A DNA stretch of 64,000 nucleotides from Kofleriaceae bacterium (lineage in GTDB: Bacteria; Myxococcota_A; Polyangia; Haliangiales; Haliangiaceae): contig JAGPCY010000006.1 in NCBI GenBank assembly GCA_018057825.1, forward strand, positions 124,001 through 188,000, in the 5' to 3' direction. Below are positions 1 through 64,000 of this stretch, piece after piece. Made by a program: the position numbers and the translations under genes. The notes under the pieces were generated by a model. That model saw only the letters and a program-made list of their open reading frames with translations. It was not told the DNA's origin and made no database searches. Every line of letters begins with the position of its first letter. The stretch's first letter is position 1.

Positions 1-500
1 CAGGTGGCCAGCTCGCGCCGCAGGCGATCGAGGGTGTAGTGCGCGCGCACGCCGCTGTAGAGGATCCAGCGGGCGTCGATCGGCGGCACCGCGGCCAGCT
101 CAGGGGTGTCGTCGAGGACGAAGGGCCCGGTCTCGAGGGCGAACACGCGGGCGGCCCGGGCGGCGACCAGCCGGCGGGCCATGCGCCCGACCGCCTCCGA
201 CGGCAGCCGCGCGATCCGCGCCACCACCTCGACCTCATCGCACCCTGGGTTGGCGGCGATGGCGCGCGCGGCCTCGCCGGCCTGGGTCGAGCTGAGCACG
301 CCGATCGTGACCGCGATCTTGGCCGCGCTGTCGGCCGGGTGAGGGCTGGTCGCGGCGACGATCGCGCCGCCGTGCCACGCGAGCCGATGCTCGCGGCCGC
401 CGGGGTCGATCACGAGCTGGCCGCCGAAGCCACGGGTCGCGATCGCCGCGAAGGTGCGCGGCAAGGGCCGATCGGTCAACTGGCCTTGGGCGACGATCAC
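1..500 (-). CDS. DUF4388 (PATAN-type) domain protein, 3' part outside window
   Basis: The reading frame runs off the left edge, so only the N-terminal ~166 residues are visible. It begins around GTG 498-500 with V-I-V-A-Q-G-Q-L and contains the pattern of the DUF4388 N-terminal domain: 'GQLTDRPLPRTFAAIA', then 'GQLVID..GREHRLAWHGGAIVAATS', then a second segment of helices. In Myxococcota this domain is usually the N-terminal module of regulatory proteins linked to two-component or kinase signalling; the rest of this protein is not visible. The frame stays open upstream of the GTG, so the start is uncertain. It lies 4 bp downstream of a small membrane-protein ORF on the same strand and may be co-transcribed with it. 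Confidence 0.6.
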   Translation of the reverse strand, partial: MIVAQGQLTDRPLPRTFAAIATRGFGGQLVIDPGGREHRLAWHGGAIVAATSPHPADSAAKIAVTIGVLSSTQAGEAARAIAANPGCDEVEVVARIARLPSEAVGRMARRLVAARAARVFALETGPFVLDDTPELAAVPPIDARWILYSGVRAHYTLDRLRRELAT

Positions 501-504
501 GGGG

Positions 505-660
505 CTACCGGCGGCGCTTCCATTGCCGCGTCGTCCAGACTCGGGTGCCCACGTAGCCGATCGCGGCGACCGCGACCGCGATCACGACGATCGCGAGCGC
601 GACCGGGTTGGCGTCGGCGATCGACCACCAGGCGGACGTCGCGAGCGCGGGCGATGGCAT
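505..660 (-). CDS. Small single-pass membrane protein (51 aa)
   Basis: A 51-residue ORF starting at ATG 658-660. One hydrophobic helix (about residues 20-40, 'VALAIVVIAVAVAAIGYVG') is followed by a basic tail ending QWKRRR, so the C-terminus should be cytoplasmic. No family is recognised. Support for it being real is a promoter-like element with a -10 exactly 8 nt before the ATG, and its position directly ahead of the DUF4388 gene. There is no Shine-Dalgarno sequence. It could be just a membrane anchor subunit for the downstream protein, but that is a guess. Confidence 0.42.
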   Translation of the reverse strand: MPSPALATSAWWSIADANPVALAIVVIAVAVAAIGYVGTRVWTTRQWKRRR

Positions 661-668
661 CGCGATCG

Positions 669-696
669 AGCATAAAGGGCGATGGCGCCGAGTCAA
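669..696 (-). promoter_or_regulatory. Predicted leaderless promoter for the 51-aa membrane gene
   Basis: On the minus strand, TTGACT (691-696) and TATGCT (669-674) are separated by 16 bp. The -10 ends 8 nt before ATG 660, so transcription would start at or next to the start codon. Confidence 0.45.
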
Positions 697-715
697 CCCG
701 GCGGCGCCGCCGTGG

Positions 716-721
716 TAGGCT
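716..721 (+). promoter_or_regulatory. -10-like TAGGCT, leaderless geometry, PP2C gene
   Basis: TAGGCT ends 8 nt before GTG 730. This matches the TANNNT-N6-8-start pattern seen at many genes in the window and supports GTG 730 rather than the upstream ATG 682. No good -35 is visible. Confidence 0.4.
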
Positions 722-729
722 CTCCGCCG

Positions 730-1515
730 GTGAGCACCTCGTTTCCGCTCGGCGCCAACCGGGTTCGCTTCGCTGGCGCGACCAACATCGGCCGCAAGCG
801 CGAGCACAATGAGGACTCGATCGCGCTGCCCACCAGCATCCGCCTGGCGATCGTCGCCGACGGCATGGGTGGCCACGCCTCGGGAGACGTCGCCAGCCGC
901 CTGGCGGTCGACACCGTCACCGACTACTTCGAGACCACCGCCGAGCAGCAGCCGCTGACCTGGCCGTACAAGGTCGACACCGAGGAGCGGGCCGAGATCA
1001 ACCGCATGACCCAGGGGGTCATGCTGGCCAACCTCGAGATCTGGGAGAAGGCCCAGCAGGCCGGCGGCCGCATGGGCACGACGATCGTCGCGATGTACTT
1101 CCTCGACGACAAGGTCGTGGTCGGCCACGTCGGCGACAGCCGGTGCTACCGCCTGCGCGACGGCGAGCTGGTGCAGCTCACCGAGGATCACTCGCTGCTC
1201 AACGACTACATCCGGATGAAGCGGATGACCGCCGAGGAGGCGGCCCACTGGCCGCACAAGAACGTGGTGGTCCGCGCCCTCGGCATGAAGGAGTCGGTGG
1301 CGGTCGACATCTACAGCGAGAAGCCGCAGCTCGGCGACTGCTACATCCTGTGCTCCGACGGCCTGACGGGCATGGTGACCGACGATCAGCTCGCGGTCCT
1401 GGTGTCGACCGAGCGCGACCTCGACGCCTGCGTCGAGAAGCTGATCGACACCGCCAACGACGCTGGCGGCGTCGACAACATCTCGGTGGTCCTGGCCCGG
1501 GTCGAGGCCGGGTGA
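730..1515 (+). CDS. PP2C/PPM-family Ser/Thr protein phosphatase
   Basis: A 261-residue single-domain PPM phosphatase, expected to be cytosolic and to dephosphorylate Ser/Thr-phosphorylated proteins. Metal-binding and catalytic motifs appear in family order: NEDS (~27-30), VADGMGGHASGD (~43-54), GHVGDSR, TEDHS, LCSDGLTG and GGVDNISV near the C-terminus. The length is close to the bacterial Stp-type catalytic core and there is no extra domain or membrane helix. GTG 730 is preferred over ATG 682 because homology begins soon after it and a TAGGCT box sits 8 nt upstream. Several Ser/Thr kinases lie within 12 kb, any of which could be an opposing enzyme, but no specific partner is shown. Confidence 0.93.
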   Translation: MSTSFPLGANRVRFAGATNIGRKREHNEDSIALPTSIRLAIVADGMGGHASGDVASRLAVDTVTDYFETTAEQQPLTWPYKVDTEERAEINRMTQGVMLANLEIWEKAQQAGGRMGTTIVAMYFLDDKVVVGHVGDSRCYRLRDGELVQLTEDHSLLNDYIRMKRMTAEEAAHWPHKNVVVRALGMKESVAVDIYSEKPQLGDCYILCSDGLTGMVTDDQLAVLVSTERDLDACVEKLIDTANDAGGVDNISVVLARVEAG

Positions 1516-1526
1516 GCCGGGGCCCG

Positions 1527-1901
1527 ATGACCCGCGGTCGAGCGCTCGCGGCGGCGATCGCGCTCGCGTTTCTGGCCGTGGGCTGCAAGAAGGCCGCCGA
1601 CGAGGCGCCGTCGCGTCGCCCGCCGCCCATCCCGCCCGAGGAGGCCAACCTCGGCCGCGCCGCCTGCGACGATCTGGTGGCGCGGGTGTGCGCGTGCGCG
1701 ACCGCTCAGCCCGATCGCCCGGAGCTGCGCGAGCGCTGCGAGCTCGATCGCGCGCGGCCGGAGGCCCTGGCCCTGGCCCTCGAGACCGCGGCCCGCCCCG
1801 ACCTGGCGACCGACGCCGTCCTCGGCGCGCAGCGCTCGGTGCGGACGATCATCGACAAGTGCGTGACCGCGGTCGCGGCGTTGCCGAGCCTCGGCTGCTG
1901 A
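1527..1901 (+). CDS. Small Cys-rich lipoprotein
   Basis: A 124-residue protein with a lipoprotein signal: basic start (MTRGR), hydrophobic core, lipobox LAVGC at about residues 16-20, then KKAADE. The mature part is proline-rich at first and then has cysteines spaced as in a small disulphide-bonded domain (CDD, CACA, CELD, DKC, terminal GC). It starts 11 nt after the PP2C stop and is probably co-transcribed. No function is recognised. Confidence 0.8.
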   Translation: MTRGRALAAAIALAFLAVGCKKAADEAPSRRPPPIPPEEANLGRAACDDLVARVCACATAQPDRPELRERCELDRARPEALALALETAARPDLATDAVLGAQRSVRTIIDKCVTAVAALPSLGC

Positions 1902-1934
1902 GCGACCCGGCCGGTCGCGCCGCGCGGCGAGCGC

Positions 1935-2921
1935 CTACGGCGTACCGGGCGCGATCCCGCGCGGGGTGACGATCACGTCGGTGAGGTCGCCCTCAGCGCG
2001 GGCCGCCGGCCAGACCACCGTCCGGGTGACCGTGGCGCCGGCGGCGACCGTGGCGCCAGCGCCGATCACGGCCAGGGGCCCGACGGTGGCGCCGGCCTCG
2101 ACGACCGCGCCGGCGCCGATCCGCACCGGGCCGCGGATGGTGGCGTCGGCGGCGACCGTGGCGCCGGGGTCGATCCCGGTCAGCGGGCCCGGCGGGTGGC
2201 GCAGCGCCGCGCCCTCGAGGAGGGCCCAGTTGCTGGCCAGGTAGCGCGCGGGCGTCGAATGCTCGGCGAAGTACCCTCCCTCGTGCTCGAAGGCGGCGAC
2301 CGGGGCGCCGGCGCGCAGCCACGGCAGGTAGCCCTGGCGGATCATGCAGGCCTCGCCGTCGGGCAGGCGGGCCACCACGCTCGGGCGAGTGACGTGGACG
2401 CCGCAGAACATGTGGCCGCCGTCGCCCAGGACATCGCGCACCCGCGGGTGAGGGCCGGTGTCGTCGACGGCGACCGCGCCCCAGGCCACCGCGTCGGGCA
2501 CGCGCTGCACGACCATCGTCCCGAGGGCCGACCGATCGTCGGTCGCGGCGGCCAGGACCGCGGTGAGATCGACGTCGAAGATCAGCTTGCCGTTCATCGA
2601 CACGAACAGCGCGTCGGTGCCGTCGGGATCGAGGAGCGGCAGGGCGTGCTTGAGCCCGCCGCCGGTGCCGAGCAGGGTCGCCTCGTGGCTGTAGCGCAGG
2701 CGCGCGCCGAGGGCGGCGCCGTCGCCTAGTTCCTGCTCGATGACGTCGCCGCGGTGGTGGACGTTCACGACGATGTCGCGGATGCCGTGGCCGACGAGCT
2801 GGGCGATGCCGTAACGGAGGATGGGCAGATCGCACACCGGCAGCATCGGCTTCGGGCGCAGATCGGACAGCGCGCCGAGGCGGGTGCCGTAGCCGGCGCA
2901 CAGGAGCATCGCGCGGACCAT
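1935..2921 (-). CDS. Sugar-phosphate nucleotidyltransferase with left-handed beta-helix
   Basis: 328 residues. The N-terminal Rossmann-like transferase domain has the pyrophosphorylase signature 'MLLCAGYGTRLGALSDLRPKPMLP' in two parts (GYGTRLG and KPMLP) followed by 'ILRYGIAQL'. The C-terminal ~80 residues are hexapeptide repeats (GIDPGATVAADATIRGPV, then IGAGAVV and so on), a left-handed beta-helix. This is the architecture of mannose-1-phosphate guanylyltransferase / glucose-1-phosphate nucleotidyltransferase-like enzymes, which make NDP-sugars from NTP and sugar-1-phosphate for surface polysaccharide. The substrate cannot be set from the sequence. ATG 2921 is preferred over upstream ATG 2936 because it leads straight into the conserved MLLCAGYGTRLG. 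It stands alone between oppositely oriented and co-oriented unrelated genes. Confidence 0.88.
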   Translation of the reverse strand: MVRAMLLCAGYGTRLGALSDLRPKPMLPVCDLPILRYGIAQLVGHGIRDIVVNVHHRGDVIEQELGDGAALGARLRYSHEATLLGTGGGLKHALPLLDPDGTDALFVSMNGKLIFDVDLTAVLAAATDDRSALGTMVVQRVPDAVAWGAVAVDDTGPHPRVRDVLGDGGHMFCGVHVTRPSVVARLPDGEACMIRQGYLPWLRAGAPVAAFEHEGGYFAEHSTPARYLASNWALLEGAALRHPPGPLTGIDPGATVAADATIRGPVRIGAGAVVEAGATVGPLAVIGAGATVAAGATVTRTVVWPAARAEGDLTDVIVTPRGIAPGTP

Positions 2922-2985
2922 GGCGCACCTTCGCACGCGATCGCGCGGTGGGCAGGTTTTCGGCGCCGCGGTCAGCGCGCGGCGG

Positions 2986-3900
2986 TCAGCGCGGCGGCTT
3001 GGTCCGGCGGGGCGCGTCGCGGGCCAGGACCGCGAAGCGGCGCGTGGCCAGCGGACCCAGGGCGCGCTGGTAGAACTCGCGCGGTCCGATCCACGCGATC
3101 TCGGTGGTCGGGTGGCGCTCGGCGACGTCGGCCAGGCACGCGATCAGGAGGGCCTCGCCGAGCCCCTGGCCGCGATGTTCGGGCCAGGTCCCGGCCGGGC
3201 CGAACCAGCCCAGGCCACGGTTGTTGCCGTCGTGGGCGGCGAAGGCGGCCAGCCGTCCGCCGCGCTCGGCGACGTGGAGCCCCGACGGCGCGCCGGCCGC
3301 CGCCCGCTCGATCTCGAACGGCCAGGCGCCGCCGAAGCCCAGCGAGATCGCGGCCGACACCGTCGGCAGCTCGGCGGCGCCGGCCCGGCGGATCGTGTAG
3401 CCGCGGGCGGCGCACCGCTCGGCCAGGGCCTCGGCGCGGGCGCGACTGATCCGAGGGTGCTCGCGCAGGTCGACGATCAGGCTCTCGTGCTCGTCGCGGA
3501 GCTGGTAGCCGCGGCGCCCGAGCCAGGCGATCGTGTCGGCGTTCGCGACGTCGACGCCCGGCGCCAGGTAGTTGCCGGGCTCGTCGAGGAGCCGGGCGCG
3601 CCGGTGGGCGCCGGCCCAGATGACCTGCTCACACGCGGTCAGGAGCGCGCTGCCCAGGCCGTGGCCGCGGGCCGCCGGGGTCACCGCCACGAGCCGGACC
3701 CGATCCCCCGAGGCGGCGGCGACCCCGACCAGCTCGCCGCCGGCCCGGGCCGCCAGCGCCGTCGGCTGGCCCCGCGGCGACGGGCCGAGGAGCTTCTCCT
3801 CGGCGACCTCGGCGGCGCGATCGTGGGCGCACGCCGCGGCGAGCACCGCCCGAGCCGCCGGCAGATCGGCCGCCGTCAGCTCGTCGATCGTCGCCGCCAT
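2986..3900 (-). CDS. Tandem GNAT-family acetyltransferase
   Basis: 304 residues containing two GNAT folds. The first half has the acetyl-CoA pyrophosphate loop 'VTPAARGHGLGSALL' (~73-87). The second has 'WPEHRGQGLGEALL' (~234-247), also a R/Q-x-x-G-x-G/A type loop. Tandem GNATs commonly acetylate small molecules or protein N-termini; the substrate here is unknown. A TACCGT box (3907-3912) ends 6 nt before ATG 3900, supporting the start and leaderless expression. The gene is divergent from the kinase at 3978. Confidence 0.84.
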   Translation of the reverse strand: MAATIDELTAADLPAARAVLAAACAHDRAAEVAEEKLLGPSPRGQPTALAARAGGELVGVAAASGDRVRLVAVTPAARGHGLGSALLTACEQVIWAGAHRRARLLDEPGNYLAPGVDVANADTIAWLGRRGYQLRDEHESLIVDLREHPRISRARAEALAERCAARGYTIRRAGAAELPTVSAAISLGFGGAWPFEIERAAAGAPSGLHVAERGGRLAAFAAHDGNNRGLGWFGPAGTWPEHRGQGLGEALLIACLADVAERHPTTEIAWIGPREFYQRALGPLATRRFAVLARDAPRRTKPPR

Positions 3901-3906
3901 CCGAGG

Positions 3907-3912
3907 ACGGTA
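3907..3912 (-). promoter_or_regulatory. -10-like TACCGT upstream of GNAT gene
   Basis: TACCGT on the minus strand ends 6 nt before ATG 3900; leaderless geometry. Confidence 0.35.
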
Positions 3913-3963
3913 TCATCGGTGGCCGCGGGCGCGCGGACAAACCCGACGTGGCCCCGCGCGCCC

Positions 3964-3969
3964 TATACT
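3964..3969 (+). promoter_or_regulatory. -10-like TATACT, decides GTG start of kinase
   Basis: TATACT ends 8 nt before GTG 3978. An ATG at 3948 lies upstream of this box in the same frame, so a transcript starting here would have to use the GTG. Confidence 0.48.
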
Positions 3970-3977
3970 CGCGGGCG

Positions 3978-6565
3978 GTGCCGCCGACCCAGCTCTCGCA
4001 CTACCGGATCGTCGGGCCCCTGGGCCGCGGCGCGATGGGCGAGGTCTATCGCGCGGTCGATCAGCGCCTCGGTCGCGAGGTGGCGCTCAAGATGCTGCCG
4101 CGTGAGGTCGAGGGAGCCGGCGACGGCCAGGCCCGGCTCCTGCGCGAGGCCCAGGCGGTGAGCGCGCTCAACCATCCTGGCATCGTCACGCTCCACGACC
4201 TGGCCACCGTCGACGGTCGGTCGTTCCTGGTGATGGAGCTGGTCGACGGCGAGCCGTGCTCGACCTTGGCGCGGCGCGGCCTGCCGTGGGCGCGCGCGCT
4301 GGCGATCGTCGCCGACGCCGCCGAGGCGCTGGCCGCCGCTCACCGCCTCGGCATCCTCCACCGCGACGTCAAGAGCGACAACCTGATGGTCCGGACCGAT
4401 GGCCAGGTCAAGGTCCTCGACTTCGGCCTGGCCAAGCTGCGCGCGGACCTGGCGGCGCCGATCGGCTCGCCGCTCCCGGTCGCCGAGCCGGCGCTGGCCG
4501 ACGTCAGCTTGGCCGAGACCCTGGTCCCGGCGACGGTGAGCGGCGCCGCGCTGTCGAGCGACCTGACCCAGGCCGGCCACCTCGTCGGCACGCCGGCCTA
4601 CATGGCGCCCGAGTGCTACGACGGCGTCGCCACGCCGGCCAGCGAGGTGTTCGCGCTGGCGGTGGTCGCCTACGAGCTCTTGACCGGTCGGCGGCCGTTC
4701 GATCGCGGCACCGCGGTCGCCACGATGGCGGCGATCCGCCTCGACGAGGCGCTGCCGCCGTCGCGGGTCGCGCCCGACCGCAAGATCCCGGCCTGGGTCG
4801 ACGCCGTGATCCTGCGCGCCCTCGCCAAAGATCCGAATGTCCGGTTTCCGGACATGCCGGCGCTGGCGGCGGCGCTGCGGGCGTCGCCACCACCGCCGCG
4901 GCGACGCTGGCCGGGGGCGGTCGGCGCGGCCGCCCTGGCGCTGGCCGGCGGCGTCGGCTGGTACGCGACCCGCGACCGCGCCGAGCCACCGACGATGACT
5001 GTCACCGCGAGCCGGCGCCTGACGCTCGACCCTGGCTGCGAGGAGTATCCGCGCTTCTCGCCCGACGGCCGTCAGGTCGTCTACGACGGCCTGGTCCACG
5101 ACGACTACGAGATCCTGAGCGTCGACCTCGCCGGCGGCGCGCCGCAGCGGATCACCGATCGCCCCGGCTGGGACTACGCCCCGGCGCTGTCGCCCGACGG
5201 TACCCGCGTCGCGTACGTCCACGAGGCTCCGGACCAGCGGGTGGTGATGGTGCAAGCGGTGGCCGGTGGTCCGGCGGTGCCGCTCGGGCCGATCAGCGGC
5301 TACCCGGCGTGGACCGAGGACGGCGCGCTCTTGGTCGGCGACCCCAGCGGGCGCATCGTCCGCCGCGAGCTGACCGCCGCCGGCGCGATCGCGCGCGAGG
5401 TCGAGCTGGGGCGGCTGCCCTCCGGTGGTCGCGCCTACCACGTCGTGGCGATCGCGGGGGCCGGCGTCGCGGTCCTGTGGTGGACCGCGAGCGACACCGA
5501 GGCCACCGCCCTGGGCGAGCTCGATCTCCGGGGTCGGCTGCGCATCGTCGAGGAGACCCTGACCGACTACGAGGGCGGGCTGGCGGTGGCGGCCGAGCCC
5601 CGGGCCTACTACGTGACCCGCAAGGGCGCGACCACCGGCAACCAGCTCCTCTGGCGACGCTGGGGCGCGCGCGCCGGGGTGATCGTGCCCGGTGGCCTGT
5701 CGCCTCACGCCGGGATCGACGTCTCGCGCGACGGCCGGCGGCTGGTGTTCTCGACCTGCCGCGAGCGGCAATACGTGGCGCGGCTGCGCGCCGGCGCCGC
5801 CCCCGCGGTCCTGTCGCGCGGCGAGTGGCAGGACATGTTCCCGGCCCCGGCCGGCGCCGACGCGGTGGTGGTGACCTCGTCGCGGACCGGGGTCGACCAG
5901 GGCTGGCTGATCGACCTCGCCGGCCGTCCGCCGCGCGCGGTGACCCCGGCGGGGGCGGTCGCGGTCCGCGCCAGCCACGACGGCGCGCTCCTGGCCTACG
6001 CCGCCGACGGTGGACGCGGCGGGGTGGCGGTGGTGCCGCTGGCCCGCGGCGCGCCCCGTCGCCTGACCGACGGGCCGTCGGACGCGGTGCCGACCTTCAC
6101 CTTCGACGATCGCGAGGTCGTGTTCAGCCGCATCGACCCCGACGGGCCGGCGGTCTACGCGGTGCCGGTGAGCGGCGGGCCTGCGCGTCGCTTGTTCGCC
6201 GGCAGCCACCCGGCGACCTCGCCGGTCGCGGCCACGATCGCCGCCCTCGACGCGCCCGATCCCAACGGCGCGCGGGCGATCGTGCTGAGCGAGCCGACCG
6301 GTGCGCCGCGCCCGCTGCCGGGGGCGCCGCGGGCGGCGTGGCTGGCGCCGCGGTTCTCGCCCGACGGGACGCGTCTGGTCGCGGTGCGCGGCTTCCAGGA
6401 GATCGTCGAGCTCACGGTCGACGGCAGCGCGCCGCCGCGGGTGGTGTGGACCGCGGCCACCGACTCGGTGCTGGCGGTCGACTGGATGCCCGACGGCGAC
6501 GGCCTCCTCGCTGCGCTGGCCAACTACGATGGTGACCTGTGGCTGGCCGAGGGGCGGTTCCGCTA

Positions 6566-6566
<1 letters not shown>
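3978..6566 (+). CDS. Receptor Ser/Thr kinase with C-terminal TolB-like beta-propeller
   Basis: About 862 residues. The N-terminal Hanks-type kinase domain (~7-280) has the glycine loop GRGAMGEVY, VALKML lysine, catalytic loop HRDVKSDN, DFGLAKL and GTPAYMAPE. One transmembrane helix follows (~312-330). The rest is a WD40/TolB-like propeller with repeated 'FSPDGRQVVYDG' / 'LSPDGTRVAYVH' / 'FSPDGTRLVAVR' blades, predicted to be periplasmic. This kinase-TM-propeller layout is common in myxobacterial and planctomycete receptor kinases; the ligand is unknown. All key catalytic residues are present, so it should be active. The 3' end runs straight into hexamer array A: the final base of its TAG stop is the first base of the array. 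Confidence 0.92.
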
Positions 6567-6709
<143 letters not shown>

Positions 6710-6714
6710 GCGGC

Positions 6715-9700
6715 TCATTGGTCGATCACCGACAGCAGATAGCTCGGTCCGCCGAGGGCGCCGTTGAGGCGGACGTAGCGCACCTGGCCGGCTGGGATCG
6801 TGAACCGGCGCTGCTCACACGCGGTCGGTTGGTCGGCCAGGAGCACGGCACCGCTGGCGTCGAGCACGTCGAGCGCGACGTGGTCGAAGGTCCAGTTGCA
6901 CCGGCCCTCGGGCGCGCCCGACAGCTCGACCCAGACGTCGCGCGCGGCGTCGACCGGGGCCGCCAGCCGGTACCAGTCGAGATCGCCGGTGTCGCTGATC
7001 GTGCCGCTCACGCGGGTGATGCCGGGCAGCGCCTGGGCGGTCGTCTGGGTGTCGTTTTGGGCCTGCTCGGCGATCGCGGTCACGGCGCAGGTGTCGTCGC
7101 AGCCGCCCGGCGCGCCGCCGTCATCGCAGGTCTCGCTGCCGTCGCGGTGACCGTCGCCGCACACCGCGCGCACGGTGACGGAGGCGCGATACGATGGCAG
7201 GAGCAGCTCGGGCACGAACACCTGGCCGAGGTACTGGCCCGGGGCGATGCGGCGGGTCGCGAAGCGCTGCGCGGGCGTGCCGAGGTCGGAGGCGATCGCG
7301 CAGTTCGCGCCGCCGCTGGGGTCGTCGACGCTGACCACCAGCCCGCGGTCCTGGGCGCGGACCAAGTGGAAGTACGGCGGGCCGTCGCACGGCAGGCCGA
7401 CGCCGGGATCGACGGTCAGGGCCAGCTCGACGACGCCGGGGGCGCCGCGCAGATCGATCGACCATTCGTCGACGTCGTCGCGCGGGAACATCGTGCCGGT
7501 CATGGTCGCGGTCGCGCCGACCGCGATCGGGCCGGTCAACGCGGTGCGCACCAGGCCGTCGTCGGCCACGCACAACGGACAGTCGGTGAGCGGCGGCGCG
7601 CCGCTGCCCTCGAGCGCGATCGGCCCCTGGACGCACTCGATCGAGTCAGCCACCGTCGGGTCCTCGAGCGCGGCGACGTCGAGCGTACACTCGTCGAGCA
7701 CGATCGGCGGCAGCGCGGCCGGCGCGCACCGCAGGTCCCACGACGCCTGGCACGCGGCGGCGGCCGCGGCGGCGATCGCCGGGTCGAGATCCGACACCTG
7801 GAGGTCGCGCCACGGCTTGGACTCGTCGTTGACGCTCGGGCCACGCGTGAACAAGGCCTGCGCCGGGGTCAAGCGCCAGGCGCCGGCCAGGCCGTCGCCG
7901 CCGTACAGGTCGAGGAACGGCGTCGCCTCGGTGGCCAGCACGCGGCCGCCGACGCCGCGCAGATCGTTGTCCGGGGCGCCGTCATGGTCGCCGAGCAGGC
8001 CGGCGGTGGCGCCGGTCAACCCGACGCGGAAGTTCAGGTGGTCGCGGTGCGGGCGCACGACGATCACATCGTCGCCGTGCTCGAGGACGACGACGGTCGG
8101 CGCCGGCCCCCACGACGCCAGCCAGATCGCGCCGCCGCCGGGCAGCGCCGCTGTGGTCCCGGGGGTCAGCGTCAGGGGCGCGCCGTCGAGCAGCAGGTCG
8201 AGGCCGCCCGGCACGCGGTGCAGCTCGACCACGCCGTGACCGGCGCCGAGGCGGATCGCCAGACCGGTAGCGATGCTGATCATGCCGGTGCCGCGGTCGA
8301 CCTGGCGGACGTGGACCGCCAGCCCGTCGGCGCGGCGGGCGGCGACGAACTCCCCGACGCCCTGGAAGTCGTAGCTCAGGCCATCGAGGGTCCGGTAGTG
8401 GACGTCACCCGAGCCGCCGGCCGGCGGGGTCGGCGGTGGCGGCGGGCAGTCGTCGTCGGCGATCCCGTCGCAGTCCTCGTCGCGGTCGTTGCGACAGATC
8501 TCCGCGGCCGGCACGCACGCGCCGCAGTCGGCCGGGCACATGAAGCTGGTCTCGCGCCAGTCGGTCTCGCACACCTGGTTGCCGCACTTGGGGAACTCGA
8601 AGGTCCACGGCGTCGGCCACTCCTTCTCGTACAGCACGCGCGCGACCTCGCCGACCCCCTCGACCTTCGCGAACACCCCGGCCTCGAGGTAGGTCTTCAC
8701 GCCGCCGTCGAGCTTCGGGTACAGCCAGCCATCGAAGCTGCCGATCCCGAAGTTGGCGCCGGCCTGGCCGCCGGCCTCGACGTACAGCCCGCCCTCGAGC
8801 ACGCCGACGACCTTGACCGCGGGCTTGGCCACGATCGGCAGCTTGCCGCGCAGGCCGCCCTGGAGCAGGAACTCGAACGGGTAGAAGCCGTGGTCCTGCT
8901 CGTAGCTGCCCTCGGCGAACAGCTCGCCGCCGCGCGCGCCAAACGACCCGACGGCGCGCGCCGCGGCGTGGAAGCCGAACCGCATGTCGATCAGCGCGGC
9001 GATCTCGATCGACGGCGCGATCTCGATCGAGACCTGCGGGGTGATCCAGATCGGCAAGAGGCCGACCCACACCACCGTCGTCGGGCCGTCGAGCTGCGCG
9101 ACCTCGACGTTCTCGCCGATGTGCAGCGTCTTGGCCAGGGCGGCGCCGCGCCCGAGGCGATGACCCGAGGCCAGCTCGAGGTTGGCGCGGAAGTGCGCGC
9201 CGAACCCGGCCTCCGCGCCCAGGGTCACGTAGTAGTCGTCGCGGTCCCAGTCGAAGATGAAGTCGAGGATCGGCTCGGCGTGCAGGTAGGCGTGGTCGCC
9301 GAAGTACAGCCCGCCCTTGATCGACTCCTCGGTGAACTGCGGGCCGCTGTTGCCGAAGCTCGACTCGACCTGCCACTGCGCCTTCTTGACGTACAGCGGC
9401 AGGCCCTTGAGCGAGACGCACCACAGCGACTCCTCGCAGTCGGCCGGCGGCGTCCCCGGGCTGCGCGGCGGTGAGCCCGGCGGGGCGGCGTCCGCGCGCA
9501 CCTGCTGCTGCGCCACCACGCCGGCCGCCTGATCGGTGAGGTCGGCGCGCTGGCCGGCGAGCTGCGCGGCGGTGCGACGACCGGTCACCCGCGGCGCCGT
9601 CACGATCAGCTCGCGCAGGCTCACCGGGCGGCCCGACAGCTTGACCTCGCCGCCGCCGAGCGTGACCTGGCCGAGCGCGAGCAGCGCGCCCGGGTGTCGG

Positions 9701-11112
9701 TGCTCGGCGCCCGGCGGTACGATCAACGTCGCGCCCGGCGTCACGTTCACGAACTCGGCCGCGTGGGCCAGCGGCGCGACGTAGTCGCCCCCGGCGCCGG
9801 CGAGCTGATCGCCGGCCGGCGGCAGCAGCGACACCGGCGTGGTGCGCAAGACCACGTCGGTCGGCGTCGGGGCGGCGATCCGCAGGTGCGGCGCGCGGGC
9901 CTGGCCGCGGACGCCGTCGAGCTCGATCGACCAGCCGGCGGGGACGTCGGTGGCGCGGACCTCGAGCGAGAGTCCGGCGCACGGGGCGCTGGCGCAGGCG
10001 GCGCGGAGCGGCGCGCTGACGTCGAGGTCGACCCAGCCGCTGGCGGCCAGCCGCCCGGTGGCCAGGGGCGCGCCGGTGGTCCCGGCGCGGCGCACCTCGA
10101 GGGTCGTCGTCGGCGGCACCGCGTCGGGGGTGGTCGGGCTGTGGTAGCGCGCGAACACGCGGAGGTGCGCGTCGCCGAGCGGGCCGGGGGCGAGGTCGGC
10201 CAGGCCAAACGCGAAGCGGGCCGCCCGGGTGCCACCGAGGAGCAATAGCTCCCCGGACGGATCGGCGCCGCGCCCCCCCAGGCTGGCGTCGTCGTGGGCG
10301 CGCACCACGCGTGGCTGATGCGCGAAGTCGCAGGCGTCGCCCTGGCCATCGCGGTCGAGATCGCGCTGGGCGTAGTCGACGACGTCGCGGCAGACGTCGA
10401 GCTCGTCACAGGTCCCGTCACCGTCCTGGTCGCGCTCGCAGGCCTCTGCGCCGTCGCGGATGACCAGCGTCGGTGCCTCGGCGTCGCGCGCGCCGGCCAG
10501 CGTGAGCGTGCCCGCGCGATCGTGGACGCGATCCGTGAACAGCTCGAACGACACCGTCGAGCCGACCGCGAGACGGGCGTTGACGTAGCCGGTGACGTCG
10601 ACCTCGATCATCCCGTCGCGGACGACGTACGCGAGGGCGATCACGCGACCCGGGTCCAGCGCCTCGAAGGGCGCCCGCGTGCTCCAGGTCATCGCGGCGT
10701 CCCACCGGTCATCGGTGACCGCCGCGATCGACAACGCCACCGGCACGGCCCGCAGGCGCGGGTGGGTGACCCCGCCGATCGGCAGGCGCAAGATCGCGCG
10801 TCGGGCGCGACCGCCGATGGTCTCGACGGCGAACCGGAGGAAGGTGCGGGCGCGGTCGTGACCGCCGCGATCCCAGACCTGGTAGCCGGCCGCCGGGGCG
10901 GCCGCCGAGTCGGTCACCGTCACCGCGGTGTCGAGCCGGTAGGTCCGCTGGGCCTCGGGGAGGATCGGCTCGAGCGGATCGATGGCGAGCGCGCCAGAGG
11001 AGACCAGCGCCGCGGGGGCGGGCTCGGGTGGATCGGCGCAGGCGCCGAGGAGCGTGCTGGCGCCCCAGAGGAGCGCGAGCGTTCGCGAGATCGGGGTAGT
11101 GGTGCGGGGCAT
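6715..11112 (-). CDS. Giant surface lipoprotein: DNRLRE, TSP3, Cys-rich, VWD and PPC-like modules
   Basis: 1465 residues. ATG 11112 gives a lipoprotein signal peptide with lipobox LLGAC (~20-25). In order: a DNRLRE-like beta-sandwich (~45-220); a thrombospondin type-3-like calcium loop rich in Asp (DQDGDGTCDELDVC, ~228-262); a second DNRLRE-like domain (~275-415); a long central region with aromatic/Gly beta-rich sequence; a MopE-type Cys motif (CGNQVCE...CGACVP...DEDCDGIADDDC, ~840-890); a von Willebrand type D domain (GDVHYRTLDGLSYDFQG..., LLGDHDG, ~900-1040); and two C-terminal PPC/DVUEC-like beta domains (DVDEWSIDL; GDLDWYRLA). It is probably a secreted or surface adhesion or matrix protein. 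The upstream ATG-like frame to 11316 lacks a signal peptide and was not used. Confidence 0.87.
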   Translation of the reverse strand: MPRTTTPISRTLALLWGASTLLGACADPPEPAPAALVSSGALAIDPLEPILPEAQRTYRLDTAVTVTDSAAAPAAGYQVWDRGGHDRARTFLRFAVETIGGRARRAILRLPIGGVTHPRLRAVPVALSIAAVTDDRWDAAMTWSTRAPFEALDPGRVIALAYVVRDGMIEVDVTGYVNARLAVGSTVSFELFTDRVHDRAGTLTLAGARDAEAPTLVIRDGAEACERDQDGDGTCDELDVCRDVVDYAQRDLDRDGQGDACDFAHQPRVVRAHDDASLGGRGADPSGELLLLGGTRAARFAFGLADLAPGPLGDAHLRVFARYHSPTTPDAVPPTTTLEVRRAGTTGAPLATGRLAASGWVDLDVSAPLRAACASAPCAGLSLEVRATDVPAGWSIELDGVRGQARAPHLRIAAPTPTDVVLRTTPVSLLPPAGDQLAGAGGDYVAPLAHAAEFVNVTPGATLIVPPGAEHRHPGALLALGQVTLGGGEVKLSGRPVSLRELIVTAPRVTGRRTAAQLAGQRADLTDQAAGVVAQQQVRADAAPPGSPPRSPGTPPADCEESLWCVSLKGLPLYVKKAQWQVESSFGNSGPQFTEESIKGGLYFGDHAYLHAEPILDFIFDWDRDDYYVTLGAEAGFGAHFRANLELASGHRLGRGAALAKTLHIGENVEVAQLDGPTTVVWVGLLPIWITPQVSIEIAPSIEIAALIDMRFGFHAAARAVGSFGARGGELFAEGSYEQDHGFYPFEFLLQGGLRGKLPIVAKPAVKVVGVLEGGLYVEAGGQAGANFGIGSFDGWLYPKLDGGVKTYLEAGVFAKVEGVGEVARVLYEKEWPTPWTFEFPKCGNQVCETDWRETSFMCPADCGACVPAAEICRNDRDEDCDGIADDDCPPPPPTPPAGGSGDVHYRTLDGLSYDFQGVGEFVAARRADGLAVHVRQVDRGTGMISIATGLAIRLGAGHGVVELHRVPGGLDLLLDGAPLTLTPGTTAALPGGGAIWLASWGPAPTVVVLEHGDDVIVVRPHRDHLNFRVGLTGATAGLLGDHDGAPDNDLRGVGGRVLATEATPFLDLYGGDGLAGAWRLTPAQALFTRGPSVNDESKPWRDLQVSDLDPAIAAAAAAACQASWDLRCAPAALPPIVLDECTLDVAALEDPTVADSIECVQGPIALEGSGAPPLTDCPLCVADDGLVRTALTGPIAVGATATMTGTMFPRDDVDEWSIDLRGAPGVVELALTVDPGVGLPCDGPPYFHLVRAQDRGLVVSVDDPSGGANCAIASDLGTPAQRFATRRIAPGQYLGQVFVPELLLPSYRASVTVRAVCGDGHRDGSETCDDGGAPGGCDDTCAVTAIAEQAQNDTQTTAQALPGITRVSGTISDTGDLDWYRLAAPVDAARDVWVELSGAPEGRCNWTFDHVALDVLDASGAVLLADQPTACEQRRFTIPAGQVRYVRLNGALGGPSYLLSVIDQ

Positions 11113-11222
11113 GCCGGCGGGTACAGCAACGGCGATGCCAGGCCGAAGCTCGACGGGCGGGGCCACCGACGCGGCGACGTCGCGAGCGCCTGGGCGAATC
11201 GCGCAACCGCTGGGCAGTTCGC

Positions 11223-12656
11223 TCAGCAGTCCCCGGGCGAGTCCGCGAGGGTCGCGGGTAGCCGCACCGCCTCGCGGTTCACGCCGCCAGCGTCGACGAT
11301 GATGGACTTCACGCACGATCGCTCATCGTCGGCCGTGGCGAACAGGATGTAGAGGCCGGGCACGATGGGCACGTCGTCGAGCGGGGTCCGGCCGAGCGTC
11401 AGGTCGCCACCCGGGCCGAGGACGCGAATGACGGCCGGTTCGCTCGCTGTGATCGCGAGGCGCGCGACCGCGGCGGTCGACGGCGCGGTGGGCGCTGGCG
11501 GGTCCGGGGGCGCCGACGCGTCGGGCCCGGCGTGGCGCCGGTCGCCCCTGTCGCCCACCGCGGCCAGCCCGGCGATCGCCACCGCGGCCAGCCCGGCGAT
11601 CGCCGCGGCGGCGAGCCCGACCGCCCACCGGCGCCGTCCGGCCGCGCGCGTGGGCGTCGCGCGGACCGCGACCTGGGCCGCCCGCGCCGTGGGCGCCGGC
11701 GCCGGCGCGAGCGCCGCGGTCGGCTCGTCGTCGCGCGCGAAGCCGCGATCGCGCTCGGCCATGGCCGCGCCGGCGCGCTCCTCGACCCGGGCGGCCAGGG
11801 CGTCGACCGTCGCCGGCGCGAGCGCGGCGGTCAGGCGCTGCCGGAGCTGGTCGGCGCTGGCCGGGCGGGCGGCGGGATCGACCGCCAGGCAAGCGTGGAG
11901 CGCCGCGGCCACCGCTGGCGGCACGCCACGCTCGACGAGCGCGGGCACGGCGCCGGCGCGGATGGCGTCGATCGCGGCGGCCGGTGGGCCGGCGAACAGC
12001 CGCGCGCCGGTGCACAGCTCCCAGCCGAGCACGCCCAGGGCCCACAGATCGGCGCGGCGATCGAGGCGCGCGCCGGCTAGCTGCTCGGGCGCCATGTAGC
12101 CAAGGGTGCCGCGGGCGGCGCCGGCGCTGCTGACCTCGGCGTGCTCGGGCTTGGCGATGCCGAAGTCGAGGATCTTGACCGCGCCGGCGCTGGTCACCAT
12201 GAGGTTGGTGGCCGACAGATCGCGGTGGATGAAGCCGGCCGGCGCGCCGCGCTCGTCGCGGAGGTCGTGGAGGTGGGCGAGCCCGGCGGCCGCCGCGGTG
12301 ACGATCGCGATCACCTCGGCCGGCGGCAGCGGGCCGCGGTCGCGCAGCTCGGCGACGGTCGCGCCGCGCAGGTACTCCATGGCCAGGAAGTACTCGCCAT
12401 CGGCGTCGCCGAGCTCGTAGACCGTGACCAGGTTGGGATGCGCCAGCCGGGCGGCCAGGCGGGCCTCGCCGAGGAACCGTCGCAGCAGGTCCCAGTCGCC
12501 GGCGTGCTCGGGCCGCACGCGCTTGAGCACCAGGGGCTTGCGGAAGCCGCCGGCCGCCACCAGCTCGGCCGCCCACACCTCGGCCATCCCGCCGCGCCCG
12601 ATCCGCGCGGTGAGCCGGTAGCGGCCGAGTCGGCGCTCGGTCGCGGCGTGCTCCAT
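11223..12656 (-). CDS. Membrane-anchored Ser/Thr protein kinase
   Basis: 477 residues. Kinase domain (~10-275): GRGGMAEVWAAEL loop, LVLKRV lysine, catalytic loop HRDLSATN, DFGIAKPE, GTLGYMAPEQ. The Lys usually found at HRD+2 is Ser, a variant frequent in myxobacterial kinases, with the metal-binding Asn retained. An Ala/Arg-rich linker leads to one TM helix (~347-372) and a ~100-residue extracytoplasmic domain ending in CVKSIIVD...GDC that resembles a PEGA-like beta-sandwich. The start at ATG 12656 is supported by TACCTT 8 nt upstream. It is divergent from the FHA-sigma54 activator 75 bp away, a likely phospho-signalling partner. Confidence 0.92.
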   Translation of the reverse strand: MEHAATERRLGRYRLTARIGRGGMAEVWAAELVAAGGFRKPLVLKRVRPEHAGDWDLLRRFLGEARLAARLAHPNLVTVYELGDADGEYFLAMEYLRGATVAELRDRGPLPPAEVIAIVTAAAAGLAHLHDLRDERGAPAGFIHRDLSATNLMVTSAGAVKILDFGIAKPEHAEVSSAGAARGTLGYMAPEQLAGARLDRRADLWALGVLGWELCTGARLFAGPPAAAIDAIRAGAVPALVERGVPPAVAAALHACLAVDPAARPASADQLRQRLTAALAPATVDALAARVEERAGAAMAERDRGFARDDEPTAALAPAPAPTARAAQVAVRATPTRAAGRRRWAVGLAAAAIAGLAAVAIAGLAAVGDRGDRRHAGPDASAPPDPPAPTAPSTAAVARLAITASEPAVIRVLGPGGDLTLGRTPLDDVPIVPGLYILFATADDERSCVKSIIVDAGGVNREAVRLPATLADSPGDC

Positions 12657-12664
12657 CGCGGCGC

Positions 12665-12670
12665 AAGGTA
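12665..12670 (-). promoter_or_regulatory. -10-like TACCTT for the kinase gene
   Basis: TACCTT on the minus strand ends 8 nt before ATG 12656. It selects this ATG over the upstream frame start at 12722. Confidence 0.45.
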
Positions 12671-12696
12671 GCGGCGGCGCCCGCGCGCGGCAACCG

Positions 12697-12725
12697 TTGA
12701 CAGTCGCGCGGGGTCGCCGCAACGT
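12697..12725 (+). promoter_or_regulatory. Predicted sigma70-type promoter of FHA-sigma54 gene
   Basis: A perfect TTGACA (12697-12702) is followed 17 bp later by CAACGT (12720-12725), 5 nt before ATG 12731. The -10 is weak; the transcript would be leaderless or nearly so. Confidence 0.4.
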
Positions 12726-12730
12726 GCGGC

Positions 12731-14257
<1,527 letters not shown>

Positions 14258-14426
14258 ACGCCGTGCATGGGGCGGGCGGCAAGGGTCGGTGGCGGCCGGT
14301 AGAGCGCGGAAAACCCGGGCGATGGTCCCTCCGGTGAGCCGGATTCGTCACGTCTCGGCGACAAGTTAGGACAATTTAAGACGTTGATAATACAAGATAA
14401 TATTGGCTGGGGCGCTCTAGCTCGCG

Positions 14427-14432
14427 TAGGTT
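14427..14432 (+). promoter_or_regulatory. -10-like TAGGTT before lipoprotein gene
   Basis: TAGGTT ends 7 nt before ATG 14440. A strikingly AT-rich tract (14361-14405, with GATAAT at 14386 and 14396) lies further upstream and could hold an alternative promoter with a ~40-nt leader. Confidence 0.35.
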
Positions 14433-14439
14433 TCGCCCC

Positions 14440-14946
14440 ATGAAGAAGCTGATGACCATCGGGACCGCCCTCGCCCTCGCGCTCACCCTCGCCGCCACCG
14501 GCTGCAAGAAGAAGGAAGAGAAGAAGGACGACCCCGCCGCTGCCAAGCCGGCCGACCCGGCCGCGAAGCCGGCCGACCCGGCCGCGAAGCCGGCCGACCC
14601 GGCCGCGAAGCCCGCTGACCCGGCCGCTCCGGCGGACCCGGCGGCGAAGCCGGCCGACCCGGCCGCTCCGGCTGACCCGGCTGCTCCGGCCGCCGCCGCC
14701 ACCACCGGCGTGCCCGAGTGCGACGAGTACGTCGCGACCTTCGAGAAGCTCGCCAAGTGCGACAAGCTCGGCCCGGCCGCCGACGGCATGAAGCAGGGCT
14801 TCGAGACCATGAAGGCCTCGTGGGCCTCGTGGGCCTCGATGGACGAGACCGCGCGCAAGGCCGCCCAGGCCGCCGCGGGCCCGGGCTGCAAGCAGGGCAC
14901 CGAGGGTCTCAAGACCACCGCGACCAGCCTCGGCTGCACGCTGTGA
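14440..14946 (+). CDS. Lipoprotein with KPADPAA repeat spacer
   Basis: 168 residues. The signal peptide has lipobox AATGC (Cys ~22), then KKKEEKKDD, then ~55 residues of AAKPADP/APADP repeats that act as an extended Ala/Pro stalk. A C-terminal small domain (~88-168) has four cysteines (PECDEY, AKCDKL, GPGCKQ, LGCTL) and a repeated WAS unit. The Cys pattern resembles that of other small myxobacterial lipoproteins. No function can be assigned. An AT-rich upstream region suggests a strong promoter, so it may be an abundant envelope protein. Confidence 0.82.
   Translation: MKKLMTIGTALALALTLAATGCKKKEEKKDDPAAAKPADPAAKPADPAAKPADPAAKPADPAAPADPAAKPADPAAPADPAAPAAAATTGVPECDEYVATFEKLAKCDKLGPAADGMKQGFETMKASWASWASMDETARKAAQAAAGPGCKQGTEGLKTTATSLGCTL
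14547..14690 (+). repeat. In-gene tandem repeat coding for AAKPADP / APADP
   Basis: Repeated ~21-bp blocks and shorter 15-bp versions within the lipoprotein gene, encoding the Pro/Ala stalk; imperfect at synonymous positions. Confidence 0.8.
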
Positions 14947-15056
14947 TCGCATGAGCTGATCGTCGCGACTCGTCGCGAACCAGCTCGAGCCACGGCCCGC
15001 GTGAACGCGCGGGCCGTCGGCATTTTCGGGCGCCGTGCGGCGGACGAGCGTCGCGG

Positions 15057-15920
15057 TCAGCGCAGGAAGCGCGGGCCGTCGCCGGTCGGCGTCGCCACCT
15101 CGTCGGCGCGGGTCGGCGCCGCGGCGGCGATCGGCGCGATCACCGGCACCGACGGCGGTGGCGGTGGCGGCGCGGCGGCCGGTGGGGCGATCGCGGCGGT
15201 CTCCGGCGCTCCCCGCACGACCTCGGCCCGCGGCATCGCGAACTCGGTCTCGCGCAGGTAGTAGCGAGCGGTGTCGACCAGGCGGCCGAACAGGCGGTGC
15301 ACCCAGATCCACGCGGCCAGGAGCCCGAACGCCCACAGCGCGCCCCAGATCCCCAGGAACCCGCCGCCGCTGCCCAGGCCGTAGGTGTAGTCGTAGAACG
15401 TGTCGGCCACGAACAGCGCGATCAGCCAGCCGCCGGTCGCCCGCGCGAGCTCGCGCAGCGGCAGGTTGTCGTCGGTCAGCGCGTAGGCGCGGATCGTCAG
15501 CACCACCGCGACCAGGCCGACGACGTAGCCGAGCCCCGCCAGGAGCGAGCGCGCCGGCAGCCGCTCGAGCTCGCCGACCCGCGCCAGGGAGGTCGGCAAG
15601 GCGCTCAGCAGATCGTAGAGCCACAGGTGGAACGCCAGCGCCCCAGTCAGGGTCGCGATCGCGACCACCGCCGCGGTCACCGACAACCGGCGTCGCCGCA
15701 GCTCGCCGAGCTGGAGCGCGGCGCCGAGGATCAGGAGCAGACACGCCACCCCGCTGCCGAACTGCAGCCGCGCCAGCCAGCGCAGGAACGACTCGACCGA
15801 GCCGCCGCCGAACAGCGCCCACAGCGCCAGCAGGACCTCGCCGGCGTAGCGGGCCATCATCACCAGCGCCGCGATCGTCATGAAGCGCAGGCCGCGATTG
15901 GCCGAACCCGAAGCCGACAT
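15057..15920 (-). CDS. Multi-pass membrane protein with Pro/Ala-rich tail
   Basis: 287 residues with about five or six hydrophobic helices (near 14-38, 52-72, 82-105, 128-150, 165-180, 190-210) and a long cytoplasmic-type Pro/Ala tail (~240-287, PPAAAPPPPPPSVP). No family motif is recognised. TAGGCT (15927-15932) ends 6 nt before ATG 15920. It lies just downstream of panE on the same strand, 17 bp apart. Confidence 0.75.
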   Translation of the reverse strand: MSASGSANRGLRFMTIAALVMMARYAGEVLLALWALFGGGSVESFLRWLARLQFGSGVACLLLILGAALQLGELRRRRLSVTAAVVAIATLTGALAFHLWLYDLLSALPTSLARVGELERLPARSLLAGLGYVVGLVAVVLTIRAYALTDDNLPLRELARATGGWLIALFVADTFYDYTYGLGSGGGFLGIWGALWAFGLLAAWIWVHRLFGRLVDTARYYLRETEFAMPRAEVVRGAPETAAIAPPAAAPPPPPPSVPVIAPIAAAAPTRADEVATPTGDGPRFLR

Positions 15921-15926
15921 GGCCTG

Positions 15927-15932
15927 AGCCTA
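15927..15932 (-). promoter_or_regulatory. -10-like TAGGCT before membrane protein gene
   Basis: TAGGCT on the minus strand ends 6 nt before ATG 15920; leaderless geometry. It lies next to the end of the panE-like gene. Confidence 0.3.
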
Positions 15933-15937
15933 CCCGA

Positions 15938-16951
15938 TCAGCGTAGGCCGAGGGCGGCGGCCAGCGCGACCGGCCCGAGCCCCGGCGAGCCGCGGCCCGC
16001 GACCTCGGCGGCGCGGATCTGCTCGACCACCCGGCGGTTGATCGGCGCGTCGCGCCCGGCGGCCTCGGCCAGGTGCACGATCTCGCCGTTCAGGTCGTCG
16101 ATCTCGGTCGGTCGGCGGGCCGCCAGGTCTTGCCACATCGACGACCGCGCCGCCGGATCGACCTTGAGCTGAGCGCCCAGCACCACGCGCACCACCGGGT
16201 TGGGCAGGCGCAGGATCTTCGGCATGAACCCCAGCGGCAGGCGGTTCCACCGCGCCGGGCGCACGCCGGCGGCGCGCACCACCGCCAGGCCCTCCTCGAC
16301 CACCGCCGCCATGACTCGTCGGTAGCCGCGATCGCCGAGCAAGGTCGCGGTCGACACGTCGGACAGCGCGCTCACCGCGTTGTTGAGGTTGACCAGGAGC
16401 TTGGTCCACTGCTCGGGCGCGAGGTCGGCGCGCTCGACCACCGGGATCCCGCCGGCGCGGAGGGCCGCGGTCAGCGCTGGCGGCAGCGGCTCGGCGCACA
16501 GCCCGCCGCTGGTGGTGCGGCGAAAGCCGTCGTCGATCGCGACCACGTTCCACTCGACGATGCTGGCCCGGACCCGCGGGCCCAGCGCCGCGCGCAATCG
16601 GTCCGGATTCCGGACACCGTTCTGCAAGCTGACGACGATCGCGTCGGGCCGCAGCACCATCGCCAGCTCGCGGGCGGCGTCGGCGGTGTGCGGGCTCTTC
16701 ACGCAGCACAGCACCACGTCGCAGTCGGCCAGCGCGCCGGCGGCGGTCGCCACCGCGACGCGGTCCGCCGGCACCACCACCCGCGGGCCGTCGTAGTCGG
16801 CCACGATCAGCCCGTGGGCCGCGAGCTGATCGCGCAGCCGCGGTCGCCCGACCAGCACGACGTCGGCGGCGTCGGCCGCCACCACCCGGCCCGCGACGTA
16901 GCAGCCGATCGAGCCGGCGCCGAACACGCCCAGGCGGAGCCGCGCGGTCAC
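15938..16951 (-). CDS. panE: 2-dehydropantoate 2-reductase (ApbA/PanE family)
   Basis: 337 residues; E. coli PanE is ~300. The N-terminal NADPH Rossmann motif is GVFGAGSIGCYVAG (~8-21). The catalytic and substrate region includes the conserved Lys of 'WTKLLVNLNNAVSALS' (~186-200). The C-terminal signature 'SSMWQDLAARRPTEID..NGEIV' matches the family's SSMxQDxxxxRxTEID motif. Family role: NADPH-dependent reduction of ketopantoate to pantoate for CoA synthesis. Paralogues act on other 2-oxo acids, so the substrate is not certain. It starts at GTG 16951. The upstream region is where a direct-repeat-flanked cassette has come between this gene and the CotH gene, possibly separating it from its original promoter. 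Confidence 0.85.
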   Translation of the reverse strand: MTARLRLGVFGAGSIGCYVAGRVVAADAADVVLVGRPRLRDQLAAHGLIVADYDGPRVVVPADRVAVATAAGALADCDVVLCCVKSPHTADAARELAMVLRPDAIVVSLQNGVRNPDRLRAALGPRVRASIVEWNVVAIDDGFRRTTSGGLCAEPLPPALTAALRAGGIPVVERADLAPEQWTKLLVNLNNAVSALSDVSTATLLGDRGYRRVMAAVVEEGLAVVRAAGVRPARWNRLPLGFMPKILRLPNPVVRVVLGAQLKVDPAARSSMWQDLAARRPTEIDDLNGEIVHLAEAAGRDAPINRRVVEQIRAAEVAGRGSPGLGPVALAAALGLR

Positions 16952-16978
16952 GGTCCGACTGTGGCCGTCCCCCCGGTT

Positions 16979-17015
16979 GGCGTCAACCGCCGGTCGCCGT
17001 CAACGCGGCGCGACC
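16979..17015. repeat. 37-bp direct repeat, left copy
   Basis: Identical over 37 bp to 18441-18477. It begins GGCGTCAACCGCCGG and ends GGCGCGACC. It lies 1 bp outside the stop codon of the last gene of the three-gene operon. Confidence 0.95.
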
Positions 17016-17016
17016 G

Positions 17017-17625
17017 TCAACGCTCCGCCGCGGTCGGCGCGCTCGGTCGCGGCCACAGCACATCGCGATCCGAGATGCTGAAGGTCTCGTCGAGGACGAT
17101 CCGAAGCGCTTCCATCATGACGCCTTCGGCCTGGTCCGGCCGGAGCTTGAGCATCAGCTCTGCCGTGTTGCGGAGCCCGGTAAGCGAATGGTCGAGGAAC
17201 CCCCGGGCGTGCCCGTAGCCGGTCGCGTCGGGTGCGGGACGGCTGGTGGGACATCGGTCGAGCACTTCGTGCAACCCAGGGCAACGCTCGCGCACGAGCT
17301 CGGTGAACACCGCCTCGGCGAGGTCGCGGCCATGCTGCTGCGCGGCGGTCGCCAGGTTGTTCAGCAAGATCGCCGCGAAGCGCTCGGCCTCATCGTGCTC
17401 GTCGGACATCGGCGTCGGGCGCTCGAACAGCAGCAGCTCCTCCAGCTCCGAGCTCCACGGGCGCTCGAACAGCGACGCGACGCCCCGCTGCTCGAGCGTC
17501 AGGTAGAAGGTCGGCGTCGGGGCGCGCAGCAGCCCACGGTGCAGACTGAAGCGGGCTTCCCGGACCGTGCCTCCGGCGCTCAGCACGGAGCGAAGGAAAT
17601 CGGCGTGGTGCTTCCCGGGGTTCAC
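17017..17625 (-). CDS. Uncharacterised protein, third gene of the repeat-flanked cassette
   Basis: 202 residues starting at GTG 17625, whose GTGA overlaps the stop of the preceding gene by 4 bp. No family is recognised. It is mainly helical and acidic, with Leu-rich stretches (ELEELLLFERP, AERFAAILLNNLATAAQQ, AVFTELVRERCPGL) and no signal peptide or TM segment, so a cytosolic role is likely. It could be an immunity or partner protein for the upstream putative papain-fold protein, but nothing in the sequence proves this. Confidence 0.72.
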   Translation of the reverse strand: MNPGKHHADFLRSVLSAGGTVREARFSLHRGLLRAPTPTFYLTLEQRGVASLFERPWSSELEELLLFERPTPMSDEHDEAERFAAILLNNLATAAQQHGRDLAEAVFTELVRERCPGLHEVLDRCPTSRPAPDATGYGHARGFLDHSLTGLRNTAELMLKLRPDQAEGVMMEALRIVLDETFSISDRDVLWPRPSAPTAAER

Positions 17626-18014
17626 GACGGACCTCGTGCCGTGAGCTGGGGTGGGAACTCGAGCGCCCGCATCGTGACCGGGCGGCGTGGCAGGAGGGCG
17701 CGCTCGGCTCGTGTGAACTTGTGCAGCAACGCAGAGAACTCGCGCTCGCGGTCGAGACGCGCCAACCGGAAGGGCAGCGGCTCGGCGCTGTTGTCACCGA
17801 GCTCGTTGGCGAGGAATCGGCCGTAGCGCTCCATGATGGCCTGAGTGTTTGCGCTGGCCCGAACACTAGGATCATGAAGCACCGCACGCAGCTCCAAGAG
17901 CTGAAGCACGAGCTGCTCGACCGTCTCGAGCGAGCCCCAGATCTCGGGTCGACGCAACATGCTCTCAAGGCGGATCTCGATGAAGCGCTCAACCTCATCA
18001 TCACGGGTGGTCAT
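17622..18014 (-). CDS. Uncharacterised helical protein, second gene of cassette
   Basis: 130 residues starting at ATG 18014, overlapping the previous gene (ATGA) and the following gene (GTGA). Predominantly helical with heptad-like Leu spacing (ETVEQLVLQLLELRAVL) and many charged residues. No signal peptide and no recognised domain. The double 4-bp overlaps imply strict co-translation with both neighbours, as in multi-subunit or toxin-immunity systems. Confidence 0.72.
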   Translation of the reverse strand: MTTRDDEVERFIEIRLESMLRRPEIWGSLETVEQLVLQLLELRAVLHDPSVRASANTQAIMERYGRFLANELGDNSAEPLPFRLARLDREREFSALLHKFTRAERALLPRRPVTMRALEFPPQLTARGPS

Positions 18015-18349
18015 GGCAGCGCCTCCCATCGGATCGCGTCGCCATGCCGCCAATGTCGCTCGAGGTACTCGCTGCGCATCGTCCCCCCGGGGCCGGTGAG
18101 CGCATCGACGCAGTGGGCCTCGGCTTCGACGGTGACATGGAAGTACCACCGGCCGACCTCGGGCTCTGCCGGCAAGACGAATCGTCCTTCGGCCGGGGTC
18201 ATCCGCCACCGGGTCGCGCTGGGATCCCGCTCCCGAGCGATCGGGCAGATACGCGAGGCGGCTTGCTCGCATCGACCGCTGTCAACCGGGCACTCCCGTA
18301 GCACTCGCTGCACCCGCACCCGCTGCTCCACTGTCCACGCGATCGCCAT
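18011..18349 (-). CDS. Small protein with papain/transglutaminase-like Cys-His-Asp pattern
   Basis: 112 residues, first gene of the cassette. Short Cys/His-rich protein with the order seen in papain-fold toxins and amidases: SGRCEQAASRI with Cys ~27 at the start of a helix, a strand WYFHVTVEA with His ~71, and CVDALTG with Asp ~82. A second Cys (~35) and His (~79) are nearby. It is shorter than most papain-like enzymes but similar to the minimal papain-fold domains at the ends of polymorphic toxins. No signal peptide. TAACCT ends 6 nt before ATG 18349. The enzymatic assignment is inference from the residue pattern only. Confidence 0.65.
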   Translation of the reverse strand: MAIAWTVEQRVRVQRVLRECPVDSGRCEQAASRICPIARERDPSATRWRMTPAEGRFVLPAEPEVGRWYFHVTVEAEAHCVDALTGPGGTMRSEYLERHWRHGDAIRWEALP

Positions 18350-18355
18350 GGGGCG

Positions 18356-18361
18356 AGGTTA
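18356..18361 (-). promoter_or_regulatory. -10-like TAACCT for the cassette operon
   Basis: TAACCT on the minus strand ends 6 nt before ATG 18349. It lies inside the repeat-flanked segment, so the cassette appears to carry its own promoter. Confidence 0.38.
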
Positions 18362-18440
18362 GCATCGCCGACCTGGCCCGACCAGGCGGGCCCGCACGCC
18401 GCCGGCCACGTCGCCGTCGCTCGCGCGCCGAACCCGCCCA

Positions 18441-18477
18441 GGCGTCAACCGCCGGTCGCCGTCAACGCGGCGCGACC
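18441..18477. repeat. 37-bp direct repeat, right copy (overlaps CotH gene 3' end)
   Basis: Identical to 16979-17015. It includes the stop codon (18462-18464) and the last four codons plus one base of the CotH-family gene. Confidence 0.95.
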
Positions 18478-19781
18478 CGCGCGCGCAGGCTCGGCAGCTC
18501 GGCCCGCAGCTCGGCCACCGCCGCTTGCCAGTCGGCCGGGCTGGGCCCGAAGCGATCGGTCGCGATCTCGGGGGCGAGCTGGGCGGCCATGGCGTCGAGC
18601 TGGGCCTCGAGCACCCCGGGCGCCGCCAGGCCGGTCAGGAGCTCGTCGGTGCGCGCGCGGTAGTCGCCGCCGAGGACCTCGACCAGGAGCGCGGTCAGGC
18701 GATCGCAGGCCGGCGGCCGGCCGTAGTAGCCGAGGAAGATCGGTCGGCGCGCGCAGTCGGTCGGCGCGGCGTCCCAGTCGGGCATCCCGTAGCTGGTGCG
18801 GATCGGGCTCGGCACCTGCATCGTGTTGTCGACGTCCCACGGGATCAGCCACATCCGATCGCGCGCGGTCTCCTCGTACCAGTAGAAGTTGTGGTTGGCG
18901 CACGGCGCGGTCGCGCTCGCGCAGTACCAGCCGACGAAGCCGTCCCAGTTGTCGATCAGGCGATCGACCGCGAGGAAGCTGACCAGGGTCGGCAGGTCGA
19001 GCCAGCTCGCGGCGGTGGCGCGAAACGTGGTCGGCGTGGCCGCGGCCAGCGCGGCGGCGAAGCGCACCATGCGGCTGACGTCCGGGGTCGCGGTGTTGTT
19101 CTCGAGCGCGGCGACGTAGCGCGCCGGATCGCTGTGCTCGGGCCAGACCTCCTTGTAGAGGTTGCCTTCGCCGCCGTCGATCGCGCGGAAGTGATCCTCG
19201 ATGAACTCGCCGTCGATGGCCTCGACCAGGATGAACAACCCCTGATCCTCGCCGTTGACGCGGAGGCGGGCGTGGGCGGTGCGCGGCGCCGGCACCCCGG
19301 CGTCGCGGAACAGCCGGTAGGCCAGGCGCTCCTTCATCGCCGACGGGTCGCGCATCATCGCGTGGAGGTTCAGGTGATGCAGCCCGAGGAAGCGCTGGCC
19401 GTCGACGTACTCGGCGAAGTCGAGCTTCATCGACAGCTTCGGGCACCGGCGGTTGCCGCTGGCGTCGACGCACAGCCGCAGGCTGCCGACCGAGCCCTTG
19501 AAGCGCAGGCCGATGCGAGCGACCGCGATCCCGCGCCAGGTCAGGTCGGCCGGCACGTACTCTTCGAGGAGCGGGTTGGCGTTGAGCCAGGCCCAGTCGG
19601 CCGGCGCCACCGTCAGCGCGAGGGTGTTGACCTGGCCCTCGTCGAACAGGTCGGCCGCGTTCGGCCCGGCCGGCGCGTCCTGCCCGGCGTCCGGGTCAGC
19701 CGGCGCCGCGTCGAGGGCCTCGGACCCGTCGCCGCCGCAGGCCAGGGCTCCCAGGATGACGAGCGCCGCGAGTCCCCGCAT
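18462..19781 (-). CDS. CotH-family lipoprotein (atypical protein kinase fold)
   Basis: 439 residues starting at ATG 19781 with lipobox ALAC (~12-15), then an Asp/Ala/Pro-rich linker. The CotH domain (~50-420) shows family landmarks: RFKGSVGS, KLSMKLDF, LHHLNLHAMMRDPSAMKERLAYRLF, NGEDQGLFILVEAID, GNLYKE, the catalytic-type DRLIDNWDGF and metal-binding WDVDNTM. CotH of Bacillus is a spore-coat protein kinase; bacterial lipoprotein versions are widespread and their targets are mostly unknown. TATCGT ends 6 nt before the start. Its 3' end is duplicated 1.46 kb away as the left direct repeat. Confidence 0.87.
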   Translation of the reverse strand: MRGLAALVILGALACGGDGSEALDAAPADPDAGQDAPAGPNAADLFDEGQVNTLALTVAPADWAWLNANPLLEEYVPADLTWRGIAVARIGLRFKGSVGSLRLCVDASGNRRCPKLSMKLDFAEYVDGQRFLGLHHLNLHAMMRDPSAMKERLAYRLFRDAGVPAPRTAHARLRVNGEDQGLFILVEAIDGEFIEDHFRAIDGGEGNLYKEVWPEHSDPARYVAALENNTATPDVSRMVRFAAALAAATPTTFRATAASWLDLPTLVSFLAVDRLIDNWDGFVGWYCASATAPCANHNFYWYEETARDRMWLIPWDVDNTMQVPSPIRTSYGMPDWDAAPTDCARRPIFLGYYGRPPACDRLTALLVEVLGGDYRARTDELLTGLAAPGVLEAQLDAMAAQLAPEIATDRFGPSPADWQAAVAELRAELPSLRARVAPR

Positions 19782-19787
19782 CCCTCT

Positions 19788-19793
19788 ACGATA
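19788..19793 (-). promoter_or_regulatory. -10-like TATCGT before CotH gene
   Basis: TATCGT ends 6 nt before ATG 19781. An AGAGGG just before the ATG could also serve as a Shine-Dalgarno. Confidence 0.33.
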
Positions 19794-19813
19794 CGCCCGC
19801 GGCCCGGCCGCCG

Positions 19814-21502
19814 CTACGAGCGATCGCGGCCGCCGCGCCCACCCCGCCGCCGGCGCTTGCCGCCGCTGCCGTTGCCGCCGCTCGACGGGGCCCGCGGCGG
19901 TGGGGCGTGGCCCAGCGCGACCGCGGCCTTGGCCTCCTCGGCTGCGATCTCGGTCGACATCTTGCCGGCGACCCGGAACTGATCGGGCTTCCAGCCCTTC
20001 TGCGCCACGACCTCGAGCTGCTTCTGCAGCCGCTTCTCGAGCCCGTCGAGGTACTCGCGCTCGCGGGCGTTGATCAGCTCGGCGACCTTGGGCGAGGCCT
20101 CGATCTGGACCTTGTCGTTGTCGACCGTGGCCCCCGAGCGCCGGACCTCGCGCAGGATCTCGTAGGCCACGGTGGTGGTCGACTTGACGACGCCGGCGCC
20201 CTCGCAGGTCGGACACGGCTCGGTCAGGATCTGCCACAGCGACTCGCGGGTCCGCTTGCGGGTCATCTCGACCAGGCCGAGCTCGCTGATCTTGGTGACG
20301 TTGCAGCGCGCGCGGTCGCGCTTGAGGGCGGCCTGGAACGCGTCCCAGACCTTCTTGCGGTTGCCCTCTTTGTCCATGTCGATGAAGTCGATGACGATGA
20401 TGCCGCCGATGTTGCGCAGCCGGAGCTGGCGGGCGACCTCCTCGCAGGCCTCGAGGTTGTTGAGGGTGACGGTCTCCTCGAGGTTGTTGTTCGATCCGGT
20501 GAAGCTGCCGGTGTTGACGTCGATCGCGGTCAGGGCCTCGCCCTGATCGATCACCAGCGAGCCGCCCGAGCGCAGCGGCACCTTGCGCGCCACCGCGACC
20601 CGCAAGGCCGGCTCGATGTTGAAGTGATCGAAGATCGGCCGGCGGCCCTCGTAGCGCTTGATGCGCGGCGCGTAGCGCGGCAGGAAGGTCTCGGTGAAGC
20701 GCTTGACCCGGGCGTACTGCTCCTCGTCGTCGATGTGGACCTCGGTGGTGTCCTCGCGGACCAGGTCGCGCACCAGGCGCAGCGGCAGATCGAGCTCGGG
20801 GTAGATGAGCCCGGCGCCCTTGACCGCGTCCTCGCGCCGGCCGATCTCGGACCACAGCCGGGTCAGGTACTCGACGTCGTCCTTGATCTCCTGCTCGACG
20901 GTGTCCTCGGCGGCGGTCCGGATGATGAACCCGCCCTTGGCCGGCCGGCTCTTGGCGATGATGTCGCGCAGCCGCTTGCGCTCCTTGTCGGAGGCGATGC
21001 GGCGCGACACGCCGATCTGGTGGACCGCCGGCATGTAGACGCTGTAGCGGCCGGGCAGGGACAGGTAGCCGGTGACCCGGGCGCCCTTCTGGGCGATCGG
21101 ATCCTTCACCACCTGGCACAGCACCTCGTTGCCGGGCTTCAGCAGATCTTCGATCTTGCGCGCCGCCAGGCTCTTCTTGGTGCGAGCGATCCGCGACGCT
21201 GCGCCTTCGGGCGCCTCGTCGGCGTCCTCGACGTCGGCGTCCTCGAACAGCTTCTTGCCGTCGTCGGCGCCCATGACGTCGCCCACGAACAGGAAGGCGG
21301 CGCGCTCGACCTTGGGGCCGAGGTCGACGAAGGCGGCCTGCATGCCGGGCAAGACCCGCGTGACCTTGCCGCGGTAGATGTTGCCGACCATGCCGCGGTC
21401 GCGCTTGCGCTCGACGTAGAGCTCGGCGAGCGCGCCCTCCTCCACCACCGCGACCCGGCACTCCGGGCCCTCGGCGTTAACCACGAGGATGTTCTGTGCC
21501 AT
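19814..21502 (-). CDS. rng: Ribonuclease G/E family endoribonuclease
   Basis: 562 residues; MAQNILVVNAEG at ATG 21502 is preferred over an upstream in-frame ATG at 21646. S1-like RNA-binding domain ~35-130 (GNIYRGKVTRVLPGMQAAFVDLG), with an acidic insertion (FEDADVEDADEAPEG). The catalytic DNase I-like core holds the two Mg-binding aspartates in AIDVNTGSF and IIVIDFIDM, and the Zn-link CPTCEGAG lies around residue 420. The C-terminal basic Gly/Arg tail (GKRRRRGGRGGRDRS) probably binds RNA. It cleaves single-stranded RNA in rRNA maturation and mRNA turnover. There is no long RNase E scaffold, so RNase G-like. The divergent 577-bp upstream region contains hairpins that could mediate feedback, as known for the E. 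coli rne leader. Confidence 0.93.
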   Translation of the reverse strand: MAQNILVVNAEGPECRVAVVEEGALAELYVERKRDRGMVGNIYRGKVTRVLPGMQAAFVDLGPKVERAAFLFVGDVMGADDGKKLFEDADVEDADEAPEGAASRIARTKKSLAARKIEDLLKPGNEVLCQVVKDPIAQKGARVTGYLSLPGRYSVYMPAVHQIGVSRRIASDKERKRLRDIIAKSRPAKGGFIIRTAAEDTVEQEIKDDVEYLTRLWSEIGRREDAVKGAGLIYPELDLPLRLVRDLVREDTTEVHIDDEEQYARVKRFTETFLPRYAPRIKRYEGRRPIFDHFNIEPALRVAVARKVPLRSGGSLVIDQGEALTAIDVNTGSFTGSNNNLEETVTLNNLEACEEVARQLRLRNIGGIIVIDFIDMDKEGNRKKVWDAFQAALKRDRARCNVTKISELGLVEMTRKRTRESLWQILTEPCPTCEGAGVVKSTTTVAYEILREVRRSGATVDNDKVQIEASPKVAELINAREREYLDGLEKRLQKQLEVVAQKGWKPDQFRVAGKMSTEIAAEEAKAAVALGHAPPPRAPSSGGNGSGGKRRRRGGRGGRDRS

Positions 21503-21603
21503 TCGATAGCCTGTGCGAATCGGTTGCAACCCGACTGGCCGCCCTGACACGGATGTCGTGACGAGGGAGCGGTCGTAGCGGGTACGTGGGGCCTCGCGTA
21601 ACA

Positions 21604-21632
21604 CGCAATTCCCATGAATACAAGGGATTGCG
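21604..21632 (-). promoter_or_regulatory. Hairpin in the rng upstream region
   Basis: CGCAATTCCC (21604-21613) pairs with GGGATTGCG (21624-21632) with one bulged base and a 10-nt loop. On the minus strand it would sit ~100 nt ahead of the rng start if transcription begins further upstream. Confidence 0.4.
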
Positions 21633-21781
21633 AACGGGCTCGCCACTTTGGCGCGGACCTTGCTCAGCTCTTGGACATCCTGGCGGGGTGCCGCCCACCA
21701 GGGGTCGTTAGCTAGCTTAGTCTGCGCTCGGTCCGCTTGACCTTATACCTTACGTAACTTAGTGCTTTCGCTGGTTTGTTG

Positions 21782-21818
21782 GAGGCCCTCGGCATATCCC
21801 CGAGGGCCTCTGGCTTTT
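21782..21818 (+). terminator. Rho-independent terminator-like hairpin without a known upstream gene
   Basis: Perfect 11-bp stem GAGGCCCTCGG (21782-21792) / CCGAGGGCCTC (21800-21810), 7-nt loop, then TGG-C-TTTT. The T-run is short. On the plus strand nothing annotated ends here; on the minus strand no T-run follows. Confidence 0.5.
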
Positions 21819-21934
21819 CGGGTTCGGACGTCGGGGTTCGGTCTTTGGGGGCGGAGGCGGGTTCGGAGGTGGACGGCAGGACGGGTGCTGGGAGAATCGA
21901 CCGGACGGGGCAACTCTTGAGACAGCCGCCCCCT

Positions 21935-21988
21935 GGGGATCGTTGCACCCGAGGGGATCGTTGCACCCGAGGGGATCGTTGCACTGGA
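21935..21988 (+). repeat. Three 18-bp direct repeats upstream of ThrE-type gene
   Basis: GGGGATCGTTGCACCCGA at 21935-21952 and 21953-21970, and a third copy with changes at its end at 21971-21988. It lies ~90 bp before GTG 22080 and could be an operator. Confidence 0.85.
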
Positions 21989-22079
21989 TACGCGCGGCTG
22001 GGGTGGATGGCCTACCTGAGCCCGCTCGAGCGCGGCGCAAATCGACAACTGGCCGCGCGCCTCGGGTATTCCTTGGCCC

Positions 22080-23360
22080 GTGGCTGACCGCGCCGACCCC
22101 ACCGACCGCGTCCGCCGGGCCGCCGCCACCGACCAGCTCCCCCTGGCCGAGCGCGAGCGCATCGAGCGCGCCCGCATCCGGTTCGTGCTCGCCCTCGGTC
22201 GGGCGCTCCACACCTACGGCACCCCGGCTCACCGCCTCGAGGAGGCCCTGGCCCTGGTGTGCAAGCGGCTCGGCCTGCGCGCCGAGATCATGTCGACCCC
22301 GACCTCGCTGACGATCGGGTTCGGCGACCCGGCCGACCTCAAGAGCGCGCTCATGCGGGTCCACGCCGCCGAGCTCGATCTGGGCAAGCTGGCCCAGCTC
22401 GACGCCCTGGCCGACGCGGTCGTGGCCCGCGAGATCGACTCGGAGGAGGCGCTGCATCAGATCGAGGCCATCGTCGCCGCGCCGCCGACCTGGGGACGGG
22501 CCCCCGAGACCGCGACCTACGCGCTGACCGCGGCGGCGATCGCGGTGTTCTTCGGCGGCGGCGGGCGCGACGTCGGGGCGGCGGCCGCGGTCGGCCTGGT
22601 GATCGGCGGCCTGGTCCTGGTCATGCGCCGGCGCGCTCACGCCCGGCGCGCGATCGAGCTGGTCGGCGGCTTCGTCGCGGCCTTCCTGGCCCAGGCCGCG
22701 GGCGCGCTGGTCGACGGCATCGCGCCGTCGGTGGTCACGATCGGCGCGCTGATCGCGCTCCTGCCCGGGCTGACGCTCACCACCGCGATGACCGAGCTGG
22801 CGACCCGCAACCTGGTGTCGGGCACCGCGCGTCTCATGTCGGCCCTGATCGTGCTCCTCGAGCTGGCCTTGGGCGTGGCCCTGGGCGAGCGGTTGGCCGG
22901 CGCGCTCTGGCAGCTCGCGCCCCACGCCCCGGTCGGGCTCCCGGCCTGGACCGAGTGGTTGGCGTTCGTCGCCGGCAGCCTCGGGATGGTGGTCGTCTGC
23001 CAGGCCGAGCGCCGCGCCACCGGCTGGATCCTCGGGACCTCGCTCGTGGCCTACGCCGCCTCGAACTACGGGGCCGACCTCCTGGGCGCCGATCTCGGCG
23101 TCCTGGTCGGCGCGCTGGCCCTCGGCATCGCCGCCAACCTCTACGCCCGGGTCCTCGATCGCCCGCAGCAGGTGGTGCTGGTGCCGGCGGTGATCCTGCT
23201 CGTGCCCGGCAGCATGGGCTTCCGCGGCATCTCGTCCTTGCTCGATCGCAACACGTTGTCCGGCATCGAGACCACCTTCGCGACCTTCGTGGTGGCGATG
23301 GCGATCGTCGCCGGGCTGCTGATCGCCAACGCCCTGGTGTCGCCGCGCCGCGTGCTGTGA
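22080..23360 (+). CDS. Threonine/serine exporter (ThrE) family membrane protein
   Basis: 426 residues. An N-terminal cytosolic segment has the DUF1212/ThrE signature LGRALHTYGTPAHRLEEAL (~38-56) and 'TSLTIGFGDP', followed by about nine or ten TM helices covering the fused DUF1212 and DUF3815 halves (VDGIAPSVVTIGALIALLPG; AANLYARVLDRP...VPAVILLVPGSMGFRG). Corynebacterium ThrE exports Thr/Ser in exchange for protons; the fused single-chain form is common. GTG 22080 has TATTCC 7 nt upstream, the same box as before obg. Three 18-bp repeats upstream suggest regulation by a DNA-binding protein. Confidence 0.87.
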   Translation: MADRADPTDRVRRAAATDQLPLAERERIERARIRFVLALGRALHTYGTPAHRLEEALALVCKRLGLRAEIMSTPTSLTIGFGDPADLKSALMRVHAAELDLGKLAQLDALADAVVAREIDSEEALHQIEAIVAAPPTWGRAPETATYALTAAAIAVFFGGGGRDVGAAAAVGLVIGGLVLVMRRRAHARRAIELVGGFVAAFLAQAAGALVDGIAPSVVTIGALIALLPGLTLTTAMTELATRNLVSGTARLMSALIVLLELALGVALGERLAGALWQLAPHAPVGLPAWTEWLAFVAGSLGMVVVCQAERRATGWILGTSLVAYAASNYGADLLGADLGVLVGALALGIAANLYARVLDRPQQVVLVPAVILLVPGSMGFRGISSLLDRNTLSGIETTFATFVVAMAIVAGLLIANALVSPRRVL

Positions 23361-23387
23361 GCGCGGCCGGGCCGCGCCCTCGGCCGG

Positions 23388-24806
23388 TCAGCAGCCGCAG
23401 TCGGTGAACGGAAGGCGCAGGCCGGTCACCACGCGCACGCCCGGCGGCTTGGCGTCGAGGTGGGCGGTCACGGTCTCGAAGTCGAGGGGCGCGCCGATCA
23501 GCTCGGGTGCGCCGTCGCCATCGCTGTCGACCATCGCGTCGACGCGGAGCCCGCTCGGGCCGACCACGGTGCGGGTGGTGACCGCGCCGCCGCGCTCGTC
23601 GAACACCGCGGTCAGCTCGCCGTGGAACTCGCCGCAGCCGGCGCCCTCGGAGGCCGACACCACCAGCACCCGACGGTCGGGCGGCCCGAACCCGGTGACC
23701 GTCGGGGTCGGCGCCCACTCGCCGGTGCCGCCCTGGGCCTCGAACTCGGTGGCGGTCTCGAGGTACCCCGGCAGGCCGCGGAACGCCGCGATCGCCGCGG
23801 ACTTCTGCGCGTCGGGCACCGCGACCTCGCCGTAGGGGACCAGCGCGCGGTCGGGCGTCGCCGCGTAGGCCGGCTTGCAGCCGCCGGTGATCGTCAGCTC
23901 GCCGACCAGGTACTTCGCGCTCAGGTCGTAGATCGCCTGGGCGCGCTCGGCCTGGGAGTAAACGTGAGTGCCGCCGGAATCGGGATCGCCGTCCCAGGCC
24001 TGGATCTCGCCGAAGTGGGGCGTTCCGCCACCGAGCAGGTGCAGCGAGGCGACGGTAGCGTCGCAGCGGGCGCCGGCGCGATCGTAGAGCGCCAGCGGCT
24101 TGCCCAGCCACGAGCCGGCGGTCGGCGCGGCGGTCGCGGCGCGCAGGGCGTAGCGATGGACGCCCTGGTACGGCCCGGCGATCGCGCCGGTGGCCCAGGT
24201 CGGCTCGGCGTCGGCGGCCAGCACCGCGAACCACCGGCCGTCGATCTCGAGCGTCGGGATCACCGCGCCGGCGGTGGCGGCCGGCGGCGCGCCGACCGTC
24301 GACGCCAGCATCTCCTCGCGGGCGATCCGATAGTGGCCCTGGTGGCGGGTCAGGACCATCCGCTTCCGGCCGCTGTCGGCGAACCGGGCCTGCTGGAAGG
24401 TCTGGGTGAACTCGACCACCGGCGCGGCGACGCTGCCGGTGATCGTCCGATCGGCCGCCGTCACGACCATCGGCTTGGCGAACATCTTCTTGCGATCGGC
24501 CATCCACCCGGCGCGATCGAAGCGCCACATCTTCGGCCCGACCCGCTTCACGCCCTCCATCCGCTCGGCGTAGAGCCCCTGGTAGGCGGCGAAGTCACCG
24601 CCGTTCTGCGCCGCCAGCCAGTCGGCCAGGACCTGATCGACCGCGGCCTGATCGATCGGCGCCGGCGGCGGGGGCGGCGGCGCGGCGTCGACCGGCACAG
24701 CCGCCGCGGTCCCAGAGGTCGGCGGCGGCGCGGCGGCCGGCGATTCCTTCTTGCCACCACAGGCGGCGACGGCCACGGCGAGCGTGAGCAGGGCGGAGGA
24801 GCGCAT
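23388..24806 (-). CDS. Lipoprotein with NTF2-like domain and repeat-containing C-terminus
   Basis: 472 residues with lipobox VAAC (Cys ~16) and a Pro/Ala linker. An NTF2/SnoaL-like fold (~52-165: VDQVLADWLAAQNGGDFAAYQGLY...HQGHYRIAREEM) resembles DUF4440-type proteins. The rest has two stretches with WFAVLAADAEP / SWLGKPLALYDR and a Cys-Gly-Asp C-terminal part ending in DCGC, like FG-GAP or integrin-like fragments (VDSDGDGAPELIGAPLD). It is extracytoplasmic; the function is unknown. TACCAT ends 6 nt before ATG 24806. The gene converges with the ThrE-type gene with 27 bp between the two stops. Confidence 0.78.
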   Translation of the reverse strand: MRSSALLTLAVAVAACGGKKESPAAAPPPTSGTAAAVPVDAAPPPPPPAPIDQAAVDQVLADWLAAQNGGDFAAYQGLYAERMEGVKRVGPKMWRFDRAGWMADRKKMFAKPMVVTAADRTITGSVAAPVVEFTQTFQQARFADSGRKRMVLTRHQGHYRIAREEMLASTVGAPPAATAGAVIPTLEIDGRWFAVLAADAEPTWATGAIAGPYQGVHRYALRAATAAPTAGSWLGKPLALYDRAGARCDATVASLHLLGGGTPHFGEIQAWDGDPDSGGTHVYSQAERAQAIYDLSAKYLVGELTITGGCKPAYAATPDRALVPYGEVAVPDAQKSAAIAAFRGLPGYLETATEFEAQGGTGEWAPTPTVTGFGPPDRRVLVVSASEGAGCGEFHGELTAVFDERGGAVTTRTVVGPSGLRVDAMVDSDGDGAPELIGAPLDFETVTAHLDAKPPGVRVVTGLRLPFTDCGC

Positions 24807-24820
24807 CCGCCGATGGTACG

Positions 24821-25144
24821 TCAGCTCGTGGCCACGTCGGGCGGGTGGACGTACAGGACGAACCGGAACCGGCCGTGGAGCCACGACTCGCCGGTGTGCT
24901 CGTCGCGGCGCGCGGTCACCGCCTCGTCGACGATGTGGGCGCAGCTCCCGCCCAGGCGCACGACCTCCTGGGTGATGCGCGCGCGGGCCTGGACCATGAG
25001 GTCGTCGTGGCACCGGCTCCACAGGGTGTCGCGGTCGGCCCACGACACGTGGACCTTGGCGCTGTCGGCGGTGACCTCGTGTTCGCCCTCGATCTGCTCG
25101 GACAGCGGCGGCAGCTCGCGCCGCCAGTACAGGATCTTCACCAT
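24821..25144 (-). CDS. Uncharacterised 107-aa conserved-looking protein
   Basis: 107 residues starting at ATG 25144, chosen because a perfect TACAAT (25152-25157) ends 7 nt upstream, so the ATG at 25153 would be outside the transcript. The sequence has alternating strands and helices (HEVTADSAKVHVSWADRD; ARARITQEVVRLGGSCAHIVDEAVTARRDEHTGESWLHGRFRFVLYVHP, in parts), without a signal peptide. It lies between QueD-like and lipoprotein genes on the same strand. No function is recognised. Confidence 0.72.
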   Translation of the reverse strand: MVKILYWRRELPPLSEQIEGEHEVTADSAKVHVSWADRDTLWSRCHDDLMVQARARITQEVVRLGGSCAHIVDEAVTARRDEHTGESWLHGRFRFVLYVHPPDVATS

Positions 25145-25151
25145 CGCCGGC

Positions 25152-25157
25152 ATTGTA
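25152..25157 (-). promoter_or_regulatory. -10 TACAAT deciding start of 107-aa gene
   Basis: TACAAT on the minus strand ends 7 nt before ATG 25144; the same hexamer and spacing occur before the subtilase gene at 27786. Confidence 0.45.
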
Positions 25158-25180
25158 GCGGCGCCGCGGTCAGCGGTGCA

Positions 25181-25696
25181 TCACAGGTGCAGCTCGCACG
25201 ACGAGCCCTGGCCCGGGCTCTCGTGGACCGCGACCTCGATGGCGTGGACCACGCCGTCGGGCAAGTGGGGCTTGAGGGCGGCCACCAGGCGCTCCGCCAG
25301 GTGGGCGGCCAGGGCCTCGGCCGAGACGTTGTCGATCGGCAGGAGCAGGGCGTCCTCGCGCGGCACGACGTAGCGCTGGCCACACAGCCGGAACTCGAGC
25401 TCGACGCCGTCGTCGTTCACCAGCTCGAAGAACGGGTTGCCGGTCGCGACCAGGAAGCGCTCGCGGAACTCCTTGCAGATCGCGCCCAGGGCGTCCTTGA
25501 TCGCCGCGAACGGGATCATCTGCTGGAAGCCGACGTCGAGCAGCTCGAGGGCGGCCGAGAGCTGGTAGTTGTGGCCGTGCAGGCGCTCCTTGGTGCCGTC
25601 GGGGAACACCGTCATGTGCGCGCACGAGAACTTGTACTGCTCGCGCGCGACCACCACGCGGTGGATCCGGCCGACGGCGGTGGCTCGATGCGACAT
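25181..25696 (-). CDS. 6-pyruvoyl-tetrahydropterin synthase / QueD family
   Basis: 171 residues. Zn-ligand histidines appear in FSCAHMTVF and KERLHGHNYQL, and the C-terminal 'VAVHESPGQGSSCEL' carries the catalytic-type His/Glu. QueD makes 6-carboxy-tetrahydropterin in queuosine synthesis and PTPS makes 6-pyruvoyl-tetrahydropterin. The canonical catalytic Cys between the His motifs is not obvious, so the exact reaction is uncertain. No other queuosine genes are nearby. Longer than E. coli QueD (~120 aa) by about 50 residues in the middle (GAICKEFRERFLVATGNPFFELVNDDG). Confidence 0.85.
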   Translation of the reverse strand: MSHRATAVGRIHRVVVAREQYKFSCAHMTVFPDGTKERLHGHNYQLSAALELLDVGFQQMIPFAAIKDALGAICKEFRERFLVATGNPFFELVNDDGVELEFRLCGQRYVVPREDALLLPIDNVSAEALAAHLAERLVAALKPHLPDGVVHAIEVAVHESPGQGSSCELHL

Positions 25697-25739
25697 CGCG
25701 GCGGAGCATCACCCGGGCCGCCCGCCGACGCCAGCGGAT

Positions 25740-25948
25740 GAGGCAGAGACCGAGGCGGAGGCGGAGACCGAGACCGAGGCCGAGACCGAGACCGAGGCGG
25801 AGACCGAGGCCGAGACCGAGACCGAGGCGGAGACCGAGACCGAGGCCGAGACCGAGACCGAGGCCGATCCCGATCCCGATCCCGATCCCGATTCCGATCC
25901 CGAACCCGATCCCGATCCCGAACCCGATCCCGATCCGCCCCCGATCCC
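25740..25948 (-). repeat. Hexamer array B (two-block)
   Basis: On the plus strand 21 units of GAGACC/GAGGCC/GAGGCG (25740-25865) are followed by about 12-13 GATCCC-type units with GAACCC and GATTCC variants (25866-25948). On the minus strand it reads GGGATC block first, then GGTCTC block, directly after the TGA of the subtilase gene. It lies in a same-direction gap (subtilase stop to queD start), so only the subtilase 3' end touches it. Confidence 0.95.
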
Positions 25949-25950
25949 TC

Positions 25951-27786
<1,836 letters not shown>

Positions 27787-27793
27787 GCGGAAA

Positions 27794-27799
27794 ATTGTA
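27794..27799 (-). promoter_or_regulatory. -10 TACAAT of the subtilase gene
   Basis: TACAAT on the minus strand ends 7 nt before ATG 27786; leaderless geometry. Confidence 0.45.
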
Positions 27800-28150
27800 G
27801 CGCGTCGCGGCGCGGTTGCTGGCAGTTGTCGATGGATCGTCGACGGATCGCCGGCCGTGGGCGCCGATCGTCCGCGATCTCAGGCGGTTGCCGTCACGGC
27901 CGGGTCGGGCCGCGGGGCGGCCGCGGGCGCTTGGGTGGGCTGGCGGTCGGCGCCCCCGGGGTCGAGTGGCTGATCGCCAGGCGCAGGCGGCGGTGCGAAG
28001 ACGACAGCGCGAGCTTCGGTCGAGCGGGTCGCAGGGCGTCCATGCCACGACGGTAGAAGCGCGGCGATCACCTGGGCAAGATCCCCGGGCGCGGCGCGAT
28101 CTCGGCTGCGATCGCGAGGTCGCCGCTCCCCATCGCCGGCGGGCCTGGCG

Positions 28151-28156
28151 TATGAT
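28151..28156 (+). promoter_or_regulatory. -10-like TATGAT upstream of the 28184 gene
   Basis: TATGAT ends 27 nt before GTG 28184. With GAGGG between them, this gene would have a short leader and a possible Shine-Dalgarno, unlike most of its neighbours. Confidence 0.35.
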
Positions 28157-28183
28157 CTTGGGCCCGGTGAGGGACCGGGGCTC

Positions 28184-29335
28184 GTGACGACCGCGCGTTT
28201 CAACGTGTTCATCGACGGCGCTCGCGCCGCCGGGCCGGGCGCCAAGACCCAGCTCGCGCGGGCCATCGCCGCGCGCTACGGCATCGCCGCCGCCGACCTC
28301 GAGCAGCGCTTCGCCCAGGGCCGCTTCCGGGTCAAGGGCAACGTCGACCGCGCCACCGCCGACAGCTACGTCGCCGACCTGTCGAGCCTCGGCGCGGTGT
28401 GCTCGATCGAGGCGGTCGACGCCCCGGCCCCGCCGGCGCCGGTGGCCGCCGCGGTGACCTTGCCCGGAGCCCAGCGCCTGCCCGCGCCGCGGTCGGCCGA
28501 CGACTTCGCGGCGCTGTCGGGGGAGTCGCCGCTGACGTTGTCGACCCTCGACGGCGCCAGCGAAGACGAGGCCCGGTCGTCGCGCCGCATCCCCCTGGCC
28601 GCCAGCTTCGGGCCGCCGGCGGAGGACAGCGGGCGCGGCTCGTCGCAGAAGCTGGCGCTGCCGGCCAGCTTCGGGCCGCCGGCCGAGGACAGCGGGCGCG
28701 GCTCGTCGCAGAAGCTGGCGCTGCCGGCGAGCTTCGGGCCGCCAGCCGAGGTGTCCGACGTCGCCGCGGCGGCCGACGACGGGCCGATCGAGGTGTTCGA
28801 CCCGTTCGCGCCGCCCGAGCTGCAGAGCCAGGAGCCTGAGCTGGCCTTGGCCGTCGAGCGCAAGCCGCGGATCTCGAGCCCGGCCCCGGCCGCGGCGCCG
28901 GCCGTCGAGCGAGACCCGCGCGGGCCGACCGCGCCGGCGATCGCGTCCGCGACCCTGGCCCCGGCGCCGTCCGAGGGCGCGCGCGCGGCCCCGGCGCGCG
29001 GGGGGCTCGGCCTTTTGCGCGACGACGTCGTCCGCTACGTCGCCGGGGTGGTCCTGGCGGTCGCGCTGGCGGCGATCCCGGCCTTGCTCTTCGGCGCGTC
29101 GCGACAGCGCGCGGCCTTCGCGGACCTCGACGCCCAGCTCGACAAGCGCCAGGCCGCGGTCGTCACCCGCGAGGACTGGGAGGGCCTCGACCGGATCCGG
29201 GCCTCGGTCCTCGACCGCAAGCAGGACGAGCGTCAGACGATCGTCGTTACGACCTTGCTCCTGTGGGCGGCGCTCGCCGGTGGGCTGGCCTGGGTGTGGT
29301 TCCGCAAGGTCGACTGGGACCGCCTGACCCGGTGA
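28184..29335 (+). CDS. Membrane protein with 21-residue tandem repeat
   Basis: 383 residues from GTG 28184. An N-terminal folded segment of ~75 residues (FNVFIDGARAAGPGAKTQLA..., GRFRVKGNVDRATA) of unknown family. A low-complexity region includes a near-exact tandem repeat of 21 residues (ASFGPPAEDSGRGSSQKLALP, twice plus a partial copy). Two C-terminal TM helices (~288-308 and ~352-372) flank a short charged loop (ADLDAQLDKRQAAVVTREDW). Probably a cytoplasmic sensor or adaptor anchored in the membrane; no function is known. It lies upstream of and is likely co-transcribed with the lipoprotein gene at 29367. Confidence 0.76.
   Translation: MTTARFNVFIDGARAAGPGAKTQLARAIAARYGIAAADLEQRFAQGRFRVKGNVDRATADSYVADLSSLGAVCSIEAVDAPAPPAPVAAAVTLPGAQRLPAPRSADDFAALSGESPLTLSTLDGASEDEARSSRRIPLAASFGPPAEDSGRGSSQKLALPASFGPPAEDSGRGSSQKLALPASFGPPAEVSDVAAAADDGPIEVFDPFAPPELQSQEPELALAVERKPRISSPAPAAAPAVERDPRGPTAPAIASATLAPAPSEGARAAPARGGLGLLRDDVVRYVAGVVLAVALAAIPALLFGASRQRAAFADLDAQLDKRQAAVVTREDWEGLDRIRASVLDRKQDERQTIVVTTLLLWAALAGGLAWVWFRKVDWDRLTR
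28601..28750 (+). repeat. 63-bp in-gene tandem repeat
   Basis: Units begin at 28601, 28664 and 28727 (the last partial). DNA identity between the first two is nearly complete, including synonymous sites, which suggests recent duplication. Confidence 0.85.
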
Positions 29336-29366
29336 TCGGCGGTCGCCGCGGGTGTACAACCGCGCG

Positions 29367-30266
29367 ATGAAGCTCGCCCTCGCGTTTGCCGCTGCCCTGG
29401 CCCTCCTGGGCTGCGAGAAGAAGAAGGCCGCGCCGGCCACGCCGTCCGCGCCGACGGCGACGACCCCACCGCCAGCGGGCGCGGTGCCGGCCGCCCCGGT
29501 CCCGGTCGAGGCCTCCCCCGACGGCCTCAAGCTCGGGAGCCAGGCGCCCAAGGTCGGCGAGGTCCGCACCGAGCGCGAGGAGCAGCTCACCAACCTCAAG
29601 GTCGACGCCGGCGGCAAGACCATCGAGATCGTCGGCAGCGAGCGCAAGGTCGAGCGCCAGGAGGTCGTCGCCGCGACCGGCGACGTCGTCGACAAGCTCA
29701 AGCTCACCTTCGTCGAGTTCGACAAGCAGGAGAAGATCGGCGGCAAGGATCGGCCGGCTAAGGCATCGGTCGCCGGCAAGACCTACCTGGTGTGGCGCGA
29801 GGGCAAGCAGCTCAAGGCGACCACCGAGGCGGGCGCCGCCGTCCCCGATGAGGAGGTCAAGGAGGTGGTCGGCAGCTCGCGCGGCGTCGGTCGGCCTCAG
29901 GCGATGGAGAGCATCATGGCGAAGCAGGTGTGGAAGGTCGGCGCGCGCTACGACCTCACCGCCGACGACCTGGCGAAGCTCAACGACCCGGCGACCCACG
30001 GCGACGACGAGCCGACCTTGACCTCGGGCTCGATGACGCTGCAGTCGTCGGCGGGCGGCAACGCCACCTTCGCCATGGAGATGAAGCTCCTGCAGGGCGC
30101 CGGCGGGGCCGAGATGGAGGTCCTCCTGCGCGGCACCGTCGTCCTCGAGATCGCCACCGGTCGCACCGTGTCCCTCGACTCGGTCGGCACCATCGGCGGC
30201 AAGATGGGCGGCGCGCCGGTCGCCGGCGAGCTCAAGGTCAAGACCACGTACCAGTACGGCGGCTGA
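29367..30266 (+). CDS. Lipoprotein with Lys-rich N-terminus
   Basis: 299 residues from ATG 29367. Lipobox ALLGC (Cys ~16), then EKKK and a Pro/Thr-rich linker. The mature domain is beta-rich with many Lys/Glu (EREEQLTNLKVDAGGKTIEIV..., VWKVGARYDLTADDLAKL, GSMTLQSSAGGNATFAMEMKLLQ), and each beta hairpin looks like part of a beta-sandwich or barrel. No family is recognised. TACAAC ends 6 nt before the ATG. The stop is followed 11 nt later by hexamer array C. Confidence 0.78.
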   Translation: MKLALAFAAALALLGCEKKKAAPATPSAPTATTPPPAGAVPAAPVPVEASPDGLKLGSQAPKVGEVRTEREEQLTNLKVDAGGKTIEIVGSERKVERQEVVAATGDVVDKLKLTFVEFDKQEKIGGKDRPAKASVAGKTYLVWREGKQLKATTEAGAAVPDEEVKEVVGSSRGVGRPQAMESIMAKQVWKVGARYDLTADDLAKLNDPATHGDDEPTLTSGSMTLQSSAGGNATFAMEMKLLQGAGGAEMEVLLRGTVVLEIATGRTVSLDSVGTIGGKMGGAPVAGELKVKTTYQYGG

Positions 30267-30277
30267 GCCGGCCCCTC

Positions 30278-30535
30278 GGGGTCGGGATCGGGATCGGGAT
30301 CGGGATCGGGATCGGGATCGGGATCGGGATCGGGATCGGGATCGGGATCGGGATCGGGATCGGGTTCGGGATCGGGATCGGGATCGGGATCGGCCTCCGC
30401 CTCGGTCTCGGTCTCGGTCTCGGCCTCGGCCTCGGCCTCCGTCTCGGTCTCGGCCTCGGTCTCGGTCTCGGCCTCCGCCTCGGACTCGGACTCGGCCTCG
30501 GTCTCGGTCTCGGCCTCCGCCCCAGCCCCCGCCTC
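30278..30535 (+). repeat. Hexamer array C with (GGGATC)19 G-quadruplex block
   Basis: On the plus strand there are 19 units of GGGATC (one GGGGTC, one GGGTTC) at 30278-30391, then 24 units of GGTCTC/GGCCTC/CGCCTC/GGACTC (30392-30535). It fills the convergent interval between the lipoprotein stop and the histidine-kinase stop; the last unit shares its final base with that stop codon. Every GGGATC unit contains a GATC site and three-G run. Confidence 0.96.
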
Positions 30536-33500
30536 TACGTTGCCGCCGCAGGCGGGGCCGGCAGCATGCGGGCGAGCACGCGGGTCAAGGTCGCCGCGTC
30601 GATCGGCTTCTGCAAGAAGGCGTCGGGGCGGTGGGAGGCGAACCGCTCGGCGACCCCGGCCTCGGCGTAGCCGCTGGCGATCACGATCGGCAGGTTGGGC
30701 GCGATCGCGCGGATCATGGCCATGGTCTCGACGCCGTCCATGCCCGGCATCGTCAGGTCGAGGATGACCAGGCGGTAGCGGTCCGGCGCGGCGCGCACCA
30801 GCTCGACGCCGAGCTCGCCGTTCTCGGCGGTGTCGGCCTGGTGGCCGCGCAGCGCCAGGATGCGGGCCAGCGAGCGCCGCATCAGCTCCTCGTCGTCGAT
30901 CACCAGCACGGTCGCGTGGGCGACCTCGCGCGGCGGCGGGCGGGTGTCGACCGCGCGGGGCGGCGGCGCGCTGGCCGCCGCGGCGCTGGGCAGGAGGACG
31001 CGGAAGCGGGTGCCCTCGCCGACCGTCGACGATACGTAGAGTCCACCGCGATGGGCGCGGACGATGCCCTGCGCGCCGGCCAGGCCCAGGCCGCGGCCGG
31101 TGAACTTGGTGGTGAAGAACGGCTCGAAGATCCGGCGCAGGATGTCGGGCGGCATGCCGCAGCCGTTGTCCTCCACCAGGAGCTGGACGTGGCCCAGCTC
31201 GGAGGTCGCCGGCGCCACCACCTCGTGCTCCCCCGGCTCGGGGCGCGCCGCGGCCAGCCCCGTGCTCACCCACACCGTGCCGCGGCCGTCGGGCAGCGAC
31301 TCGACCGCGTTCAGGACCAGGTTCATCAACACCTGCTGGATCGACGCGACGTCGACCTCGACCTCGGGCAGGTCGAGGCCGAGCTCGAGCTCGAGGTGAG
31401 CGCTGCGCAACGACGCGCGCAGGAGCGCCTGGCACTCGCGGATCAGCGCGTCGAGCCGGGTGCGCTGAGTGAGCAGGCGCGCGCGGCCGGCGTAGGCCAG
31501 CATCTGACGGCATAGCTCGGCGGCGCGCGTCGCGGCGTCGCCGATGTCGGCGAGCGCGCTGGCCGCCACGGGGTCGGCCGTGACCGCGGGCTTCACCGCC
31601 GACAGGTTCATCAGTACGCCGGTCAGGATGTTGTTGAAGTCGTGGGCGATCCCACCGGCGAGGATCCCCAGGCTCTCGAGCCGCGCCGCCTCCTGGAGGC
31701 CTTGCGCCAACGTGGCCTGCTGGTGGCGGGAGGTGATGTCGGTGTGGGTCACGAGGGCGCCACCGCGCGGCGCCGGCAGCGCGGTCACGTTCATCCAGAA
31801 CCAGCGCTCCTGGGTCGCGGTGTGGCACGGGTAGTCGAGGTCGGCCGACGGGCTGCGCCCCGACAGGACGTCGGTCAGGGCCTGGAGCGCGGCCGCGGCG
31901 TCGGGGTCGCGGCGCAGCGTGGCCAGGTAGTCGCCGCCGACCCAGCGGTGGTCCCTCGAGCCGCCGTTGTCGACCCAGAAGCGATCCCAGCCGGCGTTGG
32001 TGGCGACGATGCGGCCGTCGCGATCGAGCACCGCGACGTGCGACCGGCTGGCGCCGATCATGGTCTGCAGCAGGTCGAGCTGGTCGTGCTCCAGGCGGCG
32101 CACGGTCTCGCGCTCGGTCACGTCCTGGAACACGATCACGTAGCCGTCGCGCTCGCTGTCGCCGCTGCGGTACGGTTGCACGCGACGGAGAAAGTGTCGG
32201 CCGTCGGCGAGGTGGAGGACGGTCTCGACCGGCGCCGGGCGCTGGCTGACCTGCTCGATCACCGCGTGCAGATCGTCGTCGGGCACGCGGGAGGTGATGT
32301 GGGCCAGCGGGCGGCCCTGGTCGTGGGGCAACAGGTTCAGGACCGCGCTGGCGCCGGCCGTGAACATGCGGATCGACAGCCCGCGATCGACGAACAGCAC
32401 GCCGTCGACGGTGTTCGCGATCAGGTTGCGCAGGTCGGCCTCGGCGTCGGCCAGCTCGCGGATCTTCTGGTTGTACTCGGAGTTGACGCTGTGCAGCTCC
32501 TCGTTGACCGACTGCAGCTCCTCGTTGGTGCTCTGGAGCTCCTCGTTGCTGGCGATCAGCTCCTCGTTGGAGGCCTGGAGCTCCTCGTTGGTCGCCTCGA
32601 CCTCCTCGAGCATGGCGTGGAACGACTCGCGCGACTCCTGGGCCTCGAGCTCGAGCTGGCGCAGGCGCAGGGCGATGTCGTCAGCGACCTCGAACGGGCG
32701 CGGGGCGTCGGCGACCGCGCCGAGCGCCGGCTCTACGAACGACACCAGGTAGTAGGGCGCGCCTCCGGTGGGGTCCTCGAGCGGCTCGACGATCAGGTCG
32801 ACCGTGGCCGGGCTGGTCAGGCCGGTCGCGACGGCCCGCGCCTCGATGCGGCTGCGCCGGCGGATCGCCGTGGCGATCGCCGTGGTCAGCGCGATCCGTA
32901 CCTCGCCTTCGGCCATCGCCACCACGTCGAGGGTCGGCCGGCCGGGTGGCGGCCGCAAGAACCGGCTGACGTCGCCGAACACGTACTGCTGCTCGCGCCG
33001 CTCATCGATCAGCACCCCGGTCGGTACATGGCGCGCCAACAGCACGTCGTAGATGCGCGTCAGCCGGCTGTCGGTGCCGAGGCGCGGTCGCGGCGGCGGC
33101 GCCATCGGCAGGGGCGCCCCGCCGACCGGGGGATCGACGGTCAGGCGGGTGTCGCTGTCCTTGCGGTAGAGCTTCCAGGTGCGATCGGTGGTCGCGAAGC
33201 GGCCCTCGAGGTCGCCGATCGACTCGCTGGGGCCGAGGAACAGGTGACCGTGGAGCCGCAGCGCGAAGTAGAACGAGGCCAGCGCGCGGGCCTGGGCCGC
33301 GGGCTGGAAGTAGATGAGGACGTTGCGGCAGCTCACCAGATCGATGCGGTTGAACGGCACGTCCTTCAAGAGGTTGTGGGGCGAGAACAACACCCGCTTG
33401 CGCACGCGCGGGTGGACGACGAAGCGGCCGTCGGGCTCGGCGACGAAGAACTCCCCGCGCAGCTCGGCCGGCACGCCGTCGAGGGCCTCGGCCGGGTAGG

Positions 33501-34587
33501 TGCCGTCGCTGGCGATCCGCAGCGACTCGCGGTGGACGTCGGTCGCGAACACCCGCAGGTTGGGCGGGCGCTCGCGGTGCTCGAGCTCGCGCAGGAACAG
33601 GATCGCCAGGGAGTAGGCCTCCTCGCCGGTGGCGCAGCCGGCGACCCACACCCGGATGTCGTCGCTGGGCGGCACCGCGGCCACGATCTCCGGGACCACC
33701 TGATCGCGCAGCACCTCGAAGGCCAGCGGATCGCGGAAGAAGCGCGTGACGCCGATCAAGAGGTCGCGGCCGAGCTGCGCCAGCTCGGCGGGGTTGGTCA
33801 ACGTCCGCCGGCAGTAGTCCTCGACCGACGGGCAGGCGGCGAACTCCATGCGCCGGCGGATGCGCCGGTTGAGGGTGCCGGGCTTGTAGACGCTGAAGTC
33901 GATGTCGAGCACGTCGCGGAGCCGGTCGAGCAGGGCGGTGAGGCTGCTCACCTCGGGCACCGCCACCGACGCGTCGGTGAGGTCGTCGGCGCTGCCGCGG
34001 GCGTGGGCGATCAGGTACTCGGGGATCTCCTCGGGGGCCAGCACGCGATGGACGAAGCCGGTGCCGATCGCGGCGCGCGGCATGCCGTCGAAGCGGGCGG
34101 TGCGCTCGGTCTGCGCCAGGGCCAGGCCACCGGCGGCGTGGATGTCGCGCACGCCAGACGAGCCGTCGGAGCCGGTGCCCGACAGGACGATCGCGATCGC
34201 GTGGTCGCCCCAGGCGGCGGCCAGCGAGCGGAAGAACCGGCTGATCGGCAGGTGGATCGGCGTGTCGGACAGGCGCTCGACGAGGTCCAGGCGATCGCCG
34301 TCGATCAGCATCTCCTTGCCCGGGGGCAGGAGGTAGATCGAGTTGGCCGCGACCGTGGTCGGCTCGACGACCTTCAGCACTGGCATGCGGGTGAACCGCG
34401 CCAGGAGCTCGTCCATCAGGCTCTTGAAGTCGGGCGACAGGTGCTGGATGACGACGAACGCCATACCGGTGTCGGCTGGCATGGCCTTGAACAGGCGCTC
34501 GAGGGCCTCGAGGCCACCCGCCGACGCACCGATCCCGACCACGAAGGACGGGCGCTGGTACGGACCGTTATTGTCGTGACTGACCAT
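30535..34587 (-). CDS. CheB-CheR-PAS-histidine kinase-receiver hybrid protein
   Basis: 1350 residues from ATG 34587. Domains in order: CheB methylesterase (~15-205; VGIGASAGG with catalytic Ser, IQHLSPD, VLSGTGSDGSSG), CheR methyltransferase (~220-490; VWVAGCATGEEAYSLA SAM site, SCRNVLIYF), a linker, then a coiled coil of NEELQSTNEEL heptads (~660-725). Two PAS domains follow, then HisKA (GGIAHDFNNIL with phospho-His), HATPase (VEDNGCGMPPDILRR, GRGLGLAGAQG) and a C-terminal REC (VLVIDDEEL, LDLTMPGMD, QKPID). It couples chemoreceptor-type modification enzymes to phosphorelay signalling. Its stop abuts hexamer array C. Confidence 0.93.
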   Translation of the reverse strand: MVSHDNNGPYQRPSFVVGIGASAGGLEALERLFKAMPADTGMAFVVIQHLSPDFKSLMDELLARFTRMPVLKVVEPTTVAANSIYLLPPGKEMLIDGDRLDLVERLSDTPIHLPISRFFRSLAAAWGDHAIAIVLSGTGSDGSSGVRDIHAAGGLALAQTERTARFDGMPRAAIGTGFVHRVLAPEEIPEYLIAHARGSADDLTDASVAVPEVSSLTALLDRLRDVLDIDFSVYKPGTLNRRIRRRMEFAACPSVEDYCRRTLTNPAELAQLGRDLLIGVTRFFRDPLAFEVLRDQVVPEIVAAVPPSDDIRVWVAGCATGEEAYSLAILFLRELEHRERPPNLRVFATDVHRESLRIASDGTYPAEALDGVPAELRGEFFVAEPDGRFVVHPRVRKRVLFSPHNLLKDVPFNRIDLVSCRNVLIYFQPAAQARALASFYFALRLHGHLFLGPSESIGDLEGRFATTDRTWKLYRKDSDTRLTVDPPVGGAPLPMAPPPRPRLGTDSRLTRIYDVLLARHVPTGVLIDERREQQYVFGDVSRFLRPPPGRPTLDVVAMAEGEVRIALTTAIATAIRRRSRIEARAVATGLTSPATVDLIVEPLEDPTGGAPYYLVSFVEPALGAVADAPRPFEVADDIALRLRQLELEAQESRESFHAMLEEVEATNEELQASNEELIASNEELQSTNEELQSVNEELHSVNSEYNQKIRELADAEADLRNLIANTVDGVLFVDRGLSIRMFTAGASAVLNLLPHDQGRPLAHITSRVPDDDLHAVIEQVSQRPAPVETVLHLADGRHFLRRVQPYRSGDSERDGYVIVFQDVTERETVRRLEHDQLDLLQTMIGASRSHVAVLDRDGRIVATNAGWDRFWVDNGGSRDHRWVGGDYLATLRRDPDAAAALQALTDVLSGRSPSADLDYPCHTATQERWFWMNVTALPAPRGGALVTHTDITSRHQQATLAQGLQEAARLESLGILAGGIAHDFNNILTGVLMNLSAVKPAVTADPVAASALADIGDAATRAAELCRQMLAYAGRARLLTQRTRLDALIRECQALLRASLRSAHLELELGLDLPEVEVDVASIQQVLMNLVLNAVESLPDGRGTVWVSTGLAAARPEPGEHEVVAPATSELGHVQLLVEDNGCGMPPDILRRIFEPFFTTKFTGRGLGLAGAQGIVRAHRGGLYVSSTVGEGTRFRVLLPSAAAASAPPPRAVDTRPPPREVAHATVLVIDDEELMRRSLARILALRGHQADTAENGELGVELVRAAPDRYRLVILDLTMPGMDGVETMAMIRAIAPNLPIVIASGYAEAGVAERFASHRPDAFLQKPIDAATLTRVLARMLPAPPAAAT

Positions 34588-34684
34588 GGCGACGCTCCGG
34601 GTCGCGAGCGGCGGCCCGCTCACCTCGTGCTCGCCGGGACCGGGGCGCGCCGCGGTCGGCGCGACGGACCAGCAGCACCTTCAT
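34568..34684 (-). CDS. Possible 38-aa basic leader peptide overlapping the hybrid-kinase start
   Basis: ATG 34684 follows TAGCCT by exactly 8 nt, the leaderless geometry of this genome. The ORF (MKVLLVRRADRG..., Arg-rich) ends inside the start region of the hybrid kinase in another frame. It could be a leader peptide or simply the first AUG on the kinase transcript. Confidence 0.25.
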   Translation of the reverse strand: MKVLLVRRADRGAPRSRRARGERAAARDPERRHGQSRQ

Positions 34685-34692
34685 GGTCGACG

Positions 34693-34698
34693 AGGCTA
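34693..34698 (-). promoter_or_regulatory. -10-like TAGCCT upstream of hybrid kinase
   Basis: TAGCCT ends 8 nt before ATG 34684, with TTGGGC (34715-34720) 16 bp upstream as a weak -35. The gap 34699-34916 holds no accepted gene. Confidence 0.38.
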
Positions 34699-34916
34699 GC
34701 AAAGCGCGAACCTGGCCCAAAGCCCATTTCCGGCCGGGCAGCGCGCAGGGCCTTCGTCGGTGGGGCGGGGCCACGCAGCACCTTCGCGGTCGGCAGGGGG
34801 CCCCGGTCCTGGGTGGTACCCGAGCTGGGTGAGGTCGTGGCCGCACGCGGACGCGGCCGAGGGCGAGGTCACCCCGCGCCGGTGGGGGGCGGGCGGCGGT
34901 GGGCGCCGGCGGCGGC

Positions 34917-35498
34917 TCAGTTCACCGGCTGCTCGTCGCGCAGCCGCATGGGGCCGACGTCGGCCGGGCGGTGCGCGGTCGGCGCCTTGGCGGCGTAGAA
35001 CGCGCGGATGCGATCCATGTCGGCGCTGACCTCGCCGGTCAGATGGATCGGCGCGCCGCAGCCGACCCGCTTGCGCCGGTAGTCGACGTAGCCCGGGACG
35101 ATCGGCACGCCGGCGCCGCGAGCGATGTGATAGAAGCCCGACTTCCAGTGCTCGGCGCGGCTGCGCGTGCCCTCGGGCGGGATCACCAGCCACAGCCGCT
35201 CGCGCTCGCGCAGCTCGGCAATCATCGCGTCGACGACGTTGTTGGCCTTGGAGCGATCGATGCCGATCGCGCCCAGCCGCCGCATGATCGGTCCCATCGG
35301 ACCGCGCAGCCAGTCGTCCTTGATCATGAACGACATGTGGATGCCGGTGGCCGCCGCCATGGCCAAGAGCAGGACGCCATCCCAGTTGCTGGTGTGGGGC
35401 ACGCCCAAGGCGACACACTTGGGGACGTCCGGCATCGTGCCCTCGACCTCCCAGCCGGCGGTGTGCAGGAGGCGCTGGGCCAGGCGCTGGCGGATCAC
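34917..35498 (-). CDS. 1-acylglycerol-phosphate acyltransferase-like protein
   Basis: 193 residues from GTG 35498, overlapping the GST stop by 4 bp (GTGA). The PlsC-family motif I HTSNWD (HX4D, ~34-39), the IGIDRSKANN block and the PEGTRS motif III (~104-109) are present. There is no N-terminal TM helix, and the protein is short for a phospholipid-making PlsC; it resembles the soluble 'glycerol acyltransferase' group found in myxobacteria. It likely transfers acyl groups to a lysolipid or similar acceptor at the membrane. Translationally coupled to the GST-like protein upstream. Confidence 0.84.
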   Translation of the reverse strand: MIRQRLAQRLLHTAGWEVEGTMPDVPKCVALGVPHTSNWDGVLLLAMAAATGIHMSFMIKDDWLRGPMGPIMRRLGAIGIDRSKANNVVDAMIAELRERERLWLVIPPEGTRSRAEHWKSGFYHIARGAGVPIVPGYVDYRRKRVGCGAPIHLTGEVSADMDRIRAFYAAKAPTAHRPADVGPMRLRDEQPVN

Positions 35499-36088
35499 GA
35501 CACCACCGGCTTGGTGGCGGCCAGGCTCGGGCGCGCGCCGATCGCGGCCCGCAGCGCGGCGAAGTCGTCGGCGTGGCGCGCGGTCGGGTAGACCTCGCGG
35601 AAGTCCATCCAGTCGAGGGCGCACACCAGCGACAGCTCGGCCAGGCCCAGGCCGCGGGCTGGATCGTAGGTCGGCAGCTCGCCGGCCAGCCAGTCGAAGA
35701 TGGTCGCGACCCGCTCGAGCTGGCGCGGCCCGTAGGGGATCGCCATCGGGTCGAGGCCGTCGCGCTTGAGGTAGAAGACGGCGATCGCCGAGTCGAGGGC
35801 GGCGTCGACCGCGTTCACCAGGTTGGCCTCGCGCCAGCGATCGCGCGGCGCCCGCAGTGGCCCGTAGCCGCGGGTGGTCGTGAGCCAGTCGATGATCACC
35901 CGCGAGTCGAACAGCAGGCGGCCGTCGACCTCGGCGATCGGCACCTTGGCGATCGGCGTCAGCGCGCGTAGCCGGGCCTGACCGTCGTCGTGGGCGGTGT
36001 TGATCAGCTCGTAGCCGACGTCGAGCTCGGCGGCGACGACGCGGACCCGGCGGACGAACGGGGAGGTGGTGGTGCCGTAGAGCTTCAC
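35495..36088 (-). CDS. Glutathione S-transferase family protein
   Basis: 197 residues from GTG 36088. Thioredoxin-like N-terminal domain (MKLYGTTTSPFVRRVRVVAAELD; VPIAEVDGRLLFDSRVIIDWL with the cis-Pro and Glu/Ser-Asp GSH-site equivalents) and an alpha-helical C-terminal domain. The catalytic Ser/Thr region is SPFVRR. It conjugates or reduces using glutathione in cytosol; the substrate is unknown. TAGACT (36096-36101) ends 7 nt before the start and overlaps the stop of the upstream ABC ATPase gene. Confidence 0.87.
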   Translation of the reverse strand: MKLYGTTTSPFVRRVRVVAAELDVGYELINTAHDDGQARLRALTPIAKVPIAEVDGRLLFDSRVIIDWLTTTRGYGPLRAPRDRWREANLVNAVDAALDSAIAVFYLKRDGLDPMAIPYGPRQLERVATIFDWLAGELPTYDPARGLGLAELSLVCALDWMDFREVYPTARHADDFAALRAAIGARPSLAATKPVVS

Positions 36089-36095
36089 GGCGCGC

Positions 36096-36101
36096 AGTCT
36101 A
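36096..36101 (-). promoter_or_regulatory. -10-like TAGACT for the GST-acyltransferase pair
   Basis: TAGACT on the minus strand ends 7 nt before GTG 36088; it contains the ABC ATPase TAG stop. Confidence 0.38.
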
Positions 36102-36716
36102 CCCGACCAGCCGGCCGCGCTCGAGGACCAGGCGGCGAGTCGCCAGGCGATCCTGGACGGCAGGATCGTGGGTGGCGATCAACGCGGCGGCGCCGGCGGC
36201 GGTCGCCGCGGTGACGAGCGCCGCCAGCGCGGTCAGCCCGGCGGCGTCGAGGCCGTTGTCGGGCTCGTCGAGGATCAGGGCCGGTGGCCCGCCGATCAGC
36301 GCGGCCGCCAGGCACGCGCGTCGACGCTGCCCGAGGGAGAGCTGGCCGAGGCGGCGATCGGCGATCGCCTCGAGCGCCAGGGCGTCGGCGACCGCGGGCG
36401 GCATCGCCGCGCCGCCGCGCAGGCCGCCGACCAGCGCCCACAGCTCGGCCGCGGTCAGGTGATCGGGCGGATCGGCGCCCTCGGGGACGTAGCCGACCCA
36501 GCGCCGCGGCCCCGAGGTCGCGCCGGCGATCGCGACCCACCCGCGATCGATCGTCAGCGCGCCGGCGATCATCGCCAGCGTCGTCGACTTGCCGGCGCCG
36601 TTGCCGCCGCACAGCGCGACGATCTCGCCGGGCGCGATCGCGAACGACAACTCGTCGACGACCCAGCGCCCGCCGCGCCGCTTGCCCAGGCCGCGGGCCT
36701 CGATCGCCGCGGTCAT
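36099..36716 (-). CDS. ABC transporter ATP-binding protein
   Basis: 205 residues. Walker A GGNGAGKST (~38-46), a Q-loop-like segment, an LSLGQRRR signature in place of LSGGQ (~122-128), Walker B ALILDEPDNGLD and the switch His (ATHD). The LSLGQ variation is seen in exporters of the CcmA/NatA type. It pairs with the overlapping permease (ATGA, 36713-36716). The protein is short but complete. Confidence 0.88.
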   Translation of the reverse strand: MTAAIEARGLGKRRGGRWVVDELSFAIAPGEIVALCGGNGAGKSTTLAMIAGALTIDRGWVAIAGATSGPRRWVGYVPEGADPPDHLTAAELWALVGGLRGGAAMPPAVADALALEAIADRRLGQLSLGQRRRACLAAALIGGPPALILDEPDNGLDAAGLTALAALVTAATAAGAAALIATHDPAVQDRLATRRLVLERGRLVG

Positions 36717-37792
36717 CGTCGAGCCCCGCCGACCGCCGCGGCGGCGCCCAGGCCGACGACGACGCCCAGACCGCGGGCCGCCCACAGCCCGATCGCGAGG
36801 ACCGCGAGGAGCGCCACCGCGCCGGCGCCGGCGGCCACCGCCTGACCCGGTCGACGCGCGCCCCGGGCCCGCTCGGCGACCCCGGTCATCGCCAGCCCGA
36901 CGCCCAGGCCGGCGGCGCCGCACGCGCCGACGATCGTCGCCCCGGCGCTGGCCGAGGGCGCCGCCAGGGTCACGACCACCGCCGCCACCGCCGCGGCACA
37001 CGCGAGGCCGGCGCCGGCGATCACCAGGGCCGCCGCGGTCGTCGCGCTCGTCGGTCGGCTCGCCGCCGCCGCCAGCCACGGCCCGAGCGCGCGGCGATCG
37101 TCGACGACGGCGCTGGCGATCGCGGCCAGCGCGCAGGCGGTCACCGCGGCCGCGCAGGCCGCCGGCAAGATCGCCAGGGTCGCGGCCCCGGCCGGCTCGC
37201 CGTCGATCATCGCCGCGCCGAGCGCGCCGCCGAGCAAGGCCAGGCCGGCGGCGAAGGCGACGCTGCCACCGCGCCGACGGGCGATCGCCCGCAGGTGGGC
37301 CCCGATGAGCGCGGCCCGCGGGCCGCGCCACCGCGGTCGGCGCGGCGCCGGCGTGAGCCGGGCCAGGGCCGCGGCCAGCGCCAGCGACGCCAGCGCCAGG
37401 CCGAGCCAGGTGAGTCCGCCGCCGACCGGCGCGGTCGCGATCGCCAGGCCCCCCCACGGGGCGTGGACCACGAGCGCGATCGCCAGCGGCGCGGCCGGCC
37501 GGGCCACCGCCGCGCCCGGCAGCGTCCGCAGGTAGCGGGCGCCGGGCGCCGCGGTCATCGCCGCGATCGCCGGGGCCAGGAGGACCAGCCAGCCGACCGC
37601 CGCCACCGCGATCACCGCCGGGCTGGTCGCCGCGATCGCCGCCAGGTGGACCGGGCGCAGGCCGTTGCCACCGAAGACCGCGGCGCCGACGATCAGCGCG
37701 CCGGCCCAGGCGGGCACCGCGCGCGCCAGCGCCGCTCGCCCCAGCGTGCCGAGCCACGCCCGGCCCAGGCGGGTCCACGCGGCGACGGTCAT
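36713..37792 (-). CDS. ABC transporter permease-like membrane protein
   Basis: 359 residues, extremely Ala/Val/Leu-rich with about ten hydrophobic segments and an Arg-rich cytosolic loop (~155-185). It has no close match to a known permease group from the visible sequence; the role is assigned by its 4-bp overlap with the ATPase gene. The substrate is unknown. TATGGT ends 6 nt before ATG 37792, and the divergent obg promoter is 10-45 bp away. Confidence 0.74.
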   Translation of the reverse strand: MTVAAWTRLGRAWLGTLGRAALARAVPAWAGALIVGAAVFGGNGLRPVHLAAIAATSPAVIAVAAVGWLVLLAPAIAAMTAAPGARYLRTLPGAAVARPAAPLAIALVVHAPWGGLAIATAPVGGGLTWLGLALASLALAAALARLTPAPRRPRWRGPRAALIGAHLRAIARRRGGSVAFAAGLALLGGALGAAMIDGEPAGAATLAILPAACAAAVTACALAAIASAVVDDRRALGPWLAAAASRPTSATTAAALVIAGAGLACAAAVAAVVVTLAAPSASAGATIVGACGAAGLGVGLAMTGVAERARGARRPGQAVAAGAGAVALLAVLAIGLWAARGLGVVVGLGAAAAVGGARR

Positions 37793-37798
37793 CGCGAC

Positions 37799-37804
37799 AC
37801 CATA
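37799..37804 (-). promoter_or_regulatory. -10-like TATGGT of ABC operon
   Basis: TATGGT on the minus strand ends 6 nt before ATG 37792; back-to-back with the obg promoter. Confidence 0.38.
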
Positions 37805-37809
37805 TCAGC

Positions 37810-37838
37810 TTGACCCCGCGCCACGGGCGCCCTATTCC
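37810..37838 (+). promoter_or_regulatory. Predicted leaderless promoter of obg
   Basis: TTGACC (37810-37815), 17-bp spacer, TATTCC (37833-37838), then 8 nt to GTG 37847. Same geometry as other starts in the window. Confidence 0.5.
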
Positions 37839-37846
37839 TGCGCGCT

Positions 37847-38902
37847 GTGCAGTTCATCGACGAGGCGACGATCCACGTCAAGGCCGGCGATGGCGGCAAC
37901 GGCTCCGCGGCGATGCGGCGCGAGGACAACGTCCCGCTGGGCGGCCCGTCGGGCGGCGACGGCGGCAACGGCGGTAGCGTGGTCTTCCAGGCCGACACCC
38001 AGCTCTCGACGCTGCTCGACTTCCGCTACCGCCGCCACTACAAGGCCGACAGCGGCGAACACGGTCGGCCCAAGGATCAGTACGGCGCCGCCGCCGTCGA
38101 TCTGGTCTTGCGAGTGCCGATCGGCACCGTGATCTACGACGTCGACAGCGGCGACCTCCTGGCCGACCTCGATCGGGACGGCGCCCGCGCGGTGATCGCC
38201 GCCGGAGGCAAGGGCGGGCGCGGCAACATCCACTTCAAGACCCCGTGGAACCAGGCGCCGCGGACCTGCGAGCCCGGCACGCCCGGTGAGGCCCGCAACC
38301 TCCGCCTCGAGCTCAAGCTCCTGGCCGACGTCGGCCTGCTCGGCTACCCCAACGTCGGCAAGTCGACCTTCATCGCCCGGGTGTCGCGGGCCCGGCCCAA
38401 GATCGCCGACTACCCGTTCACGACCCTGGTCCCCAACCTCGGCGTCGTCCGGCTGTCGGACGAACGGACCCTGGTGATCGCCGACATCCCCGGCCTGATC
38501 GAGGGCGCCGCCGAGGGCGCGGGCCTGGGCCACCAGTTCCTGCGCCACGTCGAGCGCTGCCGCGCGCTCCTCCACATCCTCGACGACACCTTCACCACCG
38601 GTCCCGAGCGCAGCCCGCTCCACGACTTCGACGTGATCAACGCCGAGCTGGCGCGCTACGCGCCTGGCCTGGCCGCGACGCCGCAGGTGGTCGTGCTCAA
38701 CAAGCTCGACGCTGGCACCACCCACGGCTCGATCGACGAGCTGCGCGCGGCCTTCGCCGAGCGCGGGGTGACGCTCCTGACCATGTCGGCGGCGACCGGC
38801 GAGGGCGTCGACCTCGTCCTCGAGGCCCTGTGGCGACTGATCGCGGCCCGGCCGCGCCCGACGGCGCCGACGACGCTACCGTCCGCGCCGGCTGGCGCGT
38901 GA
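37847..38902 (+). CDS. obg: Obg/CgtA GTPase
   Basis: 351 residues. The Gly-rich Obg domain (~1-160: [43 protein letters not shown]) is followed by the G domain: G1 [10 protein letters not shown]2 [10 protein letters not shown]3 [13 protein letters not shown]4 NKLD and G5-like SAATGEG. There is no C-terminal OCT extension, only a short Pro/Thr tail. An essential GTPase of ribosome assembly and stress control. It is usually next to rpmA/rplU, which are not seen here. The 3' end overlaps the convergent kinase gene by 27 bp. Confidence 0.96.
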
Positions 38903-40750
38903 CCAGCTCACGGCCAGGATCGCCGCGACCGCGATGATCGCGCCGTTGTAGACCAGGAGCGCGGCGGCCGGCACGAACGCGCACACGATCGCGCCGGCCA
39001 GGCCGACGGTCGCCAGGCCGAGGCCGAGGCGGCCACCGAAGGTCGCCATCGACACCGTCACCAGCAGCAGGTCGAGGACGAACACCGAGCGCGCCGGCTG
39101 ATCGATCTGCAGCGCCAGCGCGCGGTGGGCGATCGTCGCGGCGAACATCGCGACGACGGCCCGGCCGGCCCGGCGCGAGAACTCGTTGGCGAACATCCGC
39201 TTGCGCCAGATCGCCATCATCGCGAGCGCCGGCGCCGCGACCACGCAGGCGTTGCGCAGGATCCGCCCGCCGGCGCCGGGGTCGTCGAGGGAGCGCCCGG
39301 ACACGAAGGCCTCGACCAGGAAGTAGGTCAGGATGAGGCCGATCGCGCCGAGCATGAGGCCGCGCTCCTTGCCCCCGACCGAGCGATCGCGATCGCGCAC
39401 GAAGGCCTCGGCCTCGGCGTCGCGGCGCGCCAGGTCGTCGCGCAGCGCCGCCAGCATGCGCGCGCGATCGGGATCGGGCGGCAGGGCCTCGGCCCGCGCC
39501 GCCGCCGCCGCCAGGTTGCCGACCGCGCACTCGAAGTCGAACATGCGGGCGTGGAGCCGGGTCAGGGCCGCCTTGGCCGCCGGATTGTCGGGCCAAGCGG
39601 CCAGCGCCTGCTCGAGGCCGAACTGCACGACCGCGGCCTCGCGGTAGATCGCGGCCACCGCCGCGGCGTCGTCGGTCTTGACCGCGCGGGTCTCCGCGGC
39701 CACGCCGGCGTCGCGGGCGATCGCCGCCGCCGCCAAGCGGTGCGACTGCTGGTGGGTCACGAACGCGGTGAGCGCCGCGCCCAGGGCCGACGCCGTCGGG
39801 AAGCGCGCCTCGGGCCGGCGCGCCATCGCCCGCTCGACGATGGCCGCCAGCTCGGGTGGGACCTCGGGGCAGAGCTGGGCCACCGGCGTCGGCGGCGCGT
39901 CGATGACCCGGACCCACACCGGGTCGCTCGACCCGGCCGGGGCGCCTAGCTCCTCGTAGGGATAGACGCCCGCGATCACGTGGTAGAGCGTCGCGCCCAG
40001 GGCGTAGATGTCCGCCGCCGGGCCGACCCGCTCGCCGCGCGCCTGCTCGGGCGGCATGTAGGCCGGGGTCCCGATCACCGCGCCGACCGAGGTCAGGCGC
40101 GGCGCGCTGACCGGCTCGGCGGGCGCGGCCGGCAGGTCGGCGCCGTCGCGCTCGAGGGCCAGGCCCCAGTCGATCACGATGGTCTCGCCGTAGGCGCCGA
40201 CCAGGACGTTGGCCGGCTTGAGGTCGCGGTGGATCACGCCGACCGCGTGGGCGTAGGCCAGGGCGTCGGCGATCGCGATCACGTGGGGCAGGAGCGCCAG
40301 GCGCTCGTCGAGCGTCGCGCGCTCGTCGATCAGATCGTGGAGCGAGCGGCCCTCGACCCACTTCATCGCGTAGAACGGCGCGCCCTCGGGATCGAGCCCG
40401 AGGTCGTAGATCGGGACGATGTTGGGGTGGGCGAGGCGGCCGGTGATCCGCGCCTCGCGGAGGAACCGGACGTCGGCTCCCGGGGCGCGGTGCAGGAGCT
40501 GCTTGACCGCGACCCGGCGGTGCAAGACGCGATCGTAGGCGTCGCGGATGCGGGCCAGCCCGCCGCGGGCCAGCTCGTCGCCCAGCCGATAGCGCTGGTC
40601 GAAGTCGGTCGCGATCGTCAGCGCCTCGTCGGCGCGCAGCCGGGCCGGGTCGACCTGCGCCACCGTCGTGGGGCCGGTCACGGTCGCGGCGCCGGTCACC
40701 ACCCCGCCGCCGTCGACCTGGGTCGGATCGTCGAACGAGGTCGGCCGCAC
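38876..40750 (-). CDS. Ser/Thr protein kinase with DWG motif and polytopic C-terminus
   Basis: 624 residues from GTG 40750, chosen because TAGCTT lies 8 nt upstream and inside the longer frame. Kinase domain ~50-320: [34 protein letters not shown] (DFG replaced by DWG), [11 protein letters not shown] helical linker (~330-450, including [21 protein letters not shown]) precedes about five or six TM helices to the C-terminus. DWG with intact HRD/KPAN suggests activity is kept. The TM region is unlike typical single-pass receptor kinases. Confidence 0.9.
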
Positions 40751-40758
40751 CGCCGGCG

Positions 40759-40764
40759 AAGCTA
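40759..40764 (-). promoter_or_regulatory. -10-like TAGCTT deciding GTG 40750
   Basis: TAGCTT on the minus strand ends 8 nt before GTG 40750. A longer in-frame start at GTG 40768 would lie upstream of the predicted transcription start. Confidence 0.45.
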
Positions 40765-40807
40765 GCACGGGGGCCGCGCCCGGCCCCAGCCATCTCCGGC
40801 CATCTGC

Positions 40808-40813
40808 TACCGT
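40808..40813 (+). promoter_or_regulatory. -10-like TACCGT of SDR gene
   Basis: TACCGT ends 8 nt before ATG 40822; no good -35 seen. Confidence 0.35.
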
Positions 40814-40821
40814 CCGCGGCG

Positions 40822-41577
40822 ATGCAGCTCCTCGCCGACAAGGTCGTGATCATCACCGGTGGTAGCCGAGGCATCGGCGCCGCCATCGCCGCCGCCGCCC
40901 TCGACGCCGGCGCCAAGGTCGCGATCGCCTCGCGCAAGCAGGCCGACCTCGATCGCGCCGCCGCCGAGCTGGCTGGCAAGGGCGAGGTCCTCGCGGTCGC
41001 CTGCCACACCGGCAAGGCCGAGGACGTCGACGCGCTGTTCGCGGCCGCGATCGAGCGGTTCGGCCGGGTCGACGGCGCGGTCAACAACGCCGCGACCAAC
41101 CCGTACTTCGGACCGCTGCTCGACACCCCCGACGGCGCGATCGACAAGACCATCGAGGTCAACCTCAAGGGCTACCTGTACGTGGCCCGGGCCCTGGTGC
41201 GTCACGCCCGAGCCCGCGGCGGCGGCGCGTCGCTGGTCAACGTCGCCTCGGTGGCCGGCCTGCGCGCCGCGCCCATGCAGGGGATCTACGGCATGACCAA
41301 GGCCGCGGTGATCTCGATGACCCAGACCCTGGCCTTCGAGCTCGGCGGCGGCAACGTCCGGGTCAACGCGATCGCCCCCGGCCTGGTCGAGACCAAGTTC
41401 GCGTCGGCGATCGTGGCCAACCCGATGCTGCGCGACCACGTGATCAAGCGGACCCCGCTGGCCCGCCACGCCCAGCCGGCCGAGATCGCCGGGGCCGCGG
41501 TCTACCTCCTGTCCGACGCCTCGTCGTTCACCACCGGGTCGGTGATCGTCGCCGACGGCGGCCTGACGGCGGCCTGA
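40822..41577 (+). CDS. Short-chain dehydrogenase/reductase (SDR)
   Basis: 251 residues; classical SDR. Cofactor loop TGGSRGIG (~12-19), NNAATN (NNAG equivalent, ~91-95), catalytic Ser in NVASVAG, YxxxK as YGMTK (~156-160), and the late motif APGLVETKF. The arginine-type environment after strand 2 (SRKQADL) favours NADPH. Resembles FabG-like or dehydrogenase/reductase SDR4-type enzymes; the substrate is not determinable. Followed immediately by a secreted cupredoxin-like gene. Confidence 0.92.
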   Translation: MQLLADKVVIITGGSRGIGAAIAAAALDAGAKVAIASRKQADLDRAAAELAGKGEVLAVACHTGKAEDVDALFAAAIERFGRVDGAVNNAATNPYFGPLLDTPDGAIDKTIEVNLKGYLYVARALVRHARARGGGASLVNVASVAGLRAAPMQGIYGMTKAAVISMTQTLAFELGGGNVRVNAIAPGLVETKFASAIVANPMLRDHVIKRTPLARHAQPAEIAGAAVYLLSDASSFTTGSVIVADGGLTAA

Positions 41578-41615
41578 CCGTGAAGATCTGCACCGCCGCC
41601 GCCGTCTCACCGCCG

Positions 41616-42329
41616 ATGCGCCGCTCGGTCGTCGTCCTCACCCTCGCCGCCGCTGAGCTCGTCGCCGCCGGGCCGGCCTCCGCCGCGCCTGGGACCGGCG
41701 CGATCAAGGGCGTCGTGACGTGGAAGGGCGCGCCGCCCGCCGATCCAGCCGTCGATCGCAGCCGCGACCCGGCGTGCCCAACCGGGCGCGGCGCCGAGGA
41801 CGTCGTGGTCACCGACGGCAAGCTGCGCGACGTGCTGGTGCGGATCAAGCTCGCCGCGCCGCCCAGCGCGCCGCCGAGCGCCCCGCCGCCCGCAGTGATC
41901 GGCCAGACCGCGTGCATGTACACGCCGCGCGTCGTCGGGCTGGTGGTCGGACAGAAGCTCGAGATCCGCAATCTCGATCCGACCTTCCACAACGTGCGTG
42001 GCAACCTGGCGACCAAGATCTTGTGGAACCTGGGCCAGGCCAAGGGCGCCCCCGCGATCGTCCGCGAAAACCTCGGCCAGCCCGGCGACGTGGTTTCGCT
42101 CCACTGCGACGTCCATCCGTGGATGTCGGCCTGGGTCGCGATCCACGATCATCCGCACTTCGCGGTCACCGGCGCCGACGGCGGGTTTACGCTGCCCGAC
42201 CTCGCGCCCGGCACCTACACCGTCGAGGCCTGGCACCCGACGCTGGGCACCAAGACCAGCAAGCTCAAGGTCCGCCGCGGCAAGACCACCAAGGCCAGCT
42301 TCACCTTCGCCGCGCCGCCCGCGCGCTAG
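41616..42329 (+). CDS. Secreted cupredoxin-like protein with carboxypeptidase-regulatory domain
   Basis: 237 residues from ATG 41616, which gives a signal peptide (MRRSVVVLTLAAAELVAAGPASA). GTG 41580 is an alternative with a poorer signal. A cupredoxin-like region has candidate Cu ligands His in DPTFHNV (~127), Cys and His in LHCDVHPWM (~165-172) and Met. A beta-sandwich CarboxypepD_reg-like domain follows (FTLPDLAPGTYTVEAWHP). This pairing is seen in secreted proteins related to methylamine-utilisation and plastocyanin-like groups; electron transfer or copper binding is plausible. Array D begins right after the stop. Confidence 0.83.
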   Translation: MRRSVVVLTLAAAELVAAGPASAAPGTGAIKGVVTWKGAPPADPAVDRSRDPACPTGRGAEDVVVTDGKLRDVLVRIKLAAPPSAPPSAPPPAVIGQTACMYTPRVVGLVVGQKLEIRNLDPTFHNVRGNLATKILWNLGQAKGAPAIVRENLGQPGDVVSLHCDVHPWMSAWVAIHDHPHFAVTGADGGFTLPDLAPGTYTVEAWHPTLGTKTSKLKVRRGKTTKASFTFAAPPAR

Positions 42330-42331
42330 GC

Positions 42332-42590
42332 GATCCGGTTCGGGATCGGGATCGGGTTCGGGTTCGGCCTCGGCCTCGGTCTCGGTCTCGGTCTCGGTCT
42401 CGGCCTCGGCCTCGGTCTCGGACTCGGCCTCGGACTCGGCCTCGGGTTCGGCCTCGGCCTCGGTCTCGGTCTCGGGTTCGGACTCGGTCTCGGTCTCGGT
42501 CTCGGGTTCGGACTCGGTCTCGGTCTCGGTCTCGGTCTCGGCCTCGGTCTCGGTCTCGGTCTCGGCCTCGGTCTCCGTCTCGGGTCTCGG
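42332..42590 (+). repeat. Hexamer array D
   Basis: About 43 units on the plus strand. It starts with GGGATC/GGGTTC units next to the cupredoxin stop, then mostly GGTCTC/GGCCTC with GGACTC and GGGTTC interspersed. Short GGCGCCGGATCCGG repeats trail to ~42630. It fills the convergent gap to the four-helix-bundle gene. Confidence 0.95.
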
Positions 42591-42633
42591 GCTCCGGATC
42601 CGGCACGGGCGCCGGATCCGGCGACGGGCGCCG

Positions 42634-42963
42634 TTACGGCCGCGGGTGCGTCAGGCGCCAGAGCATGGCGCCGAGCCGATCGCCGAGGCCGAGCGCGTCG
42701 GCGATCGCGCCGTCGGCGACGTAGCCGAAGCCGACCGCGAGCCGCAGCGCGTCGACCGCCTCGCCGCACTCGCCGGAGGCGATGCGGAAGCGCGCGACGC
42801 GATCGCGGCCCGCGCGGCGGTTGCCCTCGGCGAGGTTGAGCGAGGCGCTGGTCGACGCGCGCTTGAGCTGGTCGGCGAGGTTGCCGTCTTGCGGCTTGAC
42901 CGCAGCGATGACGGGACGGACGGCAGCGACGAACTCATGCGCGATGGTCTGGGCGTGGAACAT
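42634..42963 (-). CDS. Four-helix-bundle protein (23S rRNA IVS / Avd-like family)
   Basis: 109 residues from ATG 42963 with a canonical GAGGAG Shine-Dalgarno, unlike the leaderless neighbours. The family signature is clear: 'LADQLKRASTSASLNLAEGNRRAGRD' split over ~48-73, then FRIASGECGEAVDALRLA and a final amphipathic helix. These proteins bind RNA/nucleic acid as pentamers in intervening sequences of 23S rRNA, and a relative (Avd) works with diversity-generating retroelements. No rRNA or reverse transcriptase is nearby. It is paired divergently with a paralogue at 43672. Confidence 0.88.
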   Translation of the reverse strand: MFHAQTIAHEFVAAVRPVIAAVKPQDGNLADQLKRASTSASLNLAEGNRRAGRDRVARFRIASGECGEAVDALRLAVGFGYVADGAIADALGLGDRLGAMLWRLTHPRP

Positions 42964-43154
42964 GACGATCTCCTCGGGGGTGGCTCTCACCCGCCACGCG
43001 CCCACAAGCGCAGGGGCCGTGACCACGACCGCCGCCCGCCCTCTCACCTCGCCTCCATCCAGCCTCGGTCGTGGGCACTGCCCGTGCGCGCAGGGCGCGC
43101 AGGGTGAGCCACCCCCGAGGAGCCGTCGTCCACGCCGCCCTCGCGCGAGGTCAT

Positions 43155-43510
43155 CGCGCCGCCATCGCCCGGCGCAGCGCGGCGGCGAGCCGCGCCGCCG
43201 CCCGGCGCAGCGCCGCGTCGACGAGCTGCGCCGCCGAGCTGGCCACCGCCCGGTGCAGCGCGGCGTCGGCGAGCTGCCTCGCCGAGCCGGCGCAGCGCTG
43301 CGTCGACGAGCTGCCTCGCCGAGCCGGCGCCGCGCAGCGTCGACGAGCTGCGTCGCCGAGCTGCCCCTCACCCGGCGCAGCGCCGCCGAGCCGCGTCGCC
43401 GCGCAGGCCCCCGCCCGGCGCAGCGCGCCGCCGAGCCGCGTCGCCGCGCACGCCTCCCCCCGGCGCACCGCGCCGACGAGCCGCGTCGCCGAGCTGGCCA
43501 TCGCCCGCCG
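43155..43510. repeat. Degenerate 37-48-bp tandem repeats between the two four-helix-bundle genes
   Basis: Seven or eight diverged units sharing CGGCGCAGCGC and GTCGACGAGCTGCGTCGCC-like blocks; GC above 80 %. They carry no convincing gene: frames through them read Arg/Ala-rich repeats. Together with 42964-43671 they form the long divergent interval. Confidence 0.7.
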
Positions 43511-43671
43511 GGGCTCCGTGGTCGGGGTGCCCTCGCGACCTCCCGCGCACCGTCCCGCGCCATCGGCCGCAGGCCGCACGCGGCGACGACCTACCGCGCG
43601 ATCGGCGGCCGACGTCACGGGCCGTGCGCGTCGGTCGCGGACGGGCGAACCCCAACCACGGAGCCCACGAC

Positions 43672-43908
43672 ATGCTCGATGCCCAGTTTCTCGTCCTCGA
43701 TCTCCTCCGCGCGCTGGAGCCGCTGTGCGTGCACCTGCAAACGCGGTCCCCCGCGCTCGCCGATCAGCTCCGGCGCGCGGCCACCTCGATCGGCCTCAAC
43801 CTCTCCGAGGGCGTGCGCCGCACCGGCCGCGACAAGAAGCACTCCTACCGCATCGCCGCCGCCGAGGCCCAGGAGACCAAGTTCGCCCTCGAGGTCGCCC
43901 TCGCCTGA
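43672..43908 (+). CDS. Four-helix-bundle protein with in-frame TGA (possibly truncated)
   Basis: 78 residues from ATG 43672 (GGAG Shine-Dalgarno 43659-43662 region). It carries the same family pattern as the gene at 42634: [47 protein letters not shown]. The frame then meets TGA (43906-43908), but the next 27 codons to TAG 43992 ([19 protein letters not shown]...) encode the expected last helix. So the gene is either broken by a point mutation or read through. The last helix missing would probably prevent proper bundle packing. Confidence 0.78.
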
Positions 43909-44020
43909 CGCTGGCTCGACGAGCCCGCCGTCGCCACCGTCCGCGTCCTCGCCGACCGCATCGGTGCCGTGACCTACGCCCTCGCGCGCTAGCCACCTCC
44001 GCGGGCCCCCGCGCCCGCAT

Positions 44021-44294
44021 TCCTCCTCCTCCTCGGTCTCCTCCTCGGACTCGGACTCGGGCTCGGACTCGGACTCGGACTCGGACTCGGTCTCGGGTTC
44101 GGGCTCGGGTTCGGGCTCGGGTTCGGGCTCGGGTTCGGGTTCCGGTTCCGGTTCCGGTTCCGGTTCCGGTTCCGGTTCCGGTTCCGGTTCCGGACTCGGA
44201 CTCGGTCTCCGCCTCGGCCTCGGTCTCGGTCTCGGTCTCGGCCTCCGCCTCGGCCTCGGCCTCGGCCTCCGCCTCCGCCTCCGCCTCCGCCTCA
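44021..44294 (+). repeat. Hexamer array E (mixed unit types)
   Basis: About 45 units on the plus strand: CTCCTC start, then GGACTC, GGGCTC, GGGTTC, a run of ~9 GGTTCC, then GGACTC, GGTCTC, GGCCTC and CGCCTC. The hexamer phase shifts by a few bases at the GGTTCC run. It fills the gap between the four-helix-bundle gene and the vWA stop. Confidence 0.95.
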
Positions 44295-44313
44295 ACGCCT
44301 AGTCCGCGCTCGC

Positions 44314-45105
44314 TCAGTTACCAAACCCTCCCGCCCAGGCGCCGGAGGTCATGGCCGCGGCCGACTGCGAGAACACCTGGAACGCGCGGCGGATCTCGCC
44401 GGCGGTGTTGCCCGGCGTGAGGATCCAGCGATCGGCGATGCCCATCGCGCGAAACACCGCCTGGAAGTCGGTCGTCCCGTCGCGGATGCCCATGGCGGCC
44501 ACGACGTGGTTCTCCTGCGCCACCATGTCGGCGACCAGGGCCCGCACCTCCTTGGCGGTGGCGCGCTGCGAGCCGTAGTCGGCGCCGTCGGTGATGAGCA
44601 GCGTGACCGTGCGGACCGGGACCCCGGCGGCGGCCAGCTCGGTGGCCTTGGCGATCACCGTGCCGAGGAGCACCACGGTCTGGTCGTAGAGCGGCGTGGC
44701 GTGGCGCGGGTGGTAGTTGTGGTCGTCCATCGCCACCGCGTCGGACAGGCCGACGTACGGGTACAGGACCTCGCCGTTCAGGTAGCGGGTGTGGACGAAC
44801 ACGTCGCCGGCCTGGCGCGACTTGCGCAGCGCCTCGAGGACGGCGTTGTGACCGTCCCTGACCGCGGCGGTGTTGCCGGCGGCCGCGATCGACTGCGAGT
44901 CGTCGGGCATCATGGTCACCAGCACCACCTCGCTGGCGGCGACGTCGTCGACCGCGATGCCGAGGCCGGCCTGGATCTGGGCGCCGAGATCGAGGACATC
45001 GAGGGCGGCGGCCGAGGCCGCCGACAGCGTGCCTTGCTGGCGCGCGGTGGCGAGGAGCTTCTGAGCGGTGCCCTTGGGGCGGGGATCGTCGTCGTGCTTG
45101 GACAT
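44314..45105 (-). CDS. vWA-domain protein of TerY-P-like operon
   Basis: 263 residues. The vWA fold (~55-240) has the MIDAS DxSxS as PDDSQSI (~68-74) and the third MIDAS Asp in LLITDGADYGS (~168-178). An N-terminal helical region precedes it. TerY-type vWA proteins are partners in TerY-phosphorylation (TerY-P) triads with a kinase and a PP2C phosphatase, proposed to regulate stress or metal responses; this operon has all three. It is 44 bp downstream of the hydrolase, with no TM or signal peptide, so cytosolic. Confidence 0.86.
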   Translation of the reverse strand: MSKHDDDPRPKGTAQKLLATARQQGTLSAASAAALDVLDLGAQIQAGLGIAVDDVAASEVVLVTMMPDDSQSIAAAGNTAAVRDGHNAVLEALRKSRQAGDVFVHTRYLNGEVLYPYVGLSDAVAMDDHNYHPRHATPLYDQTVVLLGTVIAKATELAAAGVPVRTVTLLITDGADYGSQRATAKEVRALVADMVAQENHVVAAMGIRDGTTDFQAVFRAMGIADRWILTPGNTAGEIRRAFQVFSQSAAAMTSGAWAGGFGN

Positions 45106-45149
45106 GGTGGACTCCGGGGTGGGGATGAGCGGAAGGTGCGGGCGTCGGA

Positions 45150-46208
45150 TCAGGCCAGGCCGGGCCAGCTCGCCAGCGGCGTGGTCGACGACACCAGGTG
45201 CATGCCGGCGTCGGCGAAGCGCTGGAGCGCGGCCTGGGCGTCGGCGGTGAAGTCGACCGCGAAGCCGCCGCGGCCGTCGGGCACGGTCACCGCCGACATG
45301 CAGTCGGTGAGCAGGTAGACCTTGCGAGCCAGGGTCGGATCGGTGGCGACGATCTCGCTCAGCAGATCGTCGATCGTGCTCTTCACGCAGTGGCTCGCGG
45401 CCTGACCGGCGATCACCACCGCGTCGGCCGACAAGAGCGTCTTCACGAAGCTGGTGTTGCGCTGGGCCAGGGGCGCGCCGTCGAAGCGCGCCAGCACCTC
45501 GGGGCGCAAGACCGAGTAGTTCTCGGTCAGCGGGTTGCCGCCCTTGACCTCGACCCACGACTGCGCGCCGCGGGCGAAGGCGTGGAACAGCCGCGCCGCG
45601 TGGATCACTCCGGCCAGGGCGTGGCCGTCGCTGCCGAGCAGACAATGTGGCGGCCACAGGTAGAGCTGGTACTTGCCGGCGCGCTCGAGCTCCTCGCAGT
45701 AGAACCGCACCTGCTTGGTCAGCCAGGCGTAGTTGCCGCCGCACAGCCACTTGGCGACCGCCGGGTTGGGCCGGGCCTCGCCCTTGGCGAGCTGCTCGGC
45801 GGTGACCACGCGATGGGCGGTCAACGGTTGATCGTCCTGGCCGAGCCAGAACGACGGCGAGAAGATCTGGAACGCGAAGTGGGTGTCGAGGGTGGTCGTG
45901 AGGTCGGAGATCGCGCCGAGGTTGCGGTAGATGAACTCGGCGATCCGGCGCGAGTCGTCGATCGCGCCGGTGCCGCTCTGACCGGCGACGTACAGCGAGC
46001 CCTCGGGGAAGCAGAAGTCCTTCTGCACGTCGATCAGCAGCAGGTGCATGCGGCGCTCGTCGGCGGCGGCCGGACGGAGCCCATGCTGGGCCCGCCAGTC
46101 GACCGCGGTGGTCGCGAGCTCGGCCTCGTCGGGGCGGTAGGCCCAGCGGCCGGCGTCGGCGGCGCGATAGTGCGGAGGCAACGGCAGGGTGGTCGGGCGG
46201 GTGGTCAT
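45150..46208 (-). CDS. Nicotinamidase/isochorismatase-like cysteine hydrolase (enlarged)
   Basis: 352 residues, far longer than typical nicotinamidases (~200). The catalytic Asp is in LLLIDVQKDFC (~57-67), the cis-peptide and metal region is around DTHFAFQI, and the nucleophile Cys is in VIAGQAASHCVKSTIDDLL (~272). An N-terminal extension (~1-50) and an insertion (~130-200, with YCEELERAGKYQLYLWPPHCLLGSDGH) enlarge it; the latter aligns with the nicotinamidase 'WPxHC' zone. Its ATGA overlaps the kinase. It is embedded in a TerY-P operon where I know of no such enzyme as a standard member. NAD-precursor hydrolysis is a possible but unproven role. Confidence 0.82.
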   Translation of the reverse strand: MTTRPTTLPLPPHYRAADAGRWAYRPDEAELATTAVDWRAQHGLRPAAADERRMHLLLIDVQKDFCFPEGSLYVAGQSGTGAIDDSRRIAEFIYRNLGAISDLTTTLDTHFAFQIFSPSFWLGQDDQPLTAHRVVTAEQLAKGEARPNPAVAKWLCGGNYAWLTKQVRFYCEELERAGKYQLYLWPPHCLLGSDGHALAGVIHAARLFHAFARGAQSWVEVKGGNPLTENYSVLRPEVLARFDGAPLAQRNTSFVKTLLSADAVVIAGQAASHCVKSTIDDLLSEIVATDPTLARKVYLLTDCMSAVTVPDGRGGFAVDFTADAQAALQRFADAGMHLVSSTTPLASWPGLA

Positions 46209-47911
46209 GGGGTCTCCTGGCCCGCGGCGCGGGCGGTGAACGTGAGCGCGACCGCCCGGGCCGGGCCGGTCGCGAGAGCCAGCGGCGCGCCGGCCTTGAT
46301 CAAGGCCAGGCCGTCGCGGATGGGGACGAGGGTGTCGACCGCGGCGCACAAAGGCGCGGTCTCGACGAAGCGCCGGGTCACGGCGGCGGTGCCGGCCACC
46401 GCTTCGACGCGGACCAGGCCGTCGTCGGTCGGCACGAACAGGTACGGTCCAACCGCGCAGGCCCCGGCCAGGCCGTGGTGCCAGCCGGCGTCGGCCACGT
46501 CGGCCTCGGCGGTCGCGATCACCGCGCCCGCCCGCAGCGCGACCACGCGGTAGCGCTCGCGACCGAGATCGGCTTCGCGCCACCACAGCCAGGCGTGGTC
46601 GTCGCCCAGCGCGCAGCCGTGATCGACGATCCGGCCGCGCAGCGGCGGCAGGCGCGCGCGATCGTCGACGCCGCGGCGGTCGGGGCGGAAGGTGAAGCCG
46701 ACCGCGTAGCCGCCGGCGCGCCAGTAGCCGGCGCCCAGCCGCGGCCCGACCCAGGCGTGGGACGCGCCGGCGACGAGCTGGCCGATCGCCTCCGGGCCGA
46801 AGGTGCCGGTCCGCCACAGCGTGCCGGCCGACAGCCAGACCGGCGGCGCGCCGGGCACGGGGCTGGCGCCGACCGACCACCCGGTGGCCGGCAGGCTCCA
46901 GGGATCGAGCGCGCGCGCCGTGAGCTGGCCGGTCAGAGCCAAGGCCGGCGCGACGTGACGGCAGGCCGGGCAGCGGTCGCGGCCATGATCGATCGCGCAG
47001 GTCGGGCAGCGCGACAGGCGCAGCTCGTCGAGCAGGCCGCGCGGGAACTCGCCGCGCCGGCCGCCGTCGAAGACCTGGCGGAAGTACGCCGCGACGGGGT
47101 CGGCCAGGCCGGCCAGCGGCACCGCCGAGCGCGGGTAGATCACGTCGGGGCCGAACACGCTCGGGCCGCGCAGCGAGCGCGCGGCCGGGGCCACGCGGGC
47201 CGCGGGATCGGCCGGCTGATGGACGCCGCCGAACGGACCGACCCAGGCCAAGGCGCGGAACAACAGCACCGCGTAGGCGAACCAGTCCGACGCCGGATCG
47301 TGGGGCGCGCGCGGGGTCGGCGCCGCCGCGGCGCGATCGCACAGCCGCGGGTCGACGAAGCGCTCGGTGTAGAGCGCGCACGGCCAGCGCCCGAACTGCA
47401 GGCTGTCGGCGTCGAGGAGGTGGCAGCGGCCGCCGTCGACCAGGAGGTTGCCATCGTTCAAGTCGCCGACCACGACCCCGGCGGCGTGGAGCGCGCGCAG
47501 GGTGGCGTGGAGGTCGGCGAAGGCCGCGACCAGGGTCGGCAGGTCGGTCGCGGTGGCGCGGCCGTGGCGCGGCTCGCCGAGCGCGAACATCGGCGTGCCG
47601 GTGACCTTGGGCATGACGTAGCCCAGGGCCGCGCGGCCGCGCGCGGTCGACCGGGCCAGGCCGGTCGGCGCCACCACCGCGCTCGGCAGGCCGCGCGGGA
47701 ACTCGCCGAGCTTGGCCTCGAGGTCGGCCAGGCGGGCCCGCGCCGCGGCGACTCGGGCCGGCTCACCGACCACGTCGGGATGGTCGGGGCCCTTGTACAG
47801 CTTGAGCGCGCGACCGTCGCCGAGATCGTAGACCTCGGCCTCGCCGCCGGCGCCGAGCAGCGGCAGCCCGGCGAGGTCGCGGCGCGCGCCGTCGATCACG
47901 ACCGCGGTCAT
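46205..47911 (-). CDS. TerY-P-type protein kinase with zinc ribbon
   Basis: 568 residues. A divergent kinase N-terminal domain (~1-270): GAGGEAEVYDLGDGRALKLYKG, catalytic loop GDLNDGNLLVDG in place of HRDxxxxN, and LLDADSLQFG in place of DFG. These replacements are typical of the TerY-P kinase family. Then a four-Cys zinc ribbon CPTCAIDHGRDRCPACRH (~304-321). The C-terminal ~240 residues are beta-rich (propeller-like blades such as GAGYWRAGGYAVGFTF). Metal-binding HRD-equivalent Asp and Asn are retained, so it could be active. Overlaps both neighbours by ATGA. Confidence 0.86.
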   Translation of the reverse strand: MTAVVIDGARRDLAGLPLLGAGGEAEVYDLGDGRALKLYKGPDHPDVVGEPARVAAARARLADLEAKLGEFPRGLPSAVVAPTGLARSTARGRAALGYVMPKVTGTPMFALGEPRHGRATATDLPTLVAAFADLHATLRALHAAGVVVGDLNDGNLLVDGGRCHLLDADSLQFGRWPCALYTERFVDPRLCDRAAAAPTPRAPHDPASDWFAYAVLLFRALAWVGPFGGVHQPADPAARVAPAARSLRGPSVFGPDVIYPRSAVPLAGLADPVAAYFRQVFDGGRRGEFPRGLLDELRLSRCPTCAIDHGRDRCPACRHVAPALALTGQLTARALDPWSLPATGWSVGASPVPGAPPVWLSAGTLWRTGTFGPEAIGQLVAGASHAWVGPRLGAGYWRAGGYAVGFTFRPDRRGVDDRARLPPLRGRIVDHGCALGDDHAWLWWREADLGRERYRVVALRAGAVIATAEADVADAGWHHGLAGACAVGPYLFVPTDDGLVRVEAVAGTAAVTRRFVETAPLCAAVDTLVPIRDGLALIKAGAPLALATGPARAVALTFTARAAGQETP

Positions 47912-48747
47912 CGCTGGCCCCAGCGCACGCACACCGCGGTGGTGTCGTCATCGAGGAGCGCGGCCCGCCGGTAGGTCCGGTGGGCGTCCCAGTCGATGTG
48001 CAGGCCGTCATCGGCCAGGAGGCGCAGCCGGCGCTCGAGGGCGTAGGGGTTGCGGTAGATCGCGCCCTCGTCGGCCAGCTCAGCCAGGCTCGGGCTGTCG
48101 CGCGGCGGCGCGACCAGCGGGCCGGCGCCGTCGGTGGCCAGGATCAACCGATCGATCTCGTCCTTGCCGCGGGTCCAGGTCGCCAGCTCGCGGCGCTGGC
48201 CGAACCAGGCCTCGGTCAGGTACGGCGGCGCGTTGTCGGCGAACGGGCCGAGGACGTGGACCACGTCGCCCAGGCCGATCACCCCATCGCCGATCGCGCC
48301 GACCACGACCTGGGTGTCGGTCACCACCGCGACCAACGAGGTGAACAAGAAGTGCTCGCGGGTCACCTCGACCCGGTCGTCGCCCAGGGTCGCCGCCACC
48401 ACCGCCAGGCGATCGAGCACGACGTCGGCGACCTCGCCGAGATCGGCGGCGGTCATCGGCCCGGCGACCAGGCGCTCGGCCAGGGCTCGGGTCCACAGCC
48501 GGGCGCCGAAGGTGGCGCCGATCTCGCTGCGCTTGCCGCTGCCGCAGCCGTCACACACCGCGATCGCGACGCCGGCCGCGGTCCGGACCACCTGGGCGGC
48601 GTCCTGGTTGGGCCGACCGACTCGACGGTGGACCCAGCCGGCCACGCTGCCGACCGCGATCGCCAGGTCGCCACCCACGGCGGCCTCGTCGTCACGGCGC
48701 AGGCACGGCGGCAGGGCCTCGTCGGGGGCGGTCGCGTTCGTGTTCAT
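47908..48747 (-). CDS. PP2C-like phosphatase, first gene of TerY-P-like operon
   Basis: 279 residues. PPM core with NQDAAQVV, AVCDGCGSGKRSEIGA (in place of DGMGGH), VVVGAIGDGVIG and LILATDGAG, and a C-terminal DDTTAVCVRW. The altered metal-loop DGCGS is the form seen in TerY-P phosphatases. The first ~27 residues are a variable leader. Expected to reverse phosphorylation by the following kinase. It starts at ATG 48747 with no Shine-Dalgarno; a TTGACA promoter and overlapping palindromes sit at the start codon, suggesting autoregulation. Confidence 0.85.
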   Translation of the reverse strand: MNTNATAPDEALPPCLRRDDEAAVGGDLAIAVGSVAGWVHRRVGRPNQDAAQVVRTAAGVAIAVCDGCGSGKRSEIGATFGARLWTRALAERLVAGPMTAADLGEVADVVLDRLAVVAATLGDDRVEVTREHFLFTSLVAVVTDTQVVVGAIGDGVIGLGDVVHVLGPFADNAPPYLTEAWFGQRRELATWTRGKDEIDRLILATDGAGPLVAPPRDSPSLAELADEGAIYRNPYALERRLRLLADDGLHIDWDAHRTYRRAALLDDDTTAVCVRWGQR

Positions 48748-48767
48748 ATGACACGAACATGGTGTCA
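48736..48767. promoter_or_regulatory. Overlapping inverted repeats, probable operator of TerY-P-like operon
   Basis: GTTCGTGT (48736-48743)-N7-ACACGAAC (48751-48758) is a perfect palindrome covering the start codon and touching the -10. TGACAC (48749-48754)-N7-GTGTCA (48762-48767) overlaps it. Both have 7-bp spacers. Confidence 0.6.
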
Positions 48768-48784
48768 GACGTACACGATGTCAA
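48756..48784 (-). promoter_or_regulatory. Predicted leaderless promoter of TerY-P-like operon
   Basis: Perfect TTGACA (48779-48784, minus strand), 17-bp spacer, CATGTT (48756-48761), then 8 nt to ATG 48747. The -10 departs from TANNNT at one position. Confidence 0.5.
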
Positions 48785-48852
48785 GGCGGATCCTGCGGAC
48801 GCCCCGGCGCACGACGGCAACCGCGCGGGATCGCTGGTGCGCGACCGCGGGC

Positions 48853-49187
48853 CGAGGCCGAGACCGAGACCGAGACCGAGACCGAGGCCGAGGCCGAGGC
48901 CGAGACCGAGGCCGAGACCGAGGCCGAGACCGAGGCCGAGACCGAGACCGAGGCCGAGACCGAGACGGAGGCCGAGACCGAGGCCGAGGCCGAGACCGAG
49001 ACCGAGACCGAGGCCGAGGCCGAGACCGAGACCGAGTCCGAGTCCGAGCCCGAACCCGAGACCGAACCCGAGACCGAGTCCGACCCCGATCCCGATCCCG
49101 ATCCCGATCCCGATCCCGACCCCGACCCCGACCCCGATCCCGATCCCGATCCCGATCCCGATCCCGATCCCGATCCCGATCCCGACC
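48853..49187 (-). repeat. Hexamer array F (longest)
   Basis: About 56 units. On the plus strand GAGGCC/GAGACC/GAGACG (48853-~49033), then GAGTCC, GAGCCC and GAACCC, then GACCCC and GATCCC up to 49187. On the minus strand it reads (GGGATC/GGGGTC)n first, immediately after the htpG TAA, then GGTCTC. It lies in a same-direction gap. Confidence 0.96.
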
Positions 49188-51065
49188 TTACACCGCGCGC
49201 AACATCAGCTCCGCCACCGCCCGGTTGTACGCGTCGGGGGCCGGCAGCTCGCCGGCGTCGGCGAGGTGGGCCTGACCGAGCAAGACCTGGGCGCACCAAC
49301 CGATGCGCGGATCGTCCTTGTCGCCGAGGTGCACGACCCGCAGCTTGCCGATCAGCGGATGGTCGCCGTTGACCTCGAGGATCGGCTTGGTCTTCGGCAC
49401 CTCCTGGCCCATCTGCGCCAGCATCCGCTGCATGCGCGGGGTCAGGTCGTTGGCGTCGGCGACCAGGCACGCCGCCGACGCGGTCAGCCGGGTCGACAGC
49501 CGCACCTCCTTGACCTCGTCTTGCAGCGCCGCCCGCAGCGCCGCCAGCAGGTCGCCCAGCTCGGCCGCGCGCTCGTCGCGCTTGGCCGCCTCATCCTTGC
49601 GCTCGGCCTCGGTGCCGAGCTCGAGGTCGCCGCGGGCGATCGAGGTCAGCGGCTTGTCCTGGAAGCGCGGCGCGTGCTCGAGCCACAGCTCGTCGATCGG
49701 ATCCGAGAACAGGAGCACCTCGTAGCCCTTGGCCGCGAACCGCTCGAGCAGCGGCGACCGCGCGACCGCGTCCTTCGACGGACCGGTCAGGTAGTAGATC
49801 GCGTCCTGGCCCTCGGCCATCCGCCCGACGTAGTCGGCCAGCGAGGTCGGGCCGTCGCTCTTGGTCGACGTCGCGACCACCAGGTCGAGGAGCTTGTCCT
49901 TGTCCTGCCCGTCCCAGGACGCCAGGCCCTCCTTGATCACCGGACCGAAGCTGGCCCAGAACCCGCGGTAGTCGTCGGGCGCCTCGCGCTTCATCTCGTC
50001 GAGGGTGGCCAGCACCTTCTTGACGAGCTGCTTGCGGATGGCCTGGATCTGGCGGTCCTTCTGCAGGATCTCGCGCGACACGTTGAGCGACAGATCGTGG
50101 GCGTCGACCACGCCGCGCACGAACCGCAGGTACGAGGGCAAGAGATCCTTGCACTCGTCCATCACGAAGACCCGCTTGACGTAGAGCTGGACCCCGCGCC
50201 GCATCTCCGGGCTGTACAGATCGAACGGCGCCTTGGCCGGCAGGTACAGGAGCGCGTAGGCGTCGAAGGTGCCCTCGATGCGGACCGGGATCGTCCGCAG
50301 CGGATCGGTCCAGTCGTGGGCGATGTGGCGGTAGAACTCCTTGTACTCCTCGTCGGTGACCTCGGCCTTGGGCCGGTCCCAGATCGCCTTGCGCGAGTTG
50401 AGCGGCTCGCCGTCGCCGTCGGCGCCGAACCGGATCGGGTAGGCGACGAAGTCCGAGTAGCGCTTGACGATCGAGGACAGGACCGACTCGGTGGTGTAGT
50501 CGTGCAGGCCGTGCTCGGGGTCGGCGGCCTTGAGGGTCAAGGTGACCGTGGTCCCGGCCTGGTCGCGTTGACCGTCGGCGATCGTGTAGGTGCCGTCGCC
50601 GGTCGAGGTCCAGGTGGTGACCTCGTCGGTGCCGACCTTGCGGGTGGTCAGGCTGATCTGGTCGGCGACCATGAAGGCGGAATAGAAGCCGACCCCGAAC
50701 TGGCCGATCAGCCCGGGCGCCTCCTTGGTGGCGCTGGTCGCAAGCTGGGCCAGGAACTCCTTGGTGCCGGAGCGGGCGATCGTGCCGATGTTGCGGACCA
50801 CCTCGGCCCGGGTCATGCCGATGCCGTTGTCGACGATCGCGAGGGTCCGGGCGGCGGGGTCGACCACCAGTCGGATCTGCGGCTCACCGTCGGCGGCCAG
50901 CTCGGGGCGGGCCACCTGCTCGAACCGGCGCTTGTCGAGGGCGTCGGACGCGTTCGACACCAGCTCGCGCAGGAAGATGTCCTTGTCGGAGTACAGCGAA
51001 TGGACCATCAGGTCGAGGAGCTGCTTGACCTCGGCCTGGAACTCGTGGCGCTCGGGCGCAGTCAT
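49188..51065 (-). CDS. htpG: HSP90-family chaperone HtpG
   Basis: 625 residues, normal length. N-terminal ATPase: HSLYSDKDIFLRELVSNASDALDKRR, DNGIGM, GTIARSGTKEF, GQFGVGFYSAFMVAD. The middle domain has the catalytic Arg region (VDAHDLSLNVSREILQKDRQI, in parts). The C-terminal dimerisation domain is intact. A cytosolic ATP-dependent chaperone. Only 1 bp separates its TAA (49188-49190) from array F. The last ~30 residues (LADAGELPAPDAYNRAVAELML) match the family's end. Confidence 0.96.
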   Translation of the reverse strand: MTAPERHEFQAEVKQLLDLMVHSLYSDKDIFLRELVSNASDALDKRRFEQVARPELAADGEPQIRLVVDPAARTLAIVDNGIGMTRAEVVRNIGTIARSGTKEFLAQLATSATKEAPGLIGQFGVGFYSAFMVADQISLTTRKVGTDEVTTWTSTGDGTYTIADGQRDQAGTTVTLTLKAADPEHGLHDYTTESVLSSIVKRYSDFVAYPIRFGADGDGEPLNSRKAIWDRPKAEVTDEEYKEFYRHIAHDWTDPLRTIPVRIEGTFDAYALLYLPAKAPFDLYSPEMRRGVQLYVKRVFVMDECKDLLPSYLRFVRGVVDAHDLSLNVSREILQKDRQIQAIRKQLVKKVLATLDEMKREAPDDYRGFWASFGPVIKEGLASWDGQDKDKLLDLVVATSTKSDGPTSLADYVGRMAEGQDAIYYLTGPSKDAVARSPLLERFAAKGYEVLLFSDPIDELWLEHAPRFQDKPLTSIARGDLELGTEAERKDEAAKRDERAAELGDLLAALRAALQDEVKEVRLSTRLTASAACLVADANDLTPRMQRMLAQMGQEVPKTKPILEVNGDHPLIGKLRVVHLGDKDDPRIGWCAQVLLGQAHLADAGELPAPDAYNRAVAELMLRAV

Positions 51066-51137
51066 GGTCCCGATCGGATAGATTCGCCGCCGCCGCCGCG
51101 CAAGCCCCCGGGCGCGCGAACCGCACCGGGCCAGGGG

Positions 51138-51779
51138 CTACGGCGCCAGGCGCATCCGCGACCAGGCCCCGTCGACTCGCTTGTAGACCACCCGATCGTG
51201 GAGCCGCGACGGCTGGCCCTGCCAGAACTCGAGGTCGTCGGGGACCACGCGATAGCCGCCCCAGTGGGCCGGCCGGTATGGGTCGGCGCCGGCTAGCTCG
51301 TGCTCGACCGCCTCGAGGCGGGCCTCGAGGGCGTGGCGCGACGCCAGCACCTGCGACTGCGGCGACGCGATCGCCGCGACCCGGCTGGCCCGCGGCCGGA
51401 CCTGGAAGTAGGCGTCGGACTCGGCGGCGGTGACCCGCTCGACGGCGCCCTCGATCCGGATCTGGCGATCGAGCACCGGCCAGAAGAACACCAGGGCCGC
51501 GACCGGGTTGGCCGCCAGGGCCTCACCCTTGCGGCTGGCGTAGTTGGTGTAGAAGACGAAGCCGCGGTCGTCGAGCTCTTTCAGCAGCACCACCCGCGCC
51601 GACGGCCGGCCGCCGGCGTCGACGGTGGCCAGGGTCATCGCGTTGCACTTGTCGGGCGCGGCGCGCTCGGCGTCGGTGAACCAGGCGCGAAACAGCGCGA
51701 AGGGATCGTCGGGGCAGGTCGAGGGATCGAGGCTGTCGCCGGCGTACTGCGTGCCGTGGTGCCAGAGCTTGCCCGTCAC
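51138..51779 (-). CDS. pdxH: Pyridoxamine 5'-phosphate oxidase
   Basis: 213 residues from GTG 51779, GTGA overlapping the upstream lipoprotein stop. Family motifs: DPFALFRAWFTDA, NAMTLATVDAGGRPSARVVLLKELD, GFVFYTNYASRKG, FFWPVLDRQIRIEG (FMN binding), VRPRASR, ASPQSQVL, and the C-terminal signature FWQGQPSRLHDR. Oxidises PNP/PMP to PLP with FMN. The last step of B6 salvage or synthesis. Confidence 0.95.
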   Translation of the reverse strand: MTGKLWHHGTQYAGDSLDPSTCPDDPFALFRAWFTDAERAAPDKCNAMTLATVDAGGRPSARVVLLKELDDRGFVFYTNYASRKGEALAANPVAALVFFWPVLDRQIRIEGAVERVTAAESDAYFQVRPRASRVAAIASPQSQVLASRHALEARLEAVEHELAGADPYRPAHWGGYRVVPDDLEFWQGQPSRLHDRVVYKRVDGAWSRMRLAP

Positions 51780-52228
51780 TGGTTCGCCATGGGCAGGAGC
51801 TCGATCAGGGCATGGAAGGCGTCGTGGGCGGCGGTGAAGCGCGCGGTGAAGTCGCCGGCCTGGTTCTCGGCACAGTCGGCGCCCAGGAGCCCCCACTGGG
51901 TGCGCAGCTCCCCCAGCCGCGCCTGCCAGGCGGCGGCGTCGACGCCCTCGGGGGCCGCGGCGGTCTCGGCGGCGACGAGCTGCTCGTCCATGCCCGCCAC
52001 CGCGGCGCAGGTGTCGGCGGTGCGCTGGGCGCCGGCCTCGGCGTGCCACAGCGGCGACAGGCGCTCGTGGAAGCCGTGGACCTCGGCCGGCATGGTCGGA
52101 TGACCACCCTCGTGGCGGCCGGCATGATCGGGGCCCATCGGAGCGGCGTGCTCGACCGAGCCGGTCTTGGGCTTGCCACCGCAGGCGGCGGCCAGGACGA
52201 AAAGCGACACGACAGCGAGGCGCGACAT
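51776..52228 (-). CDS. Small lipoprotein, His-rich
   Basis: 150 residues with lipobox LAAAC (Cys ~16). The mature N-terminal part is rich in His/Met/Gly (APMGPDHAGRHEGGHPTM...), compatible with metal binding. A helical C-terminal domain follows (four-helix-like, ERLSPLWHAEAGAQRTADTCAAVAGM..., TARFTAAHDAFHALIELL). Related in style to small periplasmic copper/metal proteins; no function is proven. Translationally coupled to pdxH. Confidence 0.77.
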   Translation of the reverse strand: MSRLAVVSLFVLAAACGGKPKTGSVEHAAPMGPDHAGRHEGGHPTMPAEVHGFHERLSPLWHAEAGAQRTADTCAAVAGMDEQLVAAETAAAPEGVDAAAWQARLGELRTQWGLLGADCAENQAGDFTARFTAAHDAFHALIELLPMANQ

Positions 52229-52302
52229 GGGCCGTGCTTCCCACGCGATCGCGTCGCCGTCAAACCGTCGCGGGCGCGGTATGACAGCGCAGGCGCGGCG
52301 CC

Positions 52303-52851
52303 TCACCGCAGCGGGCGCAGGCCGCGCTGGGTCCGCAGCTCGTTGACCAGGCGCAGGACCTGCGGCTCGACGGTGAGGAAGCGCGCCAGGGCCGCGCTGC
52401 CCAGGCCCAGGTGGCTCGCGGTGGCCGCGACCTCGGCGCCGGTGGCGACGAACACGTCGAGGAGCTCGGCCATCGCGGCCCAGAAGCTCGGTGTCTGGCG
52501 GGTCTTCTCTCCCAGCCGGGCGACGCCGCCAGCCAAGGTCGCGGTCAGGTGCGGGCCGGGGCGATGCTCGGCGAGCACGACCGTCGCCCGGACGTGGAGC
52601 GCCAGGTTGGCGCGCAGCCGCCGCAGCGCCCGGGCGCGGTTGTCGTGCTGCGAGCGGCTGTCTTCGCCGTGAGCGCTGACCCCGGTGGCGCGATGGCGGA
52701 CCCGGACCGCGCTGTCGGTCTTGTTGCGGTGTTGTCCGCCGGGGCCGCTGGCGCGATAGCGATCGACCTCGCAGCCGCGCACGAGCTCGTCGTCGCTGGC
52801 CAGGATCGCGGCGTCGCGGACCGCGGCGTCGCCCGTCGTGGTCGCCGTCAA
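52303..52851 (-). CDS. Release-factor-like protein with GGQ domain (ArfB/prfH type)
   Basis: 182 residues. TTG 52851 is the proposed start: its TTGA overlaps the stop of the preceding gene (52848-52850) by 3 bp. A class-I release-factor domain has ASGPGGQHRNKTDSAVRVRH (~35-55), where GGQ promotes peptidyl-tRNA hydrolysis. The tail (~95-182) is mostly helical (FWAAMAELLDVFVATGAEVAATASHLGLG...) rather than the short basic tail of ArfB, so the way it binds the ribosome may differ. A role in rescuing stalled ribosomes is likely but not proven. Confidence 0.82.
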   Translation of the reverse strand: MTATTTGDAAVRDAAILASDDELVRGCEVDRYRASGPGGQHRNKTDSAVRVRHRATGVSAHGEDSRSQHDNRARALRRLRANLALHVRATVVLAEHRPGPHLTATLAGGVARLGEKTRQTPSFWAAMAELLDVFVATGAEVAATASHLGLGSAALARFLTVEPQVLRLVNELRTQRGLRPLR

Positions 52852-53795
52852 TTCGCGGCCGTCGGAGGCGCGGCGCCCGGCTTGCCGGGGTGGGCCTTGG
52901 CCTCGCCCGGCTCGAGGTAGACGTCGACGCCGCCGCGGTCGCTGGCCCGGCCGATCTCGACCCGCGCGATCCCGTCGCTGGTGAGGCCATTCATCAGCCG
53001 CTCGAGGGTGGGCGCGCGCTCGGTCTTCATGACGCCACACAGCCGATCGAGCAGGTCGAGCGGCATGCCGGGCGCGATCGCCGCGGTCCGCACCACCTGG
53101 CCGCCGCGGACCCGGACCGAGATCGCGAAGCCGGGGTGCGGCGCGCCGCGCAAGAGCTCGACCGCCTCGGGCAGGAGCGGCGCCCCGGCGAAGTGCAGGA
53201 ACGCGCGGTCGAGGGCGTCGACCTGACCGTCGACGTCGTCGCCGGGCACCGCGAACTCGAACTCCGAGAACGCGCGATCGCCGATGGCCTGGGCGAAGCG
53301 CTCGATGCGCTCGACCTTGGCGTCATGGACCCACTGCTTGATGCGGAACTTGGCCTCGTGGGTGCCAAACAGCGGCTCGATCTTGTCCCACGGGTGGGGA
53401 TCGCACAGGTGCCAGCCGGTCGTGACCTTGCCGCCCCACACCCCGACCCACGGCCCGATGAGCTGCGGCTCGAGCTTCTCGCCGATCGCGTCGAGGACCG
53501 CGGCGTCCGACGGCGCGATGTTGCACAGCTTCAGGTAGTCGGCGAGCTTCGGCACCATGCCGGCCGGGTGGCCCCAGGCGCCCCACCACAGCCGGTGCAG
53601 GTCCGAGCCGAGCATCGCCAGGTAGCTCACCAGATGACCGGGCGGCATCTCGGGTGGCGTCGGCAGGTGCTCGAGGAAGCGATCGAGGTGGATGTCCATC
53701 CACTCCTCGACCATCGGCAGCCCCGACAGCGAGATCTGCAGGTTCAGGCGGATCGACAGCGCGCGGTTGAGTGCGGTCTCCAGCGGATGGCTCAT
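52848..53795 (-). CDS. Uncharacterised 315-aa protein
   Basis: 315 residues from ATG 53795. Cytosolic, no TM or signal peptide. Contains Trp-rich segments (RLWWGAWGHPAGM, LIGPWVGVWGGKVTTGWHLCDPHPWDK) and a C-terminal region with VEIGRASDRGGVDVYLEPG. No family is recognised. It shares a TTGA-style overlap with the release-factor-like gene and may act with it. Confidence 0.75.
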   Translation of the reverse strand: MSHPLETALNRALSIRLNLQISLSGLPMVEEWMDIHLDRFLEHLPTPPEMPPGHLVSYLAMLGSDLHRLWWGAWGHPAGMVPKLADYLKLCNIAPSDAAVLDAIGEKLEPQLIGPWVGVWGGKVTTGWHLCDPHPWDKIEPLFGTHEAKFRIKQWVHDAKVERIERFAQAIGDRAFSEFEFAVPGDDVDGQVDALDRAFLHFAGAPLLPEAVELLRGAPHPGFAISVRVRGGQVVRTAAIAPGMPLDLLDRLCGVMKTERAPTLERLMNGLTSDGIARVEIGRASDRGGVDVYLEPGEAKAHPGKPGAAPPTAAN

Positions 53796-53893
53796 GGGTC
53801 CCCGGGCGCGGCGCGCCTGCCCGAGAGGATGCCATGGCGGCGCGCGCGCGGGCTACCCGGTCGGGCGAACCGTCGGGCTACCCGCGCCGACCG

Positions 53894-54433
<540 letters not shown>

Positions 54434-54435
54434 GG

Positions 54436-55650
54436 TCAGGCGTACTCGATCTGGATGGTCTCGATGATCGTGGTCATCGCGCGCTTCACCACCTCGACGT
54501 CGGGGTCGCGCACGACGACGTAGCCGTCGCCCTCGTAGCTGTCGGACCGCGGCGTGCCCGGCCGTGGCAGGCGCGACTCGATCGCCAGGTGCCCGACGGC
54601 GGCGTTGGCGCGCTCGACGCCGCGGACCGCGCTGACCCGACCGCGCCCGACGCCGCGCAGGTAGGCGACCCCGACCGCGTAGCGGCGGTCCCACGGCCCG
54701 TCGAAGGCCTCGTCGATCACCGCCCGAGCCCAGGCCCGGTACAGATCGGTGTCGTGGGCGTAGCCGGTGGCCAGGACGATGTGCGCGCCCGGCGGCCGGG
54801 CCGCGATCTCGCCGATCGCCAGCGAGCCGTCGTCGCGGCGGAACCACTCCATGTGGGTGAAGCCGGTCTCGAGCCCGAGGGCGGCGACCGCGCGACGGCC
54901 CATGGCGCGGGCGTCGGCGAACTCCGGCCCGTCGATCACCCGCGGCAACACCACGACCCACTGGATCCACGGGGTCTCCATGACCTCGAGGGGCGTCGGG
55001 AAGTAGCGCGAGCACGACTCGAAGTGGACCTGGCCGCCGATCGTGATGGTCTCGAAGCTGTACTCGCGGCCGCGCAGAAACTCCTCGGCCAAGGCCGGGC
55101 GGTCGGGCCCGGCGTGGAGGGCCTTGAGCGCGGCGCGCAGCTCGTCGCGCGAGCCGATCCGCCAGGTCGACTTGCAGCCCATGCCGGCCGGCGGCTTGAG
55201 CACGACCGGCAGCCCGACCTCGGCGACGAAGGCCTCGGCGTCGGCCCAGGTCCGGATCAGCGCGTGGCGCGCGCACGGCAGACCGTGGCGGCGCAGCTCG
55301 TCCTTCATCCGGGCTTTGTCGCGGAACAGATCGGCGGTCGTCGGGTCGGCGCCGGGCACGCCCAGCGCGGCCCGGACCTGGGCGAGCTGGACCTGGAGCG
55401 GCTCGAGGATGCCGAGGACGCGGTGCAGGCGACCGTGGCGGCGCTCGAGCTGCTTGGCGCCGGCGATCAGCTGGTCGGTGTCGAGGCCGTCGGCCACCGT
55501 GACCAGGTCGGCGAACATCCGGGCGTCGTCGCCGCGCGGCGGCTCCTGGACCAGGCCGAGCAGGCGGACTCCGTCGAGGCGGGCGGCGGCGCGGGCGAAG
55601 CGCAGCGTGGTCTCGAGCGGGAACGGCGCGGCGAACACGACGTTGCGCAT
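54436..55650 (-). CDS. ATP-grasp domain protein, divergent pair member 1
   Basis: 404 residues. N-terminal preATP-grasp fold (~1-110), then ATP-grasp (~115-320) with [17 protein letters not shown] (Lys in the P-loop-like strand), [18 protein letters not shown], and metal-binding [12 protein letters not shown] (Glu/Asn-equivalent E-I-A-A-R). C-terminal domain ~320-404. Related to CPS-L/PurK-like carboxylate-amine ligases; the substrate is unknown. TACAAC ends 6 nt before ATG 55650, the same box as for the 29367 gene. Divergent from a homologous gene 60 bp away. Confidence 0.86.
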
Positions 55651-55710
55651 CGCCGCGTTGTACCATGGACCGTCGGCGCTCCCGCCGGCCGCTCAAGGAG
55701 CCCGCGCCCC

Positions 55711-56928
55711 GTGAAGGTCGTCTTCCTCGCGCCCGCCTATCCCCCCGAGATGCAGCAGTACACCCGCGGCCTGGCCGAGGTCGGGGCCAGCGTCTACGGC
55801 GTCGGCGACGCGCCGGCGGCGACGCTGCCACGCTCGCTCAAGCAGCACCTGACCGACTACCTGCAGGTGCCGCGGCTCCTCGACGAGGCCGACGTCACCG
55901 AGCGGGTCTATCAGTGGGTGCGCGGTCGGGGCGTCGATCGCGTGCTGGCCAACTGGGAGGTCATGGTCCTGACCGCGGCCCGGCTGCGCGAGCGCCTGGG
56001 CGTGCCGGGCATGAGCTACGACACCGTGCTCGGCTTCCGCGACAAGCAGCTCATGAAGGAGCGGGTCGCCGCCGCCGGCCTGCGGGTGCCGCGCGCGACC
56101 CGGGTCAAGACCGCGGCCGAGGCCCGCGCCGCCGCCGCTCGGTTCGGTTACCCGCTGGTGTGGAAGCCGATCGCCGGCGCCGGCTCGGCCGACACCTACC
56201 AGCTCGACGGCGACGCCGATCTCGAGCGCGCCCTGGCCGTGACCCAGCACGTCGACGAGTGCAGCCTCGAGGAGTACATCGACGGCGACGAGTTCACCTT
56301 CGACACCGTCTCGATCGCCGGCCGCCCGGCGTTCATGAACGTCGCGCAGTACCTGCCCAAGCCGCTGATCGCGCGGTCCAACGAGTGGGTCAGCCCGGTG
56401 ATCGTCACCGTCCGCCACCTCGAGCAACCGGCCCTGGCCGGCGGCGTCGCCCTGGGCAAGCAGGTGCTCGGCGCCCTCGGCATGGGCGACGGCTTCACCC
56501 ACATGGAGTGGTTCGCCAAGCCGTCGGGCGAGGTGGTGTTCGGCGAGATCGGCTGCCGCCCCGGCGGCGCGCACCTCGTCGATCAGATGAACTACACCTG
56601 CGACATCGATCTGTTCCGCGAGTGGGCGCGCGTGGTGTGCTGGAGCCGCTTCGAGGCGCCGACCACGCGCAAGTACAACGTCGCGATCGTCTTCAAGCGC
56701 GCCCTCGGCCAGGGCCGCATCACCCGCGTCACCGGCCTGCGCGAGTTCCTGCGCGACTGCGGCGACCACGTCGTCGAGTCGCGCCTGCTGCCGGTCGGCG
56801 CCCAGCGCCGCAACTGGAAGCAGACCCTGGTCTCGGACGGCTACCTGATGCTCCGCCACCCCGACTTCCGCACCGTCGTCGACCTGGCCAACCGGGTCGC
56901 CACCGACGTCACGATGTACGCCGAGTAG
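55711..56928 (+). CDS. ATP-grasp domain protein, divergent pair member 2
   Basis: 405 residues from GTG 55711 with AAGGAG (55695-55700), a full Shine-Dalgarno. Same layout as the gene on the other strand: [79 protein letters not shown] in parts. Moderate identity to its neighbour suggests an old duplication. The unusual strong SD among leaderless neighbours may reflect a different origin. An acid:amine ligase; the substrate is unknown. Confidence 0.87.
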
Positions 56929-57008
56929 TGCACGTCGCTGATATCGCGTGGACGCGCCCGCGATCTGTCAGCTTTACATTGACGACCGTTTGAACTTGCG
57001 GCGGGCCT

Positions 57009-57563
57009 TCACCGCGGCGCGGCGGCGCAGGTCTCGGGCGTGGTGCCCGGCGGGCACTTGCGGAAGGACCAGACCCAGTTGTCGTGGGACCAGCCGGGCT
57101 CGCCGCCGACGGTGAGCACGGTGACCAGGCCGCCGTCGGGATCGCCGACCGCGGCCGCGGAGAGCTGGAGGGCGATCGGGCGGGCCACGCCGTCGTCGCA
57201 CACGCCGTCGAGGATCATCACGCGGGGGCCGGCGCTGCGCCACCGGGCGCCGAACACGCAGGTCGGGGTCCCGACGCAGGTCTCTTCGGGGAACCGCGGC
57301 AGGCAGTTGGCGACCGAGCCGGTCACGCAGTGGCGCGCGAGGTGGCCGGTGCAGTCGGCGGGCTCCGACGGTCCGATCGCGACCGCGCCGTCGGCGTCGA
57401 GGCGGTAGAACGTCCGCTCGTACAGCGCGTGGAACGGCTGCTCGACCACCCACAGCCCGACCAGCTCCGGGGCGCGCTCGTCGACCGGCGCGTCGACCGC
57501 GGCCGCACCATCGCCGCCGCTGCACGCGACCACCACGACGAGCGACAGCGAGGCGAGCCGCAT
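57009..57563 (-). CDS. Lipoprotein, Cys-rich
   Basis: 184 residues; lipobox VVVAC (Cys ~14), then GGDGAAAVDAPVDE. The mature part has several Cys pairs (DCTGH, HCVTG, NCLPRF, TCVGT, TCVFG, VCDDG, KCPPGT, TCAAAPR) and aromatic residues, suggesting a disulphide-rich domain. Convergent with the ATP-grasp gene, with an 80-bp gap that holds no hexamer array. Confidence 0.75.
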   Translation of the reverse strand: MRLASLSLVVVVACSGGDGAAAVDAPVDERAPELVGLWVVEQPFHALYERTFYRLDADGAVAIGPSEPADCTGHLARHCVTGSVANCLPRFPEETCVGTPTCVFGARWRSAGPRVMILDGVCDDGVARPIALQLSAAAVGDPDGGLVTVLTVGGEPGWSHDNWVWSFRKCPPGTTPETCAAAPR

Positions 57564-57628
57564 GACCGTAGCTTCGCCCCCGGGCGGCGACGACGCAAGC
57601 GGCGAGTTCGGCGCCGCCGCAGCGACGC

Positions 57629-58720
57629 TCACCGCGGCCGCAGCGCGAGCTCGGCGGTGTGCGGCCAGTACAGCGTGTCGGCCCGCGCTGGATCGAACAG
57701 GTCGGCGAAGGTGAAGCTGTTGTCGGCGTAGGTGACGACCAGGCCGCCGGTCGGGCCGCGCAGGTGCGGGTGGGCCTTGCCGGCGTAGACGAAGGCGTCG
57801 TCGACCATCGACTCGGGCGGCGCGAAGACGTCGGTCGGCGCCGACCACGGCCCCTCGGGGCGCGGCGCGGTGCGCAGCGCGATGGTGGTCGCGCCGAAGC
57901 CGCGGCTGGTGACGTGGAGCCACTGGCCGGTGCTCGGATCGCGGTGCAGCGAGCACTCGGTCGCGGCGTCGGTGAGGATCGCGCGCGGCGCGCCGCCGAC
58001 CTCCCAGGCCTGGCCGGTCCACCAGGCCGGGCGCCGCAGATCGCCGGCCGCGGCGTCGGTCAGCGGCCAGCGGACGACGTAGCCGTCGTGGCTGCCGTCG
58101 TCGATCGCCATCGCCACCAGGTGCTCGCCGTCGAGCGCCACGCACGCGCCGACGATCGCCCGGTCCCCGATCGCCGCCGGCGCGGTCGCGACCGCGTCGA
58201 CCCGCCAGCCGTCGGGCGGCCCCGACGGATCGGCGATCCGCACCGCGCGCCAGCCGGCCGCCGCGAAGCCGAGCCCGCCGTCGGCCGCGACGACCTCGGA
58301 CAGGAACACCACCACGCTGCCGTCGGGCAAGCGGGCGCCGCCGCCCGGCCACAGCCAGCGCTCGCCGTCGGCCGGGAAGTACGCCGACGGCGGCGCGCCG
58401 TCGGTCCACGCGAAGCGCGCGCTCGCCGTCGCCAGGTCGAGGCCGGTCGTCACCGCCACCGAGTTGCGCACCAGGGTCGCCTCGGCGCGGACCCGCGCCG
58501 CGCTGGTGGCGATGAACGAGTCGCCGAACAGCCACAGCGTGCGCTCGTCGCCCAGCTCGATCGCATACGCGCCGTCGCCGCCCAGCCAGCGCGGCTCGCG
58601 GTGGAAGACCTCGTCGCCCGCCGACCAGCGCTGCCCGGCCCCGACCAGCGCGCTCGCCACGCCGTCGTCGCACGCGCTCGCCGCCGCCACCACCAGCAGC
58701 ACGAGCCCGCGCGCGATCAC
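57629..58720 (-). CDS. DUF4185-like lipoprotein (predicted five-bladed propeller)
   Basis: 363 residues with Cys ~17 after a hydrophobic N-terminus. DUF4185-like landmarks: TLWLFGDSFIA (~62-72), VVFLSEVVAA, APRAILTDAATECSLHRD, GLVVTYADNSFTFADLF. The family resembles glycosidase propeller folds; substrates are mostly unknown. Extracytoplasmic. Start is a GTG. Confidence 0.76.
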   Translation of the reverse strand: MIARGLVLLVVAAASACDDGVASALVGAGQRWSAGDEVFHREPRWLGGDGAYAIELGDERTLWLFGDSFIATSAARVRAEATLVRNSVAVTTGLDLATASARFAWTDGAPPSAYFPADGERWLWPGGGARLPDGSVVVFLSEVVAADGGLGFAAAGWRAVRIADPSGPPDGWRVDAVATAPAAIGDRAIVGACVALDGEHLVAMAIDDGSHDGYVVRWPLTDAAAGDLRRPAWWTGQAWEVGGAPRAILTDAATECSLHRDPSTGQWLHVTSRGFGATTIALRTAPRPEGPWSAPTDVFAPPESMVDDAFVYAGKAHPHLRGPTGGLVVTYADNSFTFADLFDPARADTLYWPHTAELALRPR

Positions 58721-58744
58721 CGGCGGCTCACGATCACCGCCGGC

Positions 58745-60829
58745 TCACCCGCCGGTCGGCTCGCCGCGGGGCGTGTCGAGGGTGCGGTCGGTGGGCTCGG
58801 CGGCGGCGGTCGGGGCGGCGGTCGGGGCGGCGGTCGCGGTCGCGGGCGAGGCGTCGCGGGCGACCTGATCGGCGCTGCGATCGAGGCTGTCGCCGGTGCG
58901 GTCGGGGCCGTCCTTGGACAGCTGGTCCTCGAGCATCTTGGACGCGATGTCCATGAAGTCCTCTTCGGTGACGATGCCGACCAGGCGGCCGTCATCGACC
59001 ACCGGCAGGCAGCCGACCTTCAAGCGGCGCATGAGCTGGAGCGCGTCGAGGGTGCGGGTCGACGGCGCGACCGTGGTCGGGTCGCGCTTCATGATCTGCG
59101 CGACCGGGGTCCGGCGGGCCGAGCCGCCGTCCATGATGAAGCGCAGGACCGCGCGGTGGGTGACGACGCCGACCAGGCGGTGCTCGTGATCCTCGACCGG
59201 GACGTGGCGGATGCGCTCCCAGATCATCAGGTTGGCGACCATCTCGATGGCGTCGTCGGCCTGGACCGTGAACAGGTCGCTGGTCATGAAGTGCTCGATG
59301 CGGCGGTAGTTGCCGCCGCGCACCGCCGCCTCGTCGAGGCGGGCCCGCTCCCACTCCGACACTGGCCGGCCCGACTCCTGGCGCGCCACGGTGGCCGCGA
59401 CCAAGGCGTTGGCGCGCTCGGCCGGGGTCGAGCGATCGCGCAGCGAGTTCCACGACGACAGCTGCCAGCGCGCGCCGGTGCGGGCGGTGCGGACCCGCTC
59501 CTCGATCACGCCCAGGTAGCGCTTGATGTCGCCCGGGTTGACGCCTTGGCGGCGCAGCCCGGCCTCGGCGGTCGGCAACAGCCGCTCGAGCATCAGCTCG
59601 CGGGCCGAGATGTCCTCGTGATCGAGCCAGGTGAAGTGGGCGCCGATGCCCTCGCGGGCCGCGGTGTAGAAGTTGGCGCCGGCCTGATCGAAGTCCATGC
59701 GCCGGGGGACGTCGTCGAGCCGGTGACCGAGCTCGACCATGAGGCCACACCACAGCGCGGCGTTGGCGATCTCGTCGACCGTCGACGGCCCGGCCGGCAT
59801 GATGCGGTTCTCGATCCGCAGGTGGGGCTTGCCGTCGAGGATGCCGTAGCAGGCCCGGTTCCACCGGTAGATCGTGCCGTTGTGTAGGCGCAGGGCCTTG
59901 AGCTGCGGCGCCACCCCGCGGTCGAGCATCGCCATGGGATCCTCGTCGAGGTCGGTGCCGACCAGGGGCCGGAACCGCGCGATGTCCTCCTTGAAGATCT
60001 CGACCACCGAGTCGCGGACCCAGCGGGTGCCGAAGCTGACCCGGGCCTCTTGCTCGCGGATCGTGCTGCCCTTGGCGCGGGTGTCGACCGCCTGGCGGAA
60101 CAGCGCGATCCGGGTCTCGGCCCACAGCCGCTTGCCGAACAGGATGGGCGAGTTCGACGACACCGACATCAGCGGCCCGGCCAGGAGCTGGGCCAGGTTG
60201 TAGTAGCGGGCGAACTCCTCGGGGCTGACCTGGAGGTGGACCTGGAAGCTCGAGTTACAGGCCTCGACCATCACCGAGTCGTGGGTCAGGGTCAGCTCGT
60301 CGAGGCCCTTGATCGCGAACTCGAACTTGCCGCCGCCCATGGCGGTCAGGACCTTGTTGAGCTGGAGGTAGCGCTTGGACGGCACCATGCCGTCGAGCCC
60401 GAGGTCGCTGGTCCGCATCGTGGGCAAGATGCCCATGAGCACGACCTCCATGCCGAGCTCGCGGGCCGCGGTCCGGGCCTGGCCGACCAGGTGGTCGAGC
60501 TGAGCGTGCATCTTGGACAGGCCGTCGCCGCCGAACACCTGCGGGTCGCAGTTGGCCTCGAGCTGGAACTGGCCGAGCTCGGTGGTGTAGTGCGGGTCGG
60601 GCTTGAGCTTGTCGAGGAGCGCCAGCACCCCGCGGGCCGGCGCCCACTGCTCGTCGAGCAGGAACAGCTCCTGCTCGGCGCCGATGCGCCGGATGCCGGT
60701 CTCGAACCGCTTCTCGGCGATCATGCGGTCGAGCGCGCGCAGGTCGGCGAGGACCGCGCTGGTGAACTCGCGTTGGCGCTCCGCGTCGAGCGCGCCGTCG
60801 GTGTCCTTGTGGTCCCGGGTCGTCGTCAT
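58745..60829 (-). CDS. GCS2-family carboxylate-amine ligase fused to CBS pair
   Basis: 694 residues. The GCS2-type ligase (~10-480) has RRIGAEQELFLLD, QFQLEANCDP, and RIENRIMPAGPSTVDEIAN. A C-terminal CBS pair (~520-645) has MTSDLFTVQADDAIEMVANLM, VEDHEHRLVGVVTHR, IMKRDPTTVAPSTRTLDALQL and VGIVTEEDF. CBS pairs usually bind adenosyl ligands and regulate enzymes. The last ~50 residues are Ala/Thr-rich. It overlaps the esterase upstream by ATGA. The GCS2 family makes gamma-glutamyl amides such as gamma-Glu-Cys; what is joined here is not known. Confidence 0.88.
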   Translation of the reverse strand: MTTTRDHKDTDGALDAERQREFTSAVLADLRALDRMIAEKRFETGIRRIGAEQELFLLDEQWAPARGVLALLDKLKPDPHYTTELGQFQLEANCDPQVFGGDGLSKMHAQLDHLVGQARTAARELGMEVVLMGILPTMRTSDLGLDGMVPSKRYLQLNKVLTAMGGGKFEFAIKGLDELTLTHDSVMVEACNSSFQVHLQVSPEEFARYYNLAQLLAGPLMSVSSNSPILFGKRLWAETRIALFRQAVDTRAKGSTIREQEARVSFGTRWVRDSVVEIFKEDIARFRPLVGTDLDEDPMAMLDRGVAPQLKALRLHNGTIYRWNRACYGILDGKPHLRIENRIMPAGPSTVDEIANAALWCGLMVELGHRLDDVPRRMDFDQAGANFYTAAREGIGAHFTWLDHEDISARELMLERLLPTAEAGLRRQGVNPGDIKRYLGVIEERVRTARTGARWQLSSWNSLRDRSTPAERANALVAATVARQESGRPVSEWERARLDEAAVRGGNYRRIEHFMTSDLFTVQADDAIEMVANLMIWERIRHVPVEDHEHRLVGVVTHRAVLRFIMDGGSARRTPVAQIMKRDPTTVAPSTRTLDALQLMRRLKVGCLPVVDDGRLVGIVTEEDFMDIASKMLEDQLSKDGPDRTGDSLDRSADQVARDASPATATAAPTAAPTAAAEPTDRTLDTPRGEPTGG

Positions 60830-61590
60830 CGCGCCCCTTCGCGCAGCCACTGCGCGAGCGTCTGAGGCAACATCTTACGCCAGGTGATCCAGTCGTGGGG
60901 CCAATCCGGCCCCCACGACTCGACCCGGTTGGGGATGCCGGCCGCCCCCAGGACCGCGGCCAGCCGCCACGACTCGCTGATGTCTTCGGCCTTGCCTTCA
61001 CCCGACATGATGTGCAGGTAGCGGGTCCGCAGCACCTCGAGGTGCCGGCCGGCCAGCGTCGGCACGAAGTGGAGCGGCGACGACACCCAGAAGTGATCGG
61101 TGAACTCGCGGGCGTCGTAGAACCGCCGCAGGTCGTAGGTCCCCGACAGCGCCAGGGCCCGGGTGAAGACGTCGGGGAACCGGCACAGGACCGCGGCGGC
61201 GTGGAACGCGCCGATCGAGGCGCCGGCGGTCCAGATCGGCAGCTCGGGCGACTTGCAGTCGGCGCGGATCGCCGGCACCACCTCGTGGCGGACGTAGTGG
61301 TGGAACTGGTTCTGCAGCCACATCTGGTGGGCCGCCGAGCCCTCGCGGGCCAGGAGCGCCTTGCCGGCCACCGAGTCGCACGAGTAGACCTTGAGCAGGC
61401 CGTCGTCGAGGAGCGGCGCCAGGACGTCGAGCATCTGCCAGCGCTCGACCTCCTCGGCGTCGCCGCCGGCGGTCGGGAACAAGAGCAACGGTTGGCCGAT
61501 CGTGCCCCACTTGACCAGCGTGACCTCGCGCTCGAGCCGCTCGCTCTTCCAGCGCCCGATCACCTTGTCGCCGCGCTCGGGGCTAGCCAC
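60826..61590 (-). CDS. Alpha/beta-hydrolase esterase (Fes-like, operon gene 3)
   Basis: 254 residues from GTG 61590. Catalytic Ser in WTAGASIGAFHAA (GASIG, ~124-128), Asp/His near the C-terminus (WGPDWPHDW). Related to the esterase D/COG4947 group. No signal peptide, so cytosolic. Overlaps the ATP-grasp gene by 8 bp and the GCS2 gene by 4 bp. A cytosolic esterase between two ligases might release or edit an ester intermediate. Confidence 0.83.
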   Translation of the reverse strand: MASPERGDKVIGRWKSERLEREVTLVKWGTIGQPLLLFPTAGGDAEEVERWQMLDVLAPLLDDGLLKVYSCDSVAGKALLAREGSAAHQMWLQNQFHHYVRHEVVPAIRADCKSPELPIWTAGASIGAFHAAAVLCRFPDVFTRALALSGTYDLRRFYDAREFTDHFWVSSPLHFVPTLAGRHLEVLRTRYLHIMSGEGKAEDISESWRLAAVLGAAGIPNRVESWGPDWPHDWITWRKMLPQTLAQWLREGAR

Positions 61591-62833
61591 GGGCCGACTC
61601 CGATCGCCAGGCCTGGATGCGGTTCCAGAACAGCTCGGTGAACGGCTCGACCTCGTGCTTGGGGAACAGCGCCGCGACCTTGGCCCGCACCGCGCCCTTG
61701 GCGGTCTCGGTGCCGAAGAACTCCCAGGCGACCTCGTCGAGGTGGCCCAGGTGGGTAGCGCAGAACTCCTCGAAGCGATCGGCCTCGAAGCGCTCGCGGG
61801 CCAGGGCGGCGTAGGCCGTGAGCTTGTCGCGGTACGGCCGGTCGGCGTCGGCGGCGATGGCGTAGAACGGCGCCCAGTCGAGGTTCTTGCGCATCGGCCG
61901 CTTGGTGACGGCGCAGAAGATCGACCACCGCAGGTTGGCCTTCACCAGCCACGGGAAGTGACGGTGCAAGGACGTCACCTGCGAGTCCGGGCACGGGTTG
62001 GCGAAGTCGATCGGGTACCACTGCCCGTCTTTGCGCAGCGCCTCGCACGAGTTGAAGTCCCAACCGAAGAACGCGTTGATCGTCAGCGTGGTGTCGCGCA
62101 GGAGCTGGGCCTGGTCGTCGGGGACGAAGTCCTTGGCCTGGGTGTAGCGATCGTGGAGCGCGGCGTCGGGGTCGTACTTCACCAGGTAGGTCTGTGGGCC
62201 CAGGCCGATGCAGCGGACGAAGCTGTCGAACGGGTGGACCGCGGCCTGCAGGTGCATGACGCTCTTGCCGCTCTCCTCGTAGCGGGCCTTGAGCGCGGCC
62301 TCGTCGGCGCACCGGCTGACCGCGCGCCAGCCGCCGCCGTCGTAGGGCTTCATGAACAGCGGGTAGCCCAGGTCCTTGCCGATCGCCCGCAGGTCGAACA
62401 GCTTGGCGTAGCGGCGCAGGGTCGGCTGCAGGTCGGGCAGCGGCTCGTAGTCCTTGGGCGGCACCATCCAGGTCGGCGGGATGGGCATGCCGAGCGCCAT
62501 CATCGCGCAGTACGAGGTGTGCTTCTCGTTGGCCTGCACCGACCACGGGTTGTTGAGGACGTAGAGGCCGTCCATCAAGATGGCCTTTTTGATCCACTCG
62601 CGGCTGGTGTGGTACCAGTGGGTCAGCCGGTCGAGGACGACGTCGTACTTGCACGGCTGGCGCAGATCGAACGGCTCGATCGTGACCCGCTCCGTGGCGA
62701 CGGTGACGGTGTCGCCTTGCCAGGGGATCGCGAGGTCGAGCTTGGCGAGGATCTGCTCGTAGCAGATCGGCCAGCAGATGTCGGCGCCCAGAGACAATCC
62801 GATCGTGCGGGTGACGGTGGCCATCTCGTCCAT
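61583..62833 (-). CDS. ATP-grasp-like ligase, operon gene 2
   Basis: 416 residues. Central ATP-grasp-type segment has GYPLFMKPYDGGGWRAVSRC (~138-157), TYLVKYDPDAALHDRY, and the Mg-binding end region WYPIDFANPCPDSQ. The N-terminal ~80 residues include DICWPICYEQIL and a Trp-rich helix. More divergent than the 54-57 kb pair; I see a plausible Lys and acidic ligands but not a full match to a named subfamily. Encoded 7 bp after the esterase at 62841. Confidence 0.78.
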   Translation of the reverse strand: MDEMATVTRTIGLSLGADICWPICYEQILAKLDLAIPWQGDTVTVATERVTIEPFDLRQPCKYDVVLDRLTHWYHTSREWIKKAILMDGLYVLNNPWSVQANEKHTSYCAMMALGMPIPPTWMVPPKDYEPLPDLQPTLRRYAKLFDLRAIGKDLGYPLFMKPYDGGGWRAVSRCADEAALKARYEESGKSVMHLQAAVHPFDSFVRCIGLGPQTYLVKYDPDAALHDRYTQAKDFVPDDQAQLLRDTTLTINAFFGWDFNSCEALRKDGQWYPIDFANPCPDSQVTSLHRHFPWLVKANLRWSIFCAVTKRPMRKNLDWAPFYAIAADADRPYRDKLTAYAALARERFEADRFEEFCATHLGHLDEVAWEFFGTETAKGAVRAKVAALFPKHEVEPFTELFWNRIQAWRSESARG

Positions 62834-62840
62834 CCTATCG

Positions 62841-63977
62841 TTATTCGTAGACCAGCAAGAACGGCCCCGGCATGAGCCACGACAGGGCCTCGCGCAGACG
62901 ATCGCGCCAGTTCTCCCAGTTGTGACCGTCGCGGGCCTCGACGTAGCGGACGTCCATGCCGGTGCCGAGGAGCATCGGCACCAGCGAGCGGTTCTCGTAG
63001 ATCAGCGACTCGTACATGCCGCAGCTCACGAACACCCGCTCGGCCACCGCGGTCGGCTCGGCCCGGAAGCGGTTCATGAAGGCCACCACCGGGTCGAACA
63101 GCGGGCCGCGGTGGTTGCGATCGCCGATGTCGGTGAAGGCGAAGCTGCCGGACTGCAGGAGCAGGCGACCGAAGAAGCCGGGGTAGCGGCAGGCGGTCGA
63201 CAGCGCCGCCACCGCGCCGAAGCTGGCGCCCATCAGGCATCGGCCCTGCGGCACCGCCTCGAGGGGGAAGGTCCGCTCGACGAACGGCACCAGCTCCTCG
63301 GTCAGGTAGCGGGCGTGACGCTCGTCGTCGGCGTATTCGCGCAGGCGATCGGGCGAGCTGGTGAACACCACGATCGCGTCGGCGACCTCGAGCCGATCGA
63401 TCAGGTTATCGAGGATCGTGCCCATCGCGGCGTAGCGCAGGTAGTCGTGGCCGTCGTGGACGACCAAGAGCGGATAGCGGCGGGTGCGCTTGAACCGGGC
63501 CGGGACGTAGAGCCCGAAGCTGCGCCGGCCGAAGACCCGCGAGTCGTGCCAGATCTCGTCGAACCGGCCGGGCGGCGCGGTCCGGTCGTGGTGGATCCAC
63601 GCCGGCACCTCGTAGCCCGTGCCGTGGGCCACCGAGTTGGCGCCGAACGGATCGCGGGCCAGGTTGGGATTGAGCGGATCCTGGAGCCACTCGCCGTGGC
63701 CGTGGCGGACGACCTCGAGCTTGTACTCGACCCGCGAGCCGAGCGGGAGCTGCATCGTCAGGTGCCAGACGTCGGTGTCGGGCACCCGGGCCAGCGACTG
63801 CGACGACGGCAGGCCGAACACCCAGTGCTTCAGGTGGACCGCCTCGGCGTCGCCGCGCCAGACGAAGGTGATCGAGGGGCCGATCACCACCGGGAACTTG
63901 TGGCGCGCCATCCAGGCGTCGACCGCCTCGCGGGTGCGCGGGCCGGCCTCGAGCTCGGCGATCACGCTGGCGCTCAT
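62841..63977 (-). CDS. Enterochelin-esterase-like hydrolase with N-terminal E-set/CBM48-like domain, operon gene 1
   Basis: 378 residues from ATG 63977 with a GAGGAG Shine-Dalgarno. N-terminal beta-sandwich (~30-115, VHLKHWVFGL..., WHLTMQLPLGSRVEYKLEV) like the Fes/CBM48 E-set. Alpha/beta-hydrolase (~140-378) with Ser in GRCLMGASFGAVAALS and His in ARDGHNWENWRDR. Fes enzymes cleave ester bonds of siderophores. There is no signal peptide. Upstream genes of this operon may lie beyond the right edge. Confidence 0.86.
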   Translation of the reverse strand: MSASVIAELEAGPRTREAVDAWMARHKFPVVIGPSITFVWRGDAEAVHLKHWVFGLPSSQSLARVPDTDVWHLTMQLPLGSRVEYKLEVVRHGHGEWLQDPLNPNLARDPFGANSVAHGTGYEVPAWIHHDRTAPPGRFDEIWHDSRVFGRRSFGLYVPARFKRTRRYPLLVVHDGHDYLRYAAMGTILDNLIDRLEVADAIVVFTSSPDRLREYADDERHARYLTEELVPFVERTFPLEAVPQGRCLMGASFGAVAALSTACRYPGFFGRLLLQSGSFAFTDIGDRNHRGPLFDPVVAFMNRFRAEPTAVAERVFVSCGMYESLIYENRSLVPMLLGTGMDVRYVEARDGHNWENWRDRLREALSWLMPGPFLLVYE

Positions 63978-64000
63978 CGCGGCAGCTCCTCGGCGCTGTC

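Follow-up and report, generated by a model that had tools for sequence, protein, structure and literature searches.

A predicted sigma-54-dependent small RNA gene divergent from rng in a Kofleriaceae bacterium

We identified a candidate small RNA gene in the window (the whole 64,000-nucleotide stretch of DNA that was analysed), lying next to rng and directed away from it. An orphan terminator upstream of rng very probably ends a stand-alone small RNA gene on the plus strand with its own sigma-54 promoter; we place the probability of this reading at about 0.83. The gene is most likely one that had not previously been catalogued, and its place, promoter and fold appear to have been kept in many relatives. 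As predicted, it is of a known kind, the sigma-54-dependent small RNAs such as Pxr and GlmY: it has a -24/-12 promoter with an upstream activator site and, as far as sequence alone can tell, the form of a stand-alone short RNA with an intrinsic terminator. The coordinates of the features are collected in Table 1.

To our knowledge, the small RNAs studied so far in the Myxococcota are few, with Pxr foremost among them. If the prediction is correct, it adds another sigma-54-controlled small RNA, one that lies beside the gene of an RNA-decay endonuclease and occurs in several families of a class other than that of Pxr. With its promoter, activator site, loop and partner gene all defined, the prediction is directly testable. 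The combination of a conserved promoter with a fast-changing body would also make it a useful case for the evolution of small RNA genes.

Table 1. Features of the rng-ThrE region, in window positions
Feature	Position	Strand	Remarks
rng, ribonuclease E/G, conserved divergent neighbour	19814..21502	-	PF10150, E 5.9e-101
Palindromic activator (enhancer-binding protein) site, predicted	21545..21560	+	TGACACGGATGTCGTG; centre ~-122 of predicted start
Inferred sigma-70-type rng promoter	21595..21623	-	-35 TTGTAT 21623-21618; TG-extended -10 TACGCG 21600-21595
Bulged hairpin	21605..21631	.	arms 21605-21613 / 21624-21631; overlaps inferred rng spacer and -35
Sigma-54 promoter (-24/-12)	21649..21664	+	TGGCGCG-N4-TTGCT; ~130 bases before terminator
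Predicted small RNA, ~144 nt	21675..21818	+	start inferred 12 nt after the C of the -12; end at the U-run
5' hairpin SL1	21679..21702	+	hexaloop GUGCCG
UUAG-rich linker	21709..21727	+	UAGCUAGCUUAGUCUGCGC; same 19 nt in 6/6 same-genus loci
Rho-independent terminator	21778..21818	+	15-bp stem 21778-21814 (including G-U pairs), then UUUU
Perfect 11-bp inverted repeat	21782-21792 / 21800-21810	+	
ThrE-family threonine/serine exporter gene, downstream	22080..23360	+	PF06738, E 2.4e-61

Terminator, promoter and activator site

The first-pass annotation of this region had described a perfect 11-bp terminator-like hairpin on the plus strand with no gene leading into it, and both parts of this description hold. 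The inverted repeat is the core of the 15-bp stem, and the bases right after the stem are TTTTCGG. None of the plus-strand open reading frames that lead into the terminator is a plausible protein gene; those listed nearby are mechanical, and the long one is antisense to rng. The site is absent from the output of a terminator scan because the rule of that scan requires at least five T in eight and the tail reads TTTTCGGG. On the plus strand, positions 21600-21822 folded better than 200 of 200 dinucleotide shuffles (z -4.31).

The sigma-54 promoter is a rare sequence in the window. A strict pattern, TGGCNCG-N4-TTGCW, matched only at 21649 when both strands were searched, and a looser sigma-54 form gave one further match, at 11140 on the minus strand. 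The palindrome of the activator site, written as TGACA-N3-ATGTC[AG], likewise matched the window only at 21545. The TGACAYNNATGTCR pattern had one match in the organism's own genome, as did its reversed-pattern control.

The same arrangement was found throughout the family. An rng match at the cut-off was obtained in 25 of the 30 family genomes, and all 25 loci have GACA-N4-TGTC followed by TGGC-N7-TTGC, pointing away from rng. The distance from the palindrome to the sigma-54 site is 99-103 nt in 24 of these loci and 114 nt in the remaining one. Matrices built from these 25 loci, which themselves score 26.9-46.9, were used to scan 173 rng-upstream regions, and 44 of these scored above 22.7. 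A Markov null of 516 sequences reached at most 22.6, and the reverse strand had a 99th percentile of 22.4 and a maximum of 23.4, which makes the weakest rows uncertain and puts L062 (23.1) inside the control range. The 44 comprise 25/25 family loci, 7/80 from the named genome collection, 8/8 fetched by pattern and 4/60 fetched by rng only, the last group being divided between the class (3/40; L186, L191 and L201) and organisms outside it (1/20; L222, weak).

The pair of activator site and sigma-54 promoter, divergent from rng, also occurs in six other families, at eight of 13 pattern loci fetched from outside the family; the other five (L177-L181) had no rng match. The eight (L168-L174 and L176) were fetched by their promoter pattern and show occurrence, not frequency, and the sampling by rng match hardly covered families f12, f14 and f26, for which no absence is claimed. 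A terminator-like hairpin followed in 36 of the 44 promoter-bearing rng loci vs 16 of 126 rng loci lacking the promoter. These counts come from a simple rule applied to the 420 nt after the inferred start, which at a few loci picked another hairpin, and the 36 include non-obvious terminators (for example at L040, L171, L172 and L176); the rule detected no such hairpin at eight of the 44.

The palindrome itself is probably a general activator motif in the class, given how common the pair is elsewhere: GACA-N4-TGTC stands 75-105 nt before a sigma-54 site in 96 of 289 class genomes, where some copies precede protein genes. A reversed-pattern control gave six matches in five of the 289 genomes. 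The organism's own genome encodes sigma-54 and has 91 activator-domain matches, 81 of them strong, in a domain family that also matches other AAA proteins. No match to Hfq was found in this genome.

Fold and conservation of the predicted RNA

The best-conserved elements of the region are the promoter elements, the loop of the 5' hairpin and the terminator. A hairpin that carries an nUGCCG hexaloop and forms five or more of eight stem pairs was found at 16 of the 25 family loci and, as so defined, is missing from the other nine. At seven stem positions of SL1, 102 of 112 cells pair, vs 67 +/- 4.7 when the 3' arms are swapped between loci, a value reached by none of 1000 swaps; the 16 loci had been preselected for at least five of eight pairs and are thereby favoured over the swaps.

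Covariation was examined in an alignment of 13 of the 25 family transcripts, picked for clear ends and structure, so that its covariation leans towards the model. Compensatory changes on both sides were seen at all seven stem pairs of SL1, and UGCCG is invariant. The whole structure has 30 cells with both-side changes, a number not reached in 500 shuffles and falling to 1-5 when the partners were slid by 1-3 columns. Neither the number of paired cells nor the covariation score was reached in 500 shuffles. Weaker measures were reached more often, the number of pairs with a both-side change by 3 of 500 shuffles and that of further pair types by 58 of 500.

A covariance model gave 18 matches in 56 genomes, one in each genome and all beside rng; 13 of these are the training genomes and five are genomes outside the training set. 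The match in the window (C32:145677-145818, window positions 21677-21818) is a training sequence. Seven of the 25 family genomes in which rng was located are missed by the model, and at E 0.01 it has no match in the 26 genomes from outside the family. The likeness between families appears to lie at the level of the promoter, with transcript matches confined to the family at this threshold. When the 56 relatives were searched with the DNA itself, 46 genomes had a match at E up to 1. Apart from the organism's own genome, those with E below 0.001 fell only in G002-G006 and G011, all at the rng locus, and the rest are noise. Rfam 15 had no match at gathering score in the window and 20 related loci, and two matches from a relaxed search (E 2.3 and 3.9) were taken as chance.

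The predicted transcripts fold better than their shuffles (mean z -3.3, n=21). Removal of the last 45 nt brings the mean z to -0.96, which means that the terminator accounts for much of this signal. Between the hairpin and the terminator, TAG.TTAG occurs in 12 of 38 transcripts vs 0.33 expected. Counts over 39 loci leave out the repeat rows L057, L058, L061 and L080 as well as L222, which has a poor -12, and counts over 38 transcripts additionally leave out L060. A peptide-coding role for the transcript was rejected: frames of at least 12 codons, with ATG or GTG starts, occur in 10 of the 25 transcripts, and the sole recurring frames (L038/L042/L053 and L038/L042/L048) run through shared hairpins.

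A separate motif was noticed in transcripts from outside the family. CTCCTCC, which resembles an anti-Shine-Dalgarno sequence and could pair with Shine-Dalgarno sequences, occurs in eight of these 14 transcripts (L060, L062, L170, L171, L176, L186, L191 and L201) vs 0.26 expected, and in none of the 25 family transcripts.

Neighbouring genes and alternative readings

The gene after the terminator encodes a ThrE-family exporter, and the sigma-54 transcript might be its 5' leader, carrying an attenuator or riboswitch that controls it. A ThrE gene on the same strand is present downstream at 17 of the 25 family loci, at several of them only tens of bases past the terminator. Within the available sequence (some contigs, such as those of L050 and L174, are short) no ThrE gene was found at eight of the 25 family loci or at any of the 14 other loci, and there the promoter and the linkage to rng remain. 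The next recognisable gene is convergent at L039 and L045 (HD-domain), L044 (TPR), L170 (MopE/kelch) and L172 (subtilase). At L040, L052 and L169 the next gene is unrelated and runs in the direction of the transcript, which could act as a leader there; at the remaining loci examined the downstream gene was unrecognised. In several relatives a TA-rich, -10-like motif was seen by eye just before the ThrE start, which suggests that this gene may have its own promoter. Since the gene after the terminator differs between loci and faces the terminator at no fewer than five of them, we consider a leader role improbable. Three tandem 19-nt repeats of the CCCGAGGGGATCGTTGCAC type, spaced at 18 nt, lie at 21930-21984 between the terminator and the ThrE gene.

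Two options had been offered in the first-pass annotation, a plus-strand small RNA ending near 21818 and a structured leader of the rng mRNA serving feedback, and our results separate them. The former is supported by the conserved sigma-54 promoter and activator site, the conserved terminator, the covariation and the covariance model, whose 18 matches all fall at this locus. The latter takes its appeal from the position of the region upstream of rng and from a precedent, the E. coli rne 5' leader, which is a structured RNA adjoining a gene of the RNase E/G type. Unlike that leader, the predicted RNA is on the opposite strand and has its own promoter and terminator. On the minus strand, positions 21503-21760 do fold somewhat better than shuffles (z -2.78), a value matched by one of 200. 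The bulged hairpin reported earlier upstream of rng also exists, and all eight of the tested pairs form in the window; seven of eight form at L032, the locus of a close relative, and one to six at the other 30 loci compared. These pairs are not conserved, they overlap the strictly spaced rng promoter that we infer, and the inferred leaders fold about as well as their shuffles do (mean z -0.83, n=23). No conserved structure was found in the rng 5' UTR, as delimited by the inferred leader start, and the terminator and sigma-54 elements are directed away from rng. A feedback leader is therefore very improbable.

The putative rng promoter is suggested by its geometry. TA.CA-N16-[AT]CAA, with a gap of 19, occurs at 32 of 39 loci, and each other gap from 14 to 24 occurs at no more than one locus. 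Read on the minus strand, this fixed pair is probably a -35 TTGW followed, after 17 bp, by a TG-extended -10, and would be the promoter of rng; in the window the spacer is 17 bp and the start would be near 21588. A site for integration host factor had been considered for the conserved ACAAGG.ATTG and was dropped in favour of the rng promoter because its 19-nt gap to the TA is fixed.

On the least probable reading, promoter and terminator are leftovers or arose by chance, and no transcript belongs to the hairpin; the case for a small RNA is drawn from sequence, and against this reading stand the conservation seen between genera and between families, the compensatory changes and the rng synteny, which together leave it scant room.

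For the sigma-54 small RNA that we prefer, the arrangement of the sites suggests a mechanism. An NtrC-type enhancer-binding protein at the activator site would loop the DNA over the putative rng promoter, which separates the activator site from that of the small RNA, and sigma-54 RNA polymerase would then make a plus-strand transcript of about 21675-21818. The RNA would fold into a 5' hairpin that presents the nUGCCG hexaloop, a single-stranded UUAG-rich linker and the Rho-independent terminator, and it would most likely act in trans, with the exposed loop or linker providing the base pairing and without Hfq. A single compact divergent regulatory region would serve both this gene and rng. As a pairing target of the predicted RNA, rng is not favoured: by a crude full-length duplex energy, 13 of 20 transcripts paired better with the rng leader of their own locus than with swapped partners on average, with ranks from 1 to 20, which is no clear advantage.

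Counted from the inferred rng start, the activator site would span about +29 to +44, and the rng core promoter would lie within the looped DNA, so that activation of the small RNA could lower RNase E/G. A two-way switch, in which one enhancer-binding protein fires the small RNA and lowers RNase E/G and the linker is the meeting point of the RNA with RNase E/G, is a speculative extension that we regard as doubtful; if true, it would tie sigma-54 signalling to RNA decay.

Comparison with known small RNAs

Two papers describe Pxr of Myxococcus as a small RNA with a 108-nt coding region, a predicted sigma-54 promoter and three predicted stem-loops, of which the loop of the first is functionally critical, in a host without Hfq (PMC5568312, PMC5684412). 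In the same papers, pxr is flanked on one side by the response-regulator gene nla19/pxrR (Mxan_1078) and on the other by pxrA / a predicted NADH dehydrogenase gene, and it is said to have arisen at the base of the Cystobacterineae (PMC5568312, PMC5684412). The RNA predicted here resembles Pxr in being a myxobacterial small RNA with a predicted sigma-54 promoter and a 5' stem-loop in an Hfq-less host. Unlike Pxr, it is divergent from rng and has its activator site beyond the rng promoter. Its neighbours are rng and the ThrE gene and not those given for pxr, which sets the two genes apart by location.

GlmY of the Enterobacteriaceae is a small RNA whose sigma-54 promoter is fired by the enhancer-binding protein QseF at upstream activating sites (PMC6075780). 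The predicted gene resembles it in being a small RNA gene with a sigma-54 promoter and a predicted enhancer-binding protein site, and differs from it in organism and neighbours. The sites of QseF/GlrR have the arrangement TGTC-N10-GACA, which differs from the GACA-N4-TGTC found before the predicted small RNA. Among the matches listed from the open-licence literature, none dealt with a small RNA adjacent to rng in these bacteria.

Further features of the window and its relatives were noted. ARAGORN called a tRNA-Ala (GGC) at 27566-27653, inside a long minus-strand frame (25951-27786) that appears subtilase-like by eye, and this call is probably false. At L169, in a genome of the same order, the gene after the small RNA (3518-5641) encodes a sigma-54 enhancer-binding protein (PF00158, with a Fis-type HTH) and is a candidate regulator. 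The window itself has, at 11223-14257, a Ser/Thr protein kinase gene on the minus strand that is divergent from the gene of an FHA-type sigma-54 enhancer-binding protein on the plus strand (12731-14257). The FHA domain and the kinase were identified by eye, and the pair lies about 8 kb from the predicted small RNA.
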